Part shown: positions 1 through 64,000 of the stretch, one piece after another | Layout of the letters: the number at the start of each line of letters is the position of its first letter | Numbering within the stretch: the first letter of the stretch is position 1 | Notes under the pieces: model-generated | The model's database searches: none | What the model was told of the DNA's origin: nothing | What the model saw: the letters and a program-made list of their open reading frames with translations, nothing else | Assembly: GCA_013334485.1 (NCBI GenBank) | Contig: JAAXXL010000006.1 | Span: forward strand, 1-64,000 | Direction of reading: 5' to 3' | DNA: 64,000 bases | DNA from: Chlorobiaceae bacterium | Lineage (GTDB): Bacteria; Bacteroidota; Chlorobiia; Chlorobiales; Chlorobiaceae | Made by a program: the position numbers and the translations under genes

Positions 1-127
1 ATTTATTCCGAAACCCGATTACTGCGTTGGGTGGTGCTCGAAATCCTCATGTACTACGTGTACACTCCGGTTTCTGTGCTCCATCCGCCTTGTCCTCGGG
101 CTTCTCACGACAATAAATAGAGGTGCC
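1..127. repeat. Quasi-palindromic ~138-bp element, copy 1 (left end cut by window edge)
   Basis: ATTTATTCCGAAACCCGATTACTGCGTTGGGTGGTGCTCGAAATCCTCATGTAC...GACAATAAATAGAGGTGCC; near-identical to 10047-10184. Confidence 0.95.
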
Positions 128-144
128 GTAGTGGAGAAGCGGTT

Positions 145-687
145 TTATTCGCCCTCAAAATCGGTAAGCGAGTAGACGCTGTATCCCTTTTCAAGAATTT
201 TGCGCTCTCCGCCGATATCTGGCAGATTGACAATAAAAGCCATTTCCGCAATAACACCACCGACCTTTTCAACAAGAGCCGCAGCAGCGAGTGCAGTGCC
301 GCCGGTAGCAAGCAGATCATCGACAAGCAAAACCTTCTGACCGGGCTTGAGAGCATCTACATGAATTTCGATCTTGTCGGTTCCATACTCAAGTTCATAC
401 TCCTGGGAGACAACATCTGCTGGAAGTTTTCCGGGCTTTCTGACAGGAACAAATCCCTTGCCGAGCGTGTAGGAGAGTGCGCCGCCGATAATAAAGCCTC
501 GAGCCTCAATGCCTACAATCACATCAAAATCAACACCATTTTGAAGATAGTGCTGTGTAAGATTATCGATAACCAGCCTGAAACCTACCGGATCCTTGAT
601 AAGGGTGGTAATATCACGAAAGAGAATCCCTTTTTTCGGATAATCGGGAATCGAACGAATACGGGATTTAATGGGCATGGATAGCAA
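145..687 (-). CDS. apt: Adenine phosphoribosyltransferase (start possibly 678)
   Basis: PDYPKKGILFRDITTL and VLLVDDLLATGGT PRPP-binding motif. Confidence 0.96.
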   Translation of the reverse strand: MLSMPIKSRIRSIPDYPKKGILFRDITTLIKDPVGFRLVIDNLTQHYLQNGVDFDVIVGIEARGFIIGGALSYTLGKGFVPVRKPGKLPADVVSQEYELEYGTDKIEIHVDALKPGQKVLLVDDLLATGGTALAAAALVEKVGGVIAEMAFIVNLPDIGGERKILEKGYSVYSLTDFEGE

Positions 688-753
688 GGTTTAGTTGTTG
701 AGGAAATCGTGTTGAAATCAGATGGTTCCGCCCGAGTAAAAGAAAATAAAAAA

Positions 754-2115
754 TCAAGATAACAGTCTCCCATGCAAATTCAAATCATCATCCAGCCCTT
801 CAATGTGTACGGGCAACTCTCTTCCTGCCAGAGAGTGCTCCTCACCACTTCCGGCCCGGTCGACCATCACTCGCAGATAGTTACGGGTGTAACCGCAGGA
901 TTGCGGAATTCCATTGCGCTCGTGCCGGCACTGTTCAAAGAGAACCATCATATGCCTGCCAATATAACGCGACTTGAAAGCCGACTCCTTGCGACGTCCA
1001 AGTTCGTTCAGCACCCTGCTTCGTCTGGCAATTTCAACCGGTGAAACAGCAGTAAGCTCCCTGTTTGCTGTTTTTCTGGCAAGAGTGGTACCGGGGCGGA
1101 TGGAACAACTGAAAACGTGGAGATAGGCAAGAGGAAGCTCTTCAATAAAGCTGCAGATCTGCAAAAAATCCTCTTCACTTTCACCGGGAAAGCCGACCAT
1201 CACATCGGCTCCGATAGAACAATCAGTAATACCCGCAGCAACCGCATTCACCCTTGAACGGTAAAGCGCCGTATCATAACGACGATGCATAGCTTCAAGA
1301 ATACGATCCGAACCGCTCTGAAGAGGGATATGGAGATGCGGGACGATGTTTTTGGACCGGGCAACCAGTGCTATAAACTCACTGTCAACAACGTCCGGCT
1401 CAATAGAACTGATACGAATACGGTTGACAGGAACCTCTTCAAGACGGCGTAACAACTCCGGCAGCAGTGTACCGTTCTCGCGATAATCACCGATATTTAC
1501 ACCGGTCAGTACAATTTCCGGGTATCCTGACGCCGCAAGTATCCTGGCTCGCGCAACAATCTCTTCAGATGGAAGTGATCTTGACCGGCCCCTGATCAGA
1601 GGAATGGTACAGTAGGAACAGCCATAATCACACCCATCCTGTATTTTCAGAAATGCCCTGGTTCTGTCATGCCCCTTTACAGAGGTTGAAGAGTAACCGG
1701 GATAGACCGGATCACGAACCCCGTGATGCGACACCTTTACCAACGGAAGGGAAGCTGAAGGATCCATAATTTCATCATACCATTCAACCTCAAACTTCTC
1801 TTTGCTTCCAAGAATTGCATCGACTCCATTAATAGCAGAGAGCGCTTGCGGATTCAACTGACAATAACATCCAATGACAGCTATCCTGCTACCGGGATTA
1901 TGCTTTATAATCCCTCTTATTTTCTGACGGCATTTTTTCTCAGCCTGCTTTGTTACTGCACAGGTATGAATAATAACAAGTTCAGCGCCCTCTTCGAATG
2001 ATGATTCACTCCACCCTTTGCTGCATAATTTTTCAAGTATATATGACGTTTCAGAATAGTTCAACTTACATCCAAGAGTAACAGCGGCTACACGTTTTTT
2101 TATATAATCACTCAT
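754..2115 (-). CDS. mtaB: MtaB-family tRNA methylthiotransferase (radical SAM)
   Basis: VTLGCKLNYSE N-terminus, CDYGCSYCTIP radical SAM motif, C-terminal TRAM-like region. Confidence 0.88.
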   Translation of the reverse strand: MSDYIKKRVAAVTLGCKLNYSETSYILEKLCSKGWSESSFEEGAELVIIHTCAVTKQAEKKCRQKIRGIIKHNPGSRIAVIGCYCQLNPQALSAINGVDAILGSKEKFEVEWYDEIMDPSASLPLVKVSHHGVRDPVYPGYSSTSVKGHDRTRAFLKIQDGCDYGCSYCTIPLIRGRSRSLPSEEIVARARILAASGYPEIVLTGVNIGDYRENGTLLPELLRRLEEVPVNRIRISSIEPDVVDSEFIALVARSKNIVPHLHIPLQSGSDRILEAMHRRYDTALYRSRVNAVAAGITDCSIGADVMVGFPGESEEDFLQICSFIEELPLAYLHVFSCSIRPGTTLARKTANRELTAVSPVEIARRSRVLNELGRRKESAFKSRYIGRHMMVLFEQCRHERNGIPQSCGYTRNYLRVMVDRAGSGEEHSLAGRELPVHIEGLDDDLNLHGRLLS

Positions 2116-2292
2116 ATATATTATTGATCAGCTTCAGTCAAAAAGCAAAAAATTATCTCATATAATGGAAAGGAGCATAGAGTATCACAGCTCCCATCTT
2201 GCAGAGCAAAATATATTGTTCTATATTTTATTAAATAAACACAACTGCTCCACAACACTACGTTACTCTTTTAAACATAAATATAGCTCACA

Positions 2293-2748
2293 ATGAGTAC
2301 GCAAAAAACAGAGTCAGGGACACCTGATAAATATGATATATTTGTTCAGAAAATAGACTTCTTTCAATCACTTGTTGAAGAAAAAAAGAGCCTTCAGACT
2401 AAAATTGCCTCTATTCAAAAGGAGTGTCAGGAGAAAATAAGGCCGCTGGAAGAGGAACTCTCGGGAATCATCAAAAAACTTGAGGCTAACCTCTCAAAAC
2501 TTGAGGGGGGAGCGCCGCCGGAGGCTGGAACAGCAAAATTCAGCAGGGGGCAGTTAGGCAGTTCAATCAAGGATCTGCTCCGCTCAAATCCGTTAAAAAC
2601 CTTCAAACCGCGTGAAATAGCCGAAGCACTCAACACAAAAGGGACTACCGTCAGCCTCTGGTTCAATAAATACGGAGTGAACGATGCTGCAATTGAGCGG
2701 GTACCGGCAGGAAAAAATGGCAAACGCTATGTTTACAAAATAAGGTAG
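2293..2748 (+). CDS. Hypothetical protein: coiled coil plus C-terminal winged-helix-like region
   Basis: Heptad-rich N-terminal half, then SIKDLLRSNPLKTFKPREIAEALNTKGTTVSLWFNKYG. Confidence 0.75.
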   Translation: MSTQKTESGTPDKYDIFVQKIDFFQSLVEEKKSLQTKIASIQKECQEKIRPLEEELSGIIKKLEANLSKLEGGAPPEAGTAKFSRGQLGSSIKDLLRSNPLKTFKPREIAEALNTKGTTVSLWFNKYGVNDAAIERVPAGKNGKRYVYKIR

Positions 2749-2776
2749 CACGAGCGTATACCCTCCTGTGAAATCA

Positions 2777-2820
2777 CATAACCGTAAAACGCATCACACC
2801 CGGTGCGTTTTACGGTTATG
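2777..2820. terminator. Perfect 17-bp stem hairpin between convergent genes
   Basis: CATAACCGTAAAACGCA / TGCGTTTTACGGTTATG with 10-nt loop. Confidence 0.85.
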
Positions 2821-2830
2821 CTCACCTTCC

Positions 2831-4054
2831 CTAATAGCCCAGATTTCTTTTGTTTCTGAAGAAATTGAGGGCCAGTCCAACCATAATCATATTACCCACA
2901 AGCGAAGAACCACCGTAGGAGACAAAAGGAAGTGGTACGCCGATGACAGGTATAAGACCGATGGTCATTCCGATATTGATAACTACATGGACAAAAAGCA
3001 ATGACACAAAACCAGCAAGCGTCAACTCGACAAACCTGTTTTTTATTGAAAAAATTGCCCAGATCAATCGGAGAATCAAAACAAGATAAAAGCCTATCAA
3101 AAGCGCAGCACCGAGAAATCCCAACTCTTCGGCAATAACGCAAAAAATAAAATCGGTCCACTGAGCCGGAATAAAACGAAGCTGTGTCTGTGTACCGTGA
3201 AGAAATCCTTTTCCGAAAAAACCGCCTGAGCTGATTGCTATTTTTGCCTGGAGAACATTGTATCCTGCCCCCTGTGGATCAGACATCGGATCAAGAAAGG
3301 TTTGTATCCTTTTCATCTGATGCGGCTTCAATATTTCGGCTGCAAACCGGTTGGTAAATATTCCGGTAAGAAGCCCTGAGAGAATAACAAACAACTGATG
3401 CATCTGATATTTCTTCCTGACGTAAACCAGCAGAGCAAAAAGAAAAAGGGAAAGTACAATAATGATATAGATGTTGATAAAACCTGTAAGCATCAGAATA
3501 ACAGGAAAAACAAGCAGCATCAGAATATAGATATCAAAACCGGCCATGATAATCATCGGTGCAATAAAAGAGATGCAGGTCAGGGTTGTACCCACATCAG
3601 GCTGCAACATGATAAGTATGGCAGGTAAAAGCGGAATAGCAAGCGCCGTCAACAGATGAGGTATGGAGTGAATATCAGTTTCATCATCAGAAAGAAATCG
3701 TGACAAGGCAAGAATGGTCGCCATCTTTGCAATTTCGGAGGGCTGAAAGCTGAAAAACCCGATTTTCACCCAACTGGTCTGTCCGGCAATTTTTTTTCCG
3801 AAAACAAGCACCAGAACCAGCAGGAGAAGCCCGATAATGTAGAAAACATAGGAGTTATCCCTGATAACACGAACATCGTTGTAGTAAACAAATACAAGAG
3901 CAACTACACCGATAATGGCCCAGGCAAACTGCCGGTAAAAGAGCGTGGGATCGCCGCTCCCATGTGTTGCGCTGAAAACCGCCATCAAACCAAGAACAAT
4001 CAGTCCGGCCATGGGAACGAGAAGCCATTTATCGAGCTCGCTTTGTTTTTGCAT
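2831..4054 (-). CDS. rodA: Rod shape-determining protein RodA (SEDS family)
   Basis: Multi-[34 protein letters not shown] motifs. Confidence 0.93.
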
Positions 4055-4146
4055 TGATCAGTTGTATTGCCCTGTTTGCATTATCTTCAGAGACTATAAT
4101 TTAGTATAGTATTGTTTAAAGCGATTGAACACTTCACAAAATAAAT

Positions 4147-5064
4147 ATGACTTCAACAAAGTTTTCCTGCGGTTTTGCGATTATCATCGGACCGCCCAAT
4201 GCAGGCAAATCAACCCTGCTTAACGAATTGCTTGACTATAAGCTCTCTATTGTAACACCTAAACCGCAAACCACAAGAAAGAAAATCACCGGTATCTATC
4301 ACAACGAGAAGTGCCAGATTATCTTTCTTGATACACCCGGTATCATGAAGCCGCAGCAGAAACTGCACGAGTCGATGCTTGGCGTCATCCGCGATACCCT
4401 TAAAGATGCCGATATCGTCATTGCTCTTCTCCCCTACTCCGGAAAAAAAGATTTTTTTGACCGCGAATTTGCCAGTGAGCTCTTCAACACCTGGCTGAAG
4501 CCTTCAGGAAAAAAGATTATTGTCGTTCTCAATAAATGTGACCTGGTCAGTGAAGAGCGTCAGCATACAGCAGAAGAGTTTGTCCGGACAACCTGGAATC
4601 CGTCAGCCGTCCTCTCGGTTTCGGCACTCAAAGGAAGCAACCTCACAGCCCTTATCGACACCATTCAGCCCACTCTGCCTCTCAACTACCCACTCTATCC
4701 GGAAGATACGCTCAGTACCGCACCTGAACGGTTTTTTGTAAGCGAAATCATCCGCGAAAAGATATTTCTGCTCTATGGCCGCGAAGTGCCTTACTCTACA
4801 GAGGTGGTGATCGACGAGTTCAAGGAGCAGCATGAAAATGATCCAAAAAGAAAGGATCTGATTCGCTGTTCAGTGATTGTGGAGCGTGAAACCCAGAAAC
4901 AGATTCTGATAGGCAGCAAGGGAGCCGCGCTGAAAAAACTCGGTCAGACAGCAAGAAAGGATATCGAGGAGCTGCTCGGAAGGCCGGTTTTTCTTGAGCT
5001 CTTCATCAAGGTACGCCCTGACTGGCGAAAGAATCAGACCTTCCTTAAAAGCTATGGATACTGA
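4147..5064 (+). CDS. era: GTPase Era
   Basis: [23 protein letters not shown] and C-terminal KH domain. Confidence 0.96.
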
Positions 5065-5116
5065 AAACAGCGTTAACTAATGGCACCACAATTAATTGTT
5101 ATGCGCGGTTTGAGGA

Positions 5117-5158
5117 TTTTTGAACCACGAAACTGACGAAATGACACGAAATCATGCA
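5117..5158. repeat. CCACGAAA/ACACGAAAT dispersed repeat
   Basis: TTTTGAACCACGAAACTGACGAAATGACACGAAATC; related block at 51557. Confidence 0.6.
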
Positions 5159-5185
5159 CAAGAAAACCATCCTGCTGTTCTCTTC

Positions 5186-5221
5186 GTCCTTGCTGTCCCT
5201 GTAGTCCCTGTTGTCCTTGAT
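5186..5221. repeat. 9-nt tandem array, class GTCCYTGNN (4 units)
   Basis: GTCCTTGCT GTCCCTGTA GTCCCTGTT GTCCTTGAT. Confidence 0.85.
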
Positions 5222-5286
5222 CTCTTTTCAGAGCACCGCACAACGAAGCAATCGAATCGCGGAATAAATTAATAGTGTTGCCGAAA

Positions 5287-5320
5287 TGAGAAAAGCCCCG
5301 AATTGCGGGGCTTTTCTCAT
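5287..5320 (-). terminator. Rho-independent terminator downstream of rpsA
   Basis: TGAGAAAAGCCCCG aattg CGGGGCTTTTCTCA. Confidence 0.9.
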
Positions 5321-5343
5321 TGTACTTAAATCAGCAGTGAACC

Positions 5344-7134
5344 TTAGTTCTCTGCCGGTTTTGGTTCTGCGGCTTTTTTGTCAGCCGATTTGATAGGGGG
5401 CTCAAGCTCGGCAGTTGCCGCCTCGATCTCCTTTTTCTCATTCGGATGAGCCAACAGGTAGGCCTCAATCTCTTCCTTGCTCTTGTCCTTGAAATACTCA
5501 AGAGCTGAAAGTATGATTCGCTTGTTCTCCTTGTCAAACTCAATGACACGAAGTGGCAGTCCGTCACCAATCTTGAACGAAGAGTGAATATCCTTCACGC
5601 CGCCCTGAAGAAGGTGTGATACCGGAACAAATCCGTCCACATCACCAGGCAGAATGACGATAACGCCCTTTTCAATGATCTGTGAAATCTCACCGGGGGT
5701 TTCGGCTCCGACAGCATACTTCTGTTCGAATTCGTCCCACGGATCCTGATTGATCTGCTTGTGACCAAGCGCAATACGACGTGCGTGTACGTCAAACTTG
5801 AGAACCTTAACCTCAAGTTCCTGGTTCTTCTTGACCAGTTCACTTGGATGGCGGATTTTCTTTGTCCAGGAGAGGTCGGAAATGTGAACCAGACCGTCAA
5901 CTCCGGGCTCAAGCTCAACAAAGACACCGAAATCAGTGATATTGCTGACTGTTCCTTTATGCAAAGAGTTCTCGATATACTTCTCGGAGAGAGCAATCCA
6001 TGGATCCTCGTTGACACGCTTCATAGAGAGCGAAAGCTTTGTGTGATCCTTGTCGATATTGAGGATAACACACTCCACTTCCTGACCGAGGGTGACAAAC
6101 TGACCCGGATGCTTGATGTGCTGTGTCCAGCTCATCTCGGAGATGTGAACAAGACCCTCGATACCCTTCTCGATTTCGACAAAAGCGCCGTAGTCGGTAA
6201 TGGAAACAACACGACCCTGTGCTTTGGAACCGACAGGATATTTGAGTTCGATATTTTCCCACGGATGTGACTCAAGCTGCTTCATGCCCAAAGAGACTCT
6301 CTTGGTGTTCTCGTCAAAGCCGACAACAACAACCTTGATCGGCTGATCAAGATCAACAACCTCTGAAGGATGATTGATTCTGCCCCAGGTGATATCAGTG
6401 ATGTGCACAAGACCGTCAAGACCGCCGAGATCGACGAAGATACCGAAATCGGTAATGTTCTTGACTGTACCCTCAAGCACCATACCCACCTTGATATTGG
6501 CGAGCATCTCTTCACGACGTGCAGCGTACTCCTCTTCGAGGATAACTTTATGACTGACAACAATATTCTGTGTAACCGGATTGATCTTGACAACCCTGAA
6601 GTCCATGGTCTGACCGACAAGCGCATCAAAGTCACGAACCGGCTTGACATCGATCTGCGAACCGGGAAGGAAGGCCTCAACACCTGAGAGCGAGACTGTC
6701 ATACCGCCCTTGACGCGGTTGATGATCTTGCCGGTGATGATGGTATCATTTTCAATTGAATCATAGATCTTGTCCCAGATTCTCAGGACGTCTGCTTTCT
6801 TCTTTGAAAGAATAAGCTGTCCCATCTTGTCTTCGATGTTCTCAAGGTATACTTCAACATCATCGCCAACCTTGACCTCATCGTCATCGCGGAACTCAAG
6901 CAGGGAGACGATGCCTTCCGACTTGAAGCCGACATCAATCGTGACATCCTTGTTGGATATCGAAACAATTCTTCCCTTTACAATTTCGTCTTCGGTAATT
7001 TCATTGAGCGTGCTCGAATAGAGCTGCTCCATCAGTGCAAGTTCAGAGGCTTCGTAGTTTGCAAAAACCTTGATCTTTTTCCTTGCAGGTCTTTCCTTGA
7101 CCTTTTTGTCCTGTGTTGTAAATGCTTCTGCCAT
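5344..7134 (-). CDS. rpsA: 30S ribosomal protein S1
   Basis: Repeated S1 domains ([46 protein letters not shown]). Confidence 0.97.
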
Positions 7135-7219
7135 TAATTTTTTCCTTCCTCTCTTTTGAATAAGCCAGCTTGCCGCGAGAGATTACAGCATGTGGTTTTA
7201 TGGTTGATGAAAAAAAATG

Positions 7220-7921
7220 TCACTTCGTCTCTGTTTCGAGAGCAAGTTTATATACTCTTTCTACCTGAGAATCTATCGTTAAATCCGATGTATCAATTTC
7301 GACTGCATCCGGATGTTTTTTGAGCGGCGCGTGCTCCCGAAGGGTATCCTCCTCGTCACGCTGCTTGATCTCCTTTTCAAGCAGATCAAGATCCGGCAGT
7401 TCCGCACCCTCCGGAGATTTGGCAATCAGCTCGGCATAGCGCCGTTTTGCCCGCTCACGGGCATCGGCTACAAGAAATATTTTCAGTTCGGCGTCAGGAA
7501 AAACAACAGTGCCAATATCGCGACCGTCCATTACCACTGCACGCTCCCGGCCAAGTTCCTGCTGCATCCGGCGAAGCCGGTCACGAACAGGCTTGAGTGA
7601 ACTGATAAAACTGACCTCACGGCTGACACGATTATCGCGAATCCCGGCAGTCACATCGCTACCGTCAAGGATAACGCGGTCACCCTTAAACTCTATAGAA
7701 ATAGTATCAAGCAGAACGGAAACACTCTGGGGAGAAGTGCGCAAGCCGTCAAGAACACCCTCTCTGAGGGCCTTGAAGGTTACTGCCCGGTACATGGCGC
7801 CGGTATCAATATAGGTGTATCCGAGCTTCTGGGCCACTTTTCTGGCTGTCGTACTTTTTCCGGATGCAGCCGGCCCGTCTATGGCGATAATAATACGCTT
7901 TTTCCCGATTTCCTGTTTCAC
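7220..7921 (-). CDS. cmk: Cytidylate kinase
   Basis: [35 protein letters not shown]. Confidence 0.96.
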
Positions 7922-8043
7922 TGAAATATTCCAATTTGGCCTGTCATTTTATAAAATATATTTGCTTTTTCCAAACTTAATGGTTACATGTTAAAGCCAT
8001 GCCAGTTTGCATTGGTCTCTCTATTCAATAAACTTATTCTGTT

Positions 8044-9135
8044 ATGTCACTTCGCTGCGGCATTGTAGGACTCCCAAATGTCGGAAAGTCTACACTTTTC
8101 AATGCTATCACCGCCAAACAGGCTGAAGCCGCCAACTACCCGTTTTGTACCATTGAACCAAATGTCGGAACTGTTCTTGTTCCTGACGAACGGATGCAGT
8201 TGATCGCCAATGTGGTTAAAACGCCGACACTGGTACCGACAACCCTTGAAATCGTCGATATTGCCGGACTGGTAAAAGGAGCGAGTAAAGGCGAGGGACT
8301 CGGCAACCAGTTTCTCTCTCATATCAGGGAGGTTGATGCTATTGTGCATGTTGTACGCTGTTTTGATGACGAGAACATTATTCATGTTGAAGGAAAGATC
8401 GATCCGGCAGATGACATCATCACCATTGATACGGAGTTGATGCTTGCCGATCTTGACAGTATGGAACGCAGAATCGAACGGCTGAGGAAAAACGCAAAAA
8501 AAGAGAAAGAGCTGCTCCTGCAGGTTGAATTAGCGGAAAAAATAATCAGCGGACTCAGTGAAGGGATCCCTGCCCGAAAGATAATAGAGACGGATGAAGA
8601 GAAGGAGATGGCAAAACAGTTCTTTCTGCTCTCCACCAAACCGATCCTCTTTGCCGCCAATGTAGCTGAAGATGATATTGCTGAAGGGAACGCCTATACC
8701 AGGAAAGTTGCAGAGATCGCCGCTGCATCGGGCTCGAAAATGCTCATTATCAGCGCAAAAACAGAAGCAGATATTGCCGAACTCCCCGCAGAAGATCGGC
8801 CGGAGTTTCTTGAAAGTCTCGGTCTTGAGATGTCGGGCCTCGACCGCCTGATCCAGACCGCCTATGACCTGCTCGGTCTGCAAACCTACTTTACCGCCGG
8901 TGTCAAAGAGGTTCATGCATGGACCATCCGCAAGGGTGCTGCCGGTCCTGAAGCCGCAGGAGCCATCCACTCCGATTTTGAAAAGGGGTTTATCCGTGCC
9001 GAAGTGATGTCATACCTTGATCTTATTGAACTCGGCTCGGAGCAGAAAGTCAAGGAGGCAGGCAAGCTTCGTTCGGAAGGAAAGGAGTATATTGTGAAGG
9101 ATGGGGATGTGATAGTATTCCGATTCAATGTTTGA
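8044..9135 (+). CDS. ychF: Redox-regulated ATPase YchF
   Basis: [32 protein letters not shown]-terminal TGS domain. Confidence 0.96.
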
Positions 9136-9146
9136 AAAAAAGAATA

Positions 9147-9182
9147 GGGCCTATGGTACCTATAGGACTTATGGGTCCCATA
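9147..9182. repeat. 9-nt tandem array, class GGNCYTATR (4 units)
   Basis: GGGCCTATG GTACCTATA GGACTTATG GGTCCCATA. Confidence 0.8.
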
Positions 9183-9226
9183 AAGATTAAAAGATCACTT
9201 TTTACGGCGCATTATATACTTAAACC

Positions 9227-10045
9227 ATGCTGCACCATAAAGTCACCCCTGAAAGTCCGATAGGCATCTTTGACTCCGGTGTGGGAGGGCTGACCGTGGT
9301 CAAAGCCATCCGGGCAGCTCTCCCCTCAGAAAGACTGATCTACTTCGGCGATACGGCTCGTGTTCCTTACGGGCCTAAATCCCAGATTACCATCCGCAAG
9401 TATGCCGCTGACGACACCGCCATACTCATGCGCTATCAACCAAAATTGATTATTGTTGCCTGCAATACCGTTTCCGCCCTTGCTCTTGACGTGGTCGAGA
9501 AATCGTGCAGCGGAATACCGGTGATCGGCGTACTGAAAGCCGGCGCCGCGCTGGCCGTGCAGGTAACAAAAAACAACCGTATCGGGGTTATCGGAACCCA
9601 GGCCACAGTCTGCTCAAACGCCTACGCCCGGGAGATCAACCTCTTGAGTGAGGAGGCGGAGGTAATCTCAAAAGCCTGCCCGCTTTTTGTTCCGCTCGCC
9701 GAAGAGGGTTTTATTGACCACCCTGCCACAAAACTTGTTGCTGAAGAGTATCTTTCCGGGATCCGCAAGCACAATATTGATACCCTCGTCCTCGGATGTA
9801 CACACTACCCGATCCTCAAGCAGGTGATTGCAGAGAGCATCGGGCCCGGCATCCGCATTATTGACTCGGCTGAAGCTGTAGCCATCAAAACAAAAGAGCT
9901 TCTCACTGAGTCAGGCCTGCTTAATCCGGCTGAAGAGCCTTCAGTACCTCACCTGCTTGTGAGCGATCTGCCCCAGAAATTCAGCCAGCTCTACCAGCTC
10001 TTTATGGGCATGGAGATGCCGGATGTTGAATTGGTGGAAGTATAA
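9227..10045 (+). CDS. murI: Glutamate racemase
   Basis: [27 protein letters not shown]. Confidence 0.97.
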
Positions 10046-10046
10046 T

Positions 10047-10184
10047 GGGCACCTCTATTTATTCCGAAACCCGATTACTGCGTTGGGTAGTGCTCGAAAT
10101 CCTCATGTACAACCTGTACACTCCGGTTTCTGTGCTCCATCCGCCTTGTTCTCGGGCTTCTCACGACAATAAATAGAGGTGCCC
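10047..10184. repeat. Quasi-palindromic element, copy 2 (complete, 138 bp)
   Basis: Perfect 17-bp TIR GGGCACCTCTATTTATT / AATAAATAGAGGTGCCC. Confidence 0.95.
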
Positions 10185-10281
10185 TAATACCGGAAAGAGC
10201 GACTCCCCTCTTTTTCACCTTTGCCTTTTGCCGTCACAGTTGTTACTTTTGACTTTTCCTATTGACCTTAATCTCTATAGC

Positions 10282-11235
10282 GTGAAAGTAAACCTCGACC
10301 GTACTTCATCAGGTTTCTGCATAGGCGTGCAGGGCACCATCCACGTCGCTGAAGAAAAACTCCAGGATCCACAGGGATTATACTCACTCGGCGATGTCGT
10401 CCACAATGAGGCCGAGGTAAAACGGCTGGAAGCTCTTGGTCTTGTCACTATCGATGAGCCAACCTTCCGGAAACTTGGAAATGCCCGTGTACTCATCAGG
10501 GCTCACGGGGAGCCACCATCAACCTACAAAACAGCGGAAGAGAACAATCTGGAAGTCACCGATACGACATGCCCGGTCGTTTCCAGACTTCAGCGGACAA
10601 CCAGAGCGCTCCATGAGCTGGGTTACCAGATCATCATCTACGGAAAACCTACCCATCCGGAGGTAATAGGCATCAACGGTCAGTGTGCAAACAACGCTAT
10701 TATCATCAAGCATGCCGACCTCAGCGACCCCGAAGAGATAAAAAGACTCGACGCTGCAAAAAAAACCGCGCTCATCAGCCAGACAACTATGGATGTTCCG
10801 GGATTTTATGAGCTCAAGCTGAATCTTGAGGCACGCTTCGCGCCCGCAGCGCAGGAACCATGGATGGCAATCCGCGACATTGATATTACTGCCGAAGTGA
10901 CCGGCATTCGCACTATGCCTCGCTTTATCTTCAAGGACACCATCTGCCGGCAGGTATCAAGCCGCAACCAGAAGCTGCATGATTTTGCACTTGCCAATGA
11001 GATTATCATCTTTGTGGCCGGTAAAAAAAGTTCGAACGGCCAGGTGCTCTATAATATCTGCCGTGATGCTAATCCCCGAAGCTACTTCATCGAAGATGTT
11101 GAGGATATTCAGCCGGAGTGGCTCATCTCAAATAATGGAGGCAGCGTTTCGAGTACCGGGATCTGCGGTGCAACCTCAACACCAATGTGGCTGCTTGAAA
11201 AGGTAGCAAACCATATCGAAAGTAACTTCCCCTGA
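10282..11235 (+). CDS. ispH: 4-hydroxy-3-methylbut-2-enyl diphosphate reductase (GTG start preferred over ORF start 10228)
   Basis: [43 protein letters not shown]. Confidence 0.93.
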
Positions 11236-11245
11236 AGACACACAC

Positions 11246-13225
11246 ATGAATCATCTCTCTCTTACCATAAATGGCCTGCCTGTTACGGCAGCTTCCGGAG
11301 CCACAATTCTTGACGCCGCGACTGCTGCAGGAATCGAAATCCCCACGCTCTGTTTCAACAAGTCGCTTGATGCAACCGGCTCATGCTGGATGTGCATAGT
11401 TGAACTCAAGGGGAAAAACCGTTTCGTTCCGGCATGCGACACTCTGGTAATGGCGGGTATGGTCGTTGAAACTGAAAACGAAGCTCTCAGCTCAATGAGG
11501 CGACAGTCAATTGAGCGCATTATTGAACAACACAGCGGAGACTGCCTTGGCCCCTGCGAACTGACCTGCCCGGCAGGATGCGATATCCCCGACTTTATTG
11601 ATGCCATTGCCCGGCATGATGAACAAAGCGCCATAAAAATCATCAAGGAGAGCATTCCTCTTGCCGGAATTCTCGGACGAATCTGCCCGGCACCCTGCGA
11701 GGATGAGTGCAGAAGGCACGGTATCGATAACCCCATATCAATCTGCGCCCTCAAGCGCTATGCCGCCGACTGTGATTCGCAGGCGAGTGACCGATACGTT
11801 CCTGAAGTGAGGGAAAACAGCGGCAAAAAGGTTGCTATTGTCGGCAGCGGACCCGCCGGTCTAACCGCAGCGTTCTTTCTACGCCGCAAAGGCCACGGCG
11901 TAACCGTTCTTGAAGCTGGAACAGAGGCTGGAGGGATGATGCGCTACGGTATCCCCCGCTTCAGGCTGCCCGAATCGGTCATCGAAAGTGACCTTGCAAC
12001 CCTCCGCGATATGGGTATTGAGTTCCGTTTCAACTCAGAGTTCGGTTCAGCGGTTACCGTTGAGTCTGTCAAGCATGAGTTTGATGCCCTCTTTCTCGCA
12101 GTTGGTGCACAAAAGGCGGCAACCATGAACATCCCCGGAGAAGAGACTCCCGGTGTTCTCAGCGGTATCGAATTTCTGCGAAACACTGCCAATACCCCGG
12201 AATTGCAACATGGACAACTGCATCCCGGAGCACGCGTGGTGGTAACCGGAGGAGGCAATACTGCGATTGACGCTGCAAGAACCGCCATACGGCTCGGCGC
12301 ATCCAGCGTAACCATTCTCTATCGCCGGACCATCAAGGATATGCCTGCAAACCGTGCCGAAATAGATGAAGCCCTCTCAGAAGGAGTCACCATTGTCGAA
12401 CGGGTGGCGCCAACACGCATCCGCTCAATCAGCGACATACTTGAAATAACAGCCATCAAAATGGAACCGGGAGAGCCCGATGAGAGCGGCAGAAGAAGGC
12501 CGATACCGGTTCCAGGTTCGGAATTCACTGTAAAAGCCGACACCATCATCTCTGCCATCGGTCAGAAAATCGATTCAGCAGCAGCCGATGCCGCAGCAAT
12601 AGCGACCGGAAGTGGCGGCGAACTTCTGGTAGATCCCGAAACGCTCCAGAGTGAAACCCCATGGATTTTTGCCGGTGGTGACTGCGTGAACGGAACCGAT
12701 CTGGCGATCCTCGCTGTCGCGCAAGGAAAGCGTGCTGCTCACTCCATCGATCTCTTCCTCACCGGCAAAGCTGTTGTGGCAGAAAAACCTGCATTCAACT
12801 CCTCCTTCGGAGCACGCGATGAAGCTCCCGAGGCCTTCTACCAGCGGAAATCGCCTGCTGAGAGAGTTCCATTACCGGAACTGGTGCCTGAAGAGCGCAC
12901 AAAGAGTTTTGATGAAGTTGTTACCGGCTACACCGCTGAATCTGCCAGGGAAGAGGCTTTACGATGCCTCCAGTGCCGCTGCAACGCCATTGAGGATTGC
13001 CGCCTTCGTGAACTCGCCTCCCGCTACCTCCCCGCCCAAATAACCCTGCAACACGACCATCCCGGTTTCTACAAGGCAGAAAGTGCCGAAATCACCATGG
13101 AGCGCGAAAAGTGCGTTGATTGCGGCATCTGTGTGCGCATGATCGAACAGCTTCACGGTACCACCATAGACCTCACAATCATGACAAAAAGCTGCCCAAC
13201 CGGCGCACTATCATTGCCGGGTTGA
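11246..13225 (+). CDS. GltD-like FAD/NAD(P)-dependent oxidoreductase with N-terminal 2Fe-2S domain and C-terminal Fe-S motifs
   Basis: CFNKSLDATGSCWMCIVE; VAIVGSGPAGLTAAFFLRRKGHGVTVLEA; CVDCGICV near C-terminus. Confidence 0.88.
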   Translation: MNHLSLTINGLPVTAASGATILDAATAAGIEIPTLCFNKSLDATGSCWMCIVELKGKNRFVPACDTLVMAGMVVETENEALSSMRRQSIERIIEQHSGDCLGPCELTCPAGCDIPDFIDAIARHDEQSAIKIIKESIPLAGILGRICPAPCEDECRRHGIDNPISICALKRYAADCDSQASDRYVPEVRENSGKKVAIVGSGPAGLTAAFFLRRKGHGVTVLEAGTEAGGMMRYGIPRFRLPESVIESDLATLRDMGIEFRFNSEFGSAVTVESVKHEFDALFLAVGAQKAATMNIPGEETPGVLSGIEFLRNTANTPELQHGQLHPGARVVVTGGGNTAIDAARTAIRLGASSVTILYRRTIKDMPANRAEIDEALSEGVTIVERVAPTRIRSISDILEITAIKMEPGEPDESGRRRPIPVPGSEFTVKADTIISAIGQKIDSAAADAAAIATGSGGELLVDPETLQSETPWIFAGGDCVNGTDLAILAVAQGKRAAHSIDLFLTGKAVVAEKPAFNSSFGARDEAPEAFYQRKSPAERVPLPELVPEERTKSFDEVVTGYTAESAREEALRCLQCRCNAIEDCRLRELASRYLPAQITLQHDHPGFYKAESAEITMEREKCVDCGICVRMIEQLHGTTIDLTIMTKSCPTGALSLPG

Positions 13226-13247
13226 AGAGATTCTGAATTTTGGATTT

Positions 13248-13275
13248 GTAGGGGCAAACCTGTGTGTTTGCCCTA
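13248..13275. repeat. GTAGGGGCAAACC...GTTTGCCCTA inverted dispersed repeat
   Basis: GTAGGGGCAAACCTGTGTGTTTGCCCTA; diverged copy at 51727. Confidence 0.75.
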
Positions 13276-13306
13276 TTGAATTGAGGGGGCGCGAAAATAT
13301 TTCTCT

Positions 13307-13342
13307 TCGTCCTTGCTGTCGTTGCAGTCCCTGTTGTCTTTT
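13307..13342. repeat. 9-nt tandem array, class GTCCYTGNN
   Basis: GTCCTTGCT GTCGTTGCA GTCCCTGTT GTCTTTTTT preceded by CTCTTC. Confidence 0.75.
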
Positions 13343-13449
13343 TTCAATTCAACATTCACCACCCCCCCCTTTCAAACACCGACAAAAAAAATCCCCCTTT
13401 TACTGCTCATATTTGCCGCCATATTGTTATTCTGAAGGGTTCCGAAAAA

Positions 13450-14715
13450 TTGAACCCCAAGCCTGTGACAAAGATTCCTGCTCATCCTGTTGAACTGATT
13501 GCGCCTGCGGGCGATATGACTGGCCTGCTTACTGCGCTCAAAGCCGGAGCGGATGCGGTCTACTTTGGTGCTGAGGGCTACAACATGCGGGCCGGAAGCA
13601 GCAACTTCACCCCTGCGGACTTTCCTGCCATTCATGCCCTTTGCAAGGAGTACCATGCCAAAGGGTATCTGGCACTCAACACAATTGTCTATGACGGTGA
13701 GCTGAAAAAGATGTCGCAGACCGTCACGGCAGCTAAAAAAGCGGGATTCGATGCCATAATCTGCTCGGACATGGCGGTCATTGAAGCCTGCCGGAAAGCA
13801 GGCATGCCGTTTCATATCTCGACTCAGGCTTCAGTCAGCAGCTACAGTGCGGTTAAATTCTATGCCTCTCTCGGGGCAAAGATGATTGTGCTGGCCAGAG
13901 AGCTGACCATTGAACAGGTACGCCATATTACCGACAAAATAAGGGATGACGGACTCGGCGTCAAGATTGAGTGCTTTGTTCATGGCGCCATGTGCGTGGC
14001 TGTTTCGGGGCGCTGTTTCATGTCGCAGGATATTTTCGGCCGTTCAGCAAACCGGGGTCAGTGCGTTCAGCCCTGCCGCAGGGAGTACATCATTACCGAT
14101 CCGGAGGAGAAGGAGGAACTTGCGCTTGGCACCGATTATGTCATGAGTCCCCAGGACCTCTGCACGATTGAGTTTATTGATGTGCTGATTGACGCAGGTA
14201 TTGCCGCCTTCAAAATTGAGGGAAGAAGCCGCAGCCCTGAATATGTCCATACGGCAACAACTGCCTACCGCACCGCAATTGACTTCTGCTTAAACCGCCG
14301 AAACGATCCGGAGTTCAGGGAAGAGTACAGTGAACTGACAACAAAGCTCAAGGATGAGCTTGCTACTGTCTATAACCGGGGATTTTCGAAAGGGTTTTAT
14401 TTCGGCAAACCGCTTGATGCCTGGGTTCAGGAGTATGGGTCACTTGCTAGGGAGAAGAAAACCTTTATCGGCGATATCAAAAAATATTATCCGAAAGCAG
14501 GGGTTGCAGAGATGATCATTCTCGCCCGTGGTCTCAAACAGGGCGAAAAACTCTCCATCCAGGGGCCAAAAACCGGAGTGGTCACCATGATGGCCGACTC
14601 ATTTCTCACCAACGATCAGCCTGATAACGATGCGCATAAAGGTGACAATGTCACACTCAAGTGCGCAAAGGTGAGAAAGAACGACAAAGTCTACCTTCTT
14701 GAAAAAAGAAAATAA
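13450..14715 (+). CDS. Peptidase U32 family protein (TTG start)
   Basis: [61 protein letters not shown]. Confidence 0.92.
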
Positions 14716-14835
14716 ATCCTCTTGGTCTTTTTACCTTCTGCCCCAACAAGAGCTTTTCTCCTGATGAACGGTTTTGTGTACATTTGCATTATATGGCTTA
14801 TAGTACATTGCATAAACTTTACTGAAACATTAGTG

Positions 14836-15060
14836 ATGGGAAGTCAACTCGAATTGCTCGAAGCTGAAGCACTTAAACTATCCTCTTTTGATAGAACTGC
14901 TCTCGCCCAATTGTTGCTCTCAAGTCTTGATGAAGGGGCCGGAATTGAGGAGGCTTGGGATATCGAAACTGCGCGAAAAATAGCTGACATTGAAAATGGA
15001 GTGGTACAACTCATTCCACTCACTGATGCGCTCGCACAAGTTCGTGCAGCACTAAAGTGA
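14836..15060 (+). CDS. Addiction-module antitoxin-like protein
   Basis: ATG start inside ORF 14722; LEAEALKLSSFDRTALAQLLLSSLD...AWDIETARKIADIENG fits the putative addiction module component family. Confidence 0.8.
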   Translation: MGSQLELLEAEALKLSSFDRTALAQLLLSSLDEGAGIEEAWDIETARKIADIENGVVQLIPLTDALAQVRAALK

Positions 15061-15122
15061 AGCTCGTTATCTCCGTGGCACATCACATGCGGCGACCTGG
15101 ATACTGGGCTCAACGCAAATAA
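15057..15122 (+). pseudogene. Remnant of ParE/RelE-type toxin (C-terminal ~20 codons only)
   Basis: GTGA overlap with antitoxin stop; VKLVISVAHHMRRPGYWAQRK* resembles the ParE-family C-terminus (VAHxxRRPGYW). Confidence 0.75.
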
Positions 15123-15268
15123 ATCCTCTTTCTCATTGATGTCCCTGTACTCCTTTTCCCCCACTTCAAAAAAAGACACTGTTCTCTTGGTGAAAGCTTT
15201 TGTGTACCTTTCAGTAAAGCGCACCATCATCTGCGTACAGAACTGCACAAGGAAAGGAGAGCAGGTCC

Positions 15269-16348
15269 ATGATCTACAAAATCATATCCAAAAACGAGTT
15301 CAAACGCTTTATTGATGCGCTGGTCCGAAGCAACAGCTCATTCGGGCCGCGCCTGGTCGATACCGACAGCCGTGGTGAAGCGGTGTACCAGTTTCAGCCG
15401 GTCTCTTCAGTTGATGAGATAGCGTTCGACTACACCAGAACAACCTCCTCAGCCAAACACTTTTTTCTCCCCTTTCGCGAGGAGCTGTCGCGATTTCACT
15501 TTCACGATGGCGACTGGGATCAAAGTGTCTCCTACGAAGCAAACCCGGTGGTAATTATCGGACTCAGGGCGTGCGACATAAGCGCGCTCAACATTCTTGA
15601 CGATGTTCTGCTCAACGGGCACTTCCCTTCGGCCTACTATCTTGCAAAACGTAAAAACACCTTTGTGATCGGCATGGATCACCTGCCGCTTCCCGACTGC
15701 TTCTGCAAATCGATGAACCATCACACCGTTCCGACCGGGTTTAATCTCTTCTGCTCCGATATCGGTGATGAGTACTATCTGGCAATCAACTCTTCAAAGG
15801 CCTTCAATTTCCTCAGGGAGTTCGAAACCCGCGACCCGCAGTATGATGAAAACTGCCGTCTGGCTGAACGCCGCAAGCTTATCAGCAGCAGTTTTCGCAC
15901 CGAAATTGATGTCACCGGGCTCCCGGCTATTCTTGATATCGAGTTTGACTCTCCCGTCTGGAAAAAATGGGGCGACAAGTGCCTCAGTTGCGGCACCTGC
16001 GCCATGGTCTGCCCGACCTGCTACTGTTACTCGGTAGAGGAGTCATTCGCGCCTGACCTGAACAGCTCCACTCGCCAGAAAAGGCTTTACTCCTGTAACC
16101 TTGTCGATTTTGCCGCTGTAGCCGGTGGCCACAACTTCCGTCCGAAAAACGGTGACCGGCTCAAGTACCGCTACTACCACCAGCACCGGGGGTTTGCCGA
16201 AAATGCCAACCAGCAGATCTGCGTCGGATGCAACCGGTGCGGCAGAGCCTGCCTTGCCGGAATCAACCCGAAAGATGTCATCAACGACCTAAGACAGGAG
16301 AAGGATACATGCATGACCAGCGTTTCGTCATCCCCCCGCAGGAGCTGA
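15269..16348 (+). CDS. hydB: Sulfhydrogenase/NiFe hydrogenase (group 3b-like) beta subunit, 4Fe-4S
   Basis: [16 protein letters not shown] and [17 protein letters not shown]; operon order with gamma, delta and alpha. Confidence 0.9.
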
Positions 16349-17226
16349 ACCGGGAGGATTTTGCTTCATCGGTTCCGGAGTTCAACCGGCGTGCAGAGGT
16401 GATGAATACCGACATGGGCTACAAATGCGCGATTACTAATATTGTCCGGCTTACCGAACAGGAAAAACTCTTTCAGATCCGCATTATCGACCCTGGGGAG
16501 CGGGCTCTCTTCAGGTTCCGGCCTGGCCAGTTTCTGATGCTGGAACTTCCCGGTTACGGAGAGGTGCCTATCTCCATATCAAGCTCAAGCACCAACCATG
16601 AGGTTCTCGAACTCTGTATCCGCAAGGCCGGCAGTGTAACCTCTGCTCTCTTCAATGCCGGTGAGGGAACACGCGTAGCCATACGGGGCCCTTTCGGATC
16701 ATCGTTTCCTATGGATGAGATGGCTGGCCATAACGTCCTTCTGATTGCCGGAGGGCTCGGCATTGCGCCGCTGCGGGCTCCGCTCTTCTGGATTAACGAG
16801 CACCGGAACCGCTTTCTTGATGTCAGCCTGCTCTACGGAGCAAAAGATCCATCTCAACTGCTCTTCACCTGGCAGTTCAACGAGTGGGATATGATCAGCC
16901 ATATCGGGCTGCACACCATTGTCGAACATGGTTCCGATGAGTGGACAGGCAAAACCGGCATGATCACCGATCTCTTCAATGATATTTCCATTGATCCGGG
17001 AACAACCTACGCCATTGTCTGCGGACCGCCAGTGATGTTCAAGTTTGTCTGCGGCTATCTTGACCGGCTCGGCATACCGATGAACCGGATGTTTGTGTCG
17101 CTGGAACGACGAATGCACTGCGGCATGGGAAAATGCTGCCGATGTATGGTCGGATCCACCTTTACCTGTATTGACGGGCCTGTTTTTGATTACTGGTCGG
17201 TCATGAATCTCAAGGAAGCCATTTAG
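16309..17226 (+). CDS. hydG: Hydrogenase gamma subunit (FAD/NAD(P)-binding, 2Fe-2S); start corrected from 16228
   Basis: [39 protein letters not shown] upstream of ATG 16309. Confidence 0.92.
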
Positions 17227-17237
17227 CACTGTTCAAG

Positions 17238-17993
17238 ATGAATCAACAAGGATTACGCTTTGAAAAGCTGAAAATAGCATCCTTTGACTTTACCTGCTGT
17301 GAGGGGTGCCAGTTGCAGCTTGCAAACAGGGAGTCAACACTTGCCGACTTTCTCCGGCTGCTTGACATCAGAAACTTCAGAGAGATCTCCTCTGAACGCC
17401 ATGATGATTACGATATCGCTCTTATCGAAGGGAGCATCAGCCGAAGCGATGAGGTACCCCGGCTTCAGGCAATCCGCCGCCAGGCAAAAGTGCTGGTTGC
17501 CTTTGGAACCTGCGCCTGTTTCGGAGGAGTCAACAGCCTGAAAAACCGGGTTTCCAGTGAAGCCGCAGTCCGCGAAGTCTATGGAGAGATGAAGGTCGAA
17601 ACAATGCCGGTGCGAAGAGTCAGCGAGGTGGTCAAGGTTGATCTCTCCATACCCGGATGCCCGGTGGCTAAAGAGGAGGTGGAACGCATTATCGTAAGCC
17701 TGGTAACCGGCGCACAGGTAGCGCTGCCGAAATATCCTGTCTGTGTTGAGTGCAAGGCCGCGCTCAACACCTGCCTGTTTGAGCTGGGTGAAATCTGTCT
17801 CGGCCCTATCACCCGTGCCGGATGCCATGCCGTATGCACAACCGGCAAAACCCCATGCCTTGGATGCCGGGGTCCGGCAGAGGAGATCAACATGGAGGCG
17901 TTCCTCCATCTGGTCAGGGAACGGGGGCTAAGCCTCGGCGACCTGCAGGAAAAACTTGCATTTTATAACTCCTTTGAAGCATTCACCCCATGA
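17238..17993 (+). CDS. hydD: NiFe hydrogenase delta (small) subunit
   Basis: [60 protein letters not shown]. Confidence 0.92.
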
Positions 17994-19264
17994 AGCGGGA
18001 CTACACTATTGATATCCATCACCTCACGAGAGTTGAGGGACATGCCAACATCAACATCACCGTCAGGGAGGGCAGGCTCGTTGATGCCCGATGGGCGGTT
18101 GTTGAAACTCCAAGGTTTTTTGAAGTGATGCTCAAAGGGATGAGTGCCGAACGGGTCCCTTTTCTGACCTCAAGAATCTGCGGAATATGCTCGATAAGCC
18201 ACGCTCTTGCCAGCATCAGGTCGCTTGAACGGGCCATGAATATTGTGCCTCCGATAGTGGCAGAAAAAACACGGCTTCTGGCCATGCACGGCGAAACCCT
18301 GCAGAGCCATGCACTACACCTTTTCTTTCTGGCCGCGCCTGACTTTGCCGGAACCGCAAGTGTTCTGCCGCTCATGGAGTCGCACCCCGACATCGTCAGG
18401 GCGGGGCTCAAGCTCAAGGAGCTTGGCAACGAGATCAGCCGCGTCACCACCGGCCGCTGCACCCATCCGGTCAGCCTTGTGGTAGGCGGCCTCAGCAAGG
18501 CTCCTGATAAAGCTCAGCTTGCCGCATTGCAGAAGATGATCCGGGAGAGAAAACCGCTGCTTGAAACCGCCTGTGCCTTTTTCAGGACACTTGCCATTCC
18601 TGATTTCAGCCGCGAAACCGAGTTCATTTCTCTCTCCAACGGCACCAGCTATCCCGCAATCGGAGGAGATCTCGTTTCGAGTGACGGCATCAGGAGAGAT
18701 GAGAACGATTATCTGTTGATGACCAACGAGTACACAAAGGATTTTTCAACCACTAAATTCACCCGACTCAGTCGCGAGACCTCGGCAGCAGGGGCGCTTG
18801 CACGCTTCAACAACAGCAGCCCGTTTCTGCACCCTGAAGCGCTGAAAGCTGCTGAAAGCTTCGGCTTCAGGCCGGTATGCCACAACCCCTTCATGAACAA
18901 CATCGCACAGCTTGTCGAGTGCATTCATATTCTTGAGGATGCCGAGCTGCTGATTGAGTCACTCCTCGATATGGAGCTATCCTCAATCAAAACTCCATGG
19001 AAAGCAGAGGCAGGTTCAGCCACCGGAGCCGTTGAAGCACCGCGAGGCATTCTCTACCACCACATGGAGACCGATTCAGAAGGCAGGGTGGTCAAAGCGG
19101 ACTGCATCATCCCCACCACGCAGAATAACGCCAACATAGACCTTGATCTGAAAGCCATCACGGAGTGGGCGCTCGAAAAAGGGAAAAATGACCGGGAGAT
19201 TGAAAAGCTCTGCGAGATGGTGGTACGCTCATACGACCCGTGTATTTCATGCTCGGTGCACTGA
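17990..19264 (+). CDS. hydA: NiFe hydrogenase alpha (large catalytic) subunit
   Basis: N-terminal RICGICS and C-terminal DPCISCSVH* Ni-binding motifs. Confidence 0.95.
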
Positions 19265-19265
19265 A

Positions 19266-19315
19266 CTTCCTGATCAGTCGGATCCGTCCAATCTGACCGA
19301 TCCGACTGATCAATC
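19266..19315. repeat. 9-nt tandem array, class GATCNGWCN (intergenic copy)
   Basis: Minus strand: GATCAGTCG GATCGGTCA GATTGGACG GATCCGACT GATCAG. Confidence 0.9.
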
Positions 19316-20069
19316 AAATCTTCACAACACCTTTGCACTCGGGAAAACCGCTGCAACCCCAAAACTGTTTACCCTCGTTTATTCCTGCCTTGGCCATTCG
19401 CAACACCATGGGCTTGTCACATTGCGGACACGAGGGAATAGAATCGCCGGATTCCGACTCCCAGTGAAGTTCCTCACGCTTGCGAGCCCGCTCGACCAGA
19501 CGGGCTGTAGCAAGTTGCTCACTGTAACCGCCCTCTTCGACGAAGGCCGCCTCCAGCGCGGCAATCTGCTGGTCGAGAAGATAGTTTGCCTGATGGATAA
19601 GGCAAATAATAGCATTTGCCCGAACCTCAGGGCGTTCATTCTCCAGCCAGGGGGCATAAAGCTTCCAGCGTTCCTGATCAGACAGATCAGTCAAATCCGT
19701 CCGATCAGACTGATCTCTTTTGAACCGTTTCGGCACTTCGCGAACTGCCTGAGCTTCCATGCTTGATACTGTCCACATCGGCAGGCGCCGGTGGCGCAGA
19801 TAGTCCTCAAAATCAAGCAGAAGCTCCTCAAGGCTGGCCCGGGCAACATTGATCAGCCGAAGTTCTGTCTGTGAGGAGGTTGCCGCAGCACGGCTACCTT
19901 CAGCAATGTTCTGCCGACCTGAACGGGCCGCCTGGATCATCTGGTCCAGCGTCCGCGATCTCGAATCAATGAACTTCTCGCAAAACCAGTACGTAGCATC
20001 ATATATCAGGGTGGCAGTCTGAAAACTGGCAGTCTTACGATAACCGCCACTCGGTCGCAACTTTTTCAT
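19314..20069 (-). CDS. Four-helix-bundle (23S rRNA intervening-sequence-protein-like) protein with C-terminal topoisomerase-type Zn ribbon
   Basis: RSGRQNIAEGSRAAATSSQTELRLINVARASLEELLLDFEDYLRHR; CPQCDKPMVLR...FWGCSGFPECKG. Confidence 0.88.
   Translation of the reverse strand: MKKLRPSGGYRKTASFQTATLIYDATYWFCEKFIDSRSRTLDQMIQAARSGRQNIAEGSRAAATSSQTELRLINVARASLEELLLDFEDYLRHRRLPMWTVSSMEAQAVREVPKRFKRDQSDRTDLTDLSDQERWKLYAPWLENERPEVRANAIICLIHQANYLLDQQIAALEAAFVEEGGYSEQLATARLVERARKREELHWESESGDSIPSCPQCDKPMVLRMAKAGINEGKQFWGCSGFPECKGVVKI
19671..19722 (-). repeat. 9-nt tandem array, class GATCNGWCN (in-frame copy)
   Basis: Minus strand: GATCAGTCT GATCGGACG GATTTGACT GATCTGTCT GATCAG, encoding DQSDRTDLTDLSDQ. 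Confidence 0.92.
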
Positions 20070-20147
20070 AGGGTTTATGCTGAGAAAATCCGACGGAAAA
20101 TTCTACGTTTTTACATAAGAATAATACGTCAGATTTTCAAGTAATCA

Positions 20148-20270
20148 AAACCTGCTGCGTCATCCCACCACGCAGAACAACGCCGACATTCATCTTGACT
20201 TGAAGGCTATCGTCGAATGGGCACTCGGGAAAACCGCTGCAGCCCCAAAACTGCGTTCCCTCGGCATACT
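20148..20270 (+). pseudogene. Chimeric fragment: diverged hydA 3' segment fused to a reverse-oriented copy of the Zn-ribbon gene 3' end
   Basis: CACCACGCAGAACAACGCCGACATTCATCTTGACTTGAAGGCTATCGTCGAATGGGC matches hydA 19117ff; GCACTCGGGAAAACCGCTGCAGCCCCAAAACTG matches 19335ff. Confidence 0.88.
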
Positions 20271-20292
20271 TACCCCTTTCTTTGAAAAGGGC

Positions 20293-20329
20293 AAAAAAAA
20301 AGGCACCGGGGTTGATTCCGATGCCTTTT
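20293..20329 (-). terminator. Rho-independent terminator of sigA/rpoD
   Basis: Minus strand AAAAGGCATCGGAATCAACCCCGGTGCCTTTTTTTT. Confidence 0.85.
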
Positions 20330-20372
20330 GAAAGTTGAAACTTTGTTTGGCGGCGTTATTAATCGTGATGCT

Positions 20373-21272
20373 TCAGCTGCCGATATACTCTTTGAGGACC
20401 TTGCTGTAGGCCGACTGGCGAAGTCTGCGGATCGCTTTTTCCTTGATCTGGCGGACTCGCTCACGGGTGAGCTTGAATTTTTCGCCGATCTCTTCAAGAG
20501 TGAGCGGATTATCCATGCCTATTCCGAAGTATGAACGGATAACATCTGCTTCGCGGGGTGCAAGCACGGAGAGCGAACGCTCGACCTCAAGGGTGAGCGA
20601 GTCTCTGTTAAGACCGTAGTCGGGCAGATGGCCGTCGTTCTGGAGAACGTCAAGCAGACGATTGTCGTCACCCTGTGCAAACGGAGCGTCAACTGAAACA
20701 TGCCGTCCGGCAATTTTCAGTGTATCGGCCACATCCTGCGAATCCATATCGAGAAGGGTGGCAAGCTCGCGGGTGTTAGGGTCGCGCTCAAACTCCTGCT
20801 CAAGCTGGCTGTAAGCCTTGCTGATCTTGTTCAGGGTACCTACTCTGTTGAGCGGAAGGCGGACAATTCTTGACTGTTCGGCGAGTGCCTGCAGAATGGA
20901 CTGACGAATCCACCATACTGCGTAGGAGATAAACTTGAATCCTCGGGTTTCATCAAAGCGCTTTGCTGCCTTGATAAGACCTAAATTGCCCTCATTGATG
21001 AGGTCACCCAGGGTCAACCCCTGGTTCTGGTACTGCTTGGCCACCGAAACAACAAATCGAAGGTTACCCTTGATGAGTTTGTCGAGTGCCCGTTTTGCCC
21101 TTTTATATTCCGTCGTATCAACCGGCATATCAAAGCCGTCCTTGATTGCCTTTGTCAGCTTTACCTCATCTTCCGCGGTCAATAAATCGTATTTTCCAAT
21201 CTCCTGCAGGTAACGATCGAGAGAGAGACTCTCGCGATTCGTGATCTGTTTACTAATTTTAAGCTGCCTCAT
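20373..21272 (-). CDS. rpoD: Primary RNA polymerase sigma factor (RpoD/SigA)
   Basis: [37 protein letters not shown]; regions 3 and 4 with [18 protein letters not shown]. Confidence 0.95.
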
Positions 21273-21420
21273 GTATCTCGTCTCCTTGCGAACTTCAGCG
21301 ATTTAAACCTGAACAGCCGATTTACCTAAACATAAAACCGGCAAAACTGCAAGATATCATTTACAATCAATAATTCTAAACAAACCTCGTTTTTCTTTTC
21401 TCGCCACACCCTCACTGGAA

Positions 21421-21441
21421 GCTCTATTTATTGTCGTGAGC
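21421..21441. repeat. End stub of the quasi-palindromic element
   Basis: CTCTATTTATTGTCGTGAG equals the reverse complement of the element end CTCACGACAATAAATAGAG. Confidence 0.8.
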
Positions 21442-21450
21442 AGACACAAA

Positions 21451-24162
21451 TTAATCACTGAGAACTTCCAGATTGCTCTTCAACTTCTCCAGATTATCCC
21501 CCGCATCCCTCAACTTCTGCTGCTCCTGCTCAATAAGCTCTTTCGGAGCATGATCGGCAAAACCGGAATTAGAGAGTTTTTTTGTAAGTGCTCCAACATA
21601 GTTTGAAACATTTGTGATCTCTTTCTGAAGTCGCTCCCGCTCCTTTTCAAACGATATCAACCCCTCAAGCTGTACAAATAGTTCATTGCCCTCAACCACT
21701 GAGCCTGCAGCATGCTTTGGCCGCGCAGTATCGTGGATAATTTCGGGCCTGCACTGTGCGAGCGAAGCTATGAGAGCAAGATCTCTCTCGAAAACCGCCC
21801 TGTCGGCATTACTGCCAGGCCTGAGCTGAACGACAGCCTCGACGTTGTGGGGAACGCTGAAGAGTGAACGGATACTTCTGATCTCGGAAACCACCTTCTG
21901 GATGAGCGTGAAGCTGCTAATATCAATTCCGGCAAGCGCTGCGTCAGCAACCGGCATGGAAGCCGAAGCAATGCTCTCTTCCGTGGTACGGGGAAGGATG
22001 TGGTGCCATATTTCATCGGTAATGAAGGGCATTACCGGATGAAGCGCTTTCAGGGTACCTTCAAGCACATGAACCGCAAGGCATACCGTCCGGCGTGCCT
22101 CCTCTTCAGAAAGTGGACCGGCAAGTCTTACTTTAAGGGCTTCGAGGTACCAGCCGCAGAAGTCACCCCAGAAGAATTCATAGACGTTCCGGACAATATC
22201 GTTGAGCCGGAACTGGGCAAAGGCTGTGTGATAGCGCTCAAGCATCGCATGATAACTTGAAAGCAGCCACTCTCCTGCCAGATCGTTATTGACCGCATGG
22301 GGATCAAACTCGCGGTATACTGCAGCAAACGCTTCCGAATCAGCGAAATACTTCTCCCGCTGCATGAAGACAAGACGGGTGGCGTTCCAGATTTTCGTGG
22401 CAAAATTGCGGCCAAGCTCACACTTCTCCTCACCGAAAAGCACATCCTGACCAAGAGGGGCAATGTAGATGATGGTGAAACGGAGCGCATCGGTTCCGTA
22501 GATATCGATCACCTTGAGCGGATCCGGCGAATTACCGAGCGACTTGGAGAGCTTGCGCCCTTTCATGTCGCGAATGATACTGGTCAGGTAGACATCACGA
22601 AAAGGAACCTCACCTTTAAAGTAAAGTCCAGCCATAATCATTCTGGCAACCCAGAAAAAGATGATATCGGGACCAGTGACCAGGGTGTTGGTCGGATAGA
22701 ATGCCCTGAGATCGGCATTGTCACTGTGTGTGTCGGTCCATCCGAGGGTTGTAAGAGGCCAGAGCCATGAAGAGAACCAGGTATCGAGCACATCATCATC
22801 CTGTACAAGCTTGTCGGTACCGGCAAGGTGGCAGGCCTCTTCATAGGTAGCAGCAACCCACACCCTCCCTTCGGTATCGTACCATGCAGGAATGCGGTGT
22901 CCCCACCAGAGCTGACGGGAGATGCACCAGTCACGGATATTCTCCATCCAGTGGCGGTAGGTGTTGATCCAGTGCGGGGGATGGAAACGGATCTCTCCGT
23001 CGTTGACCACCTGAAGCGCCTTTTCGGCAAGCGGCGCCATTTTGACAAACCACTGCTCGGAGAGGTAGGGTTCAACCACAACATCCGCCCGTTCGGAGTA
23101 GCCGACATTGTGTTCGTACTCTTCAACGCGGACGAGATTGCCGCTCTCTTCAAGATCCTTGAGAATTTTTTCACGTGCGTCAAACCGGTCCATACCTCCG
23201 TAACCGAACGAATCGGTCATCCGGCCATCCTTGCCGACCACCGAGATTGCCGTCAGGTTATGGCGGCGAGCCACCTCATAGTCATTGGCATCGTGGGCAG
23301 GTGTGATTTTCAGGGCACCGGTACCGAACTCGATATCGACATAGTTGTCGGCTATAATGGGAATATGCCTTCCCGCAACCGGCACAATGGCGAGTTCCCC
23401 GACAAGATCGCTGTAGCGAGGATCCTCAGGGTTGACGGCAATGGCAACGTCAGCAAGAATGGTCTCGGGTCTGACGGTTGCAATGGTGATGAAACGTCCA
23501 GGATGGCTGACAAGCGCGTACTGCACATAGACCAGTTTGTCACGACGGGGCTTCATAATCACCTCTTCGTCGGAGAGCGCAGTCTGCGAGACGGGGCACC
23601 AGTTGATAATACGGGTTCCGCGATAGATCAATCCGTCACGGTAGAGCGCAATAAAGGCATTGATAACTGCCGTCGAAGCACTCTCGTCCATGGTGAAGAG
23701 ATTTCGCCGCCAGTCGCATGAAATACCGAGCCGTCGAAGCTGACGGAGTATAAGACCGCCATACTCATCCCTCCACTCCCAGACATGATCAAGAAACTCT
23801 TTTCGACCGAGATCGTGGCGAGTGATGCCCTCTTTTTTCAGCTTTTTCTCCACCACCGTCTGCGTGGCGATACCTGCATGATCAGTACCGGGAAGCCAGA
23901 GCGCCTCCTTGCCGGTCATACGGCTGTAGCGGATAAAAATATCCTGCAATGTATGATTCAGTACATGGCCGAGCGTCAGGCTGCCGGTAACATTGGGAGG
24001 CGGCATCAGAACGCTGTAGGGTGTTTTTCCCTCATCCAGAACCCGCGAGCTTTCGCCGTGAAAGGTTCCGAGAGCTTCCCAGTGTGCACTTCTCCACCGC
24101 TCTTCTACATCGTGATGGTTATAAGTTTTTTCAAGATTGAAAGGGGTGGAGTTATCGCTCAT
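21451..24162 (-). CDS. valS: Valyl-tRNA synthetase
   Basis: [36 protein letters not shown]-terminal coiled coil. Confidence 0.97.
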
Positions 24163-24201
24163 GATTTAAAAATCGGTTACAAGTACAACTGAAAGAGTAA
24201 T

Positions 24202-24344
24202 GGGCACCTCTATAAATCTGTTCCGCGATCCGATTACTTCGTTGGGCGGTGCTCAAAATCCTCATGTACTCTCGTGTACACTCCGGTTTCTGCGCTCCGG
24301 CCGCCTCGTACTCAAACCGCTCACGACAATTTATAGAGGTGCCA
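24202..24344. repeat. Quasi-palindromic element, copy 3 (complete, variant subtype)
   Basis: GGCACCTCTATAAAT / ATTTATAGAGGTGCC TIRs; internal CCTCATGTAC...GTACACTCCGGTTTCTG core. Confidence 0.92.
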
Positions 24345-24402
24345 TAATGGTATTTCAAACAACTTCTTCAGACACTGAAAAAAACTTCAGGGCCTCCAAG
24401 AA

Positions 24403-25080
24403 TCAATCTTTCTTTTCCGGCAATGGCCGTCTTTCAAATATGGAGTCAATGATACCGTAATCAAGTGCCTCCTGGGCATTCATCCAGCGATCCCTTTCGG
24501 AATCTTCCCGTATCTGTTTAACATCCTTGCCTGTGTGGCGGGCAAGCAGTTCATCAAGCAGTATGCGGATCTTCTCTATTTCACGCGCCTGAATGATAAT
24601 ATCGGTCTCCTGACCGTGTGCGCCACCTGAAGGCTGATGGATCATGATTCGCGAGTGAGGAAGCGAGGCTCTCTTGCCTTTGGCTCCGCTGGCAAGCAGA
24701 AAAGCTCCCATGCTTGCCGCCATGCCTACACAGACGGTCGAAACATCAGGGCGAATATACTGCATGGTGTCATAGATGCCGAGACCGGCAGAGACACTTC
24801 CACCAGGAGAGTTGATGTAAATATAGATATCACGCTCGGGATCCTCCGACTCAAGAAAAATAAGCTGCGCCATGAGGAGGCCTGCCACATGTTCATCAAT
24901 ACCACTGCCGAGAAAAATAATCCGCTCACGCAGCAGCCTCGAAAAAATATCGAATGCCCTCTCTCCGCGGCCGGAAGTCTCTATAACCATCGGAACAAGA
25001 GTGTTGGTGATCCCCTGTTCTATAGCTCCGGAATACAAGGTTTTGGCATGATGTTCAAAACCAAAATTGATATTTGCCAT
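24403..25080 (-). CDS. clpP: ATP-dependent Clp protease proteolytic subunit
   Basis: [42 protein letters not shown]. Confidence 0.97.
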
Positions 25081-25307
25081 AGTTTCGCTGACGTTTTATT
25101 TAGGTTAGTCGCGTTAAGAACAACCGGAAAAGATGGCAATGCGCCAATCCATTCGTTGTTTTTCAAACCCTGCTACAAAATTTTAAAATACATAGTGATA
25201 ACAACAAATCAAGAACTCCGGTTCCAATTAGCAAAAAAGGATCCGTTTTCGCAAAAGGCCATGACTTCCGTATATTCACGCTTGGAAAAATTTAATCCTT
25301 ACTGTAC

Positions 25308-25958
25308 ATGCAGGTACGACTCATTTCAGTTACCGCTCCGCTTATCCGGGTTGATAACCAGCAACTCACCCCTGAAGGTCTTATCGCCTACTGCGCGAGA
25401 GTATCAAGCCCTCACCAGGAGAGCGCAGACTTCCAGAAACTGCTTGCCTACTGCATTCTCCACAAGCACTGGAGCGTCTTTGAGATGGTGGACATGACGG
25501 TGGAAATTGTAACATCAAGAGCAATCTCACCGCAGATTCTCAGACACAGAAGCTTTCAATTCCAGGAATTTTCACAACGATACGCCAGAGCGCAGGAGAT
25601 CGAACGCTACCAGCCCCGCCGCCAGGATGTAAAAAACCGTCAGAACTCTCTGGAAGACCTTGACAGCGCAACCGTCAAATGGTTTGACGAGGCGCAGGAG
25701 AGGGTTGCCCGACTGGCGCTTGAAGAGTACGACAAGGCTCTTGAAAAAGGGATCGCGAAAGAGTGCGCGAGGGCGCTTCTTCCGCTCGCTACGCAAACAA
25801 AGCTCTACATGAAGGGATCGGTAAGAAGCTGGATTCACTATCTGGAGGTGAGAACGGATAGCAGCACGCAAAAGGAGCACCGGGAAATTGCCCTTGAAAT
25901 CAAAAAGATTTTCACAACAGAGTTCCCGGTAACGGCAGCAGCACTTGGCTGGAGCTAA
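25308..25958 (+). CDS. thyX: Flavin-dependent thymidylate synthase
   Basis: [14 protein letters not shown] ThyX motif. Confidence 0.94.
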
Positions 25959-26794
25959 ACTTTCAGCATATCGAAAAGAGTAGCAAGCCGGTTTTTCAGC
26001 TCCTTGCGATGCACGATCAGATCAACAAAGCCGTGCTCAAGAAGAAATTCAGCGCGCTGAAACCCTTCTGGCAGGTCCCTCTTGATGGTATCGCGAATCA
26101 CCCGGGGTCCGGCAAATCCGATAAGCGCTTTCGGTTCGCTGACGTTGATATCTCCGAGCATGGCAAAAGATGCACTGATACCGCCCATGGTAGGATCGGT
26201 CATCAGGGAGATAAAGGGAAGTTTCCGTTCACTGAGCCGGGTAAGTCGGGCTGCAGTTTTAGCCATTTGCATGAGGCTGAACGCACCCTCCATCATACGC
26301 GCTCCGCCTGACTGGGAGATCACCACAAGCGGTGCATCAAGCTCAAGAGACTTGTCAACAGCCCGGGCTATTTTTTCTCCGACAACAGAGCCCATTGAAC
26401 CGCCGATAAAACCGAAATCCATGGCAGAAATAACAAGCGGCTTCCCCCCGATCACTCCGTGACCATTACGACAGGCCTCGGTTTTTCCGCTTTTCGCGAT
26501 TATATCATGAACACGGTCGGGATATTTCTTTGTATCAGTAAACATGAGCGGATCTGCCGAACGGAGATGCGCGTCAAACTCGGTATACTTGCCGTCGTCA
26601 AAAAGAATTGAAAAGTATTTATATGGTGAGATTCTGAAATGATGGCTGCACTCGGAACAGGTGAAAAGATGATCTTCAAGCTGTTTTTTATGGAGCATAG
26701 CTCCGCATTCATCACACTTCCGCCACAACCCTTCCGGCATATCACGCTTATGGGTCGTACGTATCGAAGGTTTTACCCGCTGGAACCAAGCCAT
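25955..26794 (-). CDS. accD: Acetyl-CoA carboxylase carboxyltransferase subunit beta
   Basis: [23 protein letters not shown] Zn finger; [21 protein letters not shown]. Confidence 0.96.
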
Positions 26795-26911
26795 TTTCTG
26801 AATTTGGACTAAAGGTTATACATTAAAGCTCAAGATATAAAGTCCGCATGAGATCTCAAAGGCAGCCTGAAAGAACCGTCATTACCGACACATGAACAGG
26901 GAGTTACACCA

Positions 26912-29680
26912 TTGTTGAACGTCAGAAATCTACTCTCTTCTGCTGCACTCGTTGCTTCACTGCTTTTCATGGTGACAAGCTCTGCTGTAGCCGCGCCCTC
27001 TCCTGCCTCCATTGTTTATCCCGATACGCTCTCGCTCCCCATGCACCGCTTCGCTCTTTTCCACTCAATGCGGCCTGCAAGAAAAACTGTGGGGCTGGCA
27101 CTCTCGGGTGGCGGAGCAAACGGCATTTCACAAATCGGCATACTCAAGGCATTTGAAGAAGAGGGTGTTCCTGTTGATTTTATAGCAGGAACAAGCATGG
27201 GCGCCATTATCGGCGGCCTCTACAGCTCCGGTTACACCCCTGCTGAACTGGAAAAGCTTGCTCACTCAATACTGTGGCAATCAATTTTATCCATAAATAA
27301 TACCTACTCACGCTCAAACATATTTCTTGAACAGCAGCGTATCCGGGATCGGGCCAGTGTAGCGATTCGTTTCGACAAACTGAAACTTCTTATTCCAAAA
27401 TCACTGAGCTCATCGCAGGCAATGGCCGAAACGCTCGACCGGCTCTCCCTGAACAGCATCTACAAGGCTTCAGAAAACTTCTCATCACTCCCTATCAACT
27501 ACCGGGCAGTATCGACTGACCTTGTTTCAGGAAAGCGCGTAACGCTTGCATCAGGATCCCTCTCGGATGCAATGAGGGCGAGCAGCACCATTCCGATTCT
27601 CTTTGAACCCGTCATGCGGGATGGCTATCAACTGGTTGATGGAGGGCTGGTTGCCAACCTCCCGGTCGATGAGCTTGAGGCTGTTAACGCTGAATATAAA
27701 ATTGCCGTCGATACTCACGGCTCCATGTACTCCTCAAGCGGAGAGCTTGATATGCCATGGAAAGCTGCCGATCAGGCCATGAGCATCCTGACAAACCTTC
27801 AGTACCCCGCACAGCTCAAAAAAGCGGATATTGTTATCGCCCCTGATCTGAGCAATCATAAAGCTACCGATTTTTCGGATATACAGGCACTTGTTGATGC
27901 AGGGTATGCAAAAGGAAAATTCCTTGCCAACACAATCAAAAGGAGTATAGAAAAGCAAAAAACTGGTCGGAGTCGATCTATTGAGCACTATTCCAAAACT
28001 GTGCAATTTCCGAAAGAGAGCCCGGAATTCAGGGAACATTATTACGCGATTTCCGGTATCATCCGCAGCGCATCCGATCCCTCACAAACCCTTCAGGAGC
28101 TGCTTGAAACCGACATCTTCACCAGCGTACATGCAGAGCTGGACCAGAGCCGAAAGAGAGTGGTTTTTCACCTCGAACCGCTCCCTTTAATTAAAAAAGT
28201 TACCGTAACAGGAGGGCCCGACGGCGCACTTTCTCAGGATGAGATTTCAGCCTGCTTCAAACCGCTGACTGAATCCCTCTATACTAACAGAGCAGGCACC
28301 AGATCACTGGAGTCACTGATAAAAAGGTACCGGGATAAAGGGTTCAGTCTGGTCACTGTTGAAAGCAGCTCGATGCAGGATAACGGTACCTTGGTGATCA
28401 ACGTCTCCTCCGGAAAACCTGACGGCATAGTCATAGACCAGAACCGAAACATCACCGGAATCACCGCAATCAACAGGGAGATCAAAATTGACACAACAAA
28501 AGCTCTCCGTTTTGACAAGGCAGTTGAATCGGTCGATAACCTTTATGAAACCGGCTCATTCAATCGGGTATCTGTCTCCTCAGAACTCTCTGAGACCAAT
28601 AAAAACTCCCGACTAAGGTTTTCTCTGGATGAAAAACCCTCATCAGTTCTCCGTCTCGGTGTGCGTTATGATGAAACAAATAATGCCCAGCTTCTGCTTG
28701 ATGTAAGAAATGAAAATTTCGAAGGGACAACAGGCTCAATCGGCGGCTGGCTGAAAGCAGGAAGGCGGAACAATCTGTTGAACCTTGAGTACAGCATACC
28801 CCGCATAGGGCAATCACACCTGACCATGTCCTCACGTCTTTTTTATGACCAGCATCTTTTTGAAATCCATAATCTTGATTTTTCAAAAGAGTTTTTCGGC
28901 TCTCACTCAAACGATCTCAACTATTACGGAATACAGAAGTATGGCATACACACTGCATTCGGAACGAGAATCAGAAAAAACGGTCAACTCATTGTTGATC
29001 TGACCTTGCAAAACTCTCTATCCTACGCGGCCCAAAAAGAAGCTACCCTGCTGAAAACGGCAAGTACCAACATGCTCTCTTTCGGAACACAGTTGACACT
29101 TGATTCAAGAGATAACACGATCCTGCCCTCATCGGGAAACTATACCAATCTGAGATATTCAGTTACTCCCTCACTGGAGGAGATCAATGATGCTGCATGG
29201 AAAATATCAGGCATTCATGAAGCAAATATGCAGCTCAGCAGCAACACCACCCTGCAACTCTCTGCGATGATTGGAGTGAGCAGCAGCTATACACCCCTTT
29301 CTGAGAAATTTTTTCTCGGGGGCCCCGGTACAGCATACAGCCGCCGCTTCATCGGATTGCGCGAAAACGACCTTCCCGGCAACAATATAGCCTCGGCAGG
29401 AATCCATATACGCTATAAACCGTCATTCATTCTTCTCTTTCCTACCTCCTTCCTTCTGCACTACAATGCGGGAAATGTATGGGAAAGCAGAAGTAATATT
29501 GACTTGAGCACTCTCATACACGGAGCAGGAACAAGCCTGGTATGGGAGACCCCGCTTGGTCCTGCAAGGTTTACCATTTCAAAAGCATTTGTGTTTTTTG
29601 AACCACTTCCCGCTACGGGGTCGTCATCGGCAAGATTCTCTGACACCCTCTTTTATTTCAGTCTTGGTCATGACTTTTGA
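26912..29680 (+). CDS. Patatin-like phospholipase with C-terminal POTRA/BamA-like beta-barrel
   Basis: VGLALSGGGANGISQIGIL, GTSMGAIIGGLYSSGY, DGGLVANLP; Omp85-like GGPGTAYSRRFIGLREND. Confidence 0.9.
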   Translation: MLNVRNLLSSAALVASLLFMVTSSAVAAPSPASIVYPDTLSLPMHRFALFHSMRPARKTVGLALSGGGANGISQIGILKAFEEEGVPVDFIAGTSMGAIIGGLYSSGYTPAELEKLAHSILWQSILSINNTYSRSNIFLEQQRIRDRASVAIRFDKLKLLIPKSLSSSQAMAETLDRLSLNSIYKASENFSSLPINYRAVSTDLVSGKRVTLASGSLSDAMRASSTIPILFEPVMRDGYQLVDGGLVANLPVDELEAVNAEYKIAVDTHGSMYSSSGELDMPWKAADQAMSILTNLQYPAQLKKADIVIAPDLSNHKATDFSDIQALVDAGYAKGKFLANTIKRSIEKQKTGRSRSIEHYSKTVQFPKESPEFREHYYAISGIIRSASDPSQTLQELLETDIFTSVHAELDQSRKRVVFHLEPLPLIKKVTVTGGPDGALSQDEISACFKPLTESLYTNRAGTRSLESLIKRYRDKGFSLVTVESSSMQDNGTLVINVSSGKPDGIVIDQNRNITGITAINREIKIDTTKALRFDKAVESVDNLYETGSFNRVSVSSELSETNKNSRLRFSLDEKPSSVLRLGVRYDETNNAQLLLDVRNENFEGTTGSIGGWLKAGRRNNLLNLEYSIPRIGQSHLTMSSRLFYDQHLFEIHNLDFSKEFFGSHSNDLNYYGIQKYGIHTAFGTRIRKNGQLIVDLTLQNSLSYAAQKEATLLKTASTNMLSFGTQLTLDSRDNTILPSSGNYTNLRYSVTPSLEEINDAAWKISGIHEANMQLSSNTTLQLSAMIGVSSSYTPLSEKFFLGGPGTAYSRRFIGLRENDLPGNNIASAGIHIRYKPSFILLFPTSFLLHYNAGNVWESRSNIDLSTLIHGAGTSLVWETPLGPARFTISKAFVFFEPLPATGSSSARFSDTLFYFSLGHDF

Positions 29681-29756
29681 GTCGAACTATTTTGTATTTT
29701 TACCTGCCTGACAGGAGTCAGGAGTGTAAAACCACTTTCATTTCATATTAAAGGAC

Positions 29757-30542
29757 TTGCACCGCGTGGAAATATCAAAGAGACCCCACATTCTGGTCTG
29801 TAATGATGACGGCATTGAAGGCGAAGGAATACATGCACTTGCTGCGGCCATGAAAAAAATCGGTCAGGTTACGGTTGTGGCTCCGGCAGAACCGCACAGC
29901 GGAATGAGTCATGCCATGACACTCGGTATGCCCCTGCGCATAAGGAAGTTTTTCAAAAACAGCCGTTTTTTCGGCTATACAGTCTCCGGAACACCGGTTG
30001 ACTGCATCAAGGTTGCTCTCAGCCATATTCTTCCCGAAAAACCCGACCTGATTGTCTCCGGCATCAACTATGGCAGTAACACCGCAACAAACACCCTCTA
30101 CTCGGGTACAGTAGCGGCTGCTCTTGAGGGCGCAATCCAGGGTATAACATCGCTGGCATTCTCACTGGCAACCTATGAAAACGCCGATTTTACCTATTCC
30201 GGAAAATTTGCCCGAAAACTGGTAAAAAAGGTGCTTCTTGAAGGTATTCCTCCTGATACAATACTCTCTGTCAATATCCCGAATGTGCCGGAATCACAGA
30301 TTGCCGGGGCGGTTATTACCCGGCAGGGCAATTCACGCTGGGAAGAGAGTGCTATTGAAAGAAATGATATGTACGGCAATCCCTACTACTGGCTGAACGG
30401 AACCCTGCGCTTGCTTGATCATGACATGAGCAAGGATGAATTTGCCGTACGAAAAAACTATGTGGCCATCACACCGATATGCTGCGACATGACCAACCAC
30501 AGCCTGATCGGCACCCTTGAACAATGGAACCTGCAAAAATAA
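29757..30542 (+). CDS. surE: 5'-nucleotidase SurE
   Basis: [43 protein letters not shown]. Confidence 0.96.
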
Positions 30543-32238
30543 CCACGTGAACACCTTTCTTCTTGACTACCGCCATATCCTGACTCCAAAAAAGGGATTC
30601 TCAAAACTGTTCCGGGACTACACATCCGATGGAAGTGAACGATCAACACTGATTGAGGAGAGCTTTCAGCTTGACTACCAGAAAGAGTCGGACTACTACC
30701 GCCAGCTTGGAATGCTCGGATCAAGGAGGTTCGACCGGGAAACCCTTGCAACCATGCTTGCAAAACAGAATACCCGTTTCGGATGCAGTGAACTTCACCT
30801 GAAGGAAATTGAAAAGCTCCGATCCTCTCGATGTATGGCAATTGTGACCGGTCAGCAACTCGGACTCTTTACCGGACCGCTCTATACCATCTACAAAGCC
30901 CTCACTGCCATCGTGTTTGCCGAGCGCCAGAAAGTCCTCTTTCCTGAATATGACTTTGTTCCGATCTTCTGGCTCGAAGGTGAAGACCATGACTACGAAG
31001 AGTCAGCCCACACTGCTCTCTTCTCGGAAAACAGGGTAACCCATTTTCATCAGGAGCCATGGCGCAGAATGACTGACCAGATGGTTGCCAACAGCACTTT
31101 TGGAGAGGATATCAACCGTACGGTCGAAGAGTTTCTCCGACTTCTGCCGGACTCCATACATAAAGAGCGGATAACCAGCATTCTCTCTTCGTGCTACTAT
31201 CCGGGAACCACCTTTGAGATGAGCTTTGCATCCACCATGATGCAGCTCTTCAGCGAGCAGCCCCTGATACTGCTTTCCACCCAGGACCCTGACTTCAAAC
31301 GCCTCTCCTCCGATATCTTTCTCAAGGAGCTCTCAACCGCACCGGCATCATCATACAATGTTGTTGCGCAGAGTTCACGACTTGAGAAGCTCGGATACGC
31401 AGCTCAAACCAAACCAAGAAGTGTCAATCTCTATTTTCTCAATACCTATGGACAGCGCCAGAAAATAGAGCACGCTGCTGACGGTGCATTTTCAATTGGT
31501 GCGGAGAAACTGCGCTACTCAAAACATCAGATGCTTGAACTTTGTCAGGACCATCCGGAGCGATTCAGCCCCAATGTTGTTCTCCGACCCATAGTCCAGG
31601 ACTATGTGCTTCCAACGTTCGCAACCATTGCAGGACCAGGCGAGATAAGCTATCTGGCACAGTACCGGAAAAATTACGAGCACTTCGGCATCAGCATGCC
31701 CTTTATCATTCCGAGAGGCAGCTTCACACTGGTCGAGCCGAAAATAAGCCGCATCATGGACAAGCTGCTTCAGGTAACCGGCCGACCCGGCTTTTCGCGA
31801 AAACAGATATACAATGCTGTCTTCAGTGACCTGCAGCAACTGAAAAAAAATGCAGTAGAAATTGCTGAGAACCCTCAGCTCGATGCACTGTTTGAAGAGA
31901 CAAAAGAGGAGATTCGACGGACATTTGCTGCGCTCAGACCAACCATCGCAAAGATTGACCCGACTCTTGAACCACTTCTGGCAGCCTCAACCGTTCAGGC
32001 GGAAAAAATCATCGAAGGAATTGAACAGAAAGCATGGAAGGCTAGCCGGAGAAAGCATGAAGAGCTTCTGGACCAGATCCTTAAAGCAGAGACATCACTC
32101 TTCCCTGAAGGTGTCCCCCAGGAGAGAGTGATCAATATTTTCTACTATCTCAACAAATACGGCACCGAACTGATCGATATCCTGAAAAATCTGCTGAGCG
32201 GGCACTCAACCGAGTCGCATATTATTGTTGAACTGTAG
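30517..32238 (+). CDS. bshC: Putative cysteine ligase BshC (bacillithiol biosynthesis; start possibly 30547)
   Basis: [39 protein letters not shown]-type motif. Confidence 0.92.
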
Positions 32239-32251
32239 AACAAAAAGGGTC

Positions 32252-32566
32252 TCACCCCTCCTTCTTATCCTCTTTCTGCAGCATATGGCAGCATTTGCAA
32301 ACCATACCCTGAAGCTCTTCATTGGAGGCCTCTTCGCAGATTTTGTTCACCGCCGCCTTGATCTCCTGGCGGTACAATTTGCTTTTTTGTGATTGCTGAC
32401 CCCGTTTTTTATGGATATACTGCGAAACAGCAGCGGGAGTCACCCCGAGTTTTTTTGCCGCCTGCGACTGCGTCATACCGGTTTTCACAAGCTCTATAGC
32501 AAGATCCGCACGAATTTGGGGAAGATGGTACCAGACAGCTTTTTCACAGGGAAATATCACGATCAA
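32252..32566 (-). CDS. Small XRE-like HTH transcriptional regulator
   Basis: RADLAIELVKTGMTQSQAAKKLGVTPAAVSQYIHKKRG; C-terminal Cys residues MVCKCC. Confidence 0.8.
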   Translation of the reverse strand: MIVIFPCEKAVWYHLPQIRADLAIELVKTGMTQSQAAKKLGVTPAAVSQYIHKKRGQQSQKSKLYRQEIKAAVNKICEEASNEELQGMVCKCCHMLQKEDKKEG

Positions 32567-32618
32567 TAATCTTGGGAATTAAAAAAAGCTATCAGAAATA
32601 CGTTACCGGTTTTCTGCC

Positions 32619-33068
32619 ATGAATTACTCCTTCAAAGCCATTGCCGGCTGGAGTGTTCTTCTGCTCATGATGGTACAGTTCATACCACTGAGACGACTCA
32701 ACCCTCCGGTACAATCAGATCTGCAGGCACCTGAAAACGTCAAAAAAAGCCTGAAAAAAGCCTGTTATGACTGCCACTCCACTGAAACAGAGTGGCCTGC
32801 GATTGCTTACATGGCCCCGGCATCCTGGCTGATAGCGAACAGAGTCAACATAGGACGCAATGTTCTGAATTTTTCACTATGGAACAATAATGCGAATACC
32901 ACCCTGCGTAACAGGGATATACAAAAAGTTATCTTAAAAAATCCTTCACATCAAACCATCTACTACACCCTGCAACCTTCAAAAGCATTGACCCAGGAAG
33001 AGTGCAGAACAGTTCTTGACTGGCTTGAATCACGATCAAAAACAGAAACTGCCGGAATTAAAAATTAA
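32619..33068 (+). CDS. Heme-binding domain protein
   Basis: N-terminal TM helix, ACYDCHSTETEWP CxxCH motif. Confidence 0.82.
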   Translation: MNYSFKAIAGWSVLLLMMVQFIPLRRLNPPVQSDLQAPENVKKSLKKACYDCHSTETEWPAIAYMAPASWLIANRVNIGRNVLNFSLWNNNANTTLRNRDIQKVILKNPSHQTIYYTLQPSKALTQEECRTVLDWLESRSKTETAGIKN

Positions 33069-33801
33069 GCGCATAACCGTCAGGATAAAACCCTTTGATG
33101 ATCTCCACCACCGCTTCAGGACTCTCTTCAAGATAGATAAACTGAAGATCCTCTTCACTGATATAGCCCTTCTCCTGCAGCATGGTCTCCTTGACCCAGC
33201 GATAAAAACCGTCCCAGTAACTTCTCCCCATGAGGATAACCGGAAAGCGCTCGCTTTTGCCGGTCTGAATCAGTGTAATGGCCTCCGACACTTCATCAAG
33301 CGTACCGAAGCCTCCCGGCAAGGCTATGAACGCCTGTGCATATTTCAAAAACATCACCTTCCGGACAAAAAAATACTGAAAACTGACAAGTTTGTCCTGG
33401 TCGATATACTGATTTGGGTTCTGCTGGTTGGGAAGCTTGATATTGAAACCGATTGATACCCCTCCGGCGCTTTGAGCGCCCTTGTTTGCCGCCTCCATAA
33501 CACCCGGGCCTCCACCGGTAATAACCGCAAACCCGGCCTCCGCAAGCAGACGGCCAAGCTTCTCAGCCAGAAGATATTCAGGAGTGCCTTGAGAAACCCG
33601 TGTAGAGCCGAAAACCGTTACAGCCGGACCTGCATCGGACATTGTTTCAAACCCGCTGACAAACTCTGCCATAATCTTGAAAACCCGCCATCCGTCAACC
33701 ATAAAATCACTTTCACGGTTAAATCTGGGATGCTTTACCGTAAGCCCGTGTTTCTTTCCATCCTCGTCAGAAGAACTTTGTGCCGTTTTCATACTCATCA
33801 A
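33058..33801 (-). CDS. LOG/TIGR00730-family Rossmann-fold protein
   Basis: AVITGGGPGVMEAANKGAQSAGG; ALPGGFGTLDEVSEAITLIQTGK. Confidence 0.92.
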   Translation of the reverse strand: MMSMKTAQSSSDEDGKKHGLTVKHPRFNRESDFMVDGWRVFKIMAEFVSGFETMSDAGPAVTVFGSTRVSQGTPEYLLAEKLGRLLAEAGFAVITGGGPGVMEAANKGAQSAGGVSIGFNIKLPNQQNPNQYIDQDKLVSFQYFFVRKVMFLKYAQAFIALPGGFGTLDEVSEAITLIQTGKSERFPVILMGRSYWDGFYRWVKETMLQEKGYISEEDLQFIYLEESPEAVVEIIKGFYPDGYALNF

Positions 33802-33806
33802 CTCCT

Positions 33807-34382
33807 TTATACCGGATGATGCAGTGCAAGAAAATTTCTGATGATTTTTTTCCCTTCGGCTGTCATAATCGATTCAGGATGAAACTGAACTCCATAGAGC
33901 AGCAACTCTTCGGAATCCATTCCCATAATGATACCATCCTCGGTCCAGGCTCGAATGGCAAGCGTACCAGGCAGTGTTTCCCTCTCAACAACAAGCGAGT
34001 GATACCGGGTAGCAACAAAAGGGTTGTCAACCCCGGCGAAAATCCCCCGGTTATCGTGATAAACCAGTGAGGTCTTGCCATGCATGATGCTGGCTGCCCG
34101 TACGACCTTACCGCCAAGAGCCGCTCCGATAGACTGGTGACCCAGACAGACCCCGAGAAGTGGAATACGTCCCTTTACCGCATGAATCAGCGGTACCGAC
34201 ACGCCTGCATCATCAGGAGTGCCAGGCCCCGGTGAGATAACAATCTTCTCCGGAGCTCTCGCTATAATCTCCTCAACAGAGAGCTCATCATTGCGATAGA
34301 CCTCAACCATTTCACCGGACTCCCCGATATACTGGACAAGGTTATAGGTAAAAGAGTCATAGTTGTCAACAACAAGAATCAT
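33807..34382 (-). CDS. Anthranilate/aminodeoxychorismate synthase glutamine amidotransferase component II
   Basis: ILVVDNYDSFTYNLVQYIGE; GVCLGHQSIGAALGG; FHPESIMT. Confidence 0.94.
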   Translation of the reverse strand: MILVVDNYDSFTYNLVQYIGESGEMVEVYRNDELSVEEIIARAPEKIVISPGPGTPDDAGVSVPLIHAVKGRIPLLGVCLGHQSIGAALGGKVVRAASIMHGKTSLVYHDNRGIFAGVDNPFVATRYHSLVVERETLPGTLAIRAWTEDGIIMGMDSEELLLYGVQFHPESIMTAEGKKIIRNFLALHHPV

Positions 34383-34399
34383 GAATATCCGCTTATACG

Positions 34400-35647
34400 T
34401 TAAAATAGCTTTAATGTACGTTCTGTTCCGGCAACAAAACGGAACATGGCCTCGTATGATGTGCTCATCACAACCTGACGACGCTCCATCACCTTTCTTG
34501 CCGTCTGAACCGCACGCTCAATCTCGTAGGGCTCAAATCCATTATAACCTCCCCAGGAGAAAGAGGGCACCTCCTTCGGGGGGAAGCCTCCGCCAAAAAT
34601 ATTGGCTCCGGTTCCAACAACAGTTCCGGTGTTGAACATAGAGTTGATGGAGCTTTTGCCGTGATCCCCCATCAGCAGTCCGAGAAACTGCATACCGGTC
34701 ATCTGTTCCCGCCCGTTGAGCAAAAGAGTGATCCGGCTGTAATTATTTTTCAAGTCACTTGTATTGGTTCCTGCTCCAAGGTTACACCATGATGAGATAT
34801 AGGAGTGACCAAGAAAACCATCGTGCTGTTTGTTGGCAAAAGGTTCAATAATGGAGTCTTCAACCTCGCCGCCGACTCTTGAGGCGGTGCCGATGGAGAC
34901 ATTGCTGTAGATTTTCGCACCAATTTTAGCCCGTGACCAGGGAGCCAGATAGACATTCTGCATCAGTACTGCCTGGGGGTCCACAACAGCACCTGCACCA
35001 ACAGCCACAAATCCGTCATCGGCATCAAGCACCGCTCCGGCACGCACAACAGCCCCCGGCCCGATGTAAATATTTGAACGATTTACAATAGCTGCGCCCG
35101 GATGAACATCACCTTCAATTCGACCGAGTTCAAGTGTTGCTCCGTCCCGCTGAAGTTCATCGGTGTGAAAGGCAATAACATCCCAGATGTTACTCAGCAC
35201 CCTGAATCCCGTAACCGCTTCTGTTACAATCTCTGAGGCAATCCTGCGGGTATCAATCAGGTCCGGCATCATACCACTCTCATCGGTGATGAGACTCCTG
35301 CTTACCCTGGCAAAGAGCAGATCACTCCCCTGCATATATCCCTTGCCCTGTTCAATGGTGCCATCAATAAGTATAGCGGCTGCGGTCTCCTCACAGACAA
35401 GCCGGCCATTGACAAGCAACAGATCATCCTCAACGACTCTGTTGACCATGCAATCAGGGTGCTGCTCCGCATAGAAAGGGGCAAGATAGTGGCGGAGATG
35501 CCAGGTCAGGGTAACTTCACCCCTGGTGAAGTGCTCAAATTTTTCGCGGAGGGAGCGAAAACCGGTATAAAGGCCGTAAACCGGCTTGAGGTTAACAAGA
35601 GGCTTCAGCTCATGAGCCCTGATGTCTTCAAAGATGATAACCTGCAT
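34400..35647 (-). CDS. GlmU-like sugar nucleotidyltransferase with left-handed beta-helix
   Basis: IIFEDIRAHELKPLVNLKPVYGLYTGFRSLREK; hexapeptide-like repeats; LGAGTNTSDLKNNYS. Confidence 0.85.
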   Translation of the reverse strand: MQVIIFEDIRAHELKPLVNLKPVYGLYTGFRSLREKFEHFTRGEVTLTWHLRHYLAPFYAEQHPDCMVNRVVEDDLLLVNGRLVCEETAAAILIDGTIEQGKGYMQGSDLLFARVSRSLITDESGMMPDLIDTRRIASEIVTEAVTGFRVLSNIWDVIAFHTDELQRDGATLELGRIEGDVHPGAAIVNRSNIYIGPGAVVRAGAVLDADDGFVAVGAGAVVDPQAVLMQNVYLAPWSRAKIGAKIYSNVSIGTASRVGGEVEDSIIEPFANKQHDGFLGHSYISSWCNLGAGTNTSDLKNNYSRITLLLNGREQMTGMQFLGLLMGDHGKSSINSMFNTGTVVGTGANIFGGGFPPKEVPSFSWGGYNGFEPYEIERAVQTARKVMERRQVVMSTSYEAMFRFVAGTERTLKLF

Positions 35648-35825
35648 TCTGCAAATGGCCTGTTTTAACTATATCCTCTCTGTAACTGAATCTTGCCATA
35701 TCTCTGCACCGCAAAGCACTGGCCATACCTGATCCATAAACAGATAACCCTCACAAGGTACGACAAATAGAGAAAGATTTGCAATTTGAGAGATCAGTGG
35801 ATGGTCGCCATAAAAAAGTATTGTG

Positions 35826-36749
35826 CTATTTCCGAACAGCCGGGTCGCAAAGCATCGTAATTCCACCAGGAACAACCGATATGGCAACCCTGCCCTGAAT
35901 ATCATCATAGACCTCCCCGTCCATATGCATGACATCAGGCGCTGTCAAGGTGACTTCAACAGCTTTCGCCTTGCAGTAGATCACTTTCGGATCACTGATC
36001 TGGGTTCCGCTGAGGTATTTGAAAACATAGGGGAAAAACTCGAGCCTCGTGATCCCCTTGAGAATACAGACATCAAGCAAACCATCCGCGATCTCGGCAT
36101 GAGGTGCAATCCTGAACTTTCCACCTTCAACTTTGCCATTCGAAACCGAAAAAGCAAAAACAGGCTCATCAAGCTCCAGAACAGAGTGTTCAAGTGTGAT
36201 GGTAATCTTCATTTTAGGAGCAGAATAACCTTTAAGCACACTCAAAAGAGCATAGAGATAGGCAAGCTCTCCTTTCAACCAGGGCGCACCTTTGACACTC
36301 TTTGCCACCCTGCCGGTAAATCCGATACCCAAAGAGTTGATGAAATAGCGGGAATCAGAATTTGCAAATACTACTCTTCCAATATCAACAGCACGACTAC
36401 CGGAATCAAAAAAATGGCGAATACCACGCCTCGAAATGTTGCCGGGATTGAGTGTTTTGATAAAATCATTGCCCGAACCAAAGGGGAGAATACCGACCGT
36501 GACCCCTTCGCCAGCGACCGCATTGACAACTTCATGGAGCGTTCCATCACCTCCGCATGAAATGAGGCAGGTACTCTGACAGATTTCAGCACGGGCAATC
36601 ACTCCGGCATGGCCTGCATAAGAGGTTGAAACCATAACCGACTCCTCGCTCTCGGTCACAAGAGCTTCAAGCCATTGTGACTTCCGGATGGCTCGGCCTT
36701 TATCTGCTGCGGGATTAAAAATAAATAGGTAACGGGAATGGTTCGTCAT
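35826..36749 (-). CDS. Diacylglycerol/lipid kinase family protein (YegS/BmrU)
   Basis: FIFNPAADKGRA; SCGGDGTLHEVVNAVAGEGVTVGILPFGSGNDFIKTL. Confidence 0.92.
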   Translation of the reverse strand: MTNHSRYLFIFNPAADKGRAIRKSQWLEALVTESEESVMVSTSYAGHAGVIARAEICQSTCLISCGGDGTLHEVVNAVAGEGVTVGILPFGSGNDFIKTLNPGNISRRGIRHFFDSGSRAVDIGRVVFANSDSRYFINSLGIGFTGRVAKSVKGAPWLKGELAYLYALLSVLKGYSAPKMKITITLEHSVLELDEPVFAFSVSNGKVEGGKFRIAPHAEIADGLLDVCILKGITRLEFFPYVFKYLSGTQISDPKVIYCKAKAVEVTLTAPDVMHMDGEVYDDIQGRVAISVVPGGITMLCDPAVRK

Positions 36750-36781
36750 CCTGGGTAGAAAGAAATAATATCTGCTGAAAT

Positions 36782-37273
36782 TCAGTGCTGTGCAAGATAC
36801 GGGTAATGCTCAAACATCCTCTGAAGAATCTCCGCGCACGCCGTTGAAAGCTCCTTGGCTACAGCCTCAAAATCCTGAAAAGTACCGTAGTAGGGATCAG
36901 AGAGCTCTTCACCGGCTCGCCCATCAACAAACTCCATCACCCCGTGAATCTCCGGCTTCTTTTGAGAAGAAAAAAAAGTGCTGACCTCCTCAAAATTTTC
37001 ATGATCCATGGTAAATATCCAGTCATGCTCATGCAGATCAAGATCCCATGCGCAGCGGGCTCTTGCTGAAGAGATATCTATACCAAAAGGTTTGAGCGCA
37101 GCTATGGCACGATCATCCGGCGGCGACCCCTCCTGATAACTGACTGTACCGGCGGAACCGACTGAAAAAAAGTGCTGAAGGTCATGGCGGACAAGCAAAT
37201 CGAAAAACAGAGCTTCGGCCATGGGAGAACGACAGATATTTTCATAACAGATAAAAATAATCCTGACAGGCAT
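36782..37273 (-). CDS. Low-molecular-weight protein-tyrosine phosphatase
   Basis: IIFICYENICRSPMAEALF; SDPYYG. Confidence 0.92.
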   Translation of the reverse strand: MPVRIIFICYENICRSPMAEALFFDLLVRHDLQHFFSVGSAGTVSYQEGSPPDDRAIAALKPFGIDISSARARCAWDLDLHEHDWIFTMDHENFEEVSTFFSSQKKPEIHGVMEFVDGRAGEELSDPYYGTFQDFEAVAKELSTACAEILQRMFEHYPYLAQH

Positions 37274-37499
37274 AGACTCAAAAGGAAGTGAACTTATTAC
37301 AGCAAAAGATGGTCACTTAAAAAGATAACGATTTTGCGACCACTTTCACTGTCAGGAAGGAGCAATGCAGAAGCTGGTATTTTTGGCTGAACTACGCAAA
37401 TTTCATTGAAATTCCTTGAAATAGTGGTAATATTACATCCGTTAACACGCACACAACTGAAGTAACAACAAAGCATAATAACAGATAAGTAGTACCACA

Positions 37500-38003
37500 A
37501 TGAATACCCAAGCAGAACTGAACAAGAAGTCCACCCTCGAATTCGAAAAAGAGATTGCAGAGCTTAAGACCCGGATTGCGACACAGGATATGGAACTCAC
37601 AAGAGTCTCGACCGCAATATCAGAAAAAACAACAGCCCTTCGCAATCTGCTCGATCAGATATATGCCCTGGAAATAGATACCAATATCAAAAGAGTGATG
37701 ACCGACTCCTGCCTCAGCTTGATTGAGACCGAAACTATTGAAAAACGGCTGAACATCGAACTGACCGAGTCTGACTCTCTCTTTTTATCGCGGCTCCAGA
37801 AAAAACATCCTAACCTTAACCAGCGAGAACTGAGAATAAGCCTGCTGGTAAAACTGAACTACGACACACGAGAGATTGCACGCTCTGTCGGCATAACGAC
37901 CAGAGGTATGGAAAGCATCCGCTACAGAATGCACAAAAAGCTCTCACTCGGCAAACATCAGTCAATCAAGACCTACCTCTCCGATTTCGCTGTATCACTG
38001 TAA
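37500..38003 (+). CDS. Coiled-coil protein with C-terminal LuxR-like HTH
   Basis: LNQRELRISLLVKLNYDTREIARSVGITTRGMESIRYRMHKKL. Confidence 0.8.
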   Translation: MNTQAELNKKSTLEFEKEIAELKTRIATQDMELTRVSTAISEKTTALRNLLDQIYALEIDTNIKRVMTDSCLSLIETETIEKRLNIELTESDSLFLSRLQKKHPNLNQRELRISLLVKLNYDTREIARSVGITTRGMESIRYRMHKKLSLGKHQSIKTYLSDFAVSL

Positions 38004-38027
38004 ACTGTTGAACAGCAGCATGCAGAT

Positions 38028-38061
38028 GTAAAAAGCTTCATCCTACACTGAAGCTTTTTAC
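38028..38061 (+). terminator. Rho-independent terminator
   Basis: GTAAAAAGCTTCA tcctacac TGAAGCTTTTTAC. Confidence 0.88.
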
Positions 38062-38348
38062 ATACTCTCGACTCCGGTTGTAATCTCCCGGCAATAATAG
38101 CAACGTATCCACTGCGCCTTCATTGATAGCCCGTCAAACAGGGCTTAATAACAGCGAGGTATTTATTTTGCCAAAAAAAAGTATTAACCTGCCTTTAAAT
38201 ACTCTCCATTGATAGCGTCGGAGGGCAATCTCACTGTGCAATGATGACGAGCACAAACTGCCGGAAATTTCCTTATAGAGACATCGAAACAACAGTTGAC
38301 TTTATCCGGGTCAATAACCAATAACAGTGACCGACAGAGGAAGGTAAC

Positions 38349-39554
38349 ATGTCAAACCGTAGTGTAGGAGTCGGGTTCAGTTCCCATGTCGATTCCTTTT
38401 CCGCAGGAAAAGAAGCTGCTCTTCAGGCCACAGAAAAACTCGACAGCAAACCCAAGGTCCTTATAGTATTTGGTGCCATGCGGTTTGATCATCGTGCTCT
38501 TCTTGCGGGTATCTCTTCTGTTGCTGGAGGTATCCCCATGGTTGGGGGAACAACTGCCGGTGAAATTTCAACTGCCGGATTTTCAACAGGATCAGTCGTT
38601 ATCATGGCGCTCTGTAATGATGATCTCGAGTTTGTTACCAGTATGGGCCATAACATGAGTACCGGTGAAGCTGCTTGCAGTATGGAAATGGCCAGCGATA
38701 TACTCGACAAAGTCCCTCTGCCTTCCAATGCATCTCTTCTTGTTTTCCCTAACGGTATGGGCGGTGATGGACACAAGGTTCTCGATGGCCTGCAGTCTGT
38801 TTTAGGGAAGGATTTTGAGATTACCGGAGGATGCCTTGGCGATGATGAAAGATTTGAAAGTACCTATCAGTACTATAATGGAATGGTCTACAAGGATGCC
38901 ATCGCCGGATTAATGGTAATCGGAAATAACAGGTTCAAAACAGGCATCGGTGTTCGAAGCGGCTTCACCTCAATAGGAAACAGCTTTGTTTGTACATCTT
39001 CTGACGGCAATGTCGTAAAAGAGTTCGAACACACCAATGCACTTGAGCTCTATAAGGATTTTCTCGGGGAAGAGCGAGCAGCAAGACTTCCTGCCGTTTG
39101 CCTTGAATATCCGTTTGGTATCATTGACAACACCACAACCGGCAGTGGTGAGAACCTGTTTCAATTACGCTGCGGATTATCCGTCGACCATGATAAAGGG
39201 ACAATTTCACTCGCCGCATCTATTCCTGAAGGGAGCGAAGTAACCCTGACTACCGCCTCACGAGGCGATATCATCAACGGAGCAAGGGAAGCGGCAGAGC
39301 AGGCCATGAAGTCACTCGAAGGAGCAACCCCCCTGGCAGTGATTATGTTCAGTTGTGTCGGAAGGAAGCTTGTTCTTGGACGGCGAATCCAGGAGGAGGT
39401 TGATGCTGTACGGGAGTGCATCGGCCTCGATGTGCCGCTGGCCGGATTTTATACCTATGGAGAGATCGGACCTATAGACAAAACAAATAAAAAACTTTCA
39501 TCCGTAAAATTTCACAATGAGACCGTTGTTCTGTGGGTGCTTGGAAAAGCATAG
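38349..39554 (+). CDS. FIST-domain (N and C) sensory protein
   Basis: KPKVLIVFGAMRFDHRALLAGISSVAGGIPMVGGTTAGEIS; C-terminal GFYTYGEIGP. Confidence 0.9.
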   Translation: MSNRSVGVGFSSHVDSFSAGKEAALQATEKLDSKPKVLIVFGAMRFDHRALLAGISSVAGGIPMVGGTTAGEISTAGFSTGSVVIMALCNDDLEFVTSMGHNMSTGEAACSMEMASDILDKVPLPSNASLLVFPNGMGGDGHKVLDGLQSVLGKDFEITGGCLGDDERFESTYQYYNGMVYKDAIAGLMVIGNNRFKTGIGVRSGFTSIGNSFVCTSSDGNVVKEFEHTNALELYKDFLGEERAARLPAVCLEYPFGIIDNTTTGSGENLFQLRCGLSVDHDKGTISLAASIPEGSEVTLTTASRGDIINGAREAAEQAMKSLEGATPLAVIMFSCVGRKLVLGRRIQEEVDAVRECIGLDVPLAGFYTYGEIGPIDKTNKKLSSVKFHNETVVLWVLGKA

Positions 39555-39560
39555 AGAGTT

Positions 39561-42146
39561 GTGCCCCACACCATAACTTTTTTTCAAAAAAAGGTCATGA
39601 TAGAGACAGAATACCATAATCTGCAACAGCGGATCATTGAACTTGAGGCTGCCTCACTCAGAAGCAACCGGATCGAACAGGAGTTGCGGCAGAAGCAGGC
39701 AACTCTCCTTGAGCAAAATATCAAGCTGATCAAGAAATCCATTGAACTTTCAGATATCAAACGCCAGCTTGAAGATAAAAACTACGAGTTGGGATTGTCG
39801 CAGTTACAACTGGAAGAGGCATTAAACTCTTTGCTTGAAAGCCAGAACACGCTCAATTCGGTTCTGGTCAACAGTCCGGATACCATAATTGCCGTTGACA
39901 GTGATCATTGCATAACCTATATCAACCGAAACCTCCCCGGTCACCCGGATTCTCTTCAGATTGGTCTGCATCTCTGTGAACATCTCCTTGAGGCTGATCA
40001 TGGCAACAACTATCATAAAACAATAGAACAGGTTTTTGCTACCGGCGAACAGGCTCTCATTGAATGTAAACTCTCTGTTCCTCAGGGTGAACCCCTTGAT
40101 ATCGAATCACGTTTCGGTCCATGCATGATCCAGGGAAAGGTCACCTCCGTTACCATACTCTTTTCAGATATTACCGGGCGAAAGCAGATGGAAAATCAGC
40201 TAAAAATAATGCTGAGTGATCTCGAACGCTTTAACCGTGTTATGATTGGTCGTGAACTGCGCGTAATAGAGCTGAAAACGATGATTACCGAGCTGCGCCG
40301 TACTCTCGGAAAATATACCGGCAATAGTACAGAGATACCCTCTCATGAAAATGATGACCTGCTGCAAGGTTACATGATCGATTATGAATATTTACAGAAA
40401 GAAGAGCATAGCGAAGAGAGAAATCCCCTTCAGGATATTAACCTCTACAAGGAAAATCAGCGAGATGTACTGCTCAACCTGATTGAAGATGCGAACATGG
40501 CAAGAAATGAGTTGCAAGAGATCAACCGCAAACTCGAAGAGAAGGTCAGGGAAGCACGGGAAGCCAATGCGGCTAAAAGCCAATTTCTGGCCAATATGAG
40601 TCATGAGATCCGCACACCGATGGGTGGCGTGATCGGCATGTCAGATTTGTTGATTGATACAAAGCTTGATTCCGAGCAACGTAAATATGTGGAGACCATT
40701 ATCAGCAGCGGTCAAAACCTGCTGGAGATCATTAACGATATTCTTGATTTTTCCAAGATAGAGGCTAACTGCCTTGAACTTGACATTGTTGATTTTGATC
40801 TGCTTGAGCTCCTTGAAAATGTATGCAGCATGCTTGGTTTTGAAGCACAGGCCAAAGGGATCGAATTAACCATTGTAACCGGAAGAAATTTGGCCCTTGC
40901 CCTTAAAGGCGATACGGTAAGAATCCGCCAGGTGCTTGTCAACCTTATTGGTAATGCCATAAAATTTACCCATCATGGCGATATTGTCGTAAGTGTCATG
41001 ACTGCGGAGGAGAGCCCAACAGATGCAGTGATCCGATGCACCGTCAAAGATACCGGTATCGGGATAGCACCTGAAAACATGCACTCCATATTTAAACCCT
41101 TTGTTCAGGCTGATGGCTCGACAGTAAGAAAATACGGAGGCACCGGTCTCGGTCTCTCCATATCAAACTATCTTGTCAATAAAATGGGTGGTGGAATCAC
41201 GGTTGAAAGTGAGCCGGGAAAAGGCTCTCTTTTCAGCTTTGACATCAGGCTCGCAAAGCAGGATAAATCTCCCGAACCCCTCGTCCTGCCAAAAACCGGA
41301 ACTGCTGACGCAAGAATACTGATCGTCAACAGCAATCAAAATGCGCTCGGGATGCTCTGCGATCTTCTTGATTCCTGGAAGTGTAACTCTACCGCTGCTG
41401 AGAGTGTCGAATCATGCCGGGCATTAATCAAAAGCAGCCGAAACACTCAGGAGACCACTCAACCCTGGGCGACCATTATTCTTGATATCAACATCCAGGA
41501 GAGAGCCGATGAACTTGACCTGTTACTGGATGAACTGAATGCATTGAGCCCATGCCCGGTGATCATGCTTGCATCAACCGTCAAGTACAGAGAGATCAAA
41601 CAACATTTCGCTTCAAAAGTTTTCAGAATACTCCAAAAGCCTGTCCGGCGTATAGAACTGTTCAATGCCATTACCGATGTTCTCGATTCCGAAAACGGGG
41701 AGAAGAGGGCTCCGGATGAGGAGCAACTCATAACGGAGCAAACAGAGTGTGCATCATCCGGAATGTTCAAAATCCTTCTCGTTGAAGACAGCCCAGTCAA
41801 TCAGAAGGTCGCGATCTTTATGCTGCATAAACTGGGTCAATCTCCCGATCTGGCTTCAAGCGGAAAAGAGGCTCTGGAGGCTATGCGCAATAAAACGTAT
41901 GATCTTGTGCTTATGGATTGCCAGATGCCGGAAATGGACGGATATGAAACAACAAGAACTATCAGAACAAACCGCATGCTCTGCACAACTCCTGATGTTC
42001 TTATTGTGGCAATGACCGCAAATGCCATGATCGGTGACCGGGAAAAATGCATAAACTCAGGAATGGACGACTATATCTCCAAACCGATCCGCACCGCTGA
42101 TCTTGAAGCTATTCTTGACAAATATCTGCGTGAGAAAAGTTGTTGA
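39561..42146 (+). CDS. Hybrid histidine kinase (coiled coil, PAS, HisKA, HATPase, pseudo-receiver, receiver)
   Basis: [54 protein letters not shown] and [15 protein letters not shown]. Confidence 0.93.
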
Positions 42147-42155
42147 TCCCTGACA

Positions 42156-43595
42156 TCATGCGCCGCTCACACTAAAGCTTTTTACATTTACGAACTCGCG
42201 AATTCCATACAGGGAGAGCTCACGGCCATATCCGGACTCTTTGACACCTCCGAATGGCATGGCCGGATCCGATTTGACCATACTGTTGATAAAGCAGCTC
42301 CCTGCGTCCAGTTGATCAGCAAGCGCAAGCGCTCGATCGACATTTTGAGAAAAAACTGCCGAACCCAAACCATAAGGGGTATCATTAGCGATATAAACCG
42401 CTTCATTGTCATCGTGGGCCTCAATAAGGGTCGCAACCGGCCCGAAGGTCTCCTCACTGTATGTCGCAATCCCCTTGCTAACTCCTGAGAGCAGAGTAGG
42501 AGGATAAAAAAATCCTCGACCTGAAGGGAGTTCACCGCCGCAGAGCAGCCTTGCCCCGCCGGCAACGCTCCGAAGAACCTGCTGATGAAGCTGAAGTCGA
42601 AGATCCGCGCGTGCAAGCGGGCCAACTTCAACCGCTGGATCAAAAGGATCACCCATCACGGCAGAGGAGATACGCTGCAAAAGAAGGTGTTCAAACTCGG
42701 GGAATACCCGGGAGTGCACAATAAACCGTTTGGCGGAAATACAGCTTTGCCCACTGTTCAGCAGTCGCGAAGCGGCACAGATAGTAACGGCCCGGTTAAG
42801 ATCCGCATCATCAAGCACGATATAGGGGTCACTGCCGCCAAGCTCAAGAACACTTCTTTTCAGCGCCCTGCCGGCCTTTTCGGCAACTGCCCGGCCGGCA
42901 GCAGTGCTACCTGTCAGTGAAACGCCCTGTACAGCAGGGTGATCAATCATGAAACCGCTGAGCCGGTCAACATCTTCGAGATCTGTATGAACTGCCCGGT
43001 AGAGGTGTTCCGGAAACCCTGCATCACGGAAAAGCTGTTCAATGGCAATGGCTGAGCCAGTAACATTGGGCGCATGCTTGACCAGAACAGCGTTGCCTGC
43101 CATAAGTGCGGGCACTGCAAACCGGAATACCTGCCAGAAGGGGAAATTCCAGGGCATGATACCGAGTACAAGGCCGATTGGCTCAAATTTAACGACTCCC
43201 TTTGCCCCACCATCAAGCTCACTCAGTTCATGCGTTAAAAACGACTCGGCATGCTCAGCGTAGTAGTCGCAGACCAGTGCGGATTTCTGCACTTCTGCAA
43301 CCGCCTGTGACAGCGGCTTGCCCATTTCAAGAGTTATCAGTGCAGCATGCTTCTCTTTTTCCGCACGCAGAAGAGCAGCAAGCTGCTTCATCAGCTCACC
43401 GCGCCTCGGCAGGATAACCTTTCTCCATGAACGATAGTCGCTCCCGGCAAGAGCTATTACTTCTTCAATATGGTCTGCTGTCATAACGGAATATTCGGCA
43501 ATCGGTTCTTCCGTAGAGGGATTGACGGTAGTGATCATTGGGCTTGACAGTTCATTATGGTTAATACGCTGTTCGACAAACAAAATATAAAGCAA
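42156..43595 (-). CDS. NAD(P)-dependent succinate-semialdehyde dehydrogenase-like aldehyde dehydrogenase
   Basis: PWNFPFWQVFRFAVPALMAGNAVLVKHA; LELGGSDPYIVLDDAD; NSGQSCISAKRF. Confidence 0.92.
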   Translation of the reverse strand: MLYILFVEQRINHNELSSPMITTVNPSTEEPIAEYSVMTADHIEEVIALAGSDYRSWRKVILPRRGELMKQLAALLRAEKEKHAALITLEMGKPLSQAVAEVQKSALVCDYYAEHAESFLTHELSELDGGAKGVVKFEPIGLVLGIMPWNFPFWQVFRFAVPALMAGNAVLVKHAPNVTGSAIAIEQLFRDAGFPEHLYRAVHTDLEDVDRLSGFMIDHPAVQGVSLTGSTAAGRAVAEKAGRALKRSVLELGGSDPYIVLDDADLNRAVTICAASRLLNSGQSCISAKRFIVHSRVFPEFEHLLLQRISSAVMGDPFDPAVEVGPLARADLRLQLHQQVLRSVAGGARLLCGGELPSGRGFFYPPTLLSGVSKGIATYSEETFGPVATLIEAHDDNEAVYIANDTPYGLGSAVFSQNVDRALALADQLDAGSCFINSMVKSDPAMPFGGVKESGYGRELSLYGIREFVNVKSFSVSGA

Positions 43596-43619
43596 AAAGA
43601 GATCGCTGGAGCTGTGCTC

Positions 43620-44579
43620 TCACTCCAGAGTGCAATAAAGAGCAAGATAACTCTCATAACGTGCCGGATCAATGCCTCCAGCATCAACTGCCCTCTGAAC
43701 TCCGCATTCCGGTTCCTGGGTATGCGAACATGAAGAGAACGCGCACTCAGGCATAAACTCAAGAAACTCCCTGAAATAAAAGCGCAGATTTTCCCTTGTG
43801 ATATCTGAAAGATTAAACTCCCGGATTCCCGGAGTATCAATAACATATCCTCCACCGGGAAGAGCGAGCATCGCTGAATTACTTGTAGTGTGAACCCCTT
43901 TTCCCGTCTTCAGATTGGTTCTTCGGGTTTTGAGCTGTTTCTGGCCAAACAGCAGATTGATCAGGGTTGATTTTCCGACTCCAGAGTGACCGCTGAATGC
44001 TGAAAGTTTGCCGGTAAGGGCCTCTCGAAGTAGCTTGAGTGTGCCCGGATCATTGGCTGTAGTATATAAAACAGAGTATCCGAGTCTCTCGTAGGGCTCC
44101 ATCAGCTCTTCGGTCAGGGGAGTGTCGGCAAGATCCATCTTGTTTACAACAATAAGCACATCAAGCTGCTCTGACTCAGCGAAGACCAGATAACGATCAA
44201 CAAGACGAGTGCTGAGTGGAGGATCAAAGGCTGATACGACAACGACCAACTGATCAATATTGGCAGCAATGACCTGGATTTTTTCCTTACTGCGATTTCG
44301 GCGAATATCCCGTTTTCTTGTCAGAGCGCTATAGCGATGCTTCACCAGTGTAATAACCGCTTCAAACAGCTCTGTACCGGTCTCGGTAATCTTCAGTTCA
44401 ACCCGGTCACCTACAGCAACAAGAGAGGTATCCTCATTTTCACTCTTTGTTCCGGGATAAGTGCGGCTTCGGAAAGCGCGTCCATCATCAGAAACCACTG
44501 TATAGGTTGATCCGGTCGCTTCGGTAACAAGGCCGCAGCATGTCCCGACAAGCTCATTTTTCAGTTCCATAAATATCAA
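43620..44579 (-). CDS. rsgA: Ribosome small subunit-dependent GTPase A
   Basis: GHSGVGKSTLINLL, VIDTPGIREF, circularly permuted G motifs; CxxC-H Zn site. Confidence 0.94.
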   Translation of the reverse strand: MIFMELKNELVGTCCGLVTEATGSTYTVVSDDGRAFRSRTYPGTKSENEDTSLVAVGDRVELKITETGTELFEAVITLVKHRYSALTRKRDIRRNRSKEKIQVIAANIDQLVVVVSAFDPPLSTRLVDRYLVFAESEQLDVLIVVNKMDLADTPLTEELMEPYERLGYSVLYTTANDPGTLKLLREALTGKLSAFSGHSGVGKSTLINLLFGQKQLKTRRTNLKTGKGVHTTSNSAMLALPGGGYVIDTPGIREFNLSDITRENLRFYFREFLEFMPECAFSSCSHTQEPECGVQRAVDAGGIDPARYESYLALYCTLE

Positions 44580-44613
44580 AATAGCATAATAACGTCTTAC
44601 CAGTTTCCAATAT

Positions 44614-44640
44614 GGGCAACGCTATAAATTGTCATGAGCG
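44614..44640. repeat. End stub of the quasi-palindromic element (copy-3 subtype)
   Basis: GGGCAACGCTATAAATTGTCATGAGCG versus tGGCACCTCTATAAATTGTCGTGAGCG. Confidence 0.7.
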
Positions 44641-44645
44641 CAATC

Positions 44646-46766
44646 CTATCCAATATCAGCCAGCGTAACTCTGTCACGATAATAACGCAGATAGTGAGCT
44701 CTGATCGCACTATGTTCTGCAGCCCTTAACTGTGAGTCCTCTTCAACAATCCTGAATGCTGCTGAGCGAGCCGACTGCATGATATCGAAATCTCTCGTCA
44801 GATCAGCAATCCTCAAGCCACTCAAGCTTCCGGATTGCTCTTTTCCCAGAATATTTCCAACGCCCCGTATTCTTGCATCAATTTCCGAAATAATAAATCC
44901 GTCAGTAGTTGATACCATTGCATCCAGTCTCTCCCGGGCTTCCATCGTCGGTTTTGAGCAAATCAGAAAGCAGGTTGATCGATGCTCTCCTCTGCCAACA
45001 CGTCCCCGGAGCTGATGGAGTTGTGCAAGTCCGAACCGCTCTGCATGCTCAATAACCATAACCGTTGCATTCGGAACATCAACACCTACTTCAATAACTG
45101 TTGTACCGACAAGGAGATCGAGTTCTCCCCGGCGGAACTGCTCCATAACTGCCTCCTTGAGATCAGGGGTCAATTGGCCGTGAATCAATCCAAGACGAAG
45201 ATCAGGAAAAACCGATGAAGAGAGCTCATCAAAGCTCTCCACGGCAGCTTTCAGATCCATCTTTTCCGACTCCTCAACAAGAGGATAGACAATATAGCCT
45301 TGTCTTCCTGCCGCCACCTCACTGCGGAGATAATCATAGACCTTTGTGCACTCTTTTTCATATCGTATCAATGTTTCGACAGGCCTCCTTCCTGCAGGCA
45401 TCTGGCGGATAACCGAAACATCAAGATCACCAAATACCCCCATACTGAGGGTCCGCGGAATCGGAGTAGCGGTCATCAAGAGAACATGCGGGTTGGCAGC
45501 CTTCTCCCGGAGAGCCTTGCGCTGAAGCACCCCGAAGCGATGCTGTTCGTCAATAATAACCAGCCCGAGCCCTGCATAGCTCACCTCACCCTCAATCATA
45601 GCGTGAGTTCCGACTGCGATGTGCAGCTCTCCCGAGCCAAGTGCCTCAAGAAGAGCCTGACGCTCTTTTTTTCGCTGCTTCCCGGTCAGAAGACCAACCC
45701 GCAGCCCAAGCGGCTGAAAAAAACGTTTCATGGAGAGATAGTGCTGAACGGCAAGGATTTCGGTCGGAGCCATAAAGGCCGACTGCAGGCCATTATCAGC
45801 AGCAAGAGCCATCGCAAACATGGCTACAATGGTTTTGCCTGAACCGACATCCCCCTGCAGCATCCGGTTCATAGGGCTTCCACTTCTGAGATCGCGATAA
45901 ATTTCTCGGATCACCTGTTTCTGGCCGTCCGTCAATTCATAGGGAAGAGTACGATAGAGCTGTTCCGTCACAACCCCGGAATGGGTGAACACCGCGGCGC
46001 ACCTGTTATTTTTCAACTCGCAATGGCGCAGGGCAAACATCAACTGGGCATAAAAGAGTTCAGTCCACTTCATCCGGTAACGGGCAAGCTCAAGTGCCTT
46101 GTGCGAAGAGGGGAAATGAATTTCACGATAGGCTTCAGCAAGCGGAAGAAGGTTACAATCCGAAAGAAGAGCGGCACTGAGATTCTCTTCACTCTTGACC
46201 GTATACTCATCATAAGCACGGGCAACAAGCGTGCGCATCTGTTTTGAGCTAAGGCCGGCCTGCTTCATAGCATCACTTGTCGGGTAGATCGGAATAATCC
46301 GTCCGGTATGGTAGAGATCAAAATCACTGATCTCTCCTTCCTGAGACTCATGGGGTGATGAGGTGAGCCGATCGTAATCGGGATGCTGCATCTGCGCCTG
46401 ACGTCCGAAATAGTTCACTTTACCATAGACGGCAAGCGCATCTCCCGAAACAATACTGCGTGAGAAATAACGGACGCCCCTGAACCAGGTAAGTTCCAGC
46501 ACACCAGTTGTATCACCAAGCCATACCTTGAAGCGCGCCTTTCCCGGATGAGATCCCTCAAGCTGTGTTTTCAGAACGGTGCCGACAACCGTCACCGTCT
46601 CGCCCTCTGCAATATCCTTGATGCTTTTCATGGCACTCCGGTCGAGATAACGGCGGGGAAAGTAATTAAGGAGATCATCAACCGTTGAGATTCCAATCTC
46701 CTCAAGAATTGAAGTCTTTTTTGAGCCGACACCCTTCAGATAGGTTATTGATGTAGAACCGGTCAT
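44646..46766 (-). CDS. recG: ATP-dependent DNA helicase RecG
   Basis: [43 protein letters not shown]. Confidence 0.96.
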
Positions 46767-46775
46767 ATTAAAAGG

Positions 46776-46806
46776 TTGTATCTGGAGATGATTTCTTGTA
46801 TATTTG
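46776..46806 (+). promoter_or_regulatory. Candidate Bacteroidetes-type promoter upstream of rpmE
   Basis: TTG, 20-nt spacer, TATATTTG; fits the TTG / TAnnTTTG consensus. Confidence 0.5.
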
Positions 46807-46868
46807 CACCTTTACCATTTTACATGGCAAGCCATTTCATTTATTGTACGACAAAGTCAACGAAAGTC

Positions 46869-47096
46869 ATGAAACAAGATATTCACCCAAAGTATACAAG
46901 CGTCACCGTCAACTGCGCAAACTGCGGCAACAGCTTTGAAACCCGCTCTACCAGACCGACAATCAAAGTTGATATCTGCAACAACTGCCATCCGTTCTAT
47001 ACCGGAAAGCAGACCCTTGTTGACACCGCTGGACGCGTTGAACGTTTCAACAAACGCTTCGCTAAATCCACAGCAGCACAGACAAGCACCAAGTAA
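46869..47096 (+). CDS. rpmE: 50S ribosomal protein L31 (start corrected from 46776)
   Basis: [28 protein letters not shown]...[14 protein letters not shown]. Confidence 0.95.
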
Positions 47097-47139
47097 AGGG
47101 CACCTGTCGGCAAATCAGCACTAACCCATAGGAACAGTT

Positions 47140-47700
47140 ATGAGTGTCAGGGATGTTGCTCAGAAGAGTGAGCAGAAAATGAAAAAGACCATTGAGGCAT
47201 TTCAGCATGAACTTGCTTCAATAAGAACGGGCAAGGCAACTACTGCGCTGCTTGATCGTGTCAAGGTTGATGCCTACGGTCAGCAGATGCCCCTCAAACA
47301 GGTTGGAAACGTAGGTGTGCTGGATGTTCATACACTCATGGTTCAGGTCTGGGACAAGTCAATGGTTTCAGCAACTGAAAAAGCCATCCGTGATGCAAAC
47401 CTCGGCCTCAATCCTTCCGCCGATGGTCAGAACATCAGGGTAAGCATTCCTCCTCTGACTGAAGAGCGCCGCAAAGAGTTTGTAAAGCTCACCAAAAAAT
47501 TTGGTGAAGATTCAAAAGTATCGCTCCGCAATCTCCGTCGCGACATGATACATGAGATTGAAAAACTCGAAAAAGATAAAGCCATCAGCGAAGACGACAA
47601 AAATCGCGGAAAAAAAGAGGCTGATGAGCTGCTGCATAAATCCGAAAAACAGCTTACCGAAATAATGACAGCCAAAGAGAAAGAGATCATGGATGTATAA
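47140..47700 (+). CDS. frr: Ribosome recycling factor
   Basis: FQHELASIRTGKATTALLDRV; RVSIPPLTEERRKE. Confidence 0.97.
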   Translation: MSVRDVAQKSEQKMKKTIEAFQHELASIRTGKATTALLDRVKVDAYGQQMPLKQVGNVGVLDVHTLMVQVWDKSMVSATEKAIRDANLGLNPSADGQNIRVSIPPLTEERRKEFVKLTKKFGEDSKVSLRNLRRDMIHEIEKLEKDKAISEDDKNRGKKEADELLHKSEKQLTEIMTAKEKEIMDV

Positions 47701-47729
47701 TTGGCTGAACATGAAACGCACTGAACATT

Positions 47730-47760
47730 AAAAAAGCCGGTATCAATCCGGCTTTTTTAA
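47730..47760. terminator. Bidirectional terminator between frr and bchY
   Basis: TTAAAAAAGCCGG tatcaat CCGGCTTTTTTAA. Confidence 0.9.
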
Positions 47761-47778
47761 TCTCCTCCAAATGAGCTT

Positions 47779-49017
47779 TTACCCTTCAAAATACTCCTTC
47801 ATCTTCCTGAACACCTCTTTTTTACCGAGCAACCCGCTGATCATACCGAGCACCGTTGCAGCTCCAGCAGCAAAAAAGAGCGGACGGGCGGAAATATTGT
47901 TGGTATAGTAGATTGCGGGAATGCCCCGCTCTTTGGCAAAGCTGTCGAGTGATGTGGTACCGATCACCAGATCCGGCTTGTACTCCACAACTGCCTGCAT
48001 ATCCTCTTCAAGATATTTCCGGTATCGGATCTCTGTGCCGAGCATGGAGAGCACCTTGTGATCCTCCTCACCAAGCGCCATTCTTGCAATTGAGGTAGAT
48101 GCATAGGGGACTTCAAGCCCCGCCTCAAGCAGAAGACGCACAACAGGCAATTCATTTCCCTCATAACCGGCAACAATAACCCGACCCTTAAGGTGTTTGA
48201 ACTGCGCAAAAACTTCCCGTGACTTCCGAGCCTCCTCTTCAGCAACAGCTCTCACTGAAACCGGGTCAAGACCAAGAGCATCTCCGACACGACCTATCCA
48301 CTGCGCTGTAGCGTTGGCTCCGATCGGGTTCCCTTTAACAATTTTAGCACCACGCTCTTCAAACAGCGAAGCGGTTCTTTCGTAAAACGGATGAAGCACC
48401 GCACAAGCCTCGGCCTGCCCTGCCTCGATATAATCCTCCAGCGCTGTGCCAGGAAGAACAATCACCGATTCCACACCGATTTTCTGAAGCACCGCACCAA
48501 TAGTCATGGCATCAACCGGGAAAATCTCTCCCAGCACCACCAGCGATTTTGGCTTTTTCGGAGCATCAAAATTCCCGAACCGTTTCAAAAGAGTAGCTAC
48601 GGCAACATCCTTTGCCTCAGGATGCGTCCTGATCTGAAAAGCAGGCAGCCGCACAAGCAGCACTTCAGCATTACCTGCTTTCCTGGGAAGAAGCTCCTCG
48701 GCAATTCCCGCAGTTTCAGCAACACAGGTGCTGACAACTGGAATAAACCGCACAGACGGGTCTTTGGCAATCTCTTCGATAGTCTTGCGCAGATCATCAA
48801 TCATGGTACCACCGGATATCTGCACATTCATCAGCTCCGGAGAGATAATGGATTTGCGGGCTGCATAAAAATGGGAGACAAACGTCAGCCCGTAGAGACA
48901 ACCCTGGTCAGCAGCAAGACAGACCTGAACACCGTCGATTCTTGTCAATACCCTCAACCCGCCGAATGCCGGGCACATGGACTGCGGGTGCAAGGTGCTA
49001 CAACTCTTTTTTTCCAT
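47779..49017 (-). CDS. bchY: Chlorophyllide reductase subunit Y
   Basis: QSMCPAFGGLRVL...GCLYGLTFVSHFYAARKSI; nitrogenase-like fold. Confidence 0.9.
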   Translation of the reverse strand: MEKKSCSTLHPQSMCPAFGGLRVLTRIDGVQVCLAADQGCLYGLTFVSHFYAARKSIISPELMNVQISGGTMIDDLRKTIEEIAKDPSVRFIPVVSTCVAETAGIAEELLPRKAGNAEVLLVRLPAFQIRTHPEAKDVAVATLLKRFGNFDAPKKPKSLVVLGEIFPVDAMTIGAVLQKIGVESVIVLPGTALEDYIEAGQAEACAVLHPFYERTASLFEERGAKIVKGNPIGANATAQWIGRVGDALGLDPVSVRAVAEEEARKSREVFAQFKHLKGRVIVAGYEGNELPVVRLLLEAGLEVPYASTSIARMALGEEDHKVLSMLGTEIRYRKYLEEDMQAVVEYKPDLVIGTTSLDSFAKERGIPAIYYTNNISARPLFFAAGAATVLGMISGLLGKKEVFRKMKEYFEG

Positions 49018-50011
49018 GAAGAACTACCCTCTTTATAACATGTTGGATATAGGCGCTGACAACCATTTTTTTCGGCATCCCTTTCAGATATACTGCCGCT
49101 TGCTCTCTTTCTGAAAACTTTCCCGTCATAAGGCGAAAGTATTTCACACCTCCGGCAAATGCCGGCCAGATAAAGGTAGCGATACCTTTCGAACGCAGCA
49201 AAGCACTCTCTTTGCGGGCAGTACTCTCGGAACGAAAGGTTGCAACTATAAGGGTGAACTCCCCTTTTTCAAGCACGACAGAGTCCTCAGTTCCTCCCTG
49301 AAAAGATGGAGCTGCCCCGGAGCTGACATCGCTCCTTTCTACAGGTGCGGCTGAAGGCACCGGAGGGGAAAGCTGCTCTGCTGCAACAGCTTGCAAAACC
49401 ACATCTGCGATTTGTCGGCCATAGAACACAGAAAGCAAAATGCCTGCTGCAATAACTGCAGTAACAAGAAATGCATAAGGAGAGATATTGCGATGGGAGG
49501 ATGCATGAACGCTATCAGACTGAGTAACAACGACCTCATCCAGATCCTGATACTCCCTGTTCAGAAGCGCTTCCAGAGAGCTGTCCGCAACAAACCCGTA
49601 TACTCCCTTTTCCAGAGAGAACCGGCCAAATCCATTAAGTAAAAGCTCCCGCTTCTCCTTGAACGCCCGACCAAACACTTTAGCAAGGCTGCTCGCAAAG
49701 CGTTCAGCCTCACCGGGAGCCATACCAACTCTCGCAACAGCAATAAGCCGTGCATTATCGTTGCCGAATAACTCTCTCTCGAATATCAGCCTGTTACCGG
49801 GAGGAGTATAAATTGTACCGGCAACGGTAATCTTTTTAACCGGCGGCAACGGCATGACCGCAAACCGGCCAAGACCTTTTATGGAGAGCTTTCCATGCTC
49901 AAGAAGCTCGGCAACCATGGCTCCTGAAAAGCTGTTCAGAAAACGATGAACATCTTGAGTATCAGTCGCAAGCAGAATCGCCAGTTCCTCTATAAAATCA
50001 TGGTTGGTCAT
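48998..50011 (-). CDS. HU/CCDC81-like domain protein with TM helix and C-terminal SPOR domain (start revised from 50218)
   Basis: MTNHDFIEELAILLATDTQDVHRFLNSFSGAMVAELLEHGKLSIKGLGRF; C-terminal FTLIVATFRSESTARKESALLRSKG. Confidence 0.8.
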   Translation of the reverse strand: MTNHDFIEELAILLATDTQDVHRFLNSFSGAMVAELLEHGKLSIKGLGRFAVMPLPPVKKITVAGTIYTPPGNRLIFERELFGNDNARLIAVARVGMAPGEAERFASSLAKVFGRAFKEKRELLLNGFGRFSLEKGVYGFVADSSLEALLNREYQDLDEVVVTQSDSVHASSHRNISPYAFLVTAVIAAGILLSVFYGRQIADVVLQAVAAEQLSPPVPSAAPVERSDVSSGAAPSFQGGTEDSVVLEKGEFTLIVATFRSESTARKESALLRSKGIATFIWPAFAGGVKYFRLMTGKFSEREQAAVYLKGMPKKMVVSAYIQHVIKRVVLHGKKEL

Positions 50012-50127
50012 AACATCAGCCTTGAGAACGCGAGCGCTAAACGCATTGCGGTGAATGAAAAACGAATATAACACTTCCACCCATAAAAGTGCCAACCACC
50101 CCCGGTTCAATAGCGTATCACCTCCGC

Positions 50128-50165
50128 CGTCATCCCGAACAACGAGAGGGATCTCCTGTTCTTCG
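50128..50165. repeat. GTCATCCCGAAC...GAGAGGGATCTC dispersed repeat
   Basis: CGTCATCCCGAACAACGAGAGGGATCTCCTGTTCTT; second copy at 51654. Confidence 0.75.
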
Positions 50166-50319
50166 GCATCCACTGACGGATATTGCTCTCCCGGGAAGCC
50201 GGAATCGAAACGACACATCGGAACTCACCGCCATTAAGAGTAAAGAATCAGCGGGTATTAGAGAATGATTTGCTTTATTACAGCATACATTTTTACGGTC
50301 ACCTATCCTGTTTGCCAGT

Positions 50320-51522
50320 ATGAGCAATGAGATTCTCTCGGTCAGTGAATTGACACTGCAGATCAAAACAGGACTTGAAACCCTGTTTCCTTTTGTCAAG
50401 CTCAAAGGTGAAATATCAAACTACAAAAGGCACAGCTCCGGTCACAGTTATCTGACACTGAAAGACGATGGAGCCCAGATCCCTGCAATTATCTGGAAAA
50501 ACACCGGTATCAGGCTCGGTGTAGAACTTAAGGACGGCATCAATGTTGTAGCTGAAGGGCGTCTTGAAGTCTATCCGCCATCCGGACGATATCAGCTCAT
50601 CTGTACCGCTGTGACTGCTGCCGGAGAGGGCGCTCTTCAGCAGGCATTTGCAGAGCTTCTGCAAAAACTTGCTAAAGCCGGATACTTCGGTGCCGAAAGG
50701 AAAAAAGCTGTTCCCGCAATACCTGAAACCATCGCACTCATAACCTCCTCCACCGGAGCAGTTATTGAAGATATGAGCAAGGTGCTCGACCGAAGATTTC
50801 CGGCAGCACGAGTCCTGCTCTATCCGGTAAAGGTTCAGGGAACCAACGCGGCCGGGTCAGTAGCAGCAGGAATTGCTTATTTCAACTCAACAAAAAACCC
50901 TTCACACCGACCGGATGTTATCATTATAGCGCGTGGAGGGGGCTCTCTTGAAGACCTGCAGGCCTTTAATGACGAGATCGTCGCTGATGCCCTCTACAAC
51001 TCAACCATACCGGTAATCAGCGCCATCGGCCACGAAACGGATTTGACCATCGCGGATATGGCCGCTGATCTCAGGGCTGGAACACCCTCAATTGCAGCAG
51101 AACTTGCCGTGCCCGATACAGGGGAGCTTCTCCGCCGGATTGATAACCTGCTATCAAAACAGGAGCGTGCAGTGCTGAGCAATGTGGAAGGCGCAGAACG
51201 TCAGATCTACTCTATCTGCAGCAGCTACGCATTCAATCGCCCTCCTCTGCAGATGCAGCAGTTTGAAGAGCGGATCACGACCCTTCTTGAGCGGTCAGGA
51301 AAAACAATCCGGAACATTTTCAATGAAACGGTTGTACGCTACGCATCCATCCATCAGCAGCTCACACTGCTTGATTACAGAAAAACACTTGAACGAGGCT
51401 ATGTACTGGTCAAAAAAGAGGGGCAATTTATGACCGGCATCACCGAACTGCACCCATCAGACAGGGTAGATCTGCTTTTTCACGAGGGAACCCTGCCCGC
51501 CGTGATAAGCAGCGATGCGTAA
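50320..51522 (+). CDS. xseA: Exodeoxyribonuclease VII large subunit
   Basis: SVSELTLQIKTGLETLFPFVKLKGEISNYKRHSSGHSYLTLKD; ARGGGSLEDLQAFNDE. Confidence 0.96.
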   Translation: MSNEILSVSELTLQIKTGLETLFPFVKLKGEISNYKRHSSGHSYLTLKDDGAQIPAIIWKNTGIRLGVELKDGINVVAEGRLEVYPPSGRYQLICTAVTAAGEGALQQAFAELLQKLAKAGYFGAERKKAVPAIPETIALITSSTGAVIEDMSKVLDRRFPAARVLLYPVKVQGTNAAGSVAAGIAYFNSTKNPSHRPDVIIIARGGGSLEDLQAFNDEIVADALYNSTIPVISAIGHETDLTIADMAADLRAGTPSIAAELAVPDTGELLRRIDNLLSKQERAVLSNVEGAERQIYSICSSYAFNRPPLQMQQFEERITTLLERSGKTIRNIFNETVVRYASIHQQLTLLDYRKTLERGYVLVKKEGQFMTGITELHPSDRVDLLFHEGTLPAVISSDA

Positions 51523-51556
51523 ATGTTGAATGTTGGATTCCGGATTAAAAAGGAAG

Positions 51557-51587
51557 ATTTTTTGCCACGAAATACACGAAATCACAC
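51557..51587. repeat. CCACGAAA/ACACGAAAT dispersed repeat
   Basis: ATTTTTTGCCACGAAATACACGAAATCACAC. Confidence 0.65.
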
Positions 51588-51653
51588 TAAAAGAAGAGGT
51601 TGAAAAGATTTTCGGTTTTGAATTATAAATTGTTGGAATGTAAAAGGGCTGGT

Positions 51654-51690
51654 GTCATCCCGAACGAAAGAGAGGGATCTCTGTTCATTG
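51654..51690. repeat. GTCATCCCGAAC...GAGAGGGATCTC dispersed repeat
   Basis: GTCATCCCGAACGAAAGAGAGGGATCTCTGTTCATT. Confidence 0.75.
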
Positions 51691-51726
51691 CGCAGGGATA
51701 AAAAGGGATAGTTTTTGCATTGAGGT

Positions 51727-51754
51727 GTAGAGGCGATCCTGCGTGTTCGCCCTC
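51727..51754. repeat. GTAGGGGC...GCCC-type inverted dispersed repeat
   Basis: GTAGAGGCGATCCTGCGTGTTCGCCCTC. Confidence 0.65.
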
Positions 51755-51787
51755 TTGGAAATGAGGACTGAGGGGTTAATTCCTCTT

Positions 51788-51823
51788 CGTCGTTGCGGTC
51801 CCGAGACACCTTGTTATCCTTTT
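51788..51823. repeat. Degenerate 9-nt array, class GTCCYTGNN
   Basis: CTCTTC then GTCGTTGCG GTCCCGAGA CACCTTGTT ATCCTTTTC. Confidence 0.5.
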
Positions 51824-51833
51824 CTTTTGTCGC

Positions 51834-52466
51834 CTAAAAAGCCCGCACGGCTCGCACTCTGCTGTAGTAAGACTTTGTGCCACCGCCAAGATAACCATCA
51901 CTGAAGTACTGGTACCAGGCGGTATCAGAAGTTCTTTCAGATGAGCTCCAGTAATAGTCTACTGCAAAGGCGCCAACAACTGCTCGATTTATGTAAAGCT
52001 GATTCAATTCATCCTTGCTCGGCAGAAACCAGTCCCTAAACCCACCGCCCCTATATGCCCTTGCAAGTGCAGCGGCACTTCTCGGGTATGCCGCTACAGG
52101 ATATCTTGCCAAAATCTTTTGTGTATTGACTGCTCCCTGACCTAATTCTGCACTCGTATCAAGAAGTACCTGAAAGGCATAATCGCCGGTATTTACAGTT
52201 TCATCCTGACCAGTGCTCCACCGATAAACTCCTGACCATGATGATTTATTCCAGGGATCAAGATATGATATGGTGATATCCTTTGCCGCGGCTATAAGCC
52301 CATGCTGCCGGCTACTATCAACATAAAAAACGATCCCTCCTCCATACTTGTCGCCAATCTTGAAAGAAACTGCATACGACAGTACCGAATAAAAAATCAT
52401 ACAGAAACTGCTGATCAATAACACTTTCGATAACCATCCGAAAAGTGTCCCTGTAACAGATTTCAT
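51834..52466 (-). CDS. Secreted DUF1566-like protein
   Basis: N-terminal signal-like helix; GDKYGGGIVFYVDSSRQHGLIAAAKD; WFLPSKDELNQLY; YWSSSE. Confidence 0.82.
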   Translation of the reverse strand: MKSVTGTLFGWLSKVLLISSFCMIFYSVLSYAVSFKIGDKYGGGIVFYVDSSRQHGLIAAAKDITISYLDPWNKSSWSGVYRWSTGQDETVNTGDYAFQVLLDTSAELGQGAVNTQKILARYPVAAYPRSAAALARAYRGGGFRDWFLPSKDELNQLYINRAVVGAFAVDYYWSSSERTSDTAWYQYFSDGYLGGGTKSYYSRVRAVRAF

Positions 52467-52649
52467 TATTTCAACGTATTAAATAAAACTTCTGGGCAAT
52501 AAAAATCACATAACACTCTCTTCTAACGTAACAATATATAAACGAATAAAAAACATCTACTCTTGTGCATTTTAAAAATGCACGAAGCGGTTAAAACGTC
52601 CTCAAATGATGCCCGTGATGGAAAATACGTAATTAAAATCTAAAAACAG

Positions 52650-53396
52650 TCAACTACCAAAAGAAGTATTTCTGATTATTTTACGCACAAACTCAAGCTC
52701 TTCAAGCGTGTTAACCCCGGGATTATCAATTTCAGTTGTAATACACTGTATACGAAACCCGTTCTCAAGCAGTCGAAGCTGTTCAAGTGACTCCTCCTCT
52801 TCAAGCATTGAAGGCTGAAGCCCCGCAAATTGCTCAAGTACTCCGGCGCTGAACGCATAGAGCCCTATATGACGATAGAAGGTGGTGGTCGACATCTTTG
52901 TTCGCCTGTATGGAATCGGACTGCGTGAAAAATAGAGGGCAAACCCCTTCCGGTCCATAACGACCTTCACGACATGAGGGTCTTCAATCTGTTCACGGTC
53001 ACCGGGAACAAGCGGAAAAACAAGGGTGGAGCAATCGGGTGGATCAGCAGAAAAAAAAGGCCGGAGTGCAAGATCAATATTTTCAGGACTGATCAGAGGC
53101 TCATCGCCCTGTAGATTAAGAAAAACATCCCCACCAATCACTCTTGCGGCTTCAGCAATCCGCTCTGTGCCGCATCGAGCTTCAGGAGAAGTCATAATAA
53201 CGTCAGCCCCCCGCTCTTCAAGTACAGAGGCAATCTCCCTGCTGTCGGTAGCAACAACAACCCTCTCTGCAAGCCGGGATTTGAGTGCCTGCCGCCAGGT
53301 ACGAACAATAAGCGGCTCACCCTCAAGATCGGCAAGCATTTTTTTCTCAAGACGGCTGGAATCAAGCCTGGCAGGAATAACAATAACAGCTTTCAT
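52650..53396 (-). CDS. kdsB: 3-deoxy-manno-octulosonate cytidylyltransferase
   Basis: [44 protein letters not shown]. Confidence 0.95.
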
Positions 53397-53845
53397 GGGG
53401 AAAGTGGCGTATCAAGAATCAAAGTTATCGGTCCGTCATTGACCAGAGCGACCTGCATGTCGGCTCCATACCATCCTGTCATAACCGGTTTTTCAAGTTG
53501 TTGGCCAATCATTCGGACAAAGTTATCATAGATTGGTTGAGCATCTTCAAAACGGGCTGAACCGGAAAAGCCCGGACGGCTGCCCCGGCTTGAGTCAGCA
53601 TAGAGTGTAAACTGTGACACAACCATAACTTCTCCCTCACTCTCTGTGAGCGAAAGATTCATTTTACCTTCGCAGTCATTAAAAATCCTCAGGCCTGCTA
53701 TCTTGCGGCTCATCCATTTGACTTCCGCTACACCGTCACCGGGAGCTATGCCAAGCAACACAAGCAGACCCGGACCTATCCCGGAGTATCGAGCGTCGCT
53801 TGCTGAGACACTTGCAGATCTCACTCTCTGAACCACAGCTCTCAT
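53393..53845 (-). CDS. dtd: D-aminoacyl-tRNA deacylase
   Basis: [37 protein letters not shown]. Confidence 0.95.
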
Positions 53846-53866
53846 AAGGTGCCCATTTTCTCTTCT

Positions 53867-54160
53867 TTACTCGTAAGCGTTGAACGCCAGAGCTGCGGCT
53901 TCAATAGTGACCCCTTCCACCATAACGGTTTTAGTCCGGGAACTCTTCCCTGCGATAATATGCACCCGAGAGGGAGGAATGCGGAAAACTTTTGAAAACA
54001 GTTCACAGCACTCCCTGTTTGCAGCATCATCAACAGGTGCCGCTTTCAGGCTCACCTTCAGGCCCCCGTTATAGAGGCCACACACTCTGCTTTTCGATGA
54101 CCGGGGCTGTGCCTTGACGACAAAAACCGCACTGCCGTTTTTTTCGCGAAGCTCAACCAC
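53867..54160 (-). CDS. YggU/DUF167 family protein
   Basis: [46 protein letters not shown]. Confidence 0.9.
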
Positions 54161-54167
54161 TGCGATG

Positions 54168-54455
54168 CTACCCGATCACCTTTGGCACTTTAAAAAAACG
54201 ATCCTGCTTGTCAGGGGCATTCTTCAGTACCGCCTCCGATGAAAGCGACTGATGTTCAACATCTTCACGAAGCACATTGATCTGGTCATGAATGCTGCTG
54301 AGCGGCTCCACACCCTCAGTATCAACTTCATTGAGCTTCTCGATATATTGCAGAATATTGTTCAGTTCACTGGTCATAACGAGCGTCTCATCCTCATTGA
54401 ACCTGAGGCGTGCCAAATCGGCGATATAGGCAACATCTTTGGAAGTAACCGACAT
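54168..54455 (-). CDS. gatC: Asp-tRNA(Asn)/Glu-tRNA(Gln) amidotransferase subunit C
   Basis: [16 protein letters not shown]...[21 protein letters not shown]. Confidence 0.94.
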
Positions 54456-54491
54456 AATAACCTGATCAAATAATTAAAAATAAAAACACCT

Positions 54492-55835
54492 TTATAGTCG
54501 GCAGATACCTGCCTTCTGCTCGTCCAGTCTGTTTTTTGGACGCTTGTCCATAGGAACAAACTCCCGCTCATCCTCTCCAAGGTAGATCTGACGAGGCCTT
54601 GCGATCTTCTGTTCAGGATCCTTGACCTGCTCAATCCATTGTGAAAGCCATCCGGGAATCCGGCCAATAGCAAACAGTACAGGAAACATATCCATCGGAA
54701 AGCCCATAGCCTGATAGATCAGACCTGAATAAAAATCCACATTAGGATAGAGCTTCCGGTTGATAAAATACTCATCCTCAAGAGCTATACGCTCCAGCTC
54801 AAGAGCGATATCAAGCAGAGGACTGCGTCCTGTCTCTTCAAATACCTGAAAAGCAATCTCCTTGATAATTTTTGCTCTCGGATCATAATTCTTGTAAACC
54901 CTGTGCCCGAACCCCATCAAACGACCTTCGCCACTTTTGACCGATGCAATAAATTCAGGAACCTTCTCAACTGATCCGATTTTCAGCAGCATATGAATAA
55001 CCGCCTCATTGGCGCCGCCGTGCAACGGTCCATACAACGCTGCACAACCGGCAGCTAATGCTGTATAAGGGTCCACTCCGGAACTGGCTACCGCACGAAC
55101 AGCGTTAGTTGAGCAGTTCTGTTCATGATCGGCATGAAGAATAAAGAGCACATCAAGAGCACGTTCAAGTACCGGATTCGGCTTATAGTGAATCTCGGTC
55201 ATCTTGAACATCATGGAGAGAAAATTGCCGGTATAGCTCAGTTCATTATCAGGAAGAACATAGGGAAAACCAAGACTGTGGCGAAAACTCATCGCTGCAA
55301 GCGTAGGTATTTTGCCGATTAGTCGGCGTACCTGAAGCTTGCGGGACTCCTCATTATTAATCTCCTTCGCATCACGGTAAAAGGTCGAAAGTGCACCGAC
55401 CGTCCCTACCAGAATTCCCATCGGATGGGCATCATAACGAAACCCGTCCATGAACTTGATAATATTGGAATGGGTCATGGTATGGTGACGGATATTATAG
55501 GTCCATACCGCAAGCCGCTCCTTGTCGGGCAGCTCACCCTTGATCAGCAGATAAGCGGTCTCAAGAAAATTACTATGCTCGGCAAGCTGTTCAATCGGAT
55601 AACCGCGATAACGCAAAATACCTTTATCCCCATCAATGTAGGTAATGCGGCTTTTGCATGATGCGGTATTTAAAAAACCGGGATCATAACCCAAAAGCCC
55701 GAAATCCTCATCAGTAAGCTGTATCTGACGAAGATCCATGGTATGGATTGCACCATTTTCAACCGGAAGTTCATAGGTTTTTCCGGTCCTGTTATCAGTA
55801 ACGGTCAAAGAATTTCTTGGGTCTGTAACGGCCAT
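54492..55835 (-). CDS. gltA: Citrate synthase
   Basis: GILRYRGYPIEQLAEHSNFLETAYLL; GPLHGGANEAV; MGFGHRVYKNYDPRA. Confidence 0.96.
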   Translation of the reverse strand: MAVTDPRNSLTVTDNRTGKTYELPVENGAIHTMDLRQIQLTDEDFGLLGYDPGFLNTASCKSRITYIDGDKGILRYRGYPIEQLAEHSNFLETAYLLIKGELPDKERLAVWTYNIRHHTMTHSNIIKFMDGFRYDAHPMGILVGTVGALSTFYRDAKEINNEESRKLQVRRLIGKIPTLAAMSFRHSLGFPYVLPDNELSYTGNFLSMMFKMTEIHYKPNPVLERALDVLFILHADHEQNCSTNAVRAVASSGVDPYTALAAGCAALYGPLHGGANEAVIHMLLKIGSVEKVPEFIASVKSGEGRLMGFGHRVYKNYDPRAKIIKEIAFQVFEETGRSPLLDIALELERIALEDEYFINRKLYPNVDFYSGLIYQAMGFPMDMFPVLFAIGRIPGWLSQWIEQVKDPEQKIARPRQIYLGEDEREFVPMDKRPKNRLDEQKAGICRL

Positions 55836-56169
55836 AATGGTAACAATCTTGTTGTGTTAAAAGACCTTGATATCAAGAGTAAAAAAAGGAGCCCATTTGA
55901 ATTTATGAAATAATCCTGACGTATCAGTTTAATTGCTTTCGTGTTTTTTTTGTTTTATGCCCCGTTTCTTTGGGAGTGCGGCCAAAACCAAAAAATCAAA
56001 CCGACAAAATAGTGAGGATTTCAAAACCGGAACCTTGCACAGAATGCATCAAAAAGCATCACTCCGCAAGAACATTTTGCTCTTTTTGCAGGTTAATATC
56101 AGACGGAAAAAAAAGGAAAAAACTTTTTGGATATTAGGGGCAGGCTCTATACATTTACAACTCTTAAAT

Positions 56170-56244
56170 GGAGCTGTAGCTCAGTTTGGTTAGAGCGCCT
56201 GCCTGTCACGCAGGAGGTCGCGGGTTCGAGCCCCGTCAGCTCCG
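56170..56244 (+). tRNA. tRNA-Asp (GTC)
   Basis: Cloverleaf GGAGCTG...CAGCTCC-G; anticodon loop CTGTCAC; GGTTCGAGCC T-arm; CCA not encoded. Confidence 0.97.
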
Positions 56245-56249
56245 CAGAT

Positions 56250-56291
56250 AAATAAAAAAGGCCCGCACGAAGTGTGAGGCCTTTTTTATTT
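56250..56291. terminator. Bidirectional terminator between tRNA-Asp and NYN gene
   Basis: AAATAAAAAAGGCC cgcacgaagtgtga GGCCTTTTTTATTT. Confidence 0.85.
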
Positions 56292-56301
56292 GGTCAATAA
56301 C

Positions 56302-57045
56302 TCATCCTTTTTTGCGTTTGTCACGCACATAGATAGCTTTAGACTGACCGTTGCCGAGAACCCGTTCATCAAAATCAAACAATTTTGTAGCTTCAAGCAG
56401 CTCTCGCAGCCTGATATAGCCGTAGTTGCGAGGATCAAACTCCGGAGACTGCTTGGCGATGTTGCTTCCTGTCGTTGCCAGATGTGCCCAGCCGCTCTCA
56501 TCAGAGGAGGCCTCAACAGCATTTCTCAATAACCGGACGAGCCTTGTATCCTGCTTCAGCTCTGCCATTGACTTCCGTGCAATCGGCTCGTTTTCATTGA
56601 GTTTAAGGCGAAGAACCTCAGTGTAGATGAACTTGTCACAAGCAGAAACAAACGGGCCAGGGGTTTTTTTCTCTCCAAATCCGTAAACCGTCAGTCCGGA
56701 CTCCCTGATCCGCGAGGCCAGTTTAGTAAAATCACTGTCACTTGATACGATGCAGAATCCCTGAAACTTGCCGGTATACAACAGATCCATCGCATCAATA
56801 ATCATGGCGCTGTCTGTGGCATTTTTCCCCTTGGTGTAACCAAACTGCTGAATCGGCTGAATGGAAAACTCAAGAAGCACCTCCTTCCAGCCTCTCAGGG
56901 CCGTAGTTGTCCAATCGCCGTATATTCTTTTGACATTTGCAGTCCCATACTTGGCAACCTCTGCGAGCAGGCCTTCTATAATTGCAGGCTGTGTATTATC
57001 AGCATCAATAAGTACTGCAAGACGTTCCGTTTTTTCTATTGCCAT
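56302..57045 (-). CDS. NYN-domain (LabA/DUF88) protein with C-terminal OST-HTH/LOTUS-like domain
   Basis: LAVLIDADNTQPAIIEGLLAEVAKYG; SSDSDFTKLASRIRE; C-terminal WAHLATTGSNIAKQSPEFDPRNYGYIRLRELLE. Confidence 0.88.
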   Translation of the reverse strand: MAIEKTERLAVLIDADNTQPAIIEGLLAEVAKYGTANVKRIYGDWTTTALRGWKEVLLEFSIQPIQQFGYTKGKNATDSAMIIDAMDLLYTGKFQGFCIVSSDSDFTKLASRIRESGLTVYGFGEKKTPGPFVSACDKFIYTEVLRLKLNENEPIARKSMAELKQDTRLVRLLRNAVEASSDESGWAHLATTGSNIAKQSPEFDPRNYGYIRLRELLEATKLFDFDERVLGNGQSKAIYVRDKRKKG

Positions 57046-57104
57046 CTGACACTCCCATCGTTGTTTCCGATTGTACGTACACGTAAGATTAACCAGTCAG
57101 CTCG

Positions 57105-57311
57105 TTACTTTTTAACCTTGAATCCCTCTGCTTCAATAGTCTCTGTTATTGCAGCGAAAGCCACCTTTGCCGGATCGTAATCAACCGTAACCCGTCCGGC
57201 AGAGTGCGATGCCTCAACTTCAAGAACACCATCAAGCTCTTCAAGGGCCTCCTTGACAAGCATCTCACAACCGCTGCAGTTCATACCGCTTACTGACAAT
57301 TCATGTTTCAT
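57105..57311 (-). CDS. Heavy-metal-associated domain protein (copper chaperone-like)
   Basis: SGMNCSGCEMLVKEALEELDGV; VDYDPAKV. Confidence 0.92.
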   Translation of the reverse strand: MKHELSVSGMNCSGCEMLVKEALEELDGVLEVEASHSAGRVTVDYDPAKVAFAAITETIEAEGFKVKK

Positions 57312-57491
57312 GGCTCTATAATTTCAATCGTTAAAGAATGACTTACTCTTTCTACCAGACACCATCCATTCGGATACACATATTTTAAAGTTACGGACAC
57401 TACCCGCAATTCGGAAATATTTCAGCTAAATCAGAGATACTTTAAAATCATGATTGGCAGATCATTCATCAAGTGATTATATTGAATTACT

Positions 57492-58109
57492 ATGACTCCT
57501 TCATTACCCTATTCAAGGTCCGGACTGTCACGCTTTATTGCATGCCTTCTGCTGGCCAGCCTTTCTCTTCTGACATCCTGCAACCGTAAATCGGATGAAA
57601 TAGCAAATCTGCAGCAGCAGGTATGGAAAAATCCGCAGGATGCCGAAGGTTTTATGCTTCTCGGCAACGCTCTTGCCCGTAAACAGCGTTATAATGAAGC
57701 GACCGAAGCTTTCAAAAGTGCTCTTGCCATCAATCCCGGACTTGATAAAGCCAATAAGGCACTTGGCACAATTGCTTTCAATCAGAAAAACTATACCGGC
57801 GCTCTGAGTTTTTTTCAGAAACACCTTGACAAAGCACCAAAAGACTCACTGCGACTTTATGATGTCGGAAATGTCTATATGCAGATGAAGCAGTATGAGA
57901 GTGCGGCCAAAGCTTATAGTGATGCCATAGATAACAGCGAAGCCTTTGCTGAAGCACACTACAATCTCGCAATCTGCTATATTTATACTGGACGAAAGGC
58001 TGAAGCCGAGGCGATTTATGAATGGCTTCTTGTGAAAAACAATTATCTTGCCGTCTCGCTGCAGCGCCATTTTAACAAGGAAAAACCGGGTAGTGATGAA
58101 AAACGGTAA
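57492..58109 (+). CDS. TPR-repeat lipoprotein
   Basis: LLASLSLLTSCNRK lipobox; TPR units. Confidence 0.88.
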   Translation: MTPSLPYSRSGLSRFIACLLLASLSLLTSCNRKSDEIANLQQQVWKNPQDAEGFMLLGNALARKQRYNEATEAFKSALAINPGLDKANKALGTIAFNQKNYTGALSFFQKHLDKAPKDSLRLYDVGNVYMQMKQYESAAKAYSDAIDNSEAFAEAHYNLAICYIYTGRKAEAEAIYEWLLVKNNYLAVSLQRHFNKEKPGSDEKR

Positions 58110-58245
58110 CCGTTATTATTAAACTGACACCGGATTTCCTTCGTTTTTTTTATTTCAGGAAACTGATACTGATAAGTTATTGTACTGTTTGTTTCTGTAA
58201 GTAATGAAACAATTGTATTGAGCGTTATAATGCCGACAAACGCAT

Positions 58246-59667
58246 ATGATGAGTGAGCATTGCCATATCATTACACCTTCAACGGAACCCTTGCCTGTCG
58301 AAAAGGCTGTTGCAAGCCTTAAAACGGCTTTAAACCTTTATGATGACAAGCTCTCAAGCACTCATCACAAGAACCATCTTGTAACCTTCTCTCAGCCTCT
58401 TCTTCCTCTGGATCTTCCCGTCTGGCTTTGTGCTCAGACGATCTATCCCAGAGTGTTCTGGATGAACCGTGAAAAGGATTATTCTGTTGCAGGCATAGGC
58501 ACTGCCGATAGAATAACGTATGATAAAAGAAGCAGGAACGATGAGATGTTCCTGCATTTCGAACGATCTATGGCGGAAAAGGCACCACATGCCCGCTATT
58601 TCGGTGGATTCCACTTCAACAACACCGAACTGCAAGATCCGATCTGGAAGGAGTTTCCCACCTTCTCATTTGTACTTCCACTGGTCCAGTTGACCTTTGA
58701 ACACAATACCTACAGCCTTGCATGTAATCTCTGGCTTGAACCGGGTGATGATCTCACCACAAAAATCAGTGCCATTAACGAGGTGCTTGACCAGGTGGCA
58801 AGTACTGCCGACTGCTCACTCTCAAAGCTGCCGGAACTGCTCAACATCACCTATAATCCGGATGAACCCCGCTGGATTGAAAGCTGCGAAAAGGCATTGA
58901 AGACCTTCAAGAGCGGAGAGATGGAGAAGATCATGCTCGCAAGGCAAACCAGACTCGAATTCAGCAGAGAACACTCTCCGCTCCTCTTCCTGCTTCGCTA
59001 TCCCTACCCGGAGAATGCGATCTACAGGTTTTACTTTGAACCCTCTGAAAACCAGGCGTTTTTCAGCTTCTCACCGGAACGGCTCTACCGGAGAAACGGC
59101 AACAAACTCTTCACCGAAGCGCTTGCCGGAACCTGTTCAAAGGAAATGATCAACGGCGATGACCATCACGCTTCTGAAGCACTCCTGAATTCAGAAAAAG
59201 ATATCCGCGAACATAATTTTGTCAGGGAGATGATCTACGATGACCTCTTCCCGATATGCAGTGAAATTGATATGGAAGAGGAGGTCTGTGTTTTGCAGTT
59301 GAACCGCCTTGCACACCTCTATACACGCTGCTCGGCAACTCTCAAGCCTGAATTTGAAAACGACAGCGATGTGCTGAAACGTCTCCATCCGACCCCTGCT
59401 GTCGGCGGAGTCCCCAAAGAGCCTGCACTTCAGCATATCATGGAGCTTGAACCCTTCAGCCGGGGCTGGTATGCCGCGCCTGTCGGCTGGATCAGCCGGG
59501 ACGCTGCTGAATTTTCCGTAGCCATACGCTCTGCACTTGTCAACGGCCGGTTGACCTGGCTCTACTCCGGTGCCGGACTGGTAACAGGGTCGGATCCCAT
59601 CTCGGAATGGAACGAAGTTGATCAAAAAATCGGGGACATGCTGACCATAACCCGCCAGAAAGTATGA
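58246..59667 (+). CDS. menF: Isochorismate synthase
   Basis: [39 protein letters not shown]; adjacent to menD. Confidence 0.92.
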
Positions 59668-61418
59668 ACAACCGCCAGATCACCACACTCTGGAGCAGCA
59701 TCATCGTCGAAGAGTTGATCCGGCAGGGAGCTGATTATTTCTGCATCTCACCCGGATCACGCTCAACACCGCTCACCGCTGCCGTTGCAGGAAACCCGAA
59801 AGCCCGATGGAAAATCTTTCCGGATGAACGCTCCTCCGCTTTCTTTGCGCTCGGCCACGCACGCGCCACAGGAAAACCGGCGGTTCTCATCTGCACATCA
59901 GGCACTGCTGTAGCCAACTATTTCCCTGCCGTTGTTGAGGCATCAATGGATTATCAGCCGATAATTGTGCTCTCGGCCGACCGCCCCTTCGAACTGCTTG
60001 AATGCGGAGCAAACCAGACGATTCGGCAGGAGAACATCTTCGGCAGCTATACCCGTTGGCATATGCAGTTGCCGGTTCCATCGAAGGAGCTGCCTCTCAA
60101 AACGGTGCTCTCCACTGTTGACTATGCCGTTGCAAAAGCTGTCGGTTCACCTCCGGGGCCGGTACACCTGAATCAGCCGTTCCGGGAGCCATTGGAGCCT
60201 GAAGCACCCGATCCGGAAAATCCCTGGCTCGCCCCTCTGCAAGAGTGGCTGGAAGGCGAAGAACCTTCAAGCCGCACACTTTTCCCTGAAAAGCGACCGG
60301 ATATTGAAGCTCTCTCCATAGTGCGCCCACTGCTTGCACAAGCTGAAAGACCCCTCATCATTGCCGGAAGCATGCCGCGCGCCGAAGAGTCGGAAGCGGT
60401 CGCCGAACTTGCCCTTGACCTTCAGATACCGCTCTACGCCGACCTCTCTTCAGGAGTTCGCCTGATGAGCACAACACTTCCCTGGCAGCAGGCATTTGCA
60501 ACTCCGGAATTCACTGACCGCTTCAAACCCGACCTGGTGCTCCATTTTGGCGGTCGCCTGATCGCAAAACACCCGGCAGCAGCCATCCGGAAGTGGAATC
60601 CAAAGCACTATATCGTCATCAGACCCGATGCAGAGCGCTACTCCCCCGACCACAACGTAACCGTGAGCATTGAACGTTCGATTCTCCTGACCGCCAGGGC
60701 TCTCAAGGGGTGCCGAACTCTCCATTCCGGAATCAGGAGCAGGCAAACTGAAACGTTCTTCCTCCGCGCCGGAGAAGCCATTGACAGTGAAACATCAGGA
60801 AACCTTCCGGTAACTGAAATTTCCGCTGCACGACTGGTCTCAAAACTGATAAGCACCAGCCAAAGGCTATTCCTCTCAAACAGCATGCCTGTGCGCGATA
60901 TGGATAGCTATGCCTGCAACACTCAGGCTGAATGCGTCATAACCGGCATCAACCGGGGAGCAAGCGGAATTGACGGCATTATCTCAACAGCGGCAGGGTT
61001 CGCAGCAGGAAATCGGAAACCGGTTACACTCCTCATCGGCGATATCGCCTTGCTGCACGACCTGAATGCACTCTCACTGCTCGGCTCCATGGAAACTCCC
61101 CTGCAGATCATTGTGCTCAACAACAACGGCGGGGGCATCTTCTCGTTTCTGCCGGTCTCAGAGTGTACCGATATCTTTGAAACCCACTTTGCCACCCCGC
61201 AAAACTACAGCATCAAATCCGCCGCCGAAACCTTCGGTGTAGAGTACACGAATCCGAAAACAAACGACGAATTCACTGCTGCGTACACGAAAGCTTCCAG
61301 CAGCACACGGAGCACCGTAATAGAGATCAACGGCACGAGAGAGGATAACCTGCTCCGCCACCGCTCACTCCAGGCAAAAATCAACACCCTCGCTGCGGAG
61401 TATCTCACCGGCCTGTAA
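59664..61418 (+). CDS. menD: 2-succinyl-5-enolpyruvyl-6-hydroxy-3-cyclohexene-1-carboxylate synthase
   Basis: [46 protein letters not shown]; ThDP-binding [12 protein letters not shown]...[12 protein letters not shown]. Confidence 0.96.
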
Positions 61419-61435
61419 CGGCAAGCCGGATAACG

Positions 61436-61540
61436 ATGAATATCCATGAATTGATTAATCTCAGAGTCGGTGAGCTTGAGACAGACTGGATGCTGGCAAT
61501 TACCGGTCAAGAAATGAATAAAATCGAACCTTTAAACTGA
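61436..61540 (+). pseudogene. Truncated DUF4160-like remnant
   Basis: MNIHELINLRVGELETDWMLAITGQEMNKIEPLN* resembles the DUF4160 C-terminal end (ENWxLAxxGxxLxKIEPL). Confidence 0.65.
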
Positions 61541-61551
61541 TGATGATATCC

Positions 61552-61839
61552 ATGTGGAACATGAACGACATCATACAGGTCACCTATAAAGATGGGTACA
61601 CTTACCATATCCTCTTTGACAACGGTGTATGTGGCGATGTTGATTTTTCCGAATATCTCTCCAAAGGTCCTGTTTTTGAGCCGTTAAAGGAGATGGCCTT
61701 TTTCAGACAGGCATCAATTGAAGGAGGAACAATCTCCTGGCCGAATGGCGCAGATATTGCGCCTGAGACTATCTACGACAAAATCCTGCGCACACAAAGC
61801 GATATCAATCCTCAGCACCTGCTTTCTCACTCAGTATAA
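61552..61839 (+). CDS. DUF2442 domain protein (start within 61540-61561)
   Basis: YTYHILFDNGVCGDVDFSEYLSKGPVFEPLKEMAFFRQASIEGGTISWPNGADIAPETIYDKIL. Confidence 0.88.
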   Translation: MWNMNDIIQVTYKDGYTYHILFDNGVCGDVDFSEYLSKGPVFEPLKEMAFFRQASIEGGTISWPNGADIAPETIYDKILRTQSDINPQHLLSHSV

Positions 61840-61886
61840 TTCCTCTTCTCGAAAGATCGTTCTACCGCCGTAGAGCAGAGAGCTGC

Positions 61887-61941
61887 TCAACGCAGGAAAA
61901 ATAATCAACACCCTCGCCGCCGAGTATCTCACCGACCCCTG
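61887..61941 (+). pseudogene. Diverged second copy of the menD 3' end
   Basis: ATCAACACCCTCGCCGCCGAGTATCTCACCGACCCCTGA ([12 protein letters not shown]) versus men[13 protein letters not shown]. Confidence 0.9.
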
Positions 61942-62155
61942 ATTACAAACGGTATAATGATAAACACCATTATCATCACTGAACCTCTAAGAAAAATACG
62001 GCAAATATCGATGATCCGGTCGGGAATCCGGAAATTCAGGAGACGCCTTGCTAAGTAGTTGATGATTAGCGACAAATGCACTTGTTCAGCAAATTCGGCG
62101 GAGCATTGTTATATTTGTTTTAACCTAATAGTGTCAGATTCCGAGAAATAAGCAT

Positions 62156-63646
62156 GTGCCGGGAGGCTTGAGCGTGTTAACAACAGTTGCTGAAAAAAAC
62201 CGGTTGAAGGTATCAAAGCGAACCGATGCGAAGAAAAAGTCGCACCTGGGGCAATACCTTACGCCTGCGACAACGGCATCGTTCATGGCTGGTCTATTTC
62301 CGGATGCAAGTGGTGAATGTCGGCTTCTTGATGCCGGTGCGGGAATAGGTTCACTGTCGAGCGCTTTTCTTGAACGATGCTCAATGGGAAATCTGAACTT
62401 CGAGTCAATCCGGTTAAAAGCTTTTGAAATTGATAGCGTCATTCATGAAGAACTTCACCAGTCTCTTTCACAATACAACTCGTTACCTCACTACTCGTTC
62501 GAGAAAATCGGATATGATTTTATTGAATCCGCAGTAAATGCAATTCAGTTCAGAGAGTACGACTTTACGCATGCCATTTTAAATCCACCCTACAAAAAAA
62601 TCGGCAGCCACTCAAGAGAACGTCTGCTTCTTCGGGAAGTTGCCATTGAAACGGTCAATCTCTATTCAGCATTTGTGGCATTGGCTCTTGCTTTAACTGC
62701 CCCCGGCGGGCAAATTGTAGCGATTATTCCGCGCAGTTTCTGCAATGGTCCATACTATCGTCCATTTCGAGAGTTTATGCTTAAGTATGGAGCCATTCGC
62801 CACATTCACCTCTTCGACTCACGCAGCAAGGCGTTCAGGGATGACGCCGTGTTGCAGGAGAACATCATCATTCGGCTTGAACGAGATGGTGTTGCTGGCT
62901 CGGTAACGGTTTCGACATCTACTGACGATACCTTCGGTGATCTTACGACCAACGAATATCCGTTCGAGAGAATCGTGTTTCCTGATGACCGGGAGCGCTT
63001 TATCCATATTCCGACATCACGGGAGAACGATGCTGCCAGGTTCTCCCCCTCAATATGCCACAACCTCAACGATCTGGGCATACAGGTATCGACAGGGCCT
63101 GTTGTCGATTTTCGCATGAAGGAGCATCTCCGTTTCATGCCTGAACCAGGAACAGTCCCCCTCCTTTACCCTGGACATTTCAGCGGTATAAAGAGCACAT
63201 GGCCGATAAAAGGCATGAAAAAACCGAATGCCATTCTGAGAAACACCGATACTGAAAAGTGGCTATACCAGAATGCCTTTTACTGTGTCGTTCGACGCTT
63301 TTCATCCAAAGAAGAAAAACGTCGCATTATGGCCAGTGTAGTAGAACCTGATGCATTTGGAGATGCATCGATGCTTGGCTTCGAGAATCACCTGAACCTG
63401 TTTCACGAAAACAAAAAAGGATTGCCGGAAGCATTGGCTCGCGGTCTTGCAGTTTATCTCAACACAAGCGCTGTTGATGAACATTTTCGGCGCTTCAACG
63501 GTCACACGCAGGTCAATGCTACTGACCTGCGACAAATCCGCTATCCAAGCCGAGACATCCTCACAGCACTCGGGAAATGGGCCATCCAGCAAGAGGATCT
63601 TGCAGAATCAGCAATTGAGGCCAAGCTTAAAACCTTGACAGCATGA
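62156..63646 (+). CDS. N6-adenine DNA methyltransferase (Eco57I/PstI-type) of a type II R-M system
   Basis: LGQYLTPATTASFMAGLF; LLDAGAGIGSLSSAFL; HAILNPPYKKI (NPPY). Confidence 0.9.
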   Translation: MPGGLSVLTTVAEKNRLKVSKRTDAKKKSHLGQYLTPATTASFMAGLFPDASGECRLLDAGAGIGSLSSAFLERCSMGNLNFESIRLKAFEIDSVIHEELHQSLSQYNSLPHYSFEKIGYDFIESAVNAIQFREYDFTHAILNPPYKKIGSHSRERLLLREVAIETVNLYSAFVALALALTAPGGQIVAIIPRSFCNGPYYRPFREFMLKYGAIRHIHLFDSRSKAFRDDAVLQENIIIRLERDGVAGSVTVSTSTDDTFGDLTTNEYPFERIVFPDDRERFIHIPTSRENDAARFSPSICHNLNDLGIQVSTGPVVDFRMKEHLRFMPEPGTVPLLYPGHFSGIKSTWPIKGMKKPNAILRNTDTEKWLYQNAFYCVVRRFSSKEEKRRIMASVVEPDAFGDASMLGFENHLNLFHENKKGLPEALARGLAVYLNTSAVDEHFRRFNGHTQVNATDLRQIRYPSRDILTALGKWAIQQEDLAESAIEAKLKTLTA

Positions 63647-64000
63647 AACGTAAAAAACAGTACATCAAGGAAGCTCTTCAGATCATTGCTTCACTTGGCC
63701 TGCCACGAGAGCAACAAAATGAGCGCTCTGCGCTGTGCCTTCTGGCCCTGCTGGGAATGGCTCCCGGAAAGGATTGGAGTGAAGCTGAAAACCCGCTTAT
63801 GGGTATTACACCTACAATGGAGTGGGTGAAGGAACACTATCACAAGGATTACGCCCCTAACACACGAGAAACGTTCCGACGCCAGACAATGCACCAGTTC
63901 TGTGATGCAGGTATCGCGCTTTATAACCCGGACAAGCCTGATCGCGCAGTAAACAGTCCAAAAGCCGTCTATCAGATTGAACCGTCCACGCTGGCACTGC
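63643..64000 (+). CDS. BsuBI/PstI-family restriction endonuclease, N-terminal part (runs off window)
   Basis: ATGA overlap with methylase stop; MKRKKQYIKEALQIIASLGLPREQQNERSALCLLALLGMAPGKDWSEAENPLMGITPTMEWVKEHYHKDYAPNTRETFRRQTMHQFCDAGI; open to window end, absent from ORF track. Confidence 0.85.
   Translation, partial: MKRKKQYIKEALQIIASLGLPREQQNERSALCLLALLGMAPGKDWSEAENPLMGITPTMEWVKEHYHKDYAPNTRETFRRQTMHQFCDAGIALYNPDKPDRAVNSPKAVYQIEPSTLAL

Follow-up and report, generated by a model that had tools for sequence, protein, structure and literature searches.

A palindromic intergenic element of Chlorobium with the properties of a MITE, its interior found under different terminal repeats in several phyla

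The window, a 64,000-nt stretch of a Chlorobiaceae genome, holds three copies of a palindromic element of about 140 bases. The data support its identification as a non-autonomous DNA transposon of the MITE type, and its outer ends appear to be borrowed from whichever transposon moves it. We think it fairly probable that it is a MITE built of two modules, in which the tips are terminal inverted repeats (TIRs) recognised by a transposase and have been exchanged, and the conserved interior is a hairpin of a superfamily that crosses phyla, the ERIC/IRU repeats probably forming one of its branches.

The first complete copy occupies positions 10047 to 10184 of the plus strand (138 bp; covariance-model score 116.5 bits), between a left tip, GGGCACCTCTATTTATT (10047–10063), and a right tip, AATAAATAGAGGTGCCC (10168–10184). 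The interior between them (10064–10167) is the covarying hairpin common to several phyla, with an internal loop (CTGCGTTG // CGCCTTG) and an apex of the form CCTCATGTAC-loop-GTACACTCCGG. The copy is flanked by TAAT target duplications (10043–10046 and 10185–10188) and lies between the glutamate racemase gene (9227–10045) and ispH/lytB; as the first three bases of the left TAAT are the racemase stop codon, insertion took place exactly at the gene end. The second complete copy (24202–24344, plus strand, 114.4 bits) is of another subfamily, about 80% identical, and sits with its own TAAT duplication (24198–24201 and 24345–24348) between valS (21451–24162) and clpP (24403–25080), both on the minus strand. 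The third (1–127, plus strand, 117.8 bits) has lost its left end at the contig start and is directly 3' of apt (145–687, minus strand). Run on the window, the covariance model returned exactly these three copies, at 114–118 bits with the next best at 13.5.

All three are where the earlier note had placed them. The perfect 17-bp terminal repeats that it described are present in the 10047 copy, but the 24202 copy ends in A instead of C, and the note's length of 138 bp is correct for the 10047 copy but not as the standard, which is 142 bp. The 10047 copy is the 142-bp element minus one TTAT unit; L096, its ortholog at this site in C. ferrooxidans, retains the unit and measures 142 bp. The proposed long hairpin is borne out: the 10047 copy folds at −57.2 kcal/mol (z = −8.4), a stability reached by none of 200 shuffles, and its opposite strand also folds stably (z = −8.3). 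ORFs lying over the copies had been dismissed as artefacts, and the two tested, at 105–356 (minus) and 24200–24460 (plus), have no Pfam match.

The copy number far exceeds the handful that the note had named as a limit, with 60 covariance-model matches in the 2.59-Mb Chlorobium-like genome, at least 40 copies by blastn in the source genome, and 87 terminal motifs there versus one for a reversed control pattern. Several copies sit at contig ends, indicating that the repeat has broken the assembly. Among relatives, a blastn search with the whole element matched 18 of the 37 genomes from this genus, counting the source genome, and none of the 24 from beyond the genus. Among 61 non-identical copies with the tip GGGCRCCTCTAT and readable ends, drawn from the source and related Chlorobium genomes and in part orthologous, the 4-bp flanks are identical in 38, where 3.4 would be expected from mismatched pairs; duplication lengths of 2, 3, 5 and 6 bp gave 1, 2, 0 and 0 matches in the same copies. 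The target of the Chlorobium element is A+T rich, most often ATAA, TTAT, TAAT or ATTA.

An empty site was found as well, since the insertion at locus L018 is missing in three relatives (G007, G015 and G005), whose sequence continues across the target. Eight relatives are without the element in the valS-clpP gap orthologous to the 24202 site. Genomes G007 and G015 carry an independent copy of the same family elsewhere in that gap (L268 and L269), which suggests that the gap has been hit by insertion repeatedly. An inverted copy at the 24202 site itself was considered for two relatives and rejected in favour of independent insertion elsewhere in the gap.

All copies had been taken to lie between genes, and this holds for those examined: the 27 whose neighbouring genes were called each sit between ORFs, with an overlap of 6 bp at most. 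At another locus (L032, 1241–2047) the predicted start of a protein extends into an element (MYTEYLRILSTAQRSNRIAEQ...), so that copies create false N-termini in annotation. No coding content was found, and Rfam returned no family at the gathering score for the window copies or their relatives, ERIC included, in keeping with the view that the element is neither an annotated RNA family nor a coding sequence. Target duplications and empty sites were among the proposed checks of the MITE-like reading; both are present, and together with the intergenic position of the copies examined and the lack of coding content they uphold it.

What escaped the earlier note is that the interior is shared across phyla, and probably with ERIC, and that the ends are interchangeable. 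This interior of about 105 bp is a covarying quasi-palindrome, and the outer 12–17 bp vary among lineages. A scan for the apex (CTCAWGTAC-N4-6-GTACAYTCCGGTTT) in one genome per species yielded at least 111 stretches, among those listed being stretches from Chlorobium, Gallionella, Ferrigenium, Sideroxydans, Formivibrio, Chitinimonas, Pseudogulbenkiania, Deefgea, Methylophilus, Desulfobacula, Vampirovibrio, one Deferribacteraceae and one Bacteroidales genome. Most follow one plan of about 140 bp: tip, ..CTGCG..GCGTTG..TGCTCgAAATCC, apex, GGTTTC..GCgCCTTG..CTCgCgAC.., reversed tip. Copy numbers of the interior range from tens to over 100 per genome in Gallionella, Formivibrio, Chitinimonas, Pseudogulbenkiania, Desulfobacula, Vampirovibrio, the Deferribacteraceae and the Bacteroidales. 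A covariance model built from 43 of the scanned stretches (R1) found 64 matches in C. ferrooxidans and 78 in Formivibrio; Chitinimonas has at least 150, Pseudogulbenkiania 144, Vampirovibrio 62, the Deferribacteraceae genome 45 and the Bacteroidales genome 27. At E ≤ 1e-5 the model matched 84 of 229 genomes sampled from the class of Formivibrio.

Stem covariation is strong in an alignment of 51 diverse copies, which favours the structure because it had been fitted to it: double changes number 278 versus 86 in shuffles, the covariation score is 0.546 versus 0.148 (slid controls, at most 0.13), and 91% of cells are paired versus 68%. RNAalifold on a plain MAFFT alignment gave 14 pairs with double changes. 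The interior also varies. One subfamily (L254, L263 and L266) has conserved arms and a different apex (GACCGAGACATATCAAG...), and thus the apex, and not the tips alone, can change. Elements of the source genome at L033 (690–890, contig C120), L050 (359–568, C79) and L053 (C102) have the usual tips and arms around a different centre (ACCACGAAACNGACGAAATNACACGAAAT...), the apex being replaced by other sequence; those with both ends present measure about 200–210 bp. In the Deferribacteraceae genome, one core copy (L098) comes immediately after the 3' end of an apparent tRNA gene.

ERIC repeats have been known since 1990–91 and are widely used in strain fingerprinting; we know of no account of their origin or of their transposase. 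They have been placed only in Enterobacteriaceae and Vibrionaceae (review, PMC10969869), and our search, which covered freely accessible literature, found no paper linking them with repeats from other phyla, so an earlier report is possible. Nor did it return relevant literature for the core letters or for Chlorobium repeats. The three ERIC copies came from records of E. coli, Kosakonia and Klebsiella, located with an approximate query whose matches to genomic loci reached 95%. R1 places them on top, weakly (E = 0.03–0.3, a rough value, as are the E-values that follow). R2, a model broadened by more distant members of the family but built without enterobacterial repeats, ERIC included, scores them at 29.6, 24.5 and 23.1 bits (E-values from 1e-7 to 2e-5) with the next best at 7.1, and in 50 kb of E. 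coli ERIC was its sole significant match (E = 4e-5, likewise rough; next best 11.7 bits).

Clear members of the family occur in enterobacteria: Klebsiella has one, and in E. coli a copy separates qseE from qseG (56–78 bits). Blastn matched the core of the latter in 4147 of 5426 E. coli genomes. The E. coli copies (L417, 1173–1298, and L418) and that of Klebsiella aerogenes (L416, 1474–1599) apparently have 3-bp TAA duplications.

ERIC and the Chlorobium element are thus probably branches of one superfamily; the link is probable and not proven because a sequence-only profile of the family does not find ERIC. That the element is a MITE as described but its likeness to ERIC a convergence of long palindromes seems rather unlikely to us. 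The failure of sequence-only profiles and the weakness of the first model speak for convergence, but ERIC aligns with R2 end to end, with register and strand identical in all three copies, and at 23–30 bits versus about 12 for the best chance match in 50 kb. Among 300 palindrome-preserving shuffles for each copy, 0, 5 and 0 were as similar to the family on average as ERIC is, so that none attained this for two of the three copies, and the qseE/qseG gap holds a clear family member within the enterobacteria.

The tips differ by lineage: GGGCRCCTCTAT in Chlorobium, GAACCTGTTCACGATCT in Formivibrio, Chitinimonas and Pseudogulbenkiania, and AGACCTCTGCACAAC in the Gallionella group, with CAGGGTGTTGAAAAAC, AGAGTTTGTGAAAA, GAGACCTTTGCACGA and others also found around the interior. 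Beside the 4-bp duplication of the Chlorobium tip, which two gammaproteobacterial copies with that tip (L331 and L333) likewise have, GAACCTGTTC has a 3-bp TNA duplication (17/23; 4.6 expected), CAGGGTGTTGAAAAAC, also given as CAGGGTGTTG, a 4-bp YTAR-like one (4/12; 0.9 expected) and GAGACCTTTGCACGA one of 5 bp (5/15; 0.07 expected). Counts leave out the Desulfobacula tip, where chance matches of a loose pattern dominate the automatic count, and AGAGTTTGTGAA, where the element boundary is not clear-cut. Since the duplication lengths differ by tip, different transposases are implied. Genome G250 holds several tips side by side: L340 and L341 share 91% identity in their interiors but have unrelated tips (TTCTACTGCGTCACAAAGCG versus AGAACCTGTTCACGATCT), each internally matched; L338 has the Chlorobium tip and L339 yet another.

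The same variety could in principle have arisen with no tip exchange, through tip and transposase co-evolving by point changes and palindrome arms being corrected against each other, differing tips then reflecting old divergence. The two tips of each copy do match in the tip classes examined, as quasi-palindrome correction predicts, and related-looking tips exist (AGACCTCTGCACAAC, GAGACCTTTGCACGA and GGGCACCTCTAT). We nevertheless regard this account as unlikely, as the 91%-identical interiors of G250 are flanked by tips without evident similarity whereas copies with related tips (L337 and L341) are 81% identical, the Chlorobium tip reappears in gammaproteobacteria (L331, L333 and L338), and the duplication length varies with the tip.

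Palindromes of about 24–76 bp consisting of tips only, or nearly so, occur in the source genome (L054, 383–417, and L056, 404–427) and in the gammaproteobacterium G159 (L398, L400, L404 and L405), some with target duplications. Such forms, including L056 and L054 and the 40- and 64-bp forms of G159, would be expected if the interior were the true mobile unit, inserting at the apex of short palindromes formed by a pair of IS ends, much as certain elements are directed to hairpins, so that the tips are an old target, and the Yersinia repeat YPAL is reported to insert at or beside dyad symmetries (PMC2229807). This is improbable in our judgement. Several short forms (L054, L404 and L405) retain remnants of the interior beside the tip, so that they look like deletion derivatives of full elements, and most of the short palindromes appear to be internal deletions of this kind; the target duplications around full-length copies show that the whole unit moves; and no orthologous site was seen in which the interior had been inserted into a tip-only palindrome.

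A structured RNA or transcription terminator spread by recombination, to which the covariation, the stability of the hairpin on both strands and the reported effect of ERIC on mRNA stability in Yersinia (PMC2229807) could point, is very improbable, given that exact 4-bp duplications and an empty site indicate insertion, that there is no Rfam match, and that the copies do not favour gene ends (16 tandem, 9 divergent and 2 convergent gaps versus 16, 8 and 5 in the window). A terminator role was rejected because convergent gaps are not preferred. An RNA effect may have arisen after insertion.

The preferred reading, a MITE moved through its tips, calls for transposases with matching ends. The search proposed for these had a divided outcome: none was found for the Chlorobium tip, and for a single tip class similar ends turned up in two other hosts. 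An IS of 850 bp in Pseudogulbenkiania (L421, 922–1771; ends GARCCTGTTCAAAGTCT) and one of 791 bp in Chitinimonas (L433, 1389–2179; ends GAACCTGKCTAAAGTCT) both have TTA duplications, and their ends resemble the tip GAACCTGTTCACGATCT (TNA duplication) of the same genomes, over the outer 7–11 bp and a common TCT, which is less than the full tip. The former carries DUF4096 and DDE_Tnp_1 domains, which places it in the IS5 family, and the latter was detected via its DUF4096 domain. TNA and YTAR target duplications are typical of IS5-family groups.

DUF4096 transposases were absent from all seven Chlorobium genomes searched, and DDE_Tnp_1 was missing in two of these; at 30 DDE_Tnp_1 loci no tip was present as a transposon end at 2 mismatches. 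The DUF4096 and DDE_Tnp_1 searches thus yielded no autonomous transposon with the Chlorobium tip, whose transposase may have been lost or may come from a family outside them. The single DDE_Tnp_1 transposase of the source genome was rejected as mobiliser, its ends differing from those of the element. Apparent end pairs spaced 1.35 kb and 4.2 kb apart (contigs C128 and C56) were also rejected as autonomous IS: the C128 stretch comprises ordinary genes and one complete element, and the left end on C56 is a shortened element.

In the mechanism that we propose, the outer tips of 12–17 bp would be recognised by a DDE-type transposase supplied in trans, for example from a resident IS, and the palindrome may bring both tips together for transposase binding. 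The unit would be inserted with a duplication length set by its tip, which is 4 bp with that of Chlorobium, and insertion between genes would be tolerated. The interior would persist while the tips change, so that one interior would be carried, in different hosts and even within one, by several transposition systems, of which at least one belongs to the IS5 family. Some function would keep it, perhaps a cruciform or hairpin aiding transposition, or an RNA effect like that of ERIC in Yersinia. New tips may conceivably form by recombination of one arm with a different small element, the opposite arm then being corrected to match. We would give roughly even chances to the fuller proposal that ERIC is a branch of an ancient cross-phylum superfamily of palindromes whose interior hairpin is under selection and which swaps its terminal repeats to use the IS transposase of its host.

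If the interior of ERIC is shared across phyla and does travel under different tips, two questions become open to experiment: which transposase mobilises elements of this type, and what role preserves the conserved hairpin while its ends change. One name and one model could then serve for unannotated intergenic repeats of many genomes, the widespread qseE-qseG copy of E. coli among them.

Of the known systems compared, integron attC sites were dropped by eye, their R-box-like letters being out of order. The "class 4" multicopy sites of Geobacter, which are said to resemble sequences in many genomes, were rejected because they are built on CCYTC pentanucleotide repeats. REP/BIME sequences, with GTAG or CGTC tags, are likewise intergenic palindromes of high copy number, but at 20–40 bp (PMC3733652) they are without the long TIRs and target duplications of the 142-bp element, so that neither the REP-like alternative first offered nor a REP/RAYT assignment fits. 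YPAL/RU-2 of Yersinia is also an intergenic palindromic mobile sequence, of about 168 bp; by eye, the published RU-2 sequence (PMC2759123, Table 1b) lacks the core motifs, and YPAL duplications vary from 3 to 26 bp (PMC2229807), unlike the fixed length seen here.

ERIC (IRU, RU-1) comes closer, being a non-autonomous, intergenic, imperfect palindrome of about 127 bp with a long stem-loop and a conserved central core. Its core is probably homologous end to end, at the level of distant membership only, sequence similarity being distant, and it has TA termini and a 7-bp TIR (PMC2229807), whereas the Chlorobium element has GGGC..GCCC ends, a 17-bp TIR and a 4-bp duplication and is therefore not filed as ERIC proper. 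Like the MITEs of the IS5 family, which are short and gene-free with TIRs and fixed-length duplications (TNA or YTAR-like), the element has many short gene-free copies, TIRs, a duplication of fixed length and an empty site, and in two hosts its tips resemble the ends of resident IS5-family elements. Ordinary MITEs, however, are deletion products of one IS, whereas here one interior is found with several unrelated tips and is kept across phyla.
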